Below are positions 1 through 40,850 of a stretch of DNA of 40,850 bases, one piece after another. The DNA is from Clostridia bacterium (lineage in GTDB: Bacteria; Bacillota; Clostridia; UBA1381; UBA9506), in the NCBI GenBank assembly GCA_017507525.1, contig JAFWAT010000031.1, positions 1 to 40,850 on the forward strand, given 5' to 3'. Within the stretch, counting starts at the first letter, position 1; each line of letters begins with the position of its first letter. The notes beneath the pieces are model-generated. The model searched no databases. It saw only the letters and a list, made by a program, of their open reading frames with translations, and was not told the origin of the DNA. The translations under genes were made by a program, and so were the position numbers.

Positions 1-300
1 AGCCCCGTTAATTTGAGGTAGAGAAAGCTCTTCTAAAACGGCTTTCACTTCTGAGTGATTTCGGCTAATAAGGGTGACTGTATCGCCGAAAGAGGTCAGT
101 CTTACACTGGAAGCTTGTATAGCAGCCGGATCACGGTCGAAGCCAATCAACCGGCCGGTGGTTAAACGTTTTGCAATTTCGTATGAGTGACCGGCACCGC
201 CTAAGGTACCATCAACATAAATGCCGTCAGGCCGGATTGCTAAAGCATCAAGGCAGGGGTGAAGCATCACGGGAACGTGATGGAACTGTGTCTCTGTCAT
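1..300 (-). CDS. rsmH: 16S rRNA (cytosine(1402)-N4)-methyltransferase RsmH, 5' part only
   Basis: Reading the minus strand from 300 gives an open frame to the window edge, about 100 codons. It starts MTETQFHHVPVMLHPCLDAL and continues with the SAM-binding segment DGTLGGAGHS and then IGFDRDP, the typical N-terminus of RsmH (MraW), which N4-methylates C1402 of 16S rRNA in the ribosomal P site. The ATG at 300-298 overlaps the mraZ stop in an ATGA arrangement, so the two genes are translationally coupled, as in the dcw cluster of most bacteria. The C-terminal two thirds lie outside the window. Family assignment is from conserved motifs and context; the partial nature is directly visible. Confidence 0.95.
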   Translation of the reverse strand, partial: MTETQFHHVPVMLHPCLDALAIRPDGIYVDGTLGGAGHSYEIAKRLTTGRLIGFDRDPAAIQASSVRLTSFGDTVTLISRNHSEVKAVLEELSLPQINGA

Positions 301-728
301 AGGCCTAAAAGCTCCATTTTCTCGGATAATTCATCAGGACTGAAATTATCAAAGCTGTGGGTTTCTTCCCAGGAGGCGGTGTTCCAAAGTTCCACACGGT
401 TTGAAACGCCCACAACGGTTACGTCTTTCGTTAAATCTGCATATTCACGTAAATTTGCAGGTAACATAATTCTGCCTTGCTTATCCATTTCGCACTCGCA
501 GGCTCTCGCAAAGAAGAACCGGGCAAAGCGACGGGCATCTTTATTGGTAATCGAAATAGCATCAAGTTTTGCCTTTAAACGGTCAAACTCTAAAATAGGG
601 AAAACGAAAAGGCAGTTGTCAAGACCTAAGGTTACGATAAAGACATCGCCTAAGTCATCACGGAATTTAGCAGGAACAAACATTCTGCCCTTTGTATCCA
701 ATGTGTGTTGATATTCACCGATAAACAA
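297..728 (-). CDS. mraZ: transcriptional regulator MraZ
   Basis: This is a 143-residue protein of normal MraZ length. It has two SpoVT/AbrB-like halves, each with the DxxGR signature: DTKGR at residues 11-15 and DKQGR at 82-86. MraZ assembles as a ring and binds tandem short repeats upstream of its own gene, controlling the division and cell-wall (dcw) cluster. The start is a TTG at 728, preceded by a GGCGGTGA-type ribosome binding site six bases away; no in-frame ATG fits better. It overlaps rsmH by four bases. A promoter and a run of MraZ-box-like decamers lie about 100-170 bases upstream, which suggests autoregulation. Confidence 0.96.
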   Translation of the reverse strand: MFIGEYQHTLDTKGRMFVPAKFRDDLGDVFIVTLGLDNCLFVFPILEFDRLKAKLDAISITNKDARRFARFFFARACECEMDKQGRIMLPANLREYADLTKDVTVVGVSNRVELWNTASWEETHSFDNFSPDELSEKMELLGL

Positions 729-827
729 TGCCTTTCACCGCCCTTTCTGGTTATTCTTTAAATAAATTTAAGAAACACAAATGGAAGCAACCATCGGTTT
801 TTTGAAAAAATCATTTCCAAAAATACG

Positions 828-877
828 CCATTTTTGCTCCATTTTGCTCCACTTTTCACCATCTTTATTTCATTTTA
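828..877 (-). promoter_or_regulatory. array of MraZ-box-like repeats upstream of mraZ
   Basis: On the minus strand the sequence runs as near-identical units about 10 bases apart: TAAAATG (877-871), AAAGATGG, AAAAGTGG, AAAATGG and AAAAATGG (ending at 828). The unit AAA(A/G)TGG with roughly three-base spacers matches the MraZ box described in Firmicutes and Mollicutes (AAAGTG(T/G) repeats separated by three bases). At least five units are visible; degenerate copies of the same phase (for example 881-900) extend further. The first unit overlaps the -10 box of the mraZ promoter. Repeats are seen; MraZ binding is inferred from family knowledge. Confidence 0.8.
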
Positions 878-900
878 CTCTATTTTTGAGCATTTTGCAA
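872..900 (-). promoter_or_regulatory. predicted sigma-A promoter of mraZ-rsmH
   Basis: The minus strand has TTGCAA (900-895) and TAAAAT (877-872) separated by 17 bases. Transcription would start near 865, inside the MraZ-box repeats, leaving a leader of about 135 bases before the mraZ TTG. Confidence 0.6.
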
Positions 901-1103
901 GTGTTTTTGCAAAAAAAATTTAAAATTTTTGCAATCAAACGGTAACATACAAGATATAGTGTAAAAATATTTTTTGAGCACAATATTTTACTGTAAACGA
1001 CGATTTTACTGCTTCTTCACAGCTTTAAATTTTTGCTTATATTGAAAAAAGTAGAGGTTTTATTTCAATTGTGAGACAATTTACAAAATTTTTTTTTGAG
1101 GGG
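901..1103. other. A+T-rich divergent intergenic region with no gene
   Basis: This stretch separates the divergent mraZ and GntR-family transcription units. It is rich in A and T tracts and contains no open frame with a ribosome binding site. The only recurrent element seen is ACCGTTTGATTG on the minus strand at 943-932, which also occurs on the plus strand at 13321-13332 near the gerM-like gene. Confidence 0.5.
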
Positions 1104-1132
1104 TTGACAAAATTATGGGCATGTGGTATAAG
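1104..1132 (+). promoter_or_regulatory. sigma-A promoter of the ytr-like operon
   Basis: A perfect -35 TTGACA (1104-1109) and a -10 TATAAG (1127-1132) are separated by 17 bases. The predicted start of transcription falls inside the palindrome at 1132-1154. Confidence 0.85.
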
Positions 1133-1154
1133 TGTATTAAGACAATTAATACAC
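1132..1154 (+). promoter_or_regulatory. palindromic operator, probably for the adjacent GntR-family regulator
   Basis: A perfect 9-bp inverted repeat GTGTATTAA / TTAATACAC is separated by GACAA. It begins at the last base of the -10 box and covers the expected transcription start, immediately before the ribosome binding site AGGAGG. A GntR/YtrA-type repressor bound here would block its own operon. The palindrome is seen; the bound protein is inferred from position. Confidence 0.75.
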
Positions 1155-1168
1155 CAGGAGGTGATACA

Positions 1169-1537
1169 ATGATTCAAATAGACTACCGCAGTCCAAAAGC
1201 CATTTATGAGCAGGTGCGGGATGAGCTTAAAAAGCTGATTATGAAGGGAATTTTAAAGGAAGGCGAAAAAATTCCGTCAGTTCGGGAAATTGCCGGCAAC
1301 CTTTCCATTAACCCGAATACCATCCAGCGTGCCTACCATGAACTTGAAAGCGAAGGCTTTATTTATTCGGTCAAGGGTAGGGGTAATTTTGTTTCCCCCC
1401 GAAAAGAAGCAGAGCAAACAGAGCGGATAGATGAACTTTTAAAAACATTTTCATCTTGCGCTACGGAGCTTTTGTATCTGGGTGTCGCAGAAGAAACATT
1501 AATAAAAAGAATTAAAAAGGGAGGAGAGAAAGTATGA
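1169..1537 (+). CDS. GntR family transcriptional regulator, YtrA-like
   Basis: A 122-residue protein starts at the ATG at 1169, chosen because AGGAGGTG stands five bases upstream; the longer frame from 1115 begins within the promoter. The N-terminal 75 residues are a GntR winged helix: AIYEQVRDELKKLIMKG, then KIPSVREIAGNLSINPNTI and the wing GFIYSVKGRGNFV. The short C-terminal helical tail of about 40 residues is characteristic of the YtrA subfamily, which binds DNA as a dimer and controls linked ABC transporter genes, often in response to cell-wall-active compounds. It overlaps the next gene by four bases. The inducer cannot be deduced. Confidence 0.92.
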   Translation: MIQIDYRSPKAIYEQVRDELKKLIMKGILKEGEKIPSVREIAGNLSINPNTIQRAYHELESEGFIYSVKGRGNFVSPRKEAEQTERIDELLKTFSSCATELLYLGVAEETLIKRIKKGGEKV

Positions 1538-2433
1538 TACAAATTGAAAATTTAACCAAGCGGTTTGACGATTATGTGGCGCTTGACGGTGTTAATCTGT
1601 CGGTAGAACCTGGTAGTGTGTACGGTCTTGTAGGACCAAACGGCTCCGGCAAGACAACGTTGATTAAGTGCCTGTGCGGCGTATATATAACAGATGGCGG
1701 AAGCATCAAAATATACAATGAGTGCGTGTACGACAATCCGGAGCTAAAGAAGCGCATTGCCTACATACCGGATGATTTATATTTTCCTGCCACCTTCACA
1801 CCACGTGATATGGCACAGTTTTACAGTACTATGTATCCCAGCTTTTCCTGGGAGCGGTACGCAGAGCTTGGAAAGCTGTTTCAGCTTGATGAAAAAAAGC
1901 GGATTGCCCGCTTTTCCAAGGGAATGCAAAAGCAGGTTGCTTTTTGGGTGTCTATGAGCTCGATGCCGGATGTCATTATTTTGGACGAACCGGTAGACGG
2001 GCTTGACCCGGTCATGCGAAAAAAAGTTTGGAGCGTTATTTTAGAGGAAGTGGAAGCGCGCGGCGTGACGGTTTTAATCTCCAGCCATAATCTAAGAGAA
2101 CTGGAAGATGTTTGTGACCACGTGGGCATTTTGCATAAGGGAGAAATGCTTTTGCAAAAGGCCCTTTCAGACATGAAGTCTGATACCTTTAAGCTGCAGC
2201 TTGCCTTTGACGGCGAATTTCCTGAAGAGCTAAAGGAGAAGCTCAGCATTTTAAATCACACTGTAAGTGGGCGTGTACATCTTTTAATTTTGCGAGGCAC
2301 AAGCGAGGAGATTTTAGAAACTGTTAATGCATTTTGCCCGCTGCTTGCTGATTTGATTCCTTTGACCTTGGAAGAAGTGTTTATCTATGAGTTAGGAGGG
2401 AAGGGCTATGACTTCAAAAACATTCTGGCTTAA
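1534..2433 (+). CDS. ABC transporter ATP-binding protein (YtrB-like)
   Basis: This 299-residue nucleotide-binding subunit has Walker A GPNGSGKT at residues 34-41, a signature-like FSKGMQKQ at 127-134, Walker B VIILDEP at 147-153 and the switch histidine in ISSHNL near 185. The region after about residue 210 is a C-terminal extension common in drug or bacitracin-type exporters of the CcmA/YtrB group. Its ATG overlaps the regulator's stop codon (GTATGA) and it overlaps the permease gene by 26 bases, so the three genes form one operon. It is expected to power the permease encoded downstream. The substrate is not known; a role in antibiotic or envelope-stress response is inferred from the YtrA family. 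Confidence 0.93.
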   Translation: MIQIENLTKRFDDYVALDGVNLSVEPGSVYGLVGPNGSGKTTLIKCLCGVYITDGGSIKIYNECVYDNPELKKRIAYIPDDLYFPATFTPRDMAQFYSTMYPSFSWERYAELGKLFQLDEKKRIARFSKGMQKQVAFWVSMSSMPDVIILDEPVDGLDPVMRKKVWSVILEEVEARGVTVLISSHNLRELEDVCDHVGILHKGEMLLQKALSDMKSDTFKLQLAFDGEFPEELKEKLSILNHTVSGRVHLLILRGTSEEILETVNAFCPLLADLIPLTLEEVFIYELGGKGYDFKNILA

Positions 2434-4171
2434 AGGCGGTATCATTCGCCATAATATAAAGCGGTTTTGGTGGGTTTCGGCGATTTATACCTTTGTGTTG
2501 TTTTTATGTGAGCCATACATAGATTTGTGTAATAGGGCATCCTTACTTGACCGACTACAGCGGTTTCCTGATGTAAAGCTTCATGTTCTGGCAAACAATG
2601 AAATAACCTTTCCGTTGTTAATTGGTGCGGCAATTCTTTTGGGAATTTGCACGTTCCGTTATTTGCAGAGTACAAGAAGTGCAACCTTGTTTCATGCCCT
2701 GCCTCAAACCCGGACACAGCTTTATTTGTCCGGCGTGGCATCGGGGTTTATTTTGCTGGCTGTGCCGATTCTTTTAAACGGCATCATCTTACTTTGTATG
2801 AATCTGTTTGGCGGCTTTGCGACTGTTTTTACCCCGCTCCAGATTGCAGATTGGGTTGGCAGCCAGCTTCTTACCGGCATGGCAACCATGTGCTTTACAA
2901 TTTTTGTAGGTATTTTTACAGGTAATTCTGCGGCGCAGCTTGTGTATGTGTTTGCTGTCAGCTTTGTGCCCTTGGGTGTGGTAGGGCTTCTCAGTGAGCT
3001 GCTTGACGGGTGGTTGTTTGGGTTTACGTCAGCCGGCATGAACCAGACCCTTGAGCTTCTTTTGGAGCTGGTGCCCATGTACTATCCTCAGTACCTTACA
3101 GCAGGCCCTATTTGGTGGATTCCGATTCTTGCCGGGGTTTACATTCTTCTGTTTGGCGGTTTGGGACTGTTTTTCTACCACAGACGTCATACGGAACGGG
3201 CAGGGGATGTTGTGGCGTTTTCCTGGATCCGACCGGTGTTTTTATATGGAGTGACTTTCTGTGTTATGCTTTTGGGCACCAGCTTTTTCACAGAAATCAG
3301 CGGTAGATTGCATGGAGCACCCAATGTGTTTATTATGCTGCTGTTTGCACTCATTGGTTATGCGGTAGCAAAAATGCTGTTGCTTAAATCCTTTCGGATT
3401 TTTACATATTACAAAGGCTATGTTGTGTTCGGTGTTTTAGTTTTATTAGCGTTTTTTGCTGTCAACAGCAACCTTTTCGGTTTTGGTACTCATGTACCGG
3501 AGGCGGATACGATTGAAAAAGCTTATGTGGGTGATTTCCTTTTAGTCGACTGGGCAAAGCGAGAGCCGAATGAAGGGTCAGGCAGCGAAGGTGCGGCAAT
3601 CTTGCGGGAAGCTGCTGAGATTGAAATGGTGCGCACGTTGCATGGCGAGCTGATTCAGGTAGGCAAGCCGGAGGGAGATGAAAGACTGGGAACCCAGACG
3701 TTGTATGTGGCATATCAGCTTACCTCCGGCAGGAGGGTCGTTCGCGCATATGAGGGGCTGGGGGAAAAGCTTCATCCCATTTTTGACACGGATGCAGCAA
3801 AGGACAGTATGTTCCCCAATTTCCGTCTGCATCCTGAAAACATACGGTATTTGACAGTGCTACCCGGCGACAGGGAAAATAGCACCATCTACGGTGAGGA
3901 GAAGGAAGAGCTGGTATCTTGCATTCAGGCAGACTTAGACCGGCTCAGCTATCAGGAAATCAGCGACCGGTTTGTCTATAGGAAAGAAGTTGCAGCAGGC
4001 ACACCTGCAAGTATGAACGTCATTTATGAGGATAAAATGGTCGATACTTACAGCATGGAGGTTGGCTTGGATGCTACAGACAGAGCCAATGAAGTGGTAT
4101 GGTTCCAGTTTAATGAAAACTTTACAGAAACCTTGGGCTGGCTTCGGGCGAAAGGATATTTAGGGGAATAA
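2408..4171 (+). CDS. ABC transporter permease with extracytoplasmic C-terminal domain
   Basis: The 587-residue protein has many hydrophobic segments in its first ~350 residues (for example VSAIYTFVLFLC, FPLLIGAAILLGICTF, ILLAVPILLNGIILLC, and a final one near residue 345, VFGVLVLLAFFAV). A soluble, charged C-terminal domain of about 230 residues follows. This layout matches ABC-2-like permeases of ytr-type operons that carry a DUF6449-like tail. It is the membrane partner of the ATPase upstream, with translational overlap. Whether it exports a compound or senses one cannot be told from sequence. The reading frame is intact and ends just before a strong bidirectional terminator. Confidence 0.85.
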   Translation: MTSKTFWLKGGIIRHNIKRFWWVSAIYTFVLFLCEPYIDLCNRASLLDRLQRFPDVKLHVLANNEITFPLLIGAAILLGICTFRYLQSTRSATLFHALPQTRTQLYLSGVASGFILLAVPILLNGIILLCMNLFGGFATVFTPLQIADWVGSQLLTGMATMCFTIFVGIFTGNSAAQLVYVFAVSFVPLGVVGLLSELLDGWLFGFTSAGMNQTLELLLELVPMYYPQYLTAGPIWWIPILAGVYILLFGGLGLFFYHRRHTERAGDVVAFSWIRPVFLYGVTFCVMLLGTSFFTEISGRLHGAPNVFIMLLFALIGYAVAKMLLLKSFRIFTYYKGYVVFGVLVLLAFFAVNSNLFGFGTHVPEADTIEKAYVGDFLLVDWAKREPNEGSGSEGAAILREAAEIEMVRTLHGELIQVGKPEGDERLGTQTLYVAYQLTSGRRVVRAYEGLGEKLHPIFDTDAAKDSMFPNFRLHPENIRYLTVLPGDRENSTIYGEEKEELVSCIQADLDRLSYQEISDRFVYRKEVAAGTPASMNVIYEDKMVDTYSMEVGLDATDRANEVVWFQFNENFTETLGWLRAKGYLGE

Positions 4172-4173
4172 CC

Positions 4174-4218
4174 AATCAAAAAAACTGTGACTTTTGTTAA
4201 GTCACAGTTTTTTTGATT
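4174..4218. terminator. bidirectional Rho-independent terminator
   Basis: A perfect 20-bp stem (4174-4193 with 4199-4218) closes a five-base loop. The stem carries an A tract on one side and a T tract on the other, so it can stop transcripts from both converging genes. It overlaps the last bases of the symporter gene. Confidence 0.92.
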
Positions 4219-5581
4219 ATAGGTAACTTTGAACCCAGAGACTCAGGATGACAACGGGCAGAATGTATTTTACATACACCTTGAGCCAGGCAGGGAATTT
4301 GGCGCCCTTGCCGGTGTTGGCTTCGGCTAAAAAGTTTTTCCATCCCCAACCATACCGACTGTTTGTTGCAAACAGCACATAGATCAGAGACCCTAAGGGC
4401 AGAATGTTACTGCTGACAATGAAATCTTCTAAATCCAAAATGGTGGTGCCGGCACCCAGCGGCGTAAAGCCTGACAAAAGGTTAAAGCCCAGTGCACAGG
4501 GAAGAGACAGGGAAATTATTAGTCCGCAGTTAATCAGGCAGGATTTTTTGCGGCTCCATCCCCAGCGGTACATGCTGTAGGAAATAATGTTTTCAAATAC
4601 AGCAACTAAGGTTGACATAGCGGCAAAAATCATAAATAAAAAGAAACAAGCACCCCAGAGTCTGCCGCCGGACATAGCATTAAACACATTGGGCAGAGTT
4701 TCGAAAATCAGGCTCGGTCCGCTATCCGGCTTAATGTCAAAGGCAAAGCAGGCGGGAATTACAATGAGACCTGCCATAATGGCAACAAAGGTATCTAAAA
4801 CTGCAATGGTGATGCTTTCGCCCATAAGCCTGCGTTTTTTGCTAATATAGCTGCCAAACACTGCCATGGAGCCCATGCCGATGGACAGAGTGAAAAACGC
4901 CTGTGCCATGGCTGCCATAATCACTTCGCCAACGCCTTTTTCCGCCATCTTGCCAAAGTCGGGAATCAGGTAGTATCGAAGGCCTTCCGACGCACCAGGA
5001 AGCGTAATCACGCGGATGGCTAAAATAACAATAATGGCAAGGAGTGCCAGCATCATAACCTTGGTGATTTTTTCTACGCCGCCTTTTAAGCCAAGGGAGC
5101 AAATACCGAAACCGATGACGGTAGCAAGCGCCATAAAGCCGATGAGCAGCCAGGGATTCTGTATCATGGCATCAAATTGTGCAGAAATCTGCGTGGCAGT
5201 ATTACCTGCAAAGTCACCGGTGAGCATTTTGATAAAATAAATAAACATCCAACCGGTGATAACCGTGTAAAACATCATGAGCAGATAGTTGCCAATTATG
5301 GCAACAGGGCTATACCAATGCCATTTGGTGCCTTTGGGCTCTAGTTCCTGAAAGGATGTTGCGATGCTTTTTCCGCTAGAGCGACCTACGGAAAACTCAA
5401 TGGTCATGATGGGAATGCCGAAAATCAGCAAAAACAAAAGGTAGATTACAATAAATGCAGCACCGCCGTATTCGCCAACAATGTGGGGAAAGCGCCAGAC
5501 GTTACCAAGACCGATGGCACAGCCGGCGGAAATTAAAATAAATCCAAGACGGGACCCAAACTGTTCTCTTTCATTTTTCAA
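4217..5581 (-). CDS. sodium-dependent transporter, SNF (neurotransmitter:sodium symporter) family
   Basis: A 454-residue membrane protein begins with the SNF signature region: SRLGFILISAGCAIGLGNVWRF, then PHIVGEYGGAAF and IFGIPIMTIEFSVGR. About eleven to twelve hydrophobic segments follow, matching bacterial LeuT-like symporters that import amino acids with sodium. The start is the TTG at 5581, placed seven bases after a GGAGG; no in-frame ATG competes. The gene begins only about 25 bases after the aldolase terminator and no separate promoter is evident, so it may depend on read-through. The substrate cannot be assigned. Confidence 0.93.
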   Translation of the reverse strand: MKNEREQFGSRLGFILISAGCAIGLGNVWRFPHIVGEYGGAAFIVIYLLFLLIFGIPIMTIEFSVGRSSGKSIATSFQELEPKGTKWHWYSPVAIIGNYLLMMFYTVITGWMFIYFIKMLTGDFAGNTATQISAQFDAMIQNPWLLIGFMALATVIGFGICSLGLKGGVEKITKVMMLALLAIIVILAIRVITLPGASEGLRYYLIPDFGKMAEKGVGEVIMAAMAQAFFTLSIGMGSMAVFGSYISKKRRLMGESITIAVLDTFVAIMAGLIVIPACFAFDIKPDSGPSLIFETLPNVFNAMSGGRLWGACFFLFMIFAAMSTLVAVFENIISYSMYRWGWSRKKSCLINCGLIISLSLPCALGFNLLSGFTPLGAGTTILDLEDFIVSSNILPLGSLIYVLFATNSRYGWGWKNFLAEANTGKGAKFPAWLKVYVKYILPVVILSLWVQSYL

Positions 5582-5605
5582 AGGATTGCCTCCTTATTCG
5601 TTCAG

Positions 5606-5634
5606 TAAAAAAAGCGGGCGAAAAAATCGCCCGC
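5606..5634 (-). terminator. Rho-independent terminator after fba
   Basis: On the minus strand GCGGGCGA pairs with TCGCCCGC around a five-base T-rich loop and is followed by a run of seven T. It lies between fba and the SNF transporter and would limit transcription into the transporter. Confidence 0.9.
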
Positions 5635-5668
5635 ATATGTGCTTGTGATAACAATCTGACGTTTAGGC

Positions 5669-6604
5669 TCACGCTTTGCCGTCGCAACCCAATACGTTGA
5701 TGAGCTTGTTCTTAACCAGTTCTTTGATTGCTGCACGAGCCGGAGTCAGATACTGTCTGGGGTCAAAGTGTGCAGGGTTTTCAGCCATGTACTTACGGAT
5801 AGAACCGGTCATAGCCAGACGCAGGTCAGAGTCAATGTTAATTTTGCAAACTGCAGACTTTGCAGCTTCACGCAACATTTCTTCGGGAATACCGATAGCA
5901 TCAGGCATGTTACCGCCGTTAGCGTTAATCATATCAACAAATTCAGGGATAACGCTGCTTGCACCGTGCAGAACGATGGGGAAGTTGGGCAGACGCTCTT
6001 CAACTTCTTTTAAGATGTCAAAACGCAGCTGGGGTTTCTGACCGGGTTTGAATTTATAAGCGCCATGGCTTGTGCCGATAGCGATTGCCAGAGAGTCAAC
6101 ACCGGTACGGGTAACGAATTCTTCAACTTCAGAAGGACGGGTGTAAGAAGCATCTTCTTCAGATACGTTTACATCGTCTTCAATACCAGCCAGACGACCC
6201 AGCTCACCTTCAACAACAACGCCGCGTTCGTGAGCGTAATCAACAACCTTTTTGGTCAGTTCAATGTTATCTTCAAAGGAATGGTGAGAACCGTCAATCA
6301 TAACGGAGGTAAAGCCACCGTCAATACAAGACTTACACAGCTCAAAGCTGTCACCATGGTCAAGGTGCAGACAGATGGGCAGATCGGTTTCGATCAGCGC
6401 AGCTTCAACCAATTTCACCAGGTAAGTGTGGTTAGCGTATTTTCTTGCACCTGCGGAAACCTGCAGAATCAGGGGAGCGCTGACTTCTTTTGCAGCTTCT
6501 GTGATACCCTGAATGATTTCCATGTTGTTTACGTTAAAAGCACCGATAGCATAGCCACCGTCATATGCTTTCTGGAACATTTCTTTACTTGTTACTAATG
6601 CCAT
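5669..6604 (-). CDS. fba: class II fructose-1,6-bisphosphate aldolase
   Basis: The 311-residue enzyme cleaves fructose-1,6-bisphosphate to glyceraldehyde-3-phosphate and dihydroxyacetone phosphate in glycolysis. The class II metal-binding and catalytic segment CLHLDHGDSFE is at residues 78-88 (His80, Asp82, His83). Other landmarks are VEGELGRLAG, the loop GTSHGAYKF and the phosphate/zinc segment LHGASS. The start is taken as the ATG at 6604, nine bases after AAGGAG; a TTG nine bases further upstream would touch that ribosome binding site. A good promoter lies just upstream and a strong terminator just downstream, so it is probably expressed mainly on its own. Confidence 0.97.
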   Translation of the reverse strand: MALVTSKEMFQKAYDGGYAIGAFNVNNMEIIQGITEAAKEVSAPLILQVSAGARKYANHTYLVKLVEAALIETDLPICLHLDHGDSFELCKSCIDGGFTSVMIDGSHHSFEDNIELTKKVVDYAHERGVVVEGELGRLAGIEDDVNVSEEDASYTRPSEVEEFVTRTGVDSLAIAIGTSHGAYKFKPGQKPQLRFDILKEVEERLPNFPIVLHGASSVIPEFVDMINANGGNMPDAIGIPEEMLREAAKSAVCKINIDSDLRLAMTGSIRKYMAENPAHFDPRQYLTPARAAIKELVKNKLINVLGCDGKA

Positions 6605-6636
6605 TTGGTTCAACTCCTTAAATTTTTATCATATCT

Positions 6637-6665
6637 ATTGTATCAAAATTCATGGTTAAAATCAA
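6637..6665 (-). promoter_or_regulatory. predicted sigma-A promoter of fba
   Basis: On the minus strand TTGATT (6665-6660) is followed after 17 bases by TACAAT (6642-6637). The distance to the fba ATG is about 33 bases. Confidence 0.7.
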
Positions 6666-6739
6666 TAGTCAAATTAAATTATTTGACATTTTTTTCACAA
6701 CAATCGTATGATAAAAACGGGCGAACCGGTTTGGTGCTT

Positions 6740-7252
6740 CTAAGAAAGCGGCTTCGTTTTAAAACACAAGTCTTTTGGTGCAAAGGAAAGAATCAGGCAG
6801 AGGCAGACAAACCCCATAGCGGCGCTAAGGTCTTGTATAGGTTTAGGGAGAATGACGGGAAACTCCTGCGGTTCAATGACCTTTCCTTTTAATGTAACAA
6901 TGGAGCGTTGCAGACAACAGAGAAAAGAGGTTTTTTCTTCGTCTGTACTGAACGAGGAGGCGGTTACCGTTGCCAGAGGGTTTAGGCCATAGGTGATTAC
7001 CAAAGATTTTTTGCCGGGCGGTGTGATTTTTTTGTCAGAATTTAATAAGGTAATGTAGTCAGCGCCTTTGGTAGATATCTGTTGATGAAGTAAAAGAACA
7101 TCGCAGCTTTTTTGTGCGGAGGGTTCTAAGAGGAGATAATTGCAATCGGGGGAGGTTTCCTTGCGGTATGCCTTTTGTCCTTTTGCCTTTAGCGCAAGCT
7201 GAAAGAGTTCTGAAATCATATGTTCTTCCTCGGCGATTGTGATGGTGACCAT
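6740..7252 (-). CDS. conserved-looking protein of unknown function
   Basis: A 170-residue protein starts at the ATG at 7252 with AGGAG seven bases upstream. No family could be named with confidence. The most structured part is residues 85-145, including KKSLVITYGLNPLATVTASS, CLQRSIVTLKG and KVIEPQEFPV; this faintly recalls the C-terminal part of Mur-type ligases, but no ATP-binding loop is present. A hydrophobic stretch near the C-terminus (MGFVCLCLILSF) could be a single membrane anchor. It is divergent from the SipL-like gene, which raises the possibility of a sporulation role, by position only. Confidence 0.7.
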   Translation of the reverse strand: MVTITIAEEEHMISELFQLALKAKGQKAYRKETSPDCNYLLLEPSAQKSCDVLLLHQQISTKGADYITLLNSDKKITPPGKKSLVITYGLNPLATVTASSFSTDEEKTSFLCCLQRSIVTLKGKVIEPQEFPVILPKPIQDLSAAMGFVCLCLILSFAPKDLCFKTKPLS

Positions 7253-7380
7253 GAAAACACTCCTGTTATCGTCATTCTTTTACTATTTTGACAGAAAAAT
7301 GTTTTTTTATGCGGCGTGAAGCATAAACCGGATTTTGGGAGAATAGACTAAAACAGAGGAATATAATGAAGGAGGAGCAA

Positions 7381-8937
7381 ATGATGCAGATTGATTTTCA
7401 AAAAGAAAATTTACATGTCAGTGAATTGGCAGCCAATCAGGCAGCAAGCCTGCTTGTTGAAGGGGATGTAATTGTTCCCGATATTAAGCCGGATGTAAAA
7501 GAGGTTTTGCTGACAGAAGCAACAGCAGTTGTGACAAACCATAGTTTTGCAGAGGGAAAATTAAGCTTTTCGGGTGTTACAGCGGTGAAAATTTTGTATA
7601 TTCCGGAAGGCGATAGCGACGGTGCCAAAAGCATTGATGCCAAGTTTGAATTTAAAGATGTGATAGAACTGGCAAAAGAGGACATGGCTGATGTGAACGT
7701 AAAAGCGCAGGTGGAGCATGCTGAGTTTTCTCTCATTAACTCCCGTAAGCTTAACATGAAGGTTGTGGTAGCGGTTTCTGCCAAATGTTACAGACGAAAA
7801 GAGGTCGTGCTGCTGTCTGATGCAGCAAAAGACTGTCCCCTCAAGGTCCGTACCCGCGCCTTGTCTTCCTATCAGGTCATTGCAGACACGTCGCGGGAAC
7901 TGGTGGTTTCTGAAACGCTGGAAATCCCGGCGGCAAAACCGGATGCCGATGAAATTATTAAACTGAGCGCCAAGGCTTTTCGGGGCGAATGTAAAATTAT
8001 GTCCGGCAAGATGATTTTAAAAGGTGCATTGGTCGTACATACCCTGTATCAAAGTCTGGACCCGGAAGACGGCATCCATACCATGGAACATGAATTGCCC
8101 TTTGGTGAAATGGTAGAGGTTGAGGGGCTTGATGATGCTTGTCTTTGCAATGTTTCCTATGAGATCAAGGATGTTTATTACGTATTAAAGGATGATTTAA
8201 ACGGTGACCCAAGAGTTATTTCTTTGGATGTCGTGCTTCGTGCCGATATTTTGGCATCGAAAATACAGGATGCACAATGCATTGAGGATTGCTACAGCGT
8301 ATCAGGGCGTGCAGAAGTGGCTCGTGACAAAATGCAGCTTGATGAACTTTTGTGTGAGGGAATCAGCCATTTAAGCTTGAAAGAAATTCTCACCGTGCCG
8401 GAAGGTGTGCCGGCTGCAAGTGCTGTGTACAGCTTAGACTGTAAGCCTAAGGTACAGGAGCTTTTGGTGGCAGATGAAAAACTGATTATCCGTGGCAAGC
8501 TTACGACCTTTGTTCTTTACGGCAGCGCAGAGGGTGAAGCGCCGCTGTATAGCTTAATGGGCGAATTTAATTTTGAACATTCCGTTCCTGCAGAAGGCGC
8601 TGATGAAACCGCTTTTTGCGAATGCGGTGTAACTGACCAGAATATTAGTTTTACGCTAAACGCTGCTTCAGAAATTGAATTGCGGTGTGTGTTAGAGTTT
8701 TATACCCGTGCCGTTCGAAAGCAGGAGATTGAACATATCACCGGCTGTGAATTAATGGAAGATGAATCCGGCCAAACCGAAAGTCGGGGACTTGTGATTT
8801 ACTTTGCGCAAAAGGGCGATACACTGTGGGATGTTGCCAAGCATTACCGGATTGACCAGGATACAATTATGCAGCTCAATCAAATGGATAACGGGCAGAT
8901 TCTCGCAGGACAGAAGATTTTGATTCCCGGAAGATAA
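7381..8937 (+). CDS. SipL-like spore coat assembly protein (DUF3794 repeats plus LysM)
   Basis: The protein has about 518 residues, close to SipL of Clostridioides difficile. An N-terminal DUF3794 (SPOCS) region has the recognisable motif VEGDVIVPDIKPDVKEVL, repeated weaker copies fill the middle, and a C-terminal LysM domain covers the last ~50 residues (YFAQKGDTLWDVAKHYRIDQ, then AGQKILIPG). SipL recruits the coat ATPase SpoIVA to the forespore surface through its LysM domain, so a role in coat morphogenesis is likely. GGAGGAG at 7371-7377 supports starting at ATG 7381 or 7384; an upstream ATG at 7366 has a weaker AGAGGA site. No sigma-A promoter was obvious, which would fit a sporulation sigma factor. 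Confidence 0.9.
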   Translation: MMQIDFQKENLHVSELAANQAASLLVEGDVIVPDIKPDVKEVLLTEATAVVTNHSFAEGKLSFSGVTAVKILYIPEGDSDGAKSIDAKFEFKDVIELAKEDMADVNVKAQVEHAEFSLINSRKLNMKVVVAVSAKCYRRKEVVLLSDAAKDCPLKVRTRALSSYQVIADTSRELVVSETLEIPAAKPDADEIIKLSAKAFRGECKIMSGKMILKGALVVHTLYQSLDPEDGIHTMEHELPFGEMVEVEGLDDACLCNVSYEIKDVYYVLKDDLNGDPRVISLDVVLRADILASKIQDAQCIEDCYSVSGRAEVARDKMQLDELLCEGISHLSLKEILTVPEGVPAASAVYSLDCKPKVQELLVADEKLIIRGKLTTFVLYGSAEGEAPLYSLMGEFNFEHSVPAEGADETAFCECGVTDQNISFTLNAASEIELRCVLEFYTRAVRKQEIEHITGCELMEDESGQTESRGLVIYFAQKGDTLWDVAKHYRIDQDTIMQLNQMDNGQILAGQKILIPGR

Positions 8938-8992
8938 ACATTCAGTCATTGTGTCATTTTATGGTAAGCTTGCATATGATATGGTATAGAGA

Positions 8993-9046
8993 AGGAATCT
9001 CATATTCCTGACCTTGCGTCTTATCCGCCCATAGGCAAGACGCAAG
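8993..9046 (+). other. two adjacent hairpins between the SipL-like and cysteine-rich genes
   Basis: AGGAAT/ATTCCT (8993-8998 with 9004-9009) is followed by a perfect 10-bp stem CTTGCGTCTT/AAGACGCAAG (9013-9022 with 9037-9046) around a 14-base loop. Neither is followed by a T tract, so these are not ordinary terminators. They may form a leader structure for the downstream gene or a processing site. Confidence 0.5.
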
Positions 9047-9084
9047 CACGATAGAATATGTGGGCAGAAAGGTATGGATTTTAT

Positions 9085-9927
9085 ATGAATGAAAAAATGC
9101 GTAACCCCTACGGTGGTGGCTGCAATGACCCCAAGGAAGCAGTCTGCATACATACCGATAAAATTTATGATTCCTGCAAAGATAAGGACTGTATTGAAGA
9201 TGCCCGGGTGTATTTCACAGCAGCTGCACAGGAAGTGATTGACAGAGCCGTAAACGTCAAATGCAGAAAATCAGAAATTATCTGGGTGTTTTCTGATGTA
9301 GAGCCGGTGCCCTTTAACCGCGGTTATTTCACGGTGGATTTAAAGTTTTTCTTTAAAATCACCTTAGATGCTTTCACCGGCGTGGGCAAACCCTGCAAGG
9401 TTGAGGGCCTCGCCAGCTTTGACAAAAAGGTGATTCTGTTCGGCTCAGAAGGCTCTGCTAAGGTCTTTGAATCCCGCTACAGCTATGACAGCTTTGATGA
9501 ACAATTGTGGCAGAAAACCAACATGCCAAAAGCAGTCGTTGAGGTGGTTGATCCGTTGTGCTTGGCAGCTAAGGTGGTAGATAGCCACGATAAGCTCTGC
9601 TGTTGCTGCGAAGAGCTGGACTTTTCCAGAATTCCGCAATGTGTTTGCAACGTTTTTGATGATGCACTGGTTTTAGGCGGAGACAGAAAGCGTGTGTTTG
9701 TTTCCATCGGTCTTTTCTCCATTGTTAAGATTGAAAGAAGCGTACAGCTTTTGATTCCTGCTTATGATTTCTGCGTGCCTCAAAAAGAGTGCGTAGCATC
9801 CAGCGAAGACAGCCCCTGCGACTTATTTGAGCAGATTGAATTCCCCTTTGATGAGTTCTTTCCGCCGGAAAAAGACGATTGCAAATTTGAAAATTTATCC
9901 GATTTGCGCCAGAGCTGTTGTAATTGA
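9085..9927 (+). CDS. cysteine-rich conserved protein of unknown function
   Basis: About 280 residues with 19 cysteines, including LCCCCEE in the middle and a terminal SCCN. No signal peptide or membrane segment is visible. The N-terminal motif DKIYDSCKDKDCIEDARVYF resembles a conserved protein seen in many spore-forming Clostridia, but I cannot attach a function. Cysteine richness and the position directly after the SipL-like gene suggest a spore coat or exosporium component cross-linked through disulphides or metal; this is inference. ATG 9085 is preferred over the in-frame ATG at 9058 because it follows an AGAAAGG site and yields the conserved-looking start. It ends before a strong terminator. 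Confidence 0.8.
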   Translation: MNEKMRNPYGGGCNDPKEAVCIHTDKIYDSCKDKDCIEDARVYFTAAAQEVIDRAVNVKCRKSEIIWVFSDVEPVPFNRGYFTVDLKFFFKITLDAFTGVGKPCKVEGLASFDKKVILFGSEGSAKVFESRYSYDSFDEQLWQKTNMPKAVVEVVDPLCLAAKVVDSHDKLCCCCEELDFSRIPQCVCNVFDDALVLGGDRKRVFVSIGLFSIVKIERSVQLLIPAYDFCVPQKECVASSEDSPCDLFEQIEFPFDEFFPPEKDDCKFENLSDLRQSCCN

Positions 9928-9935
9928 CAATATGG

Positions 9936-9962
9936 AAAAAGCCGCCCTCGGGCGGCTTTTTT
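9936..9962. terminator. bidirectional Rho-independent terminator
   Basis: GCCGCCC (9941-9947) pairs with GGGCGGC (9950-9956), flanked by an A tract on the left and a T tract on the right. It serves the cysteine-rich gene and the converging alanine racemase gene. Confidence 0.93.
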
Positions 9963-9966
9963 ATAT

Positions 9967-11127
9967 TTACGGTTGTATGATTTCTCCGTTTTTATAATAC
10001 ACTCGTTTTACTCTTGGCATAATGGTGCATACCACTTCATAGTTAAAGCTATGGCACATGGCGCCAAATTCTTCGGCAGTTATACGCGCGCCTTGGTTTT
10101 CACCCAGAATAATAGCGTGCATACCGACGAAAACGCCATCAATGTCTGTCACATCTACCATAATCTGGTCCATGCAAACCTTACCCACAATCGGTGCTTT
10201 TTTACCGTTTATCAGCACATACCCTACGCCGGTCAAAGAGCGGTTAAAGCCATCGGCGTAACCGATGCTGACAGTTGCAATTTTTCTCGGAGAGGGCGCT
10301 TCATAAATGTGACCGTAACCAATTTTAAAACCCTTGGGCACTTCTTTTATGTGCACCACATGGCTGACAACCTCCATGGCAGGAATCAGGTCTATTTTGC
10401 TCATATCCATCTCATCAGAAGGCGCCAGACCGTAAAGGGCGATGCCAAGACGACACATATCATATTGCTTTGCAAAATCCATAGTTCCTGCACTGTTGCA
10501 GATGTGCTTTATGGGGATGTTCACGCCCCGCTTTTCCAGCCGTTCAATAAAGCAATCAAACAGCTCGGTTTGCTGCAGGGCATCCGCTTTGTCAAAGCAA
10601 TCCGCACAGGCATAATGGCTAAAGAGCCCCTCAAGGGTAATGCCGGCAAGCTGTGAGATTTCCTTAACACAGTCGGCACTGGTGGCGTCCGGGGTAAATC
10701 CTATCCGACCCATACCGGTATCGATGGCTACATGAACCTTTGCTTTTTTACCTCTGTTTGCTGCCGCATTAGAAAGAAGCCTTGCCTCGTCAAGGTTATA
10801 GATTGTTGCAGTCATGTCATTGTCAATCATGACATCAAACAGCGTAGGGCTTGTGTATGAAAGAATGAGAATCGGTTTACAAATTCCGCTTTTCCGCAGT
10901 ACAATGCCCTCGTCAAGACTGGCCACCGCCAGATAGTCCACATCATTTTCAATATGTTTGCTAACCGTCACACTTCCGTGACCATAAGCATCAGCCTTGA
11001 CCACTGCCATAGTCATGACACCCTCGCTTATGCAGGATTTAAGCTGGTTTAAATTATGGGTGATGGCGCTGAGATTCACCGCAGCATAGCTTCTGTAGTA
11101 TCTTTGATCAATATAAGCAGATGTCAT
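9967..11127 (-). CDS. alr: alanine racemase
   Basis: The 386-residue PLP enzyme converts L- to D-alanine for peptidoglycan. The PLP-binding lysine lies in AVVKADAYGHG (Lys44), and the catalytic tyrosine region VSIGYADGFNRSL is present in the C-terminal half, as are GRIGF and CMDQIMVDVT. The start chosen is ATG 11127 (MTSAYIDQRY), which gives the usual length and follows AGAAAGG; the frame stays open upstream to 11196 but without a good ribosome binding site. It lies downstream of a D-amino-acid aminotransferase gene, so the pair provides D-alanine and possibly D-glutamate. Confidence 0.96.
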   Translation of the reverse strand: MTSAYIDQRYYRSYAAVNLSAITHNLNQLKSCISEGVMTMAVVKADAYGHGSVTVSKHIENDVDYLAVASLDEGIVLRKSGICKPILILSYTSPTLFDVMIDNDMTATIYNLDEARLLSNAAANRGKKAKVHVAIDTGMGRIGFTPDATSADCVKEISQLAGITLEGLFSHYACADCFDKADALQQTELFDCFIERLEKRGVNIPIKHICNSAGTMDFAKQYDMCRLGIALYGLAPSDEMDMSKIDLIPAMEVVSHVVHIKEVPKGFKIGYGHIYEAPSPRKIATVSIGYADGFNRSLTGVGYVLINGKKAPIVGKVCMDQIMVDVTDIDGVFVGMHAIILGENQGARITAEEFGAMCHSFNYEVVCTIMPRVKRVYYKNGEIIQP

Positions 11128-11222
11128 GATTTCACGACCTTTCTGAAATAGCCTTGCGTATAGGCATTGCCGTAATGCCTTCGTTTTACAAAGCATCTCA
11201 TATTTTTTTCATATCCATTTTA

Positions 11223-12065
11223 TTATTTAGTTTCTTCGTAGAATTCACGCATAACTTCACCTTGAAGGGCTTTGAGGAGTTCGGGCGCTTTGCCGCCAAC
11301 GGGCTTGCCGTCAATTTCTTCGGCACTGAGGCAGAAGGTGCTTGCAGAGGAGATAATGATTTCATCTGCGTTCATGAGTTCATCTACGGTAAAGGGTGTT
11401 TCGCTAACTGCAATGCCAAGCTTTTTGCAGGCTTTAATCAGATGAGCTCTTGCGATACCGGGCAGAATGAGATGGTCTGTGGGTGCGGTCATAAACACAC
11501 CGTCTTTTATAATATGAACATTACTGTGTGCACATTCTGTTACCCTGTCGCCGCTATGAAGAACGGCCTCATGACAGCCGGCTTCTTTTGCTTTCTGAGA
11601 TGCCATAACTGAGGGAATCAGGTTCAGGGTTTTGATGTTACAATGTAAAAAACGTGTATCTTCTAAGGTAATCAGCTTAACCTTTTTATATACGTCAATA
11701 ACGTCCTTGTGGGTTATGGTAATCCAGAGATTACCCTTTGAACCATCCTCTAAAAAGACATGGTCTCTTTTGCCGGTGCCTCTGGTTACCTGCCAATAAA
11801 CAAAGTTTTCACCGGTATCCATTTTGGAAAGCATATCGTTTAAGATATCTTTCATTTCCTGCTTTGTCTGTGCAATTTCAATTCTTAAAAGGGCAGCACT
11901 GTTATAAAGGCGGTCGATGTGCTCATCTAAAGCGAAGATTTTGTAATTACGGCTGCTGGTTGCATCATAGACACCGTCACCGAAATAACAAACTCTGTCA
12001 TTCATAGGGATTGACATTTCTTCGATTTCACCAAATCTGCCATTATAATAGCCCAGATTTTTCAT
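11223..12065 (-). CDS. dat: D-amino-acid aminotransferase, class IV PLP enzyme
   Basis: A 280-residue member of the branched-chain/D-amino-acid aminotransferase fold. The PLP lysine is Lys145 in LHCNIKTLNLIPSVMASQKA, with Glu177 in the following VTE, the same positions as in the Bacillus D-alanine aminotransferase. DTRFLHCNIK matches the D-specific group better than branched-chain enzymes. It would interconvert D-alanine and 2-oxoglutarate with pyruvate and D-glutamate for peptidoglycan. It lies about 95 bases upstream of alr on the same strand. GGGG nine bases before the ATG is a usable ribosome binding site. An aminodeoxychorismate lyase is the main alternative, made unlikely by the Dat-like residues and neighbour. 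Confidence 0.88.
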   Translation of the reverse strand: MKNLGYYNGRFGEIEEMSIPMNDRVCYFGDGVYDATSSRNYKIFALDEHIDRLYNSAALLRIEIAQTKQEMKDILNDMLSKMDTGENFVYWQVTRGTGKRDHVFLEDGSKGNLWITITHKDVIDVYKKVKLITLEDTRFLHCNIKTLNLIPSVMASQKAKEAGCHEAVLHSGDRVTECAHSNVHIIKDGVFMTAPTDHLILPGIARAHLIKACKKLGIAVSETPFTVDELMNADEIIISSASTFCLSAEEIDGKPVGGKAPELLKALQGEVMREFYEETK

Positions 12066-12091
12066 TTTTATTAGCCCCTTTTCGCTATAAT

Positions 12092-12122
12092 AAAAAGCGG
12101 AGTCAACCTTTGGTTGGCTCCG
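12092..12122 (-). terminator. terminator-like hairpin upstream of dat
   Basis: On the minus strand CGGAGCCAACC pairs with GGTTGACTCCG (one G-T pair) around AAA, followed by CTTTTT. It can end the gerM-like transcript; being close before the dat ribosome binding site, it could also attenuate dat. Confidence 0.75.
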
Positions 12123-12269
12123 TTGCCATTTATATTCATTGTAGTCTTTTACACATAATTTGTCAAGTAATATCAGGTAATTTCTTACATATCAATCATT
12201 TTTTTCTGTTTATTTTCAGATTAAAAAATTGACGTACAAGACATATATGACGGAAGCAATGGTTTTTTA

Positions 12270-13199
12270 TTATTTGTGTATCATGCTGACATCCCGTTCA
12301 ATGGGCTCATTAATTGTCATATGGAGATATACGTCTTTTTTCTCCCCTTCAATTAAAAATTGCACCTTATCAATACCGGATAACTCGGTCAGGGAGTTAA
12401 CAATGGAGTAGATTGTTAGTTGTTCTGCAGAGGAACCCACATTATTTTTTGTTACAAAATCAGAGGATAGGTTTACAAAGCATACTTTGTCCTTGGTTTC
12501 AATCGAACGGATTTTAGTTTCCGGCGGCACGGTGTAGCCGGACTCCTGTACCTCGGGTCCGCGGATTAGTTCCTGCATAACCAACTTTTCCAATGAATCA
12601 CCGCGGCGAACCTTTACCCGGCGGATTTCCGGTACTAGGTTTTCTGCGTTCATGTCAGAAAAATAGAGGGTGATGTTGGCTTCGTCTTCCGTCAGCGTGT
12701 CTGCAACAAACACAACATCCGATTCTTTTAAAATGCCTTGTTCCGTTCCGTCTGATGACAGCAATGGCTGCCCTTCAATGGTAACAAGAACCTGGTCAAT
12801 GCCCTGAATGGAACACAAGGATTTTACCACGGAGGCTAGTGCCAAAACATCATAGATGCTTTGTTCATGATAAAATTCTTTTGAAAGATCTACTTTGGCA
12901 AGGGTTTTGTCTGTAGTTACAGATAAAAGTCTTGTTCCCGCACGAACCGTTCTGGACATGTCGGCAGAGACGGGACCTTCGATTAACGTTTCCATAATAT
13001 ATTCAGGCAGCTCCTGTGCTGTTTTATCGCTGACATCAAGAGCCAAGGGCACAAGGTCTGTTCCCTCTGCGTTGGCAAAATACACAACAGCCTTTTTTTG
13101 TGACCCGGAAATAAAATCGGGGCTTGCCTTTCGGGGATTATTACAACCGGTGAGAATCAGCATAACAGCAATGCATATGTAAAAGATTTTTTTCATCAT
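12270..13199 (-). CDS. gerM: GerM-like lipoprotein with two GerMN domains
   Basis: The 309-residue protein begins with a lipoprotein signal MMKKIFYICIAVMLILTGCN; the lipobox cysteine is near residue 19. Two GerMN repeats follow. The first contains VVYFANAEGTDLVPL, LIEGP and KVDLSKEF; the second contains ITLYFSDMNAENLVPE, LIRGP and CFVNLSSDF. GerM of Bacillus is a sporulation and germination lipoprotein that holds the SpoIIIA-SpoIIQ channel together. The ribosome binding site is GAGGAGG six bases before the ATG. The gene precedes dat and alr on the same strand but is separated from dat by a terminator-like hairpin. The symbol is by domain similarity only. Confidence 0.85.
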   Translation of the reverse strand: MMKKIFYICIAVMLILTGCNNPRKASPDFISGSQKKAVVYFANAEGTDLVPLALDVSDKTAQELPEYIMETLIEGPVSADMSRTVRAGTRLLSVTTDKTLAKVDLSKEFYHEQSIYDVLALASVVKSLCSIQGIDQVLVTIEGQPLLSSDGTEQGILKESDVVFVADTLTEDEANITLYFSDMNAENLVPEIRRVKVRRGDSLEKLVMQELIRGPEVQESGYTVPPETKIRSIETKDKVCFVNLSSDFVTKNNVGSSAEQLTIYSIVNSLTELSGIDKVQFLIEGEKKDVYLHMTINEPIERDVSMIHK

Positions 13200-13212
13200 A
13201 ATCTACCTCCTC

Positions 13213-13330
13213 ATCAAACGGTTTTTGCAGACTATAAGCTTACTCTATTTATATCATACTACATACCCATTAAAAAATCGTGACAAATTGATTAAAATTT
13301 TAATATAATTTAAAATTACAACCGTTTGAT
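13213..13330. repeat. perfect 11-bp inverted repeats framing the gerM-like promoter region
   Basis: ATCAAACGGTT at 13213-13223 and AACCGTTTGAT at 13320-13330 are exact reverse complements, about 96 bases apart. The interval is A+T rich and holds the region where the gerM-like promoter must be. No target-site duplication was seen. It could be a pair of regulator sites or a miniature mobile element. Confidence 0.5.
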
Positions 13331-13361
13331 TGTTTGTGGTTTTAAGTCACAAAATTAAGAA

Positions 13362-13384
13362 GGAATTCGTTTTAAACGAATTCC
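13362..13384 (-). terminator. palindrome downstream of zapA, possible weak terminator
   Basis: GGAATTCGTTT and its complement AAACGAATTCC form a nearly uninterrupted palindrome, followed on the minus strand by TTCTTAATTTT, a poor but T-rich tail. It is the only hairpin between zapA and the gerM-like gene. Confidence 0.4.
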
Positions 13385-13478
13385 AGCTCCGCAAATAATG
13401 TATTTCTTATTTTCACAAATTTTTACTGCATCTTTTGTTTTAAAGCGGTCTGCGCTAAATGCGACGGCTTTAAAGGTT

Positions 13479-13778
13479 TTATCTTCTTTTCAGTCGTTCA
13501 ACTTCGGATTCTAAGGCTCTGATTTTTTCTGTATATGCTAAAATATTTTTAGACAACACCTGTTCATTCTTTTTCAGACGAATATAGTCATCAGCTAAAT
13601 TTACGGCGGCTAAAACCGCAATATTAGCCGTGCTGAGAGTAGGGTCAGAGCATGAAACCTGCTGCATTTTTTTATCAACTAAGTCAGAAACGCTCAGCAT
13701 ATATTCCCGGGATTCAGAAGATGCCAGCGTATATTCGCCACCACCTATTTTAACTACTAATTTATTTTTATCAGGCAT
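13479..13778 (-). CDS. zapA: cell division protein ZapA
   Basis: A 99-residue protein with the ZapA layout: an N-terminal beta region (NKLVVKIGGGEYTLASSESR), then YMLSVSDLVDKKMQQV and the segment TANIAVLAAVNLADDYIRLKK. It ends in a coiled coil (LAYTEKIRALESEVERLKRR). ZapA binds and bundles FtsZ at the division ring. AAGGGAG seven bases before the ATG supports the start. It follows carD by about 50 bases, probably on one transcript. Just past its stop, a second reading frame remains open for about 43 codons without a start (see findings). Confidence 0.93.
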   Translation of the reverse strand: MPDKNKLVVKIGGGEYTLASSESREYMLSVSDLVDKKMQQVSCSDPTLSTANIAVLAAVNLADDYIRLKKNEQVLSKNILAYTEKIRALESEVERLKRR

Positions 13779-13828
13779 AGAAGTCTCCCTTCTGTCTGCC
13801 GTGGCAGACGAAAAAGTTGTAACAATTG

Positions 13829-14323
13829 TTACCGGGCCAGCTCTGCTTCTATAATATTATCCATGATTGTTTCAATATTTTGCTGTGAACAGGATTTTGC
13901 TACCACCAGCTCGCTGACTAAAATCTGTTTTGCATTTGAGAGCATTTTTCGCTCGCCGGTAGAAAGCCCCCGCAATTTGTCGCGATACATCAGGTTTTTC
14001 ACAACGGTAACCACGTCTGAAATATTGCCGCTTTTGATTTTAGTCATGTTATCCCGATAGCGCTTGTTCCAATTAGAATCCATGACAATGGCACATGCTT
14101 TAAACTCCTCCAGCACGTGATCGGCTACGTCCGGGTCAATGACTTCACGCAAGCCGATTTCCTCTGCGTTTTGCATGGGAACCATAACTTGCATATCACC
14201 AATGGGAATTCGCATAATATAATACTGCTGCTTTTTGCCCATAATTTCCCGTTCTTCAATTGATTCAATCACACCTGCACCGTGCATGGGATAAACGACT
14301 TTTGAGCCAATATGATACTGCAT
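13829..14323 (-). CDS. carD: CarD family transcriptional regulator
   Basis: A 164-residue protein has an N-terminal RNA-polymerase-interaction domain of the CarD/TRCF type (MQYHIGSKVVYPMHGAGVIESIEE, with YIMRIPIGDMQVMVP) and a helical C-terminal DNA-binding domain (RGLSTGERKMLSNAKQILVSE). CarD stabilises open promoter complexes, often at ribosomal RNA promoters. Start ATG 14323 is nine bases after GGAGG; the GTG six bases upstream is too close to that site. A consensus-like promoter lies just upstream, and zapA follows. Confidence 0.95.
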   Translation of the reverse strand: MQYHIGSKVVYPMHGAGVIESIEEREIMGKKQQYYIMRIPIGDMQVMVPMQNAEEIGLREVIDPDVADHVLEEFKACAIVMDSNWNKRYRDNMTKIKSGNISDVVTVVKNLMYRDKLRGLSTGERKMLSNAKQILVSELVVAKSCSQQNIETIMDNIIEAELAR

Positions 14324-14364
14324 CGCCACAGACCTCCGTCTCAGAGTGGATCAACCTTAATTCT

Positions 14365-14393
14365 ATTGTAATACAAATAAACTTGGATGTCAA
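14365..14393 (-). promoter_or_regulatory. sigma-A promoter of carD-zapA
   Basis: On the minus strand TTGACA (14393-14388) and TACAAT (14370-14365) are separated by 17 bases, about 40 bases before the carD start codon. Confidence 0.85.
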
Positions 14394-14488
14394 GACTCGA
14401 AAAAGAGAAAAATATCCAGCAAAAAATCGAGAATTTGTTGTGAAATTTATCAATTTAGCAAGAATTTTTGCATATTTGGTAAGAGTGT

Positions 14489-14517
14489 TTGCAATTTTCT
14501 ATGAAGTTGTGTATAAT
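14489..14517 (+). promoter_or_regulatory. sigma-A promoter of the nucleotidyltransferase-rdgB unit
   Basis: TTGCAA (14489-14494) and TATAAT (14512-14517) are separated by 17 bases, 39 bases before the start codon. Confidence 0.75.
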
Positions 14518-14556
14518 GTATTTTATAGTAATAAGCGTTAATAGGAGATGAATCAA

Positions 14557-15438
14557 ATGGAAAACAATAAAATTACATTAGCGGTTATGGCTGCCGGCAT
14601 GGGAAGCCGTTTTGGTGGCTTGAAGCAGATTGAACCGGTTGGGCCGAATGGCGAAATTATTATTGATTATTCTGTATATGATGCCAAAAAAGCCGGTTTT
14701 GATAAGGTTGTTTTTATTATTAAGAAAGAAATCGAAAAGGATTTTCGAGAGGTTATGGGCAGACGCATTGAAAAGATGATTGATGTTGATTATGCGTTTC
14801 AGGAACTGGATAAGCTGCCGGAAGGCTTTTCTGTGCCTGATGGAAGAACCAAGCCCTGGGGTACCGGTCATGCCATTTTATGTGCCAGAGATTTAATTGA
14901 TACGCCTTTTGCAGTTATCAATGCTGATGACTACTATGGTTCTTATGCCTACAAAACAATGGCGGAGCATTTAAAAGCGGGCACAGAGGATTACTCAATG
15001 GTGGGCTTTTTGTTAAAGAATACCCTGACTGAAAACGGTACTGTGGCTCGCGGTGTTTGTGAGGCGGAAAACGGATATCTAAAGACCATTACCGAGCGCA
15101 CTAAAATTCAGGATTCTAAGTACACAGAGGATGGAGAAAACTGGATTACTCTGCCGGAGGACACTATTGTTTCCATGAATTTGTGGGGCTTTGATACCTC
15201 TATTTTTACATATTTGGAAAAAGGCTTTACTACTTTCTGTAAGTCAAGATTAACAGAAGAAAAAAGCGAATTTTTCCTGCCCAGCGTGGTAGATTCCTTA
15301 ATTCAAAGCAACGAAAAGAAGGTTCGTGTGCTGTCTACCCCTGAAAAATGGTATGGTGTTACCTACCGCGAGGATAAAGAGATGGTGAAAGCGGCTATGG
15401 AAAAGTTTGTTGCAGAAGGTAAGTATCAGGGAATTTAA
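14557..15438 (+). CDS. sugar-phosphate nucleotidyltransferase family protein
   Basis: A 293-residue member of the NTP-transferase fold. Its N-terminal nucleotide-binding loop VMAAGMGSRFGGLKQIEPVG (residues 8-27) and the later KPWGTGHAI and metal-binding INADDYYG segments are clear. Enzymes of this group join sugar-1-phosphates to nucleotides; the sugar and nucleotide cannot be chosen from sequence. ATG 14557 is preferred to ATG 14548 because the ribosome binding site TAGGAG overlaps the latter. It is followed 21 bases later by rdgB. It is not near the polysaccharide operon, so a general housekeeping role is as likely as a dedicated one. Confidence 0.88.
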   Translation: MENNKITLAVMAAGMGSRFGGLKQIEPVGPNGEIIIDYSVYDAKKAGFDKVVFIIKKEIEKDFREVMGRRIEKMIDVDYAFQELDKLPEGFSVPDGRTKPWGTGHAILCARDLIDTPFAVINADDYYGSYAYKTMAEHLKAGTEDYSMVGFLLKNTLTENGTVARGVCEAENGYLKTITERTKIQDSKYTEDGENWITLPEDTIVSMNLWGFDTSIFTYLEKGFTTFCKSRLTEEKSEFFLPSVVDSLIQSNEKKVRVLSTPEKWYGVTYREDKEMVKAAMEKFVAEGKYQGI

Positions 15439-15459
15439 CAATTACACGGAGGAAACATT

Positions 15460-16041
15460 ATGCCGGAAAAGATTTTATTAGTTGCAACGGGTAATGTGGG
15501 CAAACTGAAGGAAATTAAATCCATCTTAGCGGATTTTCAGGTGATGGGCGCCAAGGAGGCAGGCATTTCGTTTGATGCAGAAGAAACAGGCAGCACGTTT
15601 TCTGAAAATGCTGCAATTAAAGCAAGGGAGTTAAAAAAATTAACGGAGCATGCAGTGCTGGCAGATGATTCCGGCCTGTGTGTGGATGCTTTAGATGGTG
15701 CGCCAGGCGTATATTCTGCACGGTATGCAGGAGAGAATGCTACAGATGAAGCCAATGTGGATAAGCTGCTGGCTGTGCTGGCGGATGTGCCGGAGGAAAA
15801 CCGAGGTGCACAGTTTCGCAGCACGGTTTGCCTGATTACAGAAGAGGGCAAGGAAATCTACGGCGAAGGGGTCTGCCGTGGCAGGATTCTCACAGAGCGT
15901 CAGGGTAGCGGTGGTTTCGGGTATGACCCGGTGTTTTATTCGGATGATTTATGTGAAAGCTTTGGGGTTTTAACCCATGAACAAAAAAATCAGGTTAGCC
16001 ACAGAAAACGTGCGCTGGAGGATTTGCTGAAAAAATTATAA
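15460..16041 (+). CDS. rdgB: XTP/dITP diphosphatase (RdgB/HAM1)
   Basis: The 193-residue enzyme hydrolyses non-canonical purine triphosphates such as dITP and XTP and so prevents their incorporation into DNA. Family landmarks are LLVATGNVGKLKEI near the start, FSENAAIKA, the catalytic ADDSGLCVDALDGAPGVYSA, GFGYDPVF and SHRKRAL at the end. GGAGG precedes the ATG by seven bases. It is second in a two-gene unit and ends before a very strong bidirectional terminator. Confidence 0.96.
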   Translation: MPEKILLVATGNVGKLKEIKSILADFQVMGAKEAGISFDAEETGSTFSENAAIKARELKKLTEHAVLADDSGLCVDALDGAPGVYSARYAGENATDEANVDKLLAVLADVPEENRGAQFRSTVCLITEEGKEIYGEGVCRGRILTERQGSGGFGYDPVFYSDDLCESFGVLTHEQKNQVSHRKRALEDLLKKL

Positions 16042-16085
16042 CATAAAAGCGGCTGTCGTAGTGCCTACGACAGCCGCTTTTATGT
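16041..16085. terminator. bidirectional Rho-independent terminator
   Basis: A perfect 21-bp stem (16041-16061 with 16065-16085) has a three-base loop and A/T tracts at its base. It lies between the converging rdgB and the coiled-coil gene. Confidence 0.95.
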
Positions 16086-16100
16086 AAGTATTTTTATTTC

Positions 16101-16541
16101 TTATCTTTTTAAGTCTTTTCTGTTTTCACGAATGGTTTCAACGGTTGCAATCAGCTGTTCTTCAATTGCATGGAGCACGCCATCAGCATACTGGTTTGCA
16201 CCCAGTCTGATTTCACGGGCGTGATCCTGAGCGCTTTCTACAATCTGATTTGCGTTCTCATAAGCCTGCTTGGTAACCTCATGCTCATTAATCATACCGG
16301 CAATTTTGTCTTCGGTGCTCTTAATGATAGCAGCAGCCTCTTTCTGTGCATCTGCAATGATGCGCTGACGTTCGTCTTTGACCCATTTTGCCTGCTTCAT
16401 CTCTTCAGGATATTTAATTCTGGCTTCCTGCAGAAGATCCAGAAGTGCATCCTTATCAATGATGCCGCGACCAACAAACGGAATTGTGAAGCTATGTTCG
16501 ATTTTATCTTCCAATGCCTCAATGATTTCTAAAATTTCCAT
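16101..16541 (-). CDS. coiled-coil protein, ATP-synthase-B/DivIVA-like, of unknown function
   Basis: A 146-residue, charged, almost entirely helical protein. Residues ~50-140 (KQAKWVKDERQRIIADAQKE onward) form a long coiled coil resembling ATP synthase subunit B or H stalks, and such genes are often labelled ATPase. No membrane segment is present. A gene of this type commonly follows coaD in Clostridia, and here it starts two bases after coaD ends, so it is in the rsmD-coaD operon. No enzymatic residues are visible; a structural role is the cautious reading. Confidence 0.82.
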   Translation of the reverse strand: MEILEIIEALEDKIEHSFTIPFVGRGIIDKDALLDLLQEARIKYPEEMKQAKWVKDERQRIIADAQKEAAAIIKSTEDKIAGMINEHEVTKQAYENANQIVESAQDHAREIRLGANQYADGVLHAIEEQLIATVETIRENRKDLKR

Positions 16542-16543
16542 TC

Positions 16544-17029
16544 TTACCGCCCCTTTTCAATCTTTTGTCTAACATCCTCATATATTTCCTTGGGAACCAA
16601 GTCGGAAAAATCACCGCCCAGGCTGGCAATTTCTTTGACAACGCTGGAACTGATGTAGGAATAATTTGCGTTGGTAACCATGAATAAGGTTTCGATGTTA
16701 GCATTTAATTTTTTATTTAATTGTGCCATTTGATATTCATATTCAAAATCAGAGATCGTACGCAAGCCTTTAATGACTGCTGTGGCGCTCTGCTGTTTAG
16801 CAAAATCAACCAAAAGACCGTCAAAATACATGACCTTGCAATTTGTAAGATCGGTTATTGATTTTTTGATCAGCTCGATCCGTTCATCTACAGAGAACAA
16901 AGGATTTTTCGCAGAATTGTTTAAAACGGCGATAATAACAGTGTCAAACAATTTGCAGCTGCGGCGGATAATATCTAAATGTCCGCATGTGACTGGATCA
17001 AAACTGCCGGGATAGATTGCAATGCTCAT
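16544..17029 (-). CDS. coaD: phosphopantetheine adenylyltransferase
   Basis: The 161-residue enzyme catalyses the fourth step of coenzyme A synthesis, ATP plus 4'-phosphopantetheine to dephospho-CoA. The nucleotidyltransferase motif GSFDPVTCGHLDII (residues 8-21, with the TxGH signature) and the C-terminal ISSSVVKEIA are canonical, and length is normal. It begins three bases after rsmD ends, the usual rsmD-coaD pairing. Confidence 0.97.
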   Translation of the reverse strand: MSIAIYPGSFDPVTCGHLDIIRRSCKLFDTVIIAVLNNSAKNPLFSVDERIELIKKSITDLTNCKVMYFDGLLVDFAKQQSATAVIKGLRTISDFEYEYQMAQLNKKLNANIETLFMVTNANYSYISSSVVKEIASLGGDFSDLVPKEIYEDVRQKIEKGR

Positions 17030-17032
17030 GTG

Positions 17033-17572
17033 CTACAACTCTTTCAAAAGCAGAACACGTGCTCTGCCGTACTTTTTATCACGCAGGACTTCAAACAGGT
17101 GCGTGACCTCTTTGGGAGGTTCACCTTCTGTTTCGCAATAAATCACACCATCAGGGGCGAGAAGCTTCCGCTCGGCAATCAGTGCCAATGCATTTTTTAA
17201 ATACTCTCCCTGATAGGGTGGGTCTAACAAAATTAAATCAAACTGCCCATCGGCATTTTGCAAAAAAAGCAAATAGTCACTTTTAATCAAGCGTGCCTTA
17301 TCAAGCAGATGTGTTTTTTCAAGGTTTGCTCTTGCCGTAGAGAGCGAACGATCAGAACTGTCAACCAAAACAGCGTTTTCGGCACCACGGCTTAAGGCCT
17401 CAATGGAAAGCGCGCCGGTACCGGTAAACAAGTCAAGGACGGAGGCACCACATATGCGACCGGTTAGCATGCTGAACAAAGCTTCTTTTACCCGGTCATG
17501 GGTGGGACGCACAGCTAAGCCTTCAGGACAAATGAGTTTTGTACCTCTGGCAGAACCTGCAATCACTCTCAA
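17033..17572 (-). CDS. rsmD: 16S rRNA (guanine(966)-N2)-methyltransferase
   Basis: A 179-residue SAM-dependent methyltransferase modifies G966 in the small ribosomal subunit. It has the N-terminal MRVIAGSARGTKL, the SAM-binding motif VLDLFTGTGALSIEAL (45-60) and the catalytic DPPY at 117-120. It heads the rsmD-coaD pair and lies 101 bases downstream of recG on the same strand; no strong promoter was seen in that gap. Confidence 0.96.
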   Translation of the reverse strand: MRVIAGSARGTKLICPEGLAVRPTHDRVKEALFSMLTGRICGASVLDLFTGTGALSIEALSRGAENAVLVDSSDRSLSTARANLEKTHLLDKARLIKSDYLLFLQNADGQFDLILLDPPYQGEYLKNALALIAERKLLAPDGVIYCETEGEPPKEVTHLFEVLRDKKYGRARVLLLKEL

Positions 17573-17673
17573 TGTTAACCAACCCCGATTTCTGTTTTAT
17601 GACAGTAAAATACTATTATACATATACTATTTTTACATATTTTATGGTAAATGTCAAGAGTTTTGTCAAAAAA

Positions 17674-19719
17674 TCAGCTAATTGTAACACGATTGTTAAA
17701 CAATGCATCAATTTTCTTTGTAATCTGCGTTTTTTCTTCCGGTGTGCAGGGTGTTTTATTATCCAGATAGTCCCGTGCGGCTTTTGTGGTTTGTTCCAGC
17801 AAGGCCATATCAGAATATAGGCTTGCAATGCGAAACTGGGGTAAGCCGTGTTGCCGTGTGCCAAAAAATTCACCCGGTCCCCGTTGCTTTAAATCCTCCT
17901 CAGCAATCTTAAAACCATCGCTTTCTTTTTTCATGACGGAGAGCCTTGCGATGGCAGCTTCCTGAGAGCTTTGCGACAACAGAATGCAGTAGGATTTTTG
18001 ATTGCCGCGGCCCACACGACCTCTGAGCTGGTGAAGCTGCGAAAGGCCGAAACGTTCGGCGTTTTCGATGAGCATAATCGTCGCACCCGGAACGTCCACA
18101 CCGACTTCAATAACGGTGGTGGCAACAAGGAGAGACAGTTCGCCGTTTTTAAAGGCGGTCATGACCTTGTCCTTTTCTGCACCCTTCAGCTTGCCGTGGA
18201 GGATTCCCACGGAGCTGGCTGTGAAGCCGTACTGCTCCAGTTTTTTTATGTATGCCGTAACGGATTGCAATTCAGTCAGTTCGGAATCTTCCACCAGGGG
18301 GCAAACGATGTATGCCTGTCTGCCCTGGGCGAGTTCTTTTTTTAAAAAGTCATAAATTCGCTTTCGGTAGGATTCATTCACGGCAAAGGTTTCTATTTTC
18401 TGCCTGCCGGGGGGTAATTCATCAATCATAGAAACATCTAAATCACCATAAACAATCAAGGCAAGTGTGCGGGGAATTGGTGTTGCACTCATAACAAGAA
18501 CGTGGGGATTTTCCCCTTTATCTGTCAAAAGACGGCGCTGGTCCACACCGAAACGGTGCTGTTCATCGGTGATGGCTAAGCCTAAATTTGCAAAGGCAAC
18601 GTCTTCTGATAAAAGTGCGTGAGTGCCCACCGCAAGCTTGGTTGTGCCATCTTTTATTCGGGCAAGGGTTTCACGCTTTTGTTTTGCCGGCAGAGAACCG
18701 GACAAAAGCTCAATGGTAACATTGTGGGGTGCGAAGAGTTTTTTTAAATTGTTAAAATGCTGAGCGGCAAGAATTTCCGTGGGTGCCATAAATGCCACCT
18801 GATATCCGCTTTTGACTGCAGCGTAGACAGCCGCTGCCGCCACAACGGTTTTACCGGAGCCTACATCACCGCAGACTAGGCGATTCATAACACAGGGTGC
18901 AGATAAGTCCCTCGCAATTTCAGCCATTACACGGCTTTGTGCACCGGTTGGGCGGAAGGGAAGAGAGTCAATAAAAGGCGTTATATCAGCTTTTACATGG
19001 GGTGGTTGGCAACGATTCTGGCGCTTTTTTAATGAAAATAATGCTGTCTGGAAGAAAAATAATTCTTCAAAAGCCAGCCTGCGCCGCGCAATGCGATAGG
19101 CGTTGCCATCTTGCGGAAAGTGGATATTTTCCAATGCATAGTTAATTTCACAAAGCTGAAATTGATTGCGCAGTGTAGATGGAAGGGAGTCCTTAATTTG
19201 CCCTTGACAAAACCTGAGTGCCTGTGACATGCAATCTGCCAGTATGCTTTCGGTAATCCCCTCGGTCAGGGGATAAATCGGCATGATTTTTCCCAGTTGC
19301 TTCCGTTCTTCGGGGTGTTCAAAAATAGGGGTATGCATCTGTTTTTTGGGGGTCAGCTGTACCTTGCCGAAAAACAGATAGGTTTCGCCTTTTTTCAGCC
19401 GCCCCTCAATAAAGCGATTATTAAACCAGACAAGCTCAATAAAGCCGGTTCCGTCTGATACACGGGCGGTGGAAACCCGAAGATTTTTCCGGATGATACT
19501 CGTTTTAACAGAAGAAGAAACGACCGCACGAATGCAGACCGTTTCTTCATGAGAAAGTTCTATAATTTTTTTACAAATGCCTCTGTTTTCATAGGCACGA
19601 GGGTAGTGCGTGAGTAAATCTGCCACGGTGAAAATGCCCAGCCGGGCAAAAGCGGCGGCGCGTTTTTCACCGACACCGGAGAGTGCTGTTATGCTGCTGG
19701 AAAATTCCGGGTTTATCAT
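17674..19719 (-). CDS. recG: ATP-dependent DNA helicase RecG
   Basis: The 681-residue helicase reverses stalled replication forks and processes branched DNA. An N-terminal wedge/OB domain (about residues 40-150) is followed by the helicase core with Walker A CGDVGSGKT (283-291), the DEQH box in AITDEQHRFGVDQR, MSATPIPRTLAL and, in the second lobe, IEVGVDVPGATIM and the LRGRVGRG arginine-finger region. Start ATG 19719 follows GGAGG by nine bases; the frame is open further upstream to 19746. It lies 29 bases after the FakA-like gene. Confidence 0.97.
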   Translation of the reverse strand: MINPEFSSSITALSGVGEKRAAAFARLGIFTVADLLTHYPRAYENRGICKKIIELSHEETVCIRAVVSSSVKTSIIRKNLRVSTARVSDGTGFIELVWFNNRFIEGRLKKGETYLFFGKVQLTPKKQMHTPIFEHPEERKQLGKIMPIYPLTEGITESILADCMSQALRFCQGQIKDSLPSTLRNQFQLCEINYALENIHFPQDGNAYRIARRRLAFEELFFFQTALFSLKKRQNRCQPPHVKADITPFIDSLPFRPTGAQSRVMAEIARDLSAPCVMNRLVCGDVGSGKTVVAAAAVYAAVKSGYQVAFMAPTEILAAQHFNNLKKLFAPHNVTIELLSGSLPAKQKRETLARIKDGTTKLAVGTHALLSEDVAFANLGLAITDEQHRFGVDQRRLLTDKGENPHVLVMSATPIPRTLALIVYGDLDVSMIDELPPGRQKIETFAVNESYRKRIYDFLKKELAQGRQAYIVCPLVEDSELTELQSVTAYIKKLEQYGFTASSVGILHGKLKGAEKDKVMTAFKNGELSLLVATTVIEVGVDVPGATIMLIENAERFGLSQLHQLRGRVGRGNQKSYCILLSQSSQEAAIARLSVMKKESDGFKIAEEDLKQRGPGEFFGTRQHGLPQFRIASLYSDMALLEQTTKAARDYLDNKTPCTPEEKTQITKKIDALFNNRVTIS

Positions 19720-19748
19720 GACAGCAGTCCTCCTTTTTATGGGCAAAA

Positions 19749-21374
19749 TTATTCAACCGAAACAATGTAATAATACAAGGGTTGCTTACCGCTGTGTACT
19801 AAAACATCACAATCTGTATAGGTTTCTTCAATATATGCCTGCAAGGCTTCGGCATCGCTATCTGCAACGTCTTCACCATAGAAAACGTTAATAATGGCAC
19901 TGTCTTCATCAACCATGCCGGCTAAGAGCGCCTTGGCAACTTCGGCAGGGTCATCTCCTGCGGCTAAAATGTTTTTTCCGGTCAGGCCAATGATTTTGCC
20001 TTCGGGCAGAGTTTCGCCGTTTAAGTTAAATTCTCTGACCGCATAGGTAACGTTACCGGTTTTTACAAAAGAAGCCGCTTCTGTCATTGCTTCTTTATTT
20101 TCTTCCGGGGTAGCATCAGGCAGAAATGCCAGAATTGCTGAAATACCTTCCGGAATAGAGCGGGTGGGAATGACGACAACGTTTTTATCGGTCAAAGCGT
20201 CAACCTGCTCAGCCGCCATAATGATGTTTTTGTTATTAGGCAGAACAAACACCGTTTCGGCGTTAACCTTGTTGACTGCCTCTAAGATGTCATCAGTGCT
20301 GGGGTTCATGGTCTGCCCGCCTAAAATGACTTCGTTTGTGCCCATGTCACGGAAGAGGTCTTCCATGCCCTCGCCGGCTGCGACAGCCGCAAAACCGTAA
20401 GGTGCTGGGGGTTCCTTGGGAGCGGCAGGCGCATCAGAAGCAGACAGTTCGTTATGCTGATAGCGCATGTTGTCAATCTTAATATTCACCAGGGCACCCA
20501 GTTTCAAAGCTTCTTCAATGACGTAACCGGGGTTATTGGTGTGAATGTGCACCTTGATAATGGTTTCATCATCCACCACAACCATGGAATCGCCTTTTTT
20601 GGCAATGTTTTTAGAGAACAGGCTGCTGGATGCAGCGCCGTTATCTTTTTCAATAATAAATTCTGTACAGTAGCCAAATTTTATGTCACTGTCAGCGACT
20701 TTTGCAGAACCTTTTTTAGGAGCAGGCATTGCCTCTCCGTCTTCTCGCTCCACAATCTTGCCGGTTTCTAAGTAAGTAAGTGCACCCTCTAGGAGATATA
20801 AAATACCCTGACCGCCGGAGTCTACAACGCCTGCAGCTTTTAATGCCGGCAGAATTTCCGGTGTCATGTCAAGGCTTTTTTGGGCAGCCTGAATGGTTGC
20901 CTTTAGCAGGGCAACGATTTCGTTATTATCGGCAAGGTAAGCGTTTGCCCCTTCTGCACCATCACGGGAAACAGAGAGCATGGTACCTTCAACCGGTTTC
21001 ATAACGGCACGGTATGCCGTGGCAACACCTTCTGAAAAGGCCTTGCCAATGTCATTTGCATCCGCAATTTTGCAATCTTTTAAATGCTTTGACATACCAC
21101 GGAATAGCTGGGATAAAATAACACCAGAGTTACCCCGGGCACCGCGCAGAGAAGCGCTGGCAACAACGCTCATCACATCACCCACAGAGTCAAAGCTGCG
21201 ACCGATCAGCTCGCTTGCAGCAGCACTTACGGTCATAGACATATTAGAACCTGTGTCACCGTCAGGAACGGGGAACACGTTTAAATCATTTAAAATCGTT
21301 TTGTTGTTGACAAGTTTGTTAGCTGCAGAAATAATTGCATTAGAAAATTCTGTAGCATCCATTGTATAAATCAA
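19749..21374 (-). CDS. fakA: DAK2-domain protein, FakA/YloV-like fatty acid kinase subunit
   Basis: A protein of about 541 residues. Its N-terminal DhaL-type kinase domain has the nucleotide-binding FPVPDGDTGSNM and the ASLRGARGNSGVILSQ and DGAEGANAYL segments; a middle and C-terminal domain follows, as in YloV/FakA. FakA phosphorylates exogenous fatty acids held by DegV-type FakB proteins for phospholipid synthesis. No fakB is in this window. The start is set at the TTG at 21374, eight bases after GGAGG; an ATG at 21362 is the alternative, and the frame is open to a TTG at 21413. It follows the Asp23/YloU gene by 16 bases. Confidence 0.9.
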   Translation of the reverse strand: MIYTMDATEFSNAIISAANKLVNNKTILNDLNVFPVPDGDTGSNMSMTVSAAASELIGRSFDSVGDVMSVVASASLRGARGNSGVILSQLFRGMSKHLKDCKIADANDIGKAFSEGVATAYRAVMKPVEGTMLSVSRDGAEGANAYLADNNEIVALLKATIQAAQKSLDMTPEILPALKAAGVVDSGGQGILYLLEGALTYLETGKIVEREDGEAMPAPKKGSAKVADSDIKFGYCTEFIIEKDNGAASSSLFSKNIAKKGDSMVVVDDETIIKVHIHTNNPGYVIEEALKLGALVNIKIDNMRYQHNELSASDAPAAPKEPPAPYGFAAVAAGEGMEDLFRDMGTNEVILGGQTMNPSTDDILEAVNKVNAETVFVLPNNKNIIMAAEQVDALTDKNVVVIPTRSIPEGISAILAFLPDATPEENKEAMTEAASFVKTGNVTYAVREFNLNGETLPEGKIIGLTGKNILAAGDDPAEVAKALLAGMVDEDSAIINVFYGEDVADSDAEALQAYIEETYTDCDVLVHSGKQPLYYYIVSVE

Positions 21375-21390
21375 GTCATGCACCTCCGGA

Positions 21391-21744
21391 TTAATCCACA
21401 CGGATTCCTTCAACGTTCACAGTTACTTTGCCAACACGGAAGCCGGTCATGTTTTCAATGCTGTAGCGAACGTTGCTGATAATACTGTCGGATATTACTT
21501 TGATGTTTACACCGTATTCTACAATAATGTGTAAATCAATGCTGATTTTATCATCTTCTGTTGTGACTTTAATTCCTTTTGTAATGGTATCCCATTTTAA
21601 CAGGCTAGCAACCGTGTCGCCGGCGTTTCTGTAAGCCATGCCAACAACACCATAGCAACCGGTAGTTACCATACCGGCGATATGTGCGATGACGGTATTG
21701 CTCATAACAACTGCGCCACGTTCATTTTCAGTTTTAATTGCCAT
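21391..21744 (-). CDS. Asp23/Gls24 family envelope stress protein (YloU-like)
   Basis: A 117-residue Asp23/Gls24 protein with GAVVMSNTVIAHIAGMVTTG at the start and VEYGVNIKVISDSIISNVRY near the end, both typical. Family members form membrane-associated meshes and are linked to alkaline shock and cell-wall stress. AAAGGAGG before the ATG is near perfect. The yloU-fakA-recG order is conserved across many Firmicutes, supporting the identification. Confidence 0.95.
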   Translation of the reverse strand: MAIKTENERGAVVMSNTVIAHIAGMVTTGCYGVVGMAYRNAGDTVASLLKWDTITKGIKVTTEDDKISIDLHIIVEYGVNIKVISDSIISNVRYSIENMTGFRVGKVTVNVEGIRVD

Positions 21745-21897
21745 AGGAAAACCTCCTTTAAAAACGACAGTTTATGCTTTGCAATCGGAAACATAATTAT
21801 ATATAGTATATCATACTTCTTTGAAAAATACTAGATATATTTTTTGAAAAATGAAAAATATTTGCAAATGCTTCAATTCCAATGCCTAAAACACAGG

Positions 21898-24171
21898 TCA
21901 GGACTGGAAAGTGTATTTAATCTCATCACCTAAAAAGGTAAAGCGCAGGGGTTTTGCTTGGTTTAAATCATAAAAAACAGAGTTAACAGAGCTTTGCCCC
22001 GGCGCCCCCAGAAACAGATAGAAAACACCGCCAGAGGGCTCGGCACTGGTTTTGATACCGGGGGATACAACGAAAACGTTTTTACCCCTTTCGGTCAGCA
22101 TATTCATGTAATAATTCCAGACGGTTTTTTCGTTTGCATCCAGCTTGGTAATGTTTGTATCCAAAATAAATACAATATTTTTCTCTGTTGCACTTTGGCA
22201 CAGGTTTTTAATTTTGCTCCATGCGGTGCTGTCTGTCAGTCGGATGGAGGAGGCATTTTTGATGGAAAGCGTTACAATTTTGCTGTTTTCTATGGTACGC
22301 TCGGAATAATGGTTTGCCACAATACAGTTTTCGACCAGGTTCCAGTTATCAAAAAGCTGACTGGGGGCATAGATGTCGCCTGCATTTTGTAATGTTTGTA
22401 AATATTTTTTTATTTGCAACAAGCCGATAAACTTCTGCGGTGCGTTTGCTGTGGCAGCGACAGTAATTTTCTGACCGCCGGGAATTGTTCCGTAAAAATG
22501 GTCTTCTGACATGATATCATTGGAACGAAGATATGTTTCACCGTTGACAACGGCGTTTGCAGTCAAATTTTTATAAGACGCTGTTACTGTGCCTGTTGCG
22601 GCGGTTTTATTTAGAGTGTTACCGCTCATGGAAAGTGCATCAGAATGAGAGAAGGTAACAAGAGAAGCAGGAATGGGAGCGCTGTGCCCGTTTCTGTCAT
22701 AGGCTGTGACCAGAAAGGTTTGGTTCTTATCTGTGGCAGAGACCTTTTCAGGAGAGATGCTGATGGAGAAAATATCTCCCAAAACCCTTACCTGCGTTTC
22801 TGCAACAATATTTTGATATGTAACAGAAACCGTGTGGTTGCCGGGTGTTTTAAATACTATGTTGTTGCCGGAAATCACCGCCTGACTGTCTGAGGTCTGA
22901 ATCAGAACATTTGGACCGGTGATTCGGTTATAGTTTTGGTCACGGAATACATACCAAACATCGACGTTGTCTTCGCAAACCACTGTATTACTAGAGAGCT
23001 GAATTTCCCCGACTGCAGCAACCTCCAGCGGTGCTAAGTGAGATATAACGCCGATGGCGTTGGACACCTGCCTTAGGGAGGTAATGTCGTTTTTTACCTC
23101 CTGCGCACCGGTGAAAATGTTTTCTGTCACCATGGTGGTGCTGCCGCCGCCGTCTAAGTTGATGGCAGCATCGCAACCCAGCGCAATCATAAATTGCGCA
23201 AGGCCTTCTTGCGTCATACCGGGGCAATCTGTGATTCTGCCCTGAACAGCAACGAAATACAACGTATTTCCATCTGCAGAAACGCCCAGAGCCGTACGTG
23301 GATTTTTGCCGGAAATATTGTTTGTAAAGTTACAAACGGCACCGTTTTTTACAATCAGGGTGTTGCCGCCGATGGATTCTTTAATTGCCGGAACGTCAGG
23401 CGATAGCGTGGTTTCAACACGGATGACATCCCCAATGGCAAAATTTAAATTCAAAAATCCGTTAATTTCATAGTTGGCGGTGAAAACCGCACCGCCTTCA
23501 GGGATTGCAACCGGCTCGGCGCCCCAGGAAAAACCAATCATTTTATATTTGTTTTCTTCATATGGCTCACAAATCATGGCGTAATTGCCGATGGGAATGT
23601 TCACCGTGTCTCCCCAGGCGGAGGTAATCATGGTGATGGCGCCTGTAGTCAAGGGCATTTTGTTAATCTGGTAGAGCTCCACCGAGGAGAGCTGTGTAAG
23701 GGAAGTGTTTTCAGCATATAAGGTACCGCTGAAGGTAAAGTAATCAAAGATAGCAGAATTATCTTCTGTCAGGGCAAAGGATGCCAAACCGTCTTTTGCC
23801 GGGGTCGAAATCATTTCGCCGCCTGATACCATCATGCCCAGCATGTTGGTTTCGCCGGAAGAAAAGTTAAAAAAATCTCCGTTTACAGCGGCTTTTGTGC
23901 TGTGGGTTTCCGCCATTTGTTTAATGGTTGCAAGGCTGGAGCTGCCTTTGGCAGGGGAGAGCACCTTAACCTCTAAATCTTCGTCTTTTAGGTCTATTTT
24001 TACAACGCTTGTCCGCTGCCAACCCTCGGTTTTGTAGGTGTCAATCTCCTCGTAGAGAACGCCTTTTGTAATCTGCTCTCGTTTGATGTTTTCATATATT
24101 GTTTCCGCACTTATTGCAAGCTGCGATGTCATAAGCGTAGCTGTCAGGATAATAGCGAATAATTTTTTCAT
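21898..24171 (-). CDS. secreted phosphodiester glycosidase (NAGPA-domain) protein
   Basis: About 757 residues. The start is ATG 24171 after AGAGGTG, giving a signal peptide MKKLFAIILTATLMTSQLAI followed by a likely cleavage site at SAE. The NAGPA-type domain spans about residues 80-390, with AAVNGDFFNF, NPRTALGVSADGNTLYFVAV and CDAAINLDGGGSTTMV. In the family this domain removes or exposes sugars at phosphodiester links and is common in exopolysaccharide and cell-wall contexts. The C-terminal half contains Ig-like beta repeats and an uncharacterised domain. It is divergent from the polysaccharide operon, so a role on the same surface glycan is plausible. Confidence 0.88.
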   Translation of the reverse strand: MKKLFAIILTATLMTSQLAISAETIYENIKREQITKGVLYEEIDTYKTEGWQRTSVVKIDLKDEDLEVKVLSPAKGSSSLATIKQMAETHSTKAAVNGDFFNFSSGETNMLGMMVSGGEMISTPAKDGLASFALTEDNSAIFDYFTFSGTLYAENTSLTQLSSVELYQINKMPLTTGAITMITSAWGDTVNIPIGNYAMICEPYEENKYKMIGFSWGAEPVAIPEGGAVFTANYEINGFLNLNFAIGDVIRVETTLSPDVPAIKESIGGNTLIVKNGAVCNFTNNISGKNPRTALGVSADGNTLYFVAVQGRITDCPGMTQEGLAQFMIALGCDAAINLDGGGSTTMVTENIFTGAQEVKNDITSLRQVSNAIGVISHLAPLEVAAVGEIQLSSNTVVCEDNVDVWYVFRDQNYNRITGPNVLIQTSDSQAVISGNNIVFKTPGNHTVSVTYQNIVAETQVRVLGDIFSISISPEKVSATDKNQTFLVTAYDRNGHSAPIPASLVTFSHSDALSMSGNTLNKTAATGTVTASYKNLTANAVVNGETYLRSNDIMSEDHFYGTIPGGQKITVAATANAPQKFIGLLQIKKYLQTLQNAGDIYAPSQLFDNWNLVENCIVANHYSERTIENSKIVTLSIKNASSIRLTDSTAWSKIKNLCQSATEKNIVFILDTNITKLDANEKTVWNYYMNMLTERGKNVFVVSPGIKTSAEPSGGVFYLFLGAPGQSSVNSVFYDLNQAKPLRFTFLGDEIKYTFQS

Positions 24172-24224
24172 GTAATCACCTCTTTTTTTATTATAGCATA
24201 AGGCGCTTAAAAAGAAAAGACTTA

Positions 24225-24254
24225 TTGACAAAAAAATGACCGCTATGATATAAT
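24225..24254 (+). promoter_or_regulatory. sigma-A promoter of the surface polysaccharide operon
   Basis: TTGACA (24225-24230) and TATAAT (24249-24254) are both perfect, separated by 18 bases, 40 bases before the first start codon. No comparable promoter was seen inside the operon. Confidence 0.85.
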
Positions 24255-24294
24255 ATAGAATGTGTATATTTATGTAAAAATGAGGTTACAGACC

Positions 24295-24825
24295 ATGAAT
24301 TTTTATGATTTTTTTTCAAATTCCATGATGGTACTTAGAGGCTTTTTTCAAAGTGGAAAGCTTACGGGAAGCAAAAAGCTCCTTCGCTGTGAAAAGGGCG
24401 TAAGAATTATGAAACGAAACGGCAAGATAACGGTTGGTGACAGAGTTTTGTTGCACCGTTATGTTAAGCTGTCTGCATATGGCGGTGAAATTACCATCGG
24501 CGATGGCACCTATATTGGGGATCGTACGGAAATCCATGCGGGTGAACGCGTAAAAATAGGGAATCATGTAAACATTTCATGGGATTGTAATATCTTAGAC
24601 CGTGACTACCATGGGTTTGAATCTGAAACAGAACGCATTGAGCCTGTTACGATTTGTGATAATGTATGGATTGGTTGCGGCTGTTTTATTTTAAAAGGGG
24701 TTACAGTGGGAGAAGGCGCTGTGGTTGCTGCAGGCAGCGTTGTCACCCGAGATGTTCCCGCAAAGTGCCTGGTGGCAGGGAACCCTGCAAGAGTTATTAA
24801 GGAAAATGTTTGGTGGAAAGCATAA
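24295..24825 (+). CDS. hexapeptide-repeat O-acetyltransferase
   Basis: A 176-residue left-handed beta-helix acyltransferase. Hexapeptide repeats cover about residues 45-165: ITVGDRVLLHRYVKLSAYGG, EITIGDGTYIGDRTEIHAG, VTICDNVWIGCGCFILKGVT and VGEGAVVAAGSVVTRDVPA, ending with the typical LVAGNPARVIKE. These enzymes transfer acetyl groups to sugars. ATG 24295 follows GAGG by nine bases; the open frame upstream to 24262 lacks a site. First gene of the operon, it probably decorates the glycan made by its neighbours; the exact acceptor is unknown. Confidence 0.92.
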   Translation: MNFYDFFSNSMMVLRGFFQSGKLTGSKKLLRCEKGVRIMKRNGKITVGDRVLLHRYVKLSAYGGEITIGDGTYIGDRTEIHAGERVKIGNHVNISWDCNILDRDYHGFESETERIEPVTICDNVWIGCGCFILKGVTVGEGAVVAAGSVVTRDVPAKCLVAGNPARVIKENVWWKA

Positions 24826-24842
24826 TTTAGGAGTTGTTTATT

Positions 24843-26393
24843 TTGAAGAAGGAAAGAAACATTTTAGGTGCCGTCAGTCCGGTTTTAATCATTACAGTGC
24901 TTTCAAAGCTTTTGTCGCTCCTTAGTGTTCAGATTTACATGGCACATTATGGAGTGGCAAATGAATATTTAAATATTTATTCCTATGTTATCAGCATACC
25001 CAACATCATTTTTACCTGCATTGGAACGGCACTTTCCACGGTGGTCATTCCCATTTATGTAGGGCACCGTGCCAGGGGGAGGCTTTCTGAGGCAAAGCGG
25101 TTTGCGGATAATATTATTACCGTGTCTTTGGCCCTGACCTTTATTCTCATGCTGATTGGCTTTGCCATTGCGCCGATTTTGCCTCGATATACGGCTTTTG
25201 CGGATAGCGATGCCTTATATTCCTTTACGGTGAAAGCGCTGATGATTGTTTTTCCCGTTATGTTTTTTTATGCTTTGAATTATATTTTTCAAGGCATGCT
25301 CCAATCTATGGGGCGGTATAAGCTTCCGGCATTTGTAACGGTTCCGTCTAGCCTGGTGGTGATTCTTTATACCGTATTTTTAGGCGATCGGTTCGGGATT
25401 CCCGGGCTTTTGGTTGCCACCGTTATTGGCTTGTCGTTGCAGGCGCTCATTTTGATTCCGCCGCTGATTCAGGAGAAGTATTTTTACAAGCCCTCTTTTG
25501 AAATTAAGCACCCCGACATTATTAAAGCAGGCAAAATGGCGATTCCGGTTCAGCTGGGTGTAGGTGCCTATCAGCTGAATATGCTCTATAATGTAACCAT
25601 GATTGCCCGTTTTGAGGGTATGGTCACCCTGCTTACGTATGTTCAGAATTTAACTCTTCAAATGATTTTAGCACTTGTTTTTTCCGTAACGGCTGTTGTA
25701 TATCCAAAGCTGACGGAGAGTGCTTCTAAAGGCAATATGGAGGAATACAAAGCCACGCTTGTTCGAGTGCTTAAGAGCATGAGTGCGTTGCTTATTCCCA
25801 TGACCTTTGGATTTATCGGCGTGCGAAAGAGCTTATTGTCGCTTTTGGCGGGCTGGGGGCAGATTACCGAAGGTGACATTAATAAAGCTGCAATTTTGCT
25901 GGCGGTTTATGCCGTTGGCATTTTGGGCGTAGGCTTTAAAGAAATTTTAGACAGAGGTCTGTATTCTTTAGGGAACACAACCATAAGTGCTGTGAATGGT
26001 CTTGTCATTATGATTGCCAACATTTCCATCAGCTTGGTTTTGATTCAGTTTTTAGGCGCATACGGCATTCCCCTTGCATACAGCTGTGCTTCTTTAATTG
26101 GTATGTGCGTGCTTTTGTGTGCCGTGAAAAAGAAAATTGGAAACTTTGCTGAGGGGCTTGGCACGCTGATTGTAAAATGCGTGATATCTTCTTTGGTTAT
26201 GTTTGCAGTTGTTGAAATATTAAACTGCGTCATTCCGGTTTCTGCAACCATTGTTGGCAAAGCCGTTAGTTTGTTTATTCCTGTTTGTGCAGGTGCTTTG
26301 GTATATGTTCTTATGGCGATTGTTTTAAAAATTACACCGGTTACGGAGCTGGTGTTCAAATTCATAAAAAGAGGAGAGAAACAACTTGGCTAA
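24843..26393 (+). CDS. MurJ/Wzx-like lipid-linked oligosaccharide flippase
   Basis: A membrane protein of about 516 residues with some fourteen hydrophobic segments. The N-terminal region (AVSPVLIITVLSKLLSLLSV, then YSYVISIPNIIFTCIGTALS) matches the MviN/MurJ branch of the MOP superfamily, which flips lipid-linked saccharides across the membrane. The start is the TTG at 24843, nine bases after TAGGAG. It overlaps the next gene by eight bases. In this operon it more likely exports the undecaprenyl-linked repeat unit than lipid II, but a true MurJ role cannot be excluded, since no other MurJ is visible here. Confidence 0.85.
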   Translation: MKKERNILGAVSPVLIITVLSKLLSLLSVQIYMAHYGVANEYLNIYSYVISIPNIIFTCIGTALSTVVIPIYVGHRARGRLSEAKRFADNIITVSLALTFILMLIGFAIAPILPRYTAFADSDALYSFTVKALMIVFPVMFFYALNYIFQGMLQSMGRYKLPAFVTVPSSLVVILYTVFLGDRFGIPGLLVATVIGLSLQALILIPPLIQEKYFYKPSFEIKHPDIIKAGKMAIPVQLGVGAYQLNMLYNVTMIARFEGMVTLLTYVQNLTLQMILALVFSVTAVVYPKLTESASKGNMEEYKATLVRVLKSMSALLIPMTFGFIGVRKSLLSLLAGWGQITEGDINKAAILLAVYAVGILGVGFKEILDRGLYSLGNTTISAVNGLVIMIANISISLVLIQFLGAYGIPLAYSCASLIGMCVLLCAVKKKIGNFAEGLGTLIVKCVISSLVMFAVVEILNCVIPVSATIVGKAVSLFIPVCAGALVYVLMAIVLKITPVTELVFKFIKRGEKQLG

Positions 26394-27477
26394 ATTAAAG
26401 ATTTTATATCTCATTAATCATGCAGGAAAAGCAGGTACGGAAAAATATGTTTATAATCTGGTTAAGACCTATAACGGAACAGATGCAGAATGTCATTTTG
26501 CATATTCTGAACCGGGTCTTTTACTTGAGCAAATGCAAGAGCTGGGGATTCCGTGCTTTCAGTTTACAATGAAGCATCCTTTTGATTTAAAAGCTGCAAA
26601 AACGCTGGCTCAGTATTGCCGCGAGCATCAAATTGATGTTATACATACCCAATACCCCCGGGAAAACTATATTGCCATTTTATCGAAACGGTATTACGCA
26701 GAACCGAGGGTGGTTTATACCTGTCACTTAACCTTAAAAAATTCCCTGCCTTGGCGTATGACAAACAGACTTTTTACAAAGCATAATCACAGAATCATTT
26801 CTGTGTGTAACAAGGGCAAGGAGCTCTTGATTGGTAACGGTGTACCGGCTGATAAAATTACGGTGGTATTTAACGGCATCGTTCCGTCCCAATCGGTGGA
26901 GAAAAATGTTGAAAAGAGAAAGGAATTCGGCATTGCTCCTGACACCTTTGTCATTACCACGCTAGCAAGATACCATATTGCCAAAGGGTTGGATTATTTT
27001 ACAGACAGCGTTGCTAAGCTTAAAACAATCACTGACCGGAAATTTGTTGTTTTGTATGTAGGAGACGGGGAGCTGTTTGATGATGTGAAAACGCAGATTA
27101 AGACCCTCGGCTTGGAAAACGAAATCATGCAGCTTGGCTTCCGTAAGGACAGTCAGGAAATTTTAGCCATGAGTGATTTATATGTTAACTCTGCTAAGTG
27201 CTTTGAGGCTCTTTCCTTTGCCATTGTAGAAGCGCTGGATCATGCTCTGCCCGTTGTTGCCACAGACGTGGGCGGCAATTCTGACATTGTAAACAATGAA
27301 ACTGGTTGTGGTATTTTGGTGGAATATGGGGATACTAATGCTATGGCAGAGGCAATTAAAACCATGATAGAGGATGAAGAAGCGTACAGAAACTTCTCCG
27401 AAAATGCCCGCAAAGCTGCCTTGAGCAGATTTAACTTGGAGGAACTGCTGAAAGAAACATATCAGTATTATTTTTAA
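26386..27477 (+). CDS. glycosyltransferase family 4 protein
   Basis: A 363-residue GT-B fold enzyme. The acceptor-binding N-terminus has ILYLINHAGKAGTEKYVYNL. The donor half contains TLARYHIAKGLDYF and the E-x7-E nucleotide-sugar motif in CFEALSFAIVEALDHALPVV near residue 270, followed by ATDVGGNSDIV. The start is a TTG at 26386, nine bases after GAGGAG. It overlaps the flippase gene, so translation is coupled. Family 4 enzymes are retaining transferases acting in the cytoplasm; which sugar is added cannot be read from sequence. Confidence 0.92.
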   Translation: MAKLKILYLINHAGKAGTEKYVYNLVKTYNGTDAECHFAYSEPGLLLEQMQELGIPCFQFTMKHPFDLKAAKTLAQYCREHQIDVIHTQYPRENYIAILSKRYYAEPRVVYTCHLTLKNSLPWRMTNRLFTKHNHRIISVCNKGKELLIGNGVPADKITVVFNGIVPSQSVEKNVEKRKEFGIAPDTFVITTLARYHIAKGLDYFTDSVAKLKTITDRKFVVLYVGDGELFDDVKTQIKTLGLENEIMQLGFRKDSQEILAMSDLYVNSAKCFEALSFAIVEALDHALPVVATDVGGNSDIVNNETGCGILVEYGDTNAMAEAIKTMIEDEEAYRNFSENARKAALSRFNLEELLKETYQYYF

Positions 27478-27498
27478 TATACAGAGGAGAAATTGGTA

Positions 27499-27972
27499 AT
27501 GGAAAAGAAGAGGCTTAAGTTTAATCCGGTTGATGCTGTTATTGTATTGGTGATTGCTATCGCTATTGGGGTTGTTGGCATCAAATTCTTTTCCGGAGAA
27601 GGGTCAGCCGAAGCGATGGTTCAGTATAGAATCAGTTTCTTTTGTGAAGATGTACCCACCTATGCAGCAGAGCTGATTAAAGAAGGCGACAGCGTTACAG
27701 ATGATGACAAAAAAGAAGAGTTAGGTGTGGTTGAAAGGGTTTCTCTCGGCCCCTCTAAGACCTATGCAACAACGGCAGACGGCGAAATGAAGCTTGCCCC
27801 GAAGGAAGACGCAAACAGCGTGGAAGTGGTTGCGTTAGTTCAGGCAAAAGAATTCCAGCACGGCATTGCGGTGGGATCTGCCAGATACGGTGTAGGCCAC
27901 TCTTTGACCCTGCGTGTGGGCAAGACTAAAATTTTCGGAAGAGTTTCCGGGCTTGAAAAAATAAGTGAATAG
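27499..27972 (+). CDS. DUF4330-like membrane-anchored protein
   Basis: A 157-residue protein starts at ATG 27499, nine bases after GAGGAG. One hydrophobic segment (AVIVLVIAIAIGVVGIKFF, about residues 13-31) follows the short cytoplasmic motif RLKFNPVD, and the rest is an extracytoplasmic beta-rich domain. N-terminus, size and position among polysaccharide genes match DUF4330. Its function is unknown; position between a glycosyltransferase and a ligase suggests an accessory role in glycan assembly or export. Confidence 0.78.
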   Translation: MEKKRLKFNPVDAVIVLVIAIAIGVVGIKFFSGEGSAEAMVQYRISFFCEDVPTYAAELIKEGDSVTDDDKKEELGVVERVSLGPSKTYATTADGEMKLAPKEDANSVEVVALVQAKEFQHGIAVGSARYGVGHSLTLRVGKTKIFGRVSGLEKISE

Positions 27973-27998
27973 CTTACTATGTAAAGAAATGGTGTAAT

Positions 27999-29534
27999 AT
28001 GATGTTTCGATCGCTGACATGGTGCGTTCTGCGGCGGGGTTGCCTGTTTGTAAGGAGCAGCATGGAATCAAGTTTCTTTTTGGGTGCGCTTGCATCCTTT
28101 GGTGATTGGATAAACCGCATGGTGAAAAGCAGCGGAGTTTATTCATGGCTTGACAGCAGTGTGTTGACAGAAAAATATTATGATACATCTTGTTTTTACA
28201 AACTCAATAACTGGATATGGAAGAAAACCTTGTGCGTTATCCGGCGGTTTTTTCTGCCATTTTGCAAACTTTTGGAGGGTTCTGTATGCCTACGCATTTA
28301 CAGATTAACAGGAAATAAACTTTCCATTGCATGTTTATTGGCTCTGTTTTTGGGCGGTATGTTTGTTTTGCCGCATGAAAAATGGAATAATCTTTATTTT
28401 GTGTTAGCAATCGGTGGCTTTGGTTTTTGGCATGTACTTCGGGCGGTAACAGGGAAAGCGAAAGCGGTGCCGGTAAGACCCCGTTTGTCTGTCATAGCAT
28501 TTATGGCAGCCCTTACCTACAGCACCCTTACAGCGACGGTGCCGGCAGATGCCGTTCGGTTTTTCTTGTTTTTGTTATCCTCTGTATTGTGTGCATTTTG
28601 TGTGCAGCAGGTTTTGGACACAGAGGAAAAATTGACTCGCTTTATAAACATTCTTTTGCTGTTTGTGGCAATCACCGGCATTTTTGGCATTGTGCAAAGG
28701 CTCATGGGTCTTGAGGTGAATCCGGAATTTGTGGATGTTCATACCAATCAAGGCATGCCCGGGCGGGTTTTTTCTACCTTTTCCAATCCCAACAGCTTCG
28801 CCCAGCTTTTGGTTCTGTTTATGCCTTTTTTTGTGCCGGGGATTTTGTTTTCAAAGACATGGAGAGGAAAAGCGCTCTTAACTGTCGCATTTTGTATTAC
28901 CCTTGTATCCCTTGTGATGACATATTCACGTTCCGGCTGGGTTGGCATGGCAATCAGCACCGTTTTGTTTGTGAGTATATATGATAAGCGTTGGCTGATT
29001 CCTATGCTGCTTCTGGCAATTGCGGCGATTCCTTTTTTGCCTGAGACCGTTATAAACAGAATCTTTACCATTGGTTCGATGGAGGATTCATCAAATGCCT
29101 ACCGGCTTTATATCTGGCAAAGCTGCTTTAGCATGATTGGGGATGTTGGCTTTACGGGTCTGGGTCTTGGACCGGCATCCTTTCAGGCGGTGTATCCTGC
29201 ATATGCCTCGCAGGTTGCCGTTACGGCGCCCCACAGCCATATGCTGTATCTGCAGATTGTTTTGGAAACGGGTGTTTTGGGTGCGGTATCGTTTTTTGCA
29301 TATATGCTTGGAGTGGTAAAACAAACGGCAGGCATGATGCGTTACATGAACCGGCAAAGAAAATGTTATGCAGCAGCAGGCATCAGTGCCCTTGCAGGCA
29401 TTGCTTTTGTGTGCCTGGCAGAATATATCTGGTTTTACCCACGGGTTATGTTTGCCTTTTGGGTCATACCAGGCTTGCTTTGTGCCATAATTAAACTGAC
29501 AAAAAGAGATAAAATTGAGAGGATGCGGAAATGA
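27999..29534 (+). CDS. O-antigen ligase/polymerase-like membrane protein
   Basis: A 511-residue protein. After an unusual ~100-residue N-terminal extension with little hydrophobicity come ten to twelve membrane segments and the Wzy/WaaL core: VFSTFSNPNSFAQLLVLFMP, SLVMTYSRSGWVGMAIS and GLGLGPASFQ followed by APHSHMLYLQIVLETG, a typical O-antigen ligase loop with its histidine. Such proteins polymerise or transfer lipid-linked oligosaccharides outside the membrane. The ribosome binding site is weak. Its stop overlaps the next ATG (ATGA). Confidence 0.9.
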   Translation: MMFRSLTWCVLRRGCLFVRSSMESSFFLGALASFGDWINRMVKSSGVYSWLDSSVLTEKYYDTSCFYKLNNWIWKKTLCVIRRFFLPFCKLLEGSVCLRIYRLTGNKLSIACLLALFLGGMFVLPHEKWNNLYFVLAIGGFGFWHVLRAVTGKAKAVPVRPRLSVIAFMAALTYSTLTATVPADAVRFFLFLLSSVLCAFCVQQVLDTEEKLTRFINILLLFVAITGIFGIVQRLMGLEVNPEFVDVHTNQGMPGRVFSTFSNPNSFAQLLVLFMPFFVPGILFSKTWRGKALLTVAFCITLVSLVMTYSRSGWVGMAISTVLFVSIYDKRWLIPMLLLAIAAIPFLPETVINRIFTIGSMEDSSNAYRLYIWQSCFSMIGDVGFTGLGLGPASFQAVYPAYASQVAVTAPHSHMLYLQIVLETGVLGAVSFFAYMLGVVKQTAGMMRYMNRQRKCYAAAGISALAGIAFVCLAEYIWFYPRVMFAFWVIPGLLCAIIKLTKRDKIERMRK

Positions 29535-31735
29535 AAGTACTTCATTTGATAGCAGGTGGCGACAGCGGCGGCGCCAAAACACATTTATTCTCGCTTTTAG
29601 ATAAGCTGAAAGCGAAAGCAACCGTCAGGGTTGCTTGCTTAATTGACGGCGTTTTCTATCAGGAACTGCAGGATCAGAATGTTGATAACGTTTTGTTTTT
29701 GCAAAGAAACAGGTTTGACTTATCTGTCGTCAGCGGCATTGCCGATATGATTAATCAAGAGGAGTTTGATGTTTTTCACGTGCATGGCGCTCGTGCCAAT
29801 TTTGTTGCAGAATTTGTGATGAAAAGAATTAACATCCCTACGGTGACCACCGTACATAGTGATTATCTTTTGGATTTTGATGAGCCGGTTAAAAAATTCT
29901 TTTTTACAAATTTAAACAAGCATGCCCTTTCAAAAATTCCGTACCATATTGCGGTTTCGGATAATTTTAAAGATATGCTGATTGAACGTGGCTTTCGTGC
30001 AAACGGCATTTACACCGTGTATAACGGCATGGATTTTTCTTCGGTGCCAAAAGAGATTCTTTCAAAAGAAGCGTATGCAAAAAAGCACGGCTTTATTTAT
30101 GATAAAAATAAAGTTTATGTGGGCATTGCGGCTCGTTTTGATGCCGTTAAAGGCGTGGATGTTTTTATTAAAGCTGCAGGCGAGGTTTTAAAACGACATA
30201 AGAATGTAGAATTTTTAATTGCCGGTGATGGTGTAGACAGAGAAAAACTGGAGGCACTGGCAGAGAAAACCGGCTTTTCTAATGCCATTCGTTTTCTGGG
30301 ATTTGAAAGAGATATGTATGCTTTTTGGAATATCATTGACATCAACTGCCTGACGTCTATGTGTGAAAGCTTTCCGTATTCCATGTTAGAAGGTGCTGCT
30401 TTAGGCAAGCCAATGGTTGCCTCCCGGGTAGGCGGCATTCCGTCTTTTATCATTGATGATGAAACGGGCTATTTATTTACAAGCGGTGACTACAAAGAAA
30501 TGGCAGAAAAGCTTTCCGTAATGCTTGATAATCCTGCGTTGCTCCTTGAGATGGGAAAAAATATTCAAGAACGAGCCATAACGCTTTTCTCTAGCGAAAA
30601 ATTTGCTCAAGACCATATGCAGATTTATGAGAGCATCATAAAAGATTATCATGACGAAAAGCGGTACGACTTTGCCGTGTCGGGGTATTATGGCTTCCGC
30701 AACAATGGGGATGATGCTCTTTTAATGGCATTGACAGAACAAATTAAAAAAGAAAATAAGGATGCAAGACTGGTTGTTTTATCAAACCGCCCGAAAGAAA
30801 CGGCACAAATTTATCGGATTGATGCCATTCACAGACTCAGGGCACTGAAAATAAGGCGTGCATTCAAGCAAACCCGTGGACTTATTTTTGGCGGCGGTTC
30901 TCTTTTGCAGGATGAGACCAGCAGTAAATCATTGTGGTACTATCTTTCTATTATTAAACTGGCAAAAAAATGCGGCATGAAGGTTATGCAGTTTGCAAAC
31001 GGCTTTGGACCGATTAATAAACCATCTAACCAGCGCATAACAGTGGAGACGATTAATCAATGCGTCAATGTGATTACCACAAGAGATAAAGCATCGCTCC
31101 GGCGGATGCAGGAACTGAATATCCGGCAGGAAATGACGCTGACAGCAGACCCTGCTATGCTACTTTGCGGATGCTCTGACAAAGAGCTTTCCAAGCTGTT
31201 TTCCAGGTTAGAGATTCCGGAAGAGCCGTATATGACCATAGCGGTAAGAGAGTGGAAAAAGAATACGGAAAATTTCAGCCAAGAAGTTGCAAAAGCGCTC
31301 TGTGCTTTTGCAGAGCAGCATGATTTAAATGTTTTGCTGATTCCTATGCAGCATCCTCATGATGTTACAATATCTAAAGAGATTCAGAAACTGGTGGGAA
31401 AAAGGGCCTATGTTATAAAAGAAAATATAGGGATTAAAGAAACGATTGGTGTCATTGGCCGGTCAAAGGTGAATGTTGCAATGCGACTCCACAGCATGAT
31501 TTATTCAGTGGCGCAAGGGGTTAAAACAGTGGCGCTTCGCTATGACCCGAAAATAGATGGGTTTATGGATTATGTCGGCTTGCATTATATCTGTAATGTG
31601 GAAGATTTGGAGCACAAAACGCTGCTTGAAAAAATAGAACAGGCCTATTCTGAGCCCATGAGCAAGACCTATCTGGAGCTTCGTGAGAAGGCAAAGCAAA
31701 ATGTGACAAAAGCACTGGATATGATTAGGGAATAA
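29531..31735 (+). CDS. fusion of GT4 glycosyltransferase and CsaB-like polysaccharide pyruvyl transferase
   Basis: One 734-residue frame carries two complete enzymes. Residues 1-370 are a GT4 transferase (HLIAGGDSGGAKTHLF at 5-20, GIAARFDAVKGVDVF, E-x7-E in CESFPYSMLEGAALGKPMVA at 278-297). Residues 379-734 are a polysaccharide pyruvyl transferase of the CsaB type (FAVSGYYGFRNNGDDALL, FGGGSLLQDETSS, FANGFGPI, and MRLHSMIYS near 650). CsaB adds ketal pyruvate to cell-wall polysaccharide, the ligand that anchors SLH-domain surface proteins. The fusion would couple addition of a sugar to its pyruvylation. There is no stop or frameshift at the junction, so it is a real single protein. It is the last gene of the operon. 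Confidence 0.92.
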   Translation: MKVLHLIAGGDSGGAKTHLFSLLDKLKAKATVRVACLIDGVFYQELQDQNVDNVLFLQRNRFDLSVVSGIADMINQEEFDVFHVHGARANFVAEFVMKRINIPTVTTVHSDYLLDFDEPVKKFFFTNLNKHALSKIPYHIAVSDNFKDMLIERGFRANGIYTVYNGMDFSSVPKEILSKEAYAKKHGFIYDKNKVYVGIAARFDAVKGVDVFIKAAGEVLKRHKNVEFLIAGDGVDREKLEALAEKTGFSNAIRFLGFERDMYAFWNIIDINCLTSMCESFPYSMLEGAALGKPMVASRVGGIPSFIIDDETGYLFTSGDYKEMAEKLSVMLDNPALLLEMGKNIQERAITLFSSEKFAQDHMQIYESIIKDYHDEKRYDFAVSGYYGFRNNGDDALLMALTEQIKKENKDARLVVLSNRPKETAQIYRIDAIHRLRALKIRRAFKQTRGLIFGGGSLLQDETSSKSLWYYLSIIKLAKKCGMKVMQFANGFGPINKPSNQRITVETINQCVNVITTRDKASLRRMQELNIRQEMTLTADPAMLLCGCSDKELSKLFSRLEIPEEPYMTIAVREWKKNTENFSQEVAKALCAFAEQHDLNVLLIPMQHPHDVTISKEIQKLVGKRAYVIKENIGIKETIGVIGRSKVNVAMRLHSMIYSVAQGVKTVALRYDPKIDGFMDYVGLHYICNVEDLEHKTLLEKIEQAYSEPMSKTYLELREKAKQNVTKALDMIRE

Positions 31736-31816
31736 AAGCAGGTATGGTCTTTGGTCGCAATTATTTTAAAACCTATATGTCAAATATAAAAATATATCTA
31801 AAAGGAGCGATGAATA

Positions 31817-32776
31817 ATGGAATTTTTATTAAGTTGTGTGATTGTGATTTTAGCGTTGATTTTGATTCCCAACATTAAAATTGTGCCTCAGGCCCATGAG
31901 TTTGTTATTGAATTTCTTGGGAAATACAAAACAACCTGGTCTGCCGGTATTCATTTTAAAATTCCGTTTTTTGAAAAGATATCAAAACGGGTTACGTTGC
32001 AGGAGCAGGTTCTTGATTCGCCGCCGCAGCCGGTTATTACGAAGGATAATGTTACAATGCAGATTGATACCGTTATCTATTATGCTGTGTATGATGCCAA
32101 GCTGTTTGCGTACGGCGCTGTCAGCCCGATTTCCGCCCTTTCTAATCTGGCGGCAACAACCCTTAGAAATTTAGTCGGCGAGCTGGAACTAGACGGTACG
32201 TTAACCTCCCGTGATACCATTAATGCCAAAATGACAAGCATTCTGGATGAAGCAACAGATAAATGGGGCATTAAAGTACACCGAGTTGAGTTGAAAAATA
32301 TTATTCCGCCTAAAGAAATTCAAAATGCCATGGAAAAACAGATGAAGGCTGAGCGTGAAAGACGTGAAACCATGCTGCAGGCAGAGGGTCATAAGGCAGC
32401 AGCCATCACCCGTGCTGAGGGCGACAAGCAAGCGATGATTCTGGCGGCAGAGGGCGAACGAGATGCTCGAATTGCTCGTGCAGAAGGTGAATCCCGTGCG
32501 ATTTATTTAAAGAAAAAAGCAGAAGCTGATGGTTTGGAGGCTTTGAAAAAAGCTGCTGCAGATGCGGCGGTTTTGGAGCTTAAAAAATATGAAGCCTTAG
32601 TGGCTATGTCAGACGGCAAGGCATCTAAAATTATCATCCCTACTGATGCGGTTGACATGACAAAAGCCAATGTCATGTTCTCTGAAACAACAGGTCTTGG
32701 TGATACAACAGCACCCGGTAAGGATGCGCCTGTGGCAAAAAAGGAAGACCCCTGCGGTGGTGAGCCGTTTGCGTGA
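31817..32776 (+). CDS. SPFH/Band 7 (stomatin-like) membrane protein
   Basis: A 319-residue protein has an N-terminal membrane segment (LLSCVIVILALILI), then the Band 7 domain: IKIVPQAHEFVIEFLGKYKT, with TLQEQVLDSPPQPVITKDNV and ALSNLAATTLRNLVGELELD. A long coiled coil rich in AEGE-type repeats follows (about residues 175-260). It resembles QmcA/stomatins, oligomeric scaffolds of membrane microdomains often acting with NfeD proteases; no nfeD is present here. The ribosome binding site AAAAGGAG precedes the ATG. It follows the polysaccharide operon by 81 bases and may share its transcript; TTGGTC-17-TATATG at 31753-31781 is a weak possible promoter. Confidence 0.94.
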   Translation: MEFLLSCVIVILALILIPNIKIVPQAHEFVIEFLGKYKTTWSAGIHFKIPFFEKISKRVTLQEQVLDSPPQPVITKDNVTMQIDTVIYYAVYDAKLFAYGAVSPISALSNLAATTLRNLVGELELDGTLTSRDTINAKMTSILDEATDKWGIKVHRVELKNIIPPKEIQNAMEKQMKAERERRETMLQAEGHKAAAITRAEGDKQAMILAAEGERDARIARAEGESRAIYLKKKAEADGLEALKKAAADAAVLELKKYEALVAMSDGKASKIIIPTDAVDMTKANVMFSETTGLGDTTAPGKDAPVAKKEDPCGGEPFA

Positions 32777-32821
32777 TGAGGATATAATCTCAGAAAAGAA
32801 AGCAAATGCCCATTAAAAGGC

Positions 32822-32850
32822 TTGCGTGCGCTTGTTAAAGGTGCTATAAT
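32822..32850 (+). promoter_or_regulatory. predicted promoter of the stalk-domain protein
   Basis: TTGCGT (32822-32827) and a perfect TATAAT (32845-32850) are separated by 17 bases, 35 bases before the start codon. Confidence 0.65.
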
Positions 32851-32885
32851 ATGAAGAGAAAAACATAGTAAAGAGGGAGAATTTT

Positions 32886-33797
32886 ATGAAAAAACTAATT
32901 AGCGCTTTAATGGTGGTTTGCCTTGTGTTGGGTTTATCTGTCTCTGCTTTTGCGGAAACGATTAATGACACGGGCTTTGGCATTTCATTTACATTGCCGA
33001 ATAGTTGGACGGACGTTGGTGATGAAAAAACGTATTTTTTTGAACACAACAGAACCAATGAAAGTATAGTCATAAACTCTTACCCGAATGAAAAGGCTTA
33101 TTCATTGGAGATGTTCGGCATAGAAAACATAAAAGAAATATGCAATGAGGTTTATTCTGATTACGAACTGTCGCAAGCCTTATCATCGGCAAATGATAAT
33201 GTGTATGTAAACGTTACAACAAATTATGCCAATGGTGCGATTGAATACCATAACGGTGTTGAATACTATAAATATGAAAAAATATACACCGCCAGTGCAG
33301 CGGACTATAAACCGACAACCTTTTACAGATATTGCTATATTGCAGCGCAAAACGGGGCAATATATTTCATAGAGTATGAAAGAAGAGATGGCGAAAATAA
33401 CTTCATGGATTTGTATAACATGCTCGACACTCTCTCCTATGAGCTTGGTGAAATCATAATCACCATTAACAATGAGATGATTGATTCAGATAGCGCACCG
33501 ATGATTATTGAGGGCAGAACCATGGTGCCCATTAGAGCCGTTGCAGAAAAATTAGGCTATAAAGTTAATTGGGACGGTGCAAATCAACTTGTATCTATGA
33601 TTGGCGAGGACGGTACGTCTTTACTGTTTAGCGTCGGCTCAAATGTTGCTCAAAAGAATTCGGAAGCCTTTTCCTTAGAGGTTGCGCCGTTTATTCATAA
33701 TGGCAGAACCTATCTGCCCCTGCGTGCCGTTGCAGAAGCCATGAGCGCAACGGTTGATTGGAACGGAGACGAGAAAATCGTAGAAATTATAAAGTGA
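32886..33797 (+). CDS. secreted protein with copper-amine-oxidase-N-like stalk domain
   Basis: A 303-residue protein has a clear signal peptide (MKKLISALMVVCLVLGLSVS, cleavage after AFA). The first ~180 residues contain a PsbP/lipoprotein-like module (GFGISFTLPNSWTDVGDE, YRYCYIAAQNGAIYFIEYE). The C-terminal ~110 residues hold the stalk domain (PF07833-like) with its paired motifs MIIEGRTMVPIRAVAEKLGY and FIHNGRTYLPLRAVAEAMSA, each followed by a VxWD/VDWNG segment. Such domains are widespread on Clostridia surface proteins and are thought to mediate wall or ligand binding. It has its own promoter. Catalytic activity is not indicated. Confidence 0.88.
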   Translation: MKKLISALMVVCLVLGLSVSAFAETINDTGFGISFTLPNSWTDVGDEKTYFFEHNRTNESIVINSYPNEKAYSLEMFGIENIKEICNEVYSDYELSQALSSANDNVYVNVTTNYANGAIEYHNGVEYYKYEKIYTASAADYKPTTFYRYCYIAAQNGAIYFIEYERRDGENNFMDLYNMLDTLSYELGEIIITINNEMIDSDSAPMIIEGRTMVPIRAVAEKLGYKVNWDGANQLVSMIGEDGTSLLFSVGSNVAQKNSEAFSLEVAPFIHNGRTYLPLRAVAEAMSATVDWNGDEKIVEIIK

Positions 33798-33810
33798 TAG
33801 GTGTTTTGGG

Positions 33811-33839
33811 TTGACAAATAGCGAAAGCTATACTATAAT
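33811..33839 (+). promoter_or_regulatory. sigma-A promoter of the glycine riboswitch/AGCS unit
   Basis: Perfect TTGACA (33811-33816) and perfect TATAAT (33834-33839) with 17-base spacing. The transcript would begin about 20 bases before the first aptamer. Confidence 0.9.
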
Positions 33840-33865
33840 GAATTTAATTAAATATGTAAGCTAAG

Positions 33866-34041
33866 TGAAGTGTGTAGGAGAAAGGCGTAGCCTTGCCGAA
33901 GGAGTAATACTCTCAGGCGCAAATAGCAATGACTGCAGACGGATAGCGCTCCGGAGAAGTCCGATTCAGCTTTTGAATCAAAAGGATGCCGAAGGTGTAA
34001 GACTCATGTGAGTTAATCTCTCAGGCAAAAGGACGGAGGTA
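33866..34041 (+). promoter_or_regulatory. tandem glycine riboswitch
   Basis: Two aptamers are in series. The first has the core GCCGAAGGAG (33895-33904) and CTCTCAGGC (33910-33918); the second has GCCGAAGG (33988-33995) and CTCTCAGGC (34018-34026) followed by AAAAGGACGGAGG. A short linker joins them near 33957. This two-aptamer arrangement is the classical glycine riboswitch. It sits between a strong promoter and a terminator hairpin ahead of an amino-acid symporter, so glycine probably decides whether the symporter mRNA is completed. Confidence 0.95.
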
Positions 34042-34069
34042 AAGGTCTTAAACGACTTTGATTTTTATG

Positions 34070-34103
34070 CGGAGTTTTTGTTATATACAAAAGCTCCGTT
34101 TTT
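34070..34103 (+). terminator. terminator forming the riboswitch expression platform
   Basis: CGGAGTTTTTG (34070-34080) pairs with CAAAAGCTCCG (34088-34098; one G-T pair) around a seven-base loop, followed by five T. It lies before the symporter ribosome binding site, so it acts as an attenuator rather than a gene-end signal. Confidence 0.88.
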
Positions 34104-34134
34104 GCTTTATTTAGCGACAACTAGGAGGATTTTT

Positions 34135-35655
34135 ATGGAAAAATTTTTTACGTGGCTAACAAATTTTAACAACGACGTCAACGGCTTTGTGTGGGGCAAT
34201 GGTCTTTATTTGCTCCTTGCAACGGGTATTTTGATGACGGTTATAACCGGTGTTTTTCAGATTACCCATATTGGGCACTGGTTCTCTGAAACCCTGGGCA
34301 AGCTTTTAAAGAAAGACGTTTCCGGTCATGTTAAAGGCAAATCCATTTCTCAGTTTCAGGCACTTTGTACAGCCCTTGCTGCAACAATTGGTGTGGGCAA
34401 CATTGCCGGTGTGGCAGCTGCGATTGTGGGCGGTGGTCCTGGTGCTGTGTTCTGGATGTGGGTTGCTGCTTTCTTTGGCATGATGACCAACTACTCAGAA
34501 AATGTTCTGGGCATTTTCTACCGCAGAAAAAATGCTGACGGTGAGTGGTCCGGCGGCGCTATGTATTATCTGCAGGACGGTCTGGGGAACTTTAAGGGTT
34601 GCAAGTGGATTGGTAAAATCCTTGCGATTTTGTTCTCAATTTTCAGCATTTTAGCTTCCTTTGGTATCGGTGCTATGGGTCAGATTAACAAAATTGTTGT
34701 AAACATTGTTTCTGCCTTTAATATTCCTGCGCTTTCATCTAACGTTTTATATGAAGGCGTTTCCGTATACCATGTTTTGGTTGGTGTTGTGCTGGTTATC
34801 CTTGCAGCCCTGATTATTCTGGGCGGACTCAAAAGAATTGCCAATTTTGCTGAAAAAGTTGTGCCGGTGATGGTGGTTCTATTTGTTGTAGGGTCTTTGA
34901 TTGTGATTGGCGTTAACTACGATGCCGTTGGTGCAGCTTTTAAATCCATTTTTAAATATGCGTTTACCGTTCCGGCGGCATTGGGCGGCGTCGGCGGTAT
35001 TGTGGTGAAGGACATTGTAACACAGGGCTGTAAGCGTGGTGTATTTTCTAACGAGGCGGGTCTTGGGTCTTCGGTTATGGTGCATTCAAACTCAAACGTT
35101 GTTGAACCTGTTCGTCAGGGCCTTTGGGGCATCTTTGAGGTGTTTGCCGATACCATGGTGGTTTGTACCATGACGGCTTTGGTAGTCCTGACCTCCGGCA
35201 TGATTAACTTAGATACAGGTGCACTCCTTTTAGAGGGAGCCGGAGATGCAACCTTGGTTGCCAAAGCCTTCTCAGGGATATTCGGCATCTGGGGCGAGCG
35301 GTTTATTGCTTTAGCCATTCTGCTTTTTGCCTTTACCACGGTTTTGGGTTGGAACCATTACGGCACTAAGGCATGGGAATATTTGTTTGGCGAAAAGACA
35401 AAGATGGTTTATAAGGTGATTCATCTTGTGATGATTATGTGTGGTGCGCTACTTACTTCATCACTTGCCTGGGATATCTCCGATACCTTTAATGGCCTCA
35501 TGATGGTGCCTAACTTAATCGGCGTTATTGCCCTTTCGGGTCTGGTTATTAAAATTACCCGAAACTATGTAAATAGACGACTTAAGGGTAAGGATTTAAA
35601 ACCGATGCTTTCTGCCTTCCCTGATATTCAGAAGGAGCAGGAAGAAAGAGTTTAA
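34135..35655 (+). CDS. AGCS family sodium:alanine/glycine symporter
   Basis: A 506-residue symporter with around eleven membrane segments. The AGCS landmarks are ALCTALAATIGVGNIAGVAA, GGGPGAVFWMWVAAFFGM, YSENVLGIFYR, GVFSNEAGLGSSVMVHS and FAFTTVLGWNHYGTKAWEY. It imports alanine or glycine with sodium; control by a glycine riboswitch makes glycine the likely signal and substrate. The start is ATG 34135, right after TAGGAGG; a longer frame from 34078 starts inside the attenuator hairpin and is rejected. A strong terminator follows. Confidence 0.96.
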   Translation: MEKFFTWLTNFNNDVNGFVWGNGLYLLLATGILMTVITGVFQITHIGHWFSETLGKLLKKDVSGHVKGKSISQFQALCTALAATIGVGNIAGVAAAIVGGGPGAVFWMWVAAFFGMMTNYSENVLGIFYRRKNADGEWSGGAMYYLQDGLGNFKGCKWIGKILAILFSIFSILASFGIGAMGQINKIVVNIVSAFNIPALSSNVLYEGVSVYHVLVGVVLVILAALIILGGLKRIANFAEKVVPVMVVLFVVGSLIVIGVNYDAVGAAFKSIFKYAFTVPAALGGVGGIVVKDIVTQGCKRGVFSNEAGLGSSVMVHSNSNVVEPVRQGLWGIFEVFADTMVVCTMTALVVLTSGMINLDTGALLLEGAGDATLVAKAFSGIFGIWGERFIALAILLFAFTTVLGWNHYGTKAWEYLFGEKTKMVYKVIHLVMIMCGALLTSSLAWDISDTFNGLMMVPNLIGVIALSGLVIKITRNYVNRRLKGKDLKPMLSAFPDIQKEQEERV

Positions 35656-35666
35656 TCAGTATACAT

Positions 35667-35699
35667 AAAAAGGGCTGTGATGAAATCACAGCCCTTTTT
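35667..35699. terminator. Rho-independent terminator after the AGCS symporter
   Basis: A perfect 15-bp stem AAAAAGGGCTGTGAT / ATCACAGCCCTTTTT with loop GAA, ending in T residues. Confidence 0.95.
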
Positions 35700-35775
35700 G
35701 CATGAATTCTTTCCGAAAGTGGTCAGATATTCTACCGAGGTTTTTCGATATGGTAAAGCTTAGTGGAAAAATCTT

Positions 35776-35818
35776 TTGTTCTCCTCTATTTTTCAAGTAT
35801 TATAATTATAATTGAAAA
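35776..35818 (+). promoter_or_regulatory. possible promoter and operator upstream of fucI
   Basis: TTGTTC (35776-35781) precedes TATTAT/TATAAT (35798-35806). This -10 region lies at the centre of an inverted repeat, TTTTCAA (35790-35796) and TTGAAAA (35812-35818), which would suit a repressor responding to fucose or a related sugar. Spacing of the promoter boxes is not ideal, so this is tentative. Confidence 0.4.
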
Positions 35819-35860
35819 TGGAAATACTATAACTGTTTATATAGGCAAGGAGGAGCAAAC

Positions 35861-37660
35861 ATGGCAGAAAAAAGATATGTGGGCGATTATCCCGTAATCG
35901 GTATCCGTCCGGTTATTGACGGTCGCCGCGGACCTATGAAGCTGCGTGAGAGCCTGGAAGACCAGACCATGGCGATGGCGCAGACTGCAAAAAAATTATT
36001 TGAGGAAAATCTTTATTATTCTAACGGTGACCCCGTTAAGGTTGTCATTGCAGATACCAGCATCGGGCGCGTGCCGGAGGCGGCCGCTTGTGCTGATAAA
36101 TTTAAAAAAGAGGGGGTTAATATTACCCTGTCTGTAACCCCGTGTTGGTGCTACGGCTCAGAGACGATGGATATGGACCCTAATACCATTAAAGGTGTGT
36201 GGGGTTTTAACGGTACGGAAAGACCGGGCGCTGTTTATTTAGCAGCGGTTTTAGCATCCCATGCTCAAAAGGGCTTGCCTGCCTTTGGTATTTACGGTCA
36301 TGAAGTGCAGGACCGTGACCAGGTAACAGAGATTCCTGAGGATGTAAAAGAAAAGCTCTTGCGCTTTGGGCGTGCGGCTGTTGCTGTTGCTACCATGAGG
36401 GGCAAGTCTTATCTCCAAATTGGTTCACAGTGTATGGGCATCGGCGGCTCTATTATGGATCAGGATTTTGTTGAGTCTTATCTTGGTATGCGTGTGGAGT
36501 CTGTTGATGAGGTTGAAATTCTTCGCCGTATGGAAGAGGGGATTTATAACGAAGAAGAATATCAGAAGGCTCTTGCCTGGACAAAAGAGCATTGCAAAAT
36601 GGGCAGAGATGACAACCCGGATTTTGTACGCTTTTCTGATGAAGAAAAAGAAAAACAGTGGGAATTCACTGTTAAAATGTATTGCATTATCAAAGACCTG
36701 ATGGCAGGGAATGAGAACCTTCCTGAAGGCTTTGAGGAGGAAATGGTGGGTCACAACGCCATTGTCGGCGGTTTTCAGGGTCAAAGAGAGTGGACAGACC
36801 ATTGGCCAAACTGTGACTATCCTGAGGCGTTTTTAAGTTCCACCTTTGACTATGAAGGTGCCCGTGAGCCTTATACCCTGGCAACGGAAAACGATGTATT
36901 AAACGGTTTTGGTATGTTGTTTATGCGCCTTTTAACACACCGCGCACAGATATTTGCCGATGTTCGTACCTATTGGTCACCGGAGGCAACAAAGCGAGTT
37001 ACCGGTTATGATTTAGAGGGTAAAGCTAAGGAAAACGGCGGTATCATTCATTTGATTAACTCCGGTGCGGCTTGCCTTGACGCTTGCGGCGAGTGTGCCG
37101 ATGAAAACGGCAATGCCATTATGAAAAAATGGTGGGAGGTTACCGAAGAAGATATTAAGAAGATGACCGACGCAACCGTTTGGTGTGAAGCTGGTTTTGA
37201 GAACTTTCGCGGCGGTGGCTTTTCCAGCCACTTTACAACCCGTGCAGAGATGCCTGTTACCATGATTAGATTGAATCTTGTGAAAGGCTTAGGTCCTGTT
37301 ATGCAGATTGCAGAGGGATGGACAGTGCATCTGCCGGAGGCGGTTTCTGACACATTAATGGAAAGAACCAACCCCACCTGGCCCTGCACCTGGTTTACGC
37401 CCAGATGTACCGGCGAGGGTGCATTTAAGTCTGCTTATGACGTAATGAATAATTGGGGCGCTAATCACGGTGCCATCAGCTATGGTCACATTGGTGCTGA
37501 CCTGATCACGCTGTGTTCTATGCTTAGAATTCCGGTGTGCATGCATAACGTGCCGGAAGAAGAAATTTTCAGACCGGCAGCATGGAATGCCTTTGGTATG
37601 GATAAAGAAGGTCAGGACTACAGAGCTTGCGGCGTTTATGGTCCCCTTTATAAAAAATAA
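35861..37660 (+). CDS. fucI: L-fucose isomerase
   Basis: The 599-residue protein matches L-fucose isomerase in length and throughout its sequence: [20 protein letters not shown] at the start, [48 protein letters not shown] and [20 protein letters not shown]. The enzyme interconverts L-fucose and L-fuculose with manganese, the first step of fucose use; some relatives also act on D-arabinose. The AAGGAGGAG site before the ATG is strong. It stands alone: no kinase, aldolase or fucose permease is adjacent, so the rest of the pathway must be elsewhere. Fucose use fits a mucin-rich gut habitat. Confidence 0.96.
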
Positions 37661-37680
37661 GCGTTGAGTAGTAAAGTTTA

Positions 37681-37715
37681 AAAGACAATTTTCGAATGAG
37701 AATTGTCTTTTTTCT
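37681..37715 (+). terminator. Rho-independent terminator after fucI
   Basis: AAAGACAATTTTC (37681-37693) pairs with GAGAATTGTCTTT (37698-37710; one G-T pair), followed by a T-rich run. Confidence 0.88.
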
Positions 37716-37731
37716 TTTTGTGTGGTATAAT
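37703..37731 (+). promoter_or_regulatory. possible promoter reading into structured repeat A
   Basis: TTGTCT (37703-37708) and perfect TATAAT (37726-37731) are 17 bases apart. The -35 box lies inside the right arm of the fucI terminator, and transcription would begin within the first hairpin of the repeat. Confidence 0.45.
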
Positions 37732-37911
37732 GAGTTTGCAAAGCAAACTCAATGAATTGCCTTCGGCATGAATTGAAATCAGAGATTTCATGAATTGAGC
37801 CTGCGGCTCATGAATTGCACTAAAGTGCATTAAAGGCAATTCAATTCATGGAGCGAAGCGAGAATTCATGGCGGAACGCCAATTCATGACAACGACAGTT
37901 GTCGATTCATT
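37732..37911. repeat. multi-hairpin tower repeat, copy A
   Basis: Eight small hairpins are separated by linkers. Left-half linkers read (A/C)ATGAATTG (37751-37759, 37767-37775, 37789-37797, 37809-37817); right-half linkers read (C/G)(A/G)ATTCAT(G/T) (37842-37850, 37862-37870, 37880-37888, 37903-37911). Taken in nested order each left linker is the complement of a right linker, with at most one mismatch or wobble. Hairpin stems include GAGTTTGC/GCAAACTC, TGCC/GGCA, GAAATC/GATTTC, TGAGCC/GGCTCA, TGCAC/GTGCA, TGGCG/CGCCA and GACAAC/GTTGTC. No open frame covers the element. Confidence 0.9.
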
Positions 37912-37952
37912 AAAATGTCTGTCTTCTAAATTGTGCAACCAATTTGTACAAC

Positions 37953-38011
37953 GTAGGGTTCGGCGGTTTCCGACGAACCGCTTTCGGCACATCCTAAAGG
38001 CTGTGCCCTAC
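37953..38011. repeat. second structured palindromic element (GTAGGG...CCCTAC)
   Basis: Outer arms GTAGGG (37953-37958) and CCCTAC (38006-38011) enclose two hairpins: GGTTCGGCGG/CCGACGAACC (one mismatch; 37957-37966 with 37970-37979) and GGCACA/TGTGCC (37986-37991 with 38002-38007). It is G+C richer than its surroundings and resembles intergenic palindromic repeats common in gut Clostridia. Only one copy is seen here, so calling it a repeat family member is inference. Confidence 0.6.
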
Positions 38012-38078
38012 AATAAATATGGCACATTGAACGAAACGAGCCCCGATTCTAGTAAAGAATGTAAAAAGGAGAAATATT

Positions 38079-38582
38079 ATGTTTCATGAAAAAACAAAAT
38101 ATAGTTTAGTTTGTTTAATATTTTTTCTTTTAATGCCGGTTTGTGTGAGTGCAAATATGGTTTGGCCATCTTTATATATTGCAGAGGGTATGAGAAGTTG
38201 GTATGTGATATTAATTGGTCTTGTAATCGAAATAATATTTGTAAAAGGCTTTTTAAAACAATCCTATTTAAAATCAGTTTTAATAGCTTTTGTTATGAAT
38301 TTAGCATCAACGGTTTTAGGAATTATTGCAATACCTTTAAGTGGTTTTATAGGTGAAATTCTAATGATTCCTTTTGATACAGGCACATTTCATCCTACAC
38401 ATTGGTTGATGAGTTATATTTTTGCTATACTTTCAAATGTATTGATTGAAGGTTTTACTGTTAAATTTATATTTAAGCATAACTTTAAAAAGATGTTTTG
38501 GTGGTTATTTGTTGCAAATGCAATTAGTGTTATAGTTTGCATTTTGTTTCATGGAATTGTGATGCAGAATATAAATATATAA
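38079..38582 (+). CDS. small multi-spanning membrane protein of unknown function
   Basis: A 167-residue hydrophobic protein follows AAAAAGGAG by seven bases. A first hydrophobic segment resembling a signal (LVCLIFFLLMPVCVSANMVW) is followed by at least three more: WYVILIGLVIEIIFVKGF, a stretch around VLIAFVMNLASTVLGIIAI and the C-terminal WWLFVANAISVIVCILFHG. No catalytic motif was recognised. Codon use is strikingly A/T-rich compared with the housekeeping genes to the left, suggesting a different history. It is flanked by structured repeats upstream; no promoter of its own was identified. Confidence 0.8.
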   Translation: MFHEKTKYSLVCLIFFLLMPVCVSANMVWPSLYIAEGMRSWYVILIGLVIEIIFVKGFLKQSYLKSVLIAFVMNLASTVLGIIAIPLSGFIGEILMIPFDTGTFHPTHWLMSYIFAILSNVLIEGFTVKFIFKHNFKKMFWWLFVANAISVIVCILFHGIVMQNINI

Positions 38583-38629
38583 TTTTTAGTCTTAACTTTA
38601 CACGAACTATTACAAGGGGTATGATTTAG

Positions 38630-38765
38630 ATGCAAGTGAGTTTGCCCAGTGTTAATGCGGGTTTGAGCCGATTTCGAAAAAATTAAAAAGATATATATGG
38701 TGGATGAAAAGGGTATCCTGACCAATAGGAACAAAAATTCGGCGGATTTAATGGAATTAAAATAG
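38630..38765 (+). other. intergenic segment with two very short open frames
   Basis: The 208-base gap between the two neighbouring genes contains ATG-initiated frames of 18 codons (38630-38686, ending FRKN) and 22 codons (38697-38765, ending LMELK). Neither has a good ribosome binding site. Their amino-acid composition is not obviously random, so they may be remnants of a lost gene. TTTAGATGC at 38625-38633 is the reverse complement of the first nine bases of the 15-base element seen three times further right. Confidence 0.3.
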
Positions 38766-38790
38766 GTGTAATAACAAAGGAGAATGAGCT

Positions 38791-39777
38791 ATGGAAAAAA
38801 CCAAAATAAGCATAAAAAGATTGCCTTGTGTATTAGGCTGTGCTGCTAAATGTAAAATTGAGTTGGATGGCATATGTGTAGGAAAAGTTGCAAATGGAAA
38901 AACTGTTGAATTTTTGGTTGAGCAAGGTAAACATACTTTAAGTATATATTGGGGTTGGAAGAAAAAAACAACTATAGAAATAAATATTAATGAAGATGAT
39001 GAAATAATAAATCTAATTGCCAAGTTAAACATTGCGAAAGATAGATTAGATTTTTATTCAGCAGATAATCAACTTTTAAGCGCTGACTCGGACAAGGGTT
39101 CCACAGTTACTATGTCAAATCCAAAAGGTACTACAAATTTTGCTCGAAGAGATGTTGTTGTTCTTGCTAGTGCCGCAGTTGTGGTTTGTTTGTGTGTAGT
39201 AGGAATATTATTAGCAGGTAATACAATGGTTAGTGAAAACAATAATGTTGTCAATACGCAAAATGAAAATATGACAGAAGAAGAAAAAGCAGGATTAGAA
39301 ATAGAAAAAGCTAATAACTGCTTTGCTGAAAACGATTACCAAGAAGCAATGGAAATATGTAGCACAGTGGTTGAAACATATCCAAATACAAGCATAGCGC
39401 AAAATATGAATAGTTATTTACAGGAACAATTTGGACAGTTTGTACATATTACAGCAAAAGAGTTAATGAATGAATACGAAACCAATGTTGTAAATGCTGA
39501 TGAAAAGTATACTGGCACAGTTGTAATTATTTCTGGAACAGTAAGCGGAATTGATAAAACTAATAACGATAAGAATTTATGCGTACTTCTTAAATCTGGA
39601 ACATATTTTGCAAATGTACAGTTAAACTTTGATACATCGCAAACAGAGAGTGTTGCAACTTTAAAACCTGGTGATACGGTTAAAGCTATCGGAAGATGTA
39701 CAGGGAAAAATGGCAAGGTGTTAGTGTTCTTTGACGGCAATAATGTTATGATTAGTGACAGTCTACTTATTGATTAA
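38791..39777 (+). CDS. single-pass membrane protein with OB-fold (tRNA_anti-like) domain
   Basis: A 328-residue protein; AAAGGAG precedes the ATG. Residues 1-95 form a soluble, beta-rich domain with a carrier-like look (KCKIELDGICVGKVANGKTV, LVEQGKHTLSIYWGWKKKT), perhaps PEGA-like. A membrane segment follows near 125-147 (VVLASAAVVVCLCVVGILLA), then a TPR-like pair of helices (EIEKANNCFAENDYQEAMEI). The C-terminal ~110 residues resemble the tRNA_anti-like OB fold (ITAKELMNEYETNVVNADEK, YTGTVVIISGTVSGI, KPGDTVKAIGRCTG). The function is unknown; a regulatory or binding role at the envelope is possible. It is A/T-rich like its neighbours. Confidence 0.8.
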   Translation: MEKTKISIKRLPCVLGCAAKCKIELDGICVGKVANGKTVEFLVEQGKHTLSIYWGWKKKTTIEININEDDEIINLIAKLNIAKDRLDFYSADNQLLSADSDKGSTVTMSNPKGTTNFARRDVVVLASAAVVVCLCVVGILLAGNTMVSENNNVVNTQNENMTEEEKAGLEIEKANNCFAENDYQEAMEICSTVVETYPNTSIAQNMNSYLQEQFGQFVHITAKELMNEYETNVVNADEKYTGTVVIISGTVSGIDKTNNDKNLCVLLKSGTYFANVQLNFDTSQTESVATLKPGDTVKAIGRCTGKNGKVLVFFDGNNVMISDSLLID

Positions 39778-39825
39778 ATTTGATAATTTGTAGCCCTAAC
39801 TTAATATAATGGCGCTGCTAACAAG

Positions 39826-39841
39826 TTGGCATCTAAACCTT
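39826..39841 (+). repeat. 15-base element GCATCTAAACCTTAT, first copy
   Basis: The same 15 bases recur at 40561-40575 and 40778-40792. Here it lies between two unrelated genes and is not followed by the tower repeat. A GC-rich segment with complementary CTAACTT and AAGTTGG arms lies just before it (39800-39826). Confidence 0.6.
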
Positions 39842-39891
39842 ATATTCCTTATATAAAGATGTCGAATGTTATCAAAAAAGGAAGAGTGAGT

Positions 39892-40515
39892 ATGGAAGAA
39901 AATAAAAATACAAATGTTAGTTTTTCGGATAAGCATCCTAAAATCAATGCATGTATAGCACTATTCGTTTTAATAGGACTCGTCGTATTAGCAGTATGGT
40001 TATTAAAATGGATTATTTCTTATATAGGTCAAGGTGTAGAAAAATTAGCAACTGTGATTTCGAATTTAGATGCTGTGGTAATTGTAGCATTAATAACAGC
40101 ATCCGTTTCATTGATCGGCGTAATAATTAGTTCTATTGTATCAAAAATTATTGATTACAAAAAAACTAGACAGGAATATTTGGCACAAAAGCGTGAAGAA
40201 CCCTATGGTGAGTTTGTTGATATGGTATATAAGATACAACAGAATTCAAAGAATCCTAATAGTTACACGCAAGAACAAATGATCGAAGATTTATTAAGAT
40301 TTTCAAAAAAGATAACATTATGGGGATCCCCGACTGTAGCAAAAAAATGGGTTGAATTTCGATTAAATGGTGCAAAGCCTGATGCAGGGAAAGAAAACCT
40401 ATTCATAATGGAGCAAATAATGAACGAAATGAGGAAAGATCTAGGGTTGAAAAAAGTAAAGAAGGGAAATTTATTAGGATTTTTCATTAACGATATAAAG
40501 GATGCTCTTAAATAA
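39892..40515 (+). CDS. membrane protein of unknown function
   Basis: A 207-residue protein. ATG 39892 is chosen because AAAGGAAGAG stands just upstream; the open frame reaches 39826 but has no site there and would include the 15-base repeat. Two hydrophobic segments (ACIALFVLIGLVVLAVWLLK at about 20-39 and VVIVALITASVSLIGVIISS at about 63-82) are followed by a soluble helical domain with a motif SKKITLWGSPTVAKKWVEFR and a basic C-terminus. Similar two-helix proteins with a WGS motif occur as orphan genes in Firmicutes, but I know no function. It lies directly before two tandem copies of the tower repeat. Confidence 0.8.
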   Translation: MEENKNTNVSFSDKHPKINACIALFVLIGLVVLAVWLLKWIISYIGQGVEKLATVISNLDAVVIVALITASVSLIGVIISSIVSKIIDYKKTRQEYLAQKREEPYGEFVDMVYKIQQNSKNPNSYTQEQMIEDLLRFSKKITLWGSPTVAKKWVEFRLNGAKPDAGKENLFIMEQIMNEMRKDLGLKKVKKGNLLGFFINDIKDALK

Positions 40516-40560
40516 TATAAATATTTTGTTCTTAATATGAACTTTCGCTAAAAGAGGTTT

Positions 40561-40777
40561 GCATCTAAACCTTATGTGTCGCAATGCGTTGCATAAGCAA
40601 CGCAATGAATTGCCTGACGGCATGAATTGAAAATTAAAATTTTCATGAATTGAGCCTTGCGGCTCATGAATTGCACCTTTGGTGCATTTTAAGGCAATTC
40701 AATTCATGGAGCATAGCGAGAATTCATGGCAGAGCCAATTCATGACAACGAAGTTGTCAATTCATTTAAAATGGTGT
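40561..40777. repeat. multi-hairpin tower repeat, copy B, with leader (one 217-bp tandem unit)
   Basis: The unit starts with GCATCTAAACCTTAT, then the tower at 40586-40766. All four nested linker pairs (40604-40612/40758-40766, 40621-40629/40736-40744, 40644-40652/40720-40728, 40665-40673/40700-40708) match, three perfectly and one with a single mismatch. Hairpin stems differ from copy A but still pair, for example GCGTTGC/GCAACGC, GAAAAT/ATTTTC, TGCACC/GGTGCA and TGGC/GCCA. Confidence 0.92.
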
Positions 40778-40850
40778 GCATCTAAACCTTATGTGTCGCA
40801 ATGCGTTGCATAAGCAACGCAATGAATTGCCTGACGGCATGAATTGAAAA
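40778..40850. repeat. multi-hairpin tower repeat, copy C, truncated by window end
   Basis: These 73 bases are identical to 40561-40633: the 15-base leader, the first two hairpins and the first linkers. The 217-bp spacing shows that copies B and C are a direct tandem; whether more follow cannot be seen. Confidence 0.92.

Follow-up and report, generated by a model that had tools for sequence, protein, structure and literature searches.

A two-armed hairpin array co-inherited with IVP proteins in gut Clostridia, and its relation to the Rfam family Gut-1

Hairpin arrays downstream of fucI

The window, i.e. the whole stretch of 40,850 nucleotides that was analysed, comes from a Clostridia bacterium and holds two full copies of a hairpin array (A and B) together with a third copy that is interrupted by the contig end. 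The copies are located among open reading frames (ORFs) and downstream of fucI, and an Rfam search found no rRNA in the window. Collecting copies across the genome and its relatives placed the array at nine positions in the host genome and gave 24 distinct, diverse copies. Each full copy had been predicted to comprise eight hairpins (H1-H8) spaced by left-hand (L1-L4) and right-hand (R1-R4) linkers, an order that we confirmed for both. The features are as follows, with the strand for those that have one:

37726..37731, + strand: TATAAT, a -10-like box directly 5' of copy A
37731-37911: copy A, hairpins and linkers in the predicted order
37731..37751: H1 of copy A, TGAGTTTGC-AAA-GCAAACTCA
37750..37821, + strand: left arm of copy A, full-length alignment to the Rfam model Gut-1 (RF01706) at a sub-gathering score
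37752..37759: linker L1 of copy A, ATGAATTG, which with the H2 5' arm complements the centre at 37835-37843
37759..37767: H2 of copy A, GCC-TTC-GGC
37768..37817: L2-H3-L3-H4-L4 of copy A, left arm with C(TNC)G-type loops
37817..37828: H5 of copy A, the cap
37835..37843: central strand of copy A, GGCAATTCA, the complement of L1 and the 5' arm of H2, with covariation across 40 copies
37843..37911: right arm of copy A, R1-H6-R2-H7-R3-H8-R4, with AATTCATG linkers and GNA-type loops
37922..37952, + strand: degenerate right end of copy A, TCTTCTAAATTGTGCAACCAATTTGTACAAC (consensus GGCATCTAAATCGTTCACTGATTTTATAAT)
39820..39855, + strand: further right-end-type site, TTGGCATCTAAACCTTATATTCCTTATA, between two ORFs, possibly cargo
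40556..40585, + strand: right-end-type site preceding copy B, GGTTTGCATCTAAACCTTATGTGTCGCAAT
40585-40766: copy B, hairpins and linkers in the predicted order
40585..40604: H1 of copy B, TGCGTTGC-ATAA-GCAACGCA
40605..40766: L1 to R4 of copy B
40774..40802, + strand: right end of copy B, repeating the sequence found 5' of B
40802..40850: third copy, cut at the end of contig C7

Covariation, folding and nucleic acid form

The original prediction rested on stems that differ between A and B on both strands together. These changes are real and extend far beyond two copies. Among the 24 distinct copies, 88% of the cells were paired and 27 of the 43 pairs showed changes on both sides, with 94 double-change cells compared to 28 in shuffles. 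The covariation score was 0.266, while shuffled alignments gave 0.106 ± 0.009 (0/500 as high) and slid registers at most 0.087. Covariation in these 24 copies and in a set of 40 (see below) supports selection for structure and refutes recent duplication followed by random mutation. The RNA folds of A and of B were each better than 199 of 200 dinucleotide shuffles (z = -3.7 and -3.5, respectively); the DNA fold of copy A reached a z of -5.8.

The long-range structure of the array differs from the tower of stacked four-way junctions that had been proposed, in which L1-L4 pair with R4-R1 in nested order. The complementarity of left and right linkers holds, but as the L linkers resemble one another, and so do the R linkers, the nested register is indistinguishable from any other L:R pairing. 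Moreover, the centre of the array contains a fifth right-hand linker, GGCAATTCA (37835-37843), which is complementary to L1 and the 5' arm of H2 (TGAATTGCC). Arm and centre covary across 40 copies (0/5000 permutations equally good), which supports their pairing; with it, neither hairpin H2 nor L1:R4 can form. The tower is one possible fold besides others, and at one step it is in competition with a better-supported pairing. H6, described as the exception with only a GC/GC core, forms a perfect hairpin in several copies (GTTGCGATAGCAAC), whereas the description fits elsewhere: the imperfect H6 (GGAGCGAAGCGAG) keeps the core with a GAA loop and tandem G.A/A.G.

The stems are essentially Watson-Crick, with 5 G-T and 11 A-C among 530 pairs; 21 G-T pairs would be expected at the terminator rate (p = 3e-5) and 35 at the tRNA rate (p = 1e-10). 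Such stems could also stem from template-switch repair of palindromes. In addition, the loops are of the type TN(1-2)C on the left and GN(1-2)A on the right (30:0 against 0:20, p = 2e-14), a polarity that is identical in leaders with unrelated linkers. This flip of loop type between strands at the centre occurs in a manner suited to DNA hairpins. Because G-U pairs are lacking and the loops are polar, the RNA reading implied by the original prediction is disfavoured, and we favour the array as a DNA substrate that would be bound by its own IVP protein.

Gut-1 and the link to IVP genes

The repeat had been said to match no nameable architecture. Its left arm, however, aligns end to end with Gut-1: window positions 37750-37821 cover model positions 1-77 of 77, at 21.7 bits and hence below the gathering threshold of 50. 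Sister leaders exceed the gathering score at L188 (57.9 and 51.6) and L197 (51.7). Gut-1 was recovered from leaders of several linker types, the left and right arms being matched on opposite strands, and this orphan family is one arm of a two-armed palindromic IVP leader. Like the array, Gut-1 RNA has hairpins (three) spaced by repeated linkers that start with CAAUGAA. Gut-1, which is filed as an sRNA, is modelled as a single arm in which the linkers read GUGAAAU. This is half of the array, whose two arms make up a palindrome with matches on both strands, with a link to the IVP gene and with at least six linker types.

No IVP match was found in the window, the hits in the host genome being on C19, C20, C24 and C26; a full element in the same genome (L141/L005) does encode IVP. 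In 844 kb of loci picked by linkers alone and not by IVP, 10 of 11 IVP ORFs lay within 80 nt of an array, while 5% of the bases were within 100 nt of one. Conversely, an array leader, as judged by eye, preceded 15 of 29 IVP genes picked by Pfam alone, so that about half of the sampled IVPs were without an array. As arrays contaminated the generic controls, hairpin density replaced linker counting for the IVP leaders: perfect hairpins numbered 2.8 per 300 nt in leaders and 0.83 in 143 controls (p = 1e-8). The gene starts at the R4 end (37911 in copy A) in L141, L050, L145, L066, L124, L053 and others, and sits at the position of the H5 cap in L052, L130 and L028.

At least six linker types occur among the leaders (e.g., ATGAATTG in L141 and GTGATATT in L139), while the layout is constant even where linkers are unrelated. 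On a tree of 43 IVPs the linker word requires six changes, which is the minimum, compared to 23.9 for shuffled words (0/200). Several IVP clades span mixed host families, and the host genome carries IVPs of three groups. Array and IVP protein are inherited together, each change of linker word coinciding exactly with a change of IVP clade, and the two have co-evolved. Genome G001 (96% complete) gave no match to PF05635 (IVP) despite about ten array copies, and a resident IVP is thus not needed for keeping copies. The IVP-gene link alters the meaning of the repeat and is invisible from the window alone.

IVP/S23 proteins came to light with the first intervening sequences (IVS) in 23S rRNA, but they are still termed functionally uncharacterised (PMC11270868). 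IVP is matched by PDB 2RLD (five chains) at 5e-27, and a homopentamer was reported for a relative (PMC4990558). The co-evolution of array and protein makes the old question of IVP function testable: a nucleic-acid partner with different linkers in many clades allows a direct assay of binding and specificity, and the naturally swapped linkers could reveal how a helical bundle of five subunits recognises hairpins arrayed in repeats.

Element ends, possible mobility and competing explanations

Gene-less copies keep the left part and the right end of full elements. The full elements L141, L145 and L050 have both ends in common with the gene-less copies A, L002, L003 and L007; as in MITEs, the ends of a coding element are present and its gene is absent, with the right end of copy A being degenerate. 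At three places, array-less relatives keep the promoter sequence up to a -10-like box, behind which the host element starts. The orthologous fucI locus of G008 also has this box (GTTATAAT), and the sequences diverge downstream of it. Judging from these comparisons, the window copies appear to be MITE-like derivatives that lack the gene, have the ends of full elements and follow immediately on the -10 box of a promoter. Both H1 and the right end also occur with arrays of differing linker types and on array-less units; the end-acting factor may thus not be the cognate IVP. The signal for a target-site duplication was weak: across 17 cases, own pairs exceeded the others by 0.76 matches in 8 nt, and part of this excess came from tandem units. 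Guide-target pairing by H1, as in group II introns, was dropped, as one H1 precedes arrays of different linker types and tandem L045 copies with different H1 directly abut.

The host genome (96% complete) had no match to reverse transcriptase (PF00078), the enzyme expected with a group II intron, a retron or a diversity-generating retroelement, and we rejected for this genome that a resident enzyme reverse-transcribes the element in trans. It had none to Y1 transposase/RAYT (PF01797) either, for which controls gave hits, so that Y1/RAYT mobilisation was ruled out as well. Five recombinases, classed as tyrosine recombinases in general, are encoded in the genome, none of them adjoining an array, which speaks against an integron. 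No candidate for strand breakage emerged among these three enzyme classes, and plasmid and phage collections gave no DNA match.

Several explanations can be weighed against these data. The array might be a structured RNA, as the name Gut-1 RNA suggests, and form the leader at the 5' end of the IVP mRNA; IVP would bind it to regulate its own expression or as part of a selfish RNA-protein unit, and solo copies would be sRNA genes. In most loci the array indeed lies directly 5' of the IVP ORF and in the same orientation, A and B have significant RNA folds, and an extended -10 stands 5' of H1 in many copies. Yet this box abuts H1, part of which would escape transcription from a start ~7 nt downstream; the stems lack wobble pairs, G-U showing no excess over A-C, the dyad makes both strands match the Gut-1 model, and the loop type flips strand at the centre. 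We regard this reading as unlikely. We are similarly doubtful that the units are passive cassettes, with IVP and array merely as cargo, of a site-specific system, integron-like or otherwise, that recombines at GGCATCT...TATAAT sites. Such a system would account for tandem units with the same site (window copy B and the third copy, L145 and L004), for array-less units with the same ends and for the different unit that fills the orthologous fucI site in G008. However, integrases adjoining the arrays are missing, many leaders of other clades (L066, L124, L139, L186) are without these ends, and the exact match of linker type and IVP clade is unexplained. That the arrays are REP/BIME-like repeats retained as gyrase sites or for terminating transcription or stabilising mRNA, with IVP genes tending to be located nearby, seems very improbable to us: they are short, palindromic, intergenic and multi-copy, and some H1 hairpins resemble terminators (L186, L188), but the host genome is without a RAYT (Y1) gene, and the fixed 4+4 linker layout, the central strand and the clade-specific linkers are left unexplained.

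We consider it probable that A and B, which lack the gene, are MITE-like derivatives of an element family that is dispersed and looks mobile in gut Clostridia, and that its array is IVP-bound DNA that aids copying or insertion. The full element would consist of H1 (behind TATAAT), the hairpin array, the IVP gene, sometimes a second ORF, and the right end GGCATCTAAATCGTTCACTGATTTTATAAT. The array would act as DNA that forms hairpins or a cruciform when single-stranded, e.g. in open promoters or while being replicated. The IVP of each clade would be a pentamer built from four-helix bundles and would bind the linkers and hairpins of its own array; together they may aid copying of the element or its insertion behind promoter -10 boxes, leaving strand breakage to the host or a separate enzyme. 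More tentatively, the four-helix-bundle protein IVP (S23) might serve for recognition in mobile elements of a new class, which would have a two-armed hairpin DNA 'tree' in cis with a clade-specific linker code, Gut-1 being one arm, solo copies being MITEs and insertion occurring in the melted -10 region. The orphan family Gut-1 would then be explained as half of a DNA element.

Related systems share parts of this arrangement. Literature searches with sequence words or for IVP mobile elements yielded only IVS papers of use. The 23S rRNA IVS with an S23/IVP ORF (Coxiella, Leptospira; PMC4990558) likewise has PF05635 in or beside an inverted-repeat structure, and it was proposed to be a mobile element that needs its ORF for mobility (PMC4990558). 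In contrast to the IVS with its one terminal stem, the array lies outside rRNA, is a multi-hairpin palindrome and has gene-less copies, tandem arrays and clade-specific linkers. Avd of diversity-generating retroelements belongs to the same protein fold family as IVP (PMC10053308), whereas the host genome is without reverse transcriptase. REP/BIME with RAYT transposases and MITEs are also short, non-autonomous palindromic repeats, mobilised in trans where known; here the partner is IVP, and the genome is without Y1 transposase. CRISPR was ruled out, as the units are nested complementary hairpins rather than spacer-separated direct repeats. The sole riboswitch matched in the window is a glycine riboswitch (33941-34046), which is unrelated to the array.

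Architecture and pairing of the hairpin arrays

Our analysis places the repeat at nine sites in its own genome assembly (1.36 Mb, 96% complete, Clostridia-like; the window is its whole contig C7), including copies A (37731-37911) and B (40585-40766) and a third that is truncated where the contig ends. The predicted order of hairpins H1-H8, left linkers L1-L4 and right linkers R1-R4 matches both A and B. Their RNA folds were each better than 199 of 200 dinucleotide shuffles, and the DNA fold of copy A was better than all dinucleotide shuffles. Across 24 diverse aligned copies, the hairpins and one long-range helix contained 94 double-change cells, compared to 28 when shuffled and 15-41 in slid registers. 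The array structure is therefore under selection, as originally predicted.

The proposed tower of stacked four-way junctions held up in part. At its centre the array contains one further right-hand linker; bases mirroring the 5' arm of H2 come before it (in copy A, TGAATTGCC and GGCAATTCA). This arm (CCTT, CAACC, CGCC, CCGTT and others) covaries with the central strand in 40 copies, with 0 of 5000 permutations as good, a pairing that is incompatible with hairpin H2 and excludes the L1:R4 step of the tower. Left and right linkers vary together across families with complementarity kept (ATGAATTG/CAATTCAT, AGCTAAAT/ATTTAGCT, GCGATATA/TATATCGC, GTGAAATA/TATTTCAC, GTGATATT/AATATCAC). This supports L:R complementarity in general but no particular pairing of one L with one R; within the window family, the rest of the nested register is indistinguishable because the L linkers are all alike, as are the R linkers.

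Fixed stem positions of distinct hairpins comprised 500 Watson-Crick, 5 G-T, 11 A-C and 14 other pairs. G-T was not in excess over A-C at these positions, and its share (0.9%) compares to 6.6% in tRNA stems and 3.9% in terminators from the same loci. C-G-closed loops read T-N-C or T-NN-C in the left arm and G-N-A or G-NN-A in the right arm (30:0 versus 0:20, p=2e-14), with the GNA/GNNA type always carried by the strand that reads from the array centre outward. The same polarity recurs in fifteen leaders (arrays 5' of an IVP gene, see below) whose linkers are unrelated, with H1 as an exception. C-G-closed GNA and GNNA loops form unusually stable DNA mini-hairpins, e.g. d(GCGAAGC). We read stem pairing and loop polarity together as probable selection on DNA. 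Alternatively, the perfect stems may be due to template-switch repair of palindromes.

Association with IVP genes and Gut-1

A linkers-only pattern scanned over 84,980 genomes matched at least 119 loci, mostly gut and rumen Clostridia MAGs. Among the loci listed, an ORF lies inside the array cap at L052, L130 and L028, and directly 3' of R4 at L050, L053, L066, L124 and others. The S23/intervening-sequence protein (IVP, PF05635) encoded in or after some arrays matches PDB 2RLD (E 5e-27). Within 844 kb of linker-pattern loci, 10 of the 11 IVP ORFs among the matches listed lie ≤80 nt from an array, compared to 5% of bases lying ≤100 nt from one. One own-genome array (L005/L141) bears an IVP and then the right end GGCATCTAAATCG, identical to that closing the gene-less derivatives. 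In the relative G007, three units stand in tandem, and the last contains an IVP plus a second ORF. No IVP was found in G001, though about ten arrays are present, which counts against a simple trans-mobilisation model.

We also chose IVP genes of the same order by Pfam only and then read their upstream regions. A leader of the same layout, judged by eye, preceded 15 of 29, mostly with unrelated linker words and hairpins, and perfect hairpins were 3.3 times denser in IVP leaders than in control upstream regions. When mapped onto a 43-IVP tree, linker types, which had been assigned by eye from leaders before the tree was built, required six changes, the minimum for seven groups (shuffled, 24). 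Thus, leader and protein are inherited and changed as one unit. Several clades of this tree contain IVPs from more than one bacterial family, and three of the groups are represented in the own genome.

Several IVP units lie directly 3' of tRNA genes; at L188 (1-310), a Gut-1-type leader with its IVP lies directly behind 5S rRNA and a tRNA gene. The IVP genes of L192, L194, L195, L199, L200, L142, L193 and L196 are array-less. Their upstream regions commonly contain long inverted repeats of other kinds or tandem words rich in purines (e.g. GAATAGTGAAGAAGTGAAGG), which may represent another kind of leader within this protein family.

The L188 leader matches Gut-1 (RF01706) with its left arm on the + strand (57.9 bits) and its right arm on the - strand (51.6 bits), above the gathering score, as is the L197 leader (51.7 bits); leaders passing this score have GTGAAAT-type linkers. 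For several other linker types, Gut-1 is the top-scoring non-tRNA Rfam family below threshold, and sub-threshold matches at L139 and L186 again fall on both strands. As the two arms match on opposite strands, Gut-1 describes one arm of a dyad. Copy A aligned to the whole Gut-1 model at 21.7 bits, and under Rfam's own cut-off the window copies fall outside the family.

Element sites, element ends and a possible mechanism

In the own genus, TATAATG precedes many copies. At three loci, the promoter is retained as far as a -10-like box in a relative lacking this array; the own element starts directly after that box:

fucI locus: array-free promoter in G008; own element after -10-like box
enolase locus: array-free promoter in G002; own element after -10-like box
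L007 locus: array-free promoter in G008; own element after -10-like box

The G008 fucI site holds a different unit, closed by a similar right end. A hairpin directly following TATAAT, GATTTCATC-GAA-GATGAAATC, precedes arrays of several linker types as well as array-less units, and several units so headed close with GGCATCTAAAT...TATAAT. Arrays of different linker types and array-less units thus have their ends in common, with array plus IVP as an inner module. A target-site duplication could not be demonstrated in 17 cases.

A second type of unit (AGAATTTTATTTTATAAAATTC ... TTGACGGCGTCGTAAAAATGCCCTTGC ... GCATCT ... TATAAT), at L243 from 2533 and at L145 past its right end, fills the same sort of site as the hairpin arrays. 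L041 (600-4100) carries four ATGAATTG half-arrays within 3.2 kb, each adjoining a different reverse-strand ORF and then similar GTGAAGTT-linker hairpins, an arrangement resembling a string of gene cassettes.

In the mechanism we propose, the IVP would bind its own array, hairpin DNA would be the active form, melted promoter DNA would be the site at which the unit is copied or inserted, and another enzyme would cut the strands. IVPs have been termed functionally uncharacterised (PMC11270868); it has been suggested that the IVS ORF could function in mobility (PMC4990558), and the IVP resembles Avd of diversity-generating retroelements (PMC10053308). A literature search, with most subscription journals and preprints outside its reach, found no paper tying IVP to Gut-1 or these arrays.

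The window holds further features:

33941-34046: glycine riboswitch (RF00504, 49.4 bits), 5' of a sodium:amino-acid symporter-like ORF (34078-35655)
37953-38019: second, unrelated palindromic repeat (GTAGGGTTCGGCGGTTTCC...CCCTACAA), REP-like, with many copies in the own genome and relatives
38079-40515: three AT-rich ORFs that may be cargo, flanked by right-end-type sites; two encode membrane proteins, one of which has no Pfam match and the other no match above cut-off, and one encodes a tRNA_anti-like (PF12869, OB-fold) protein
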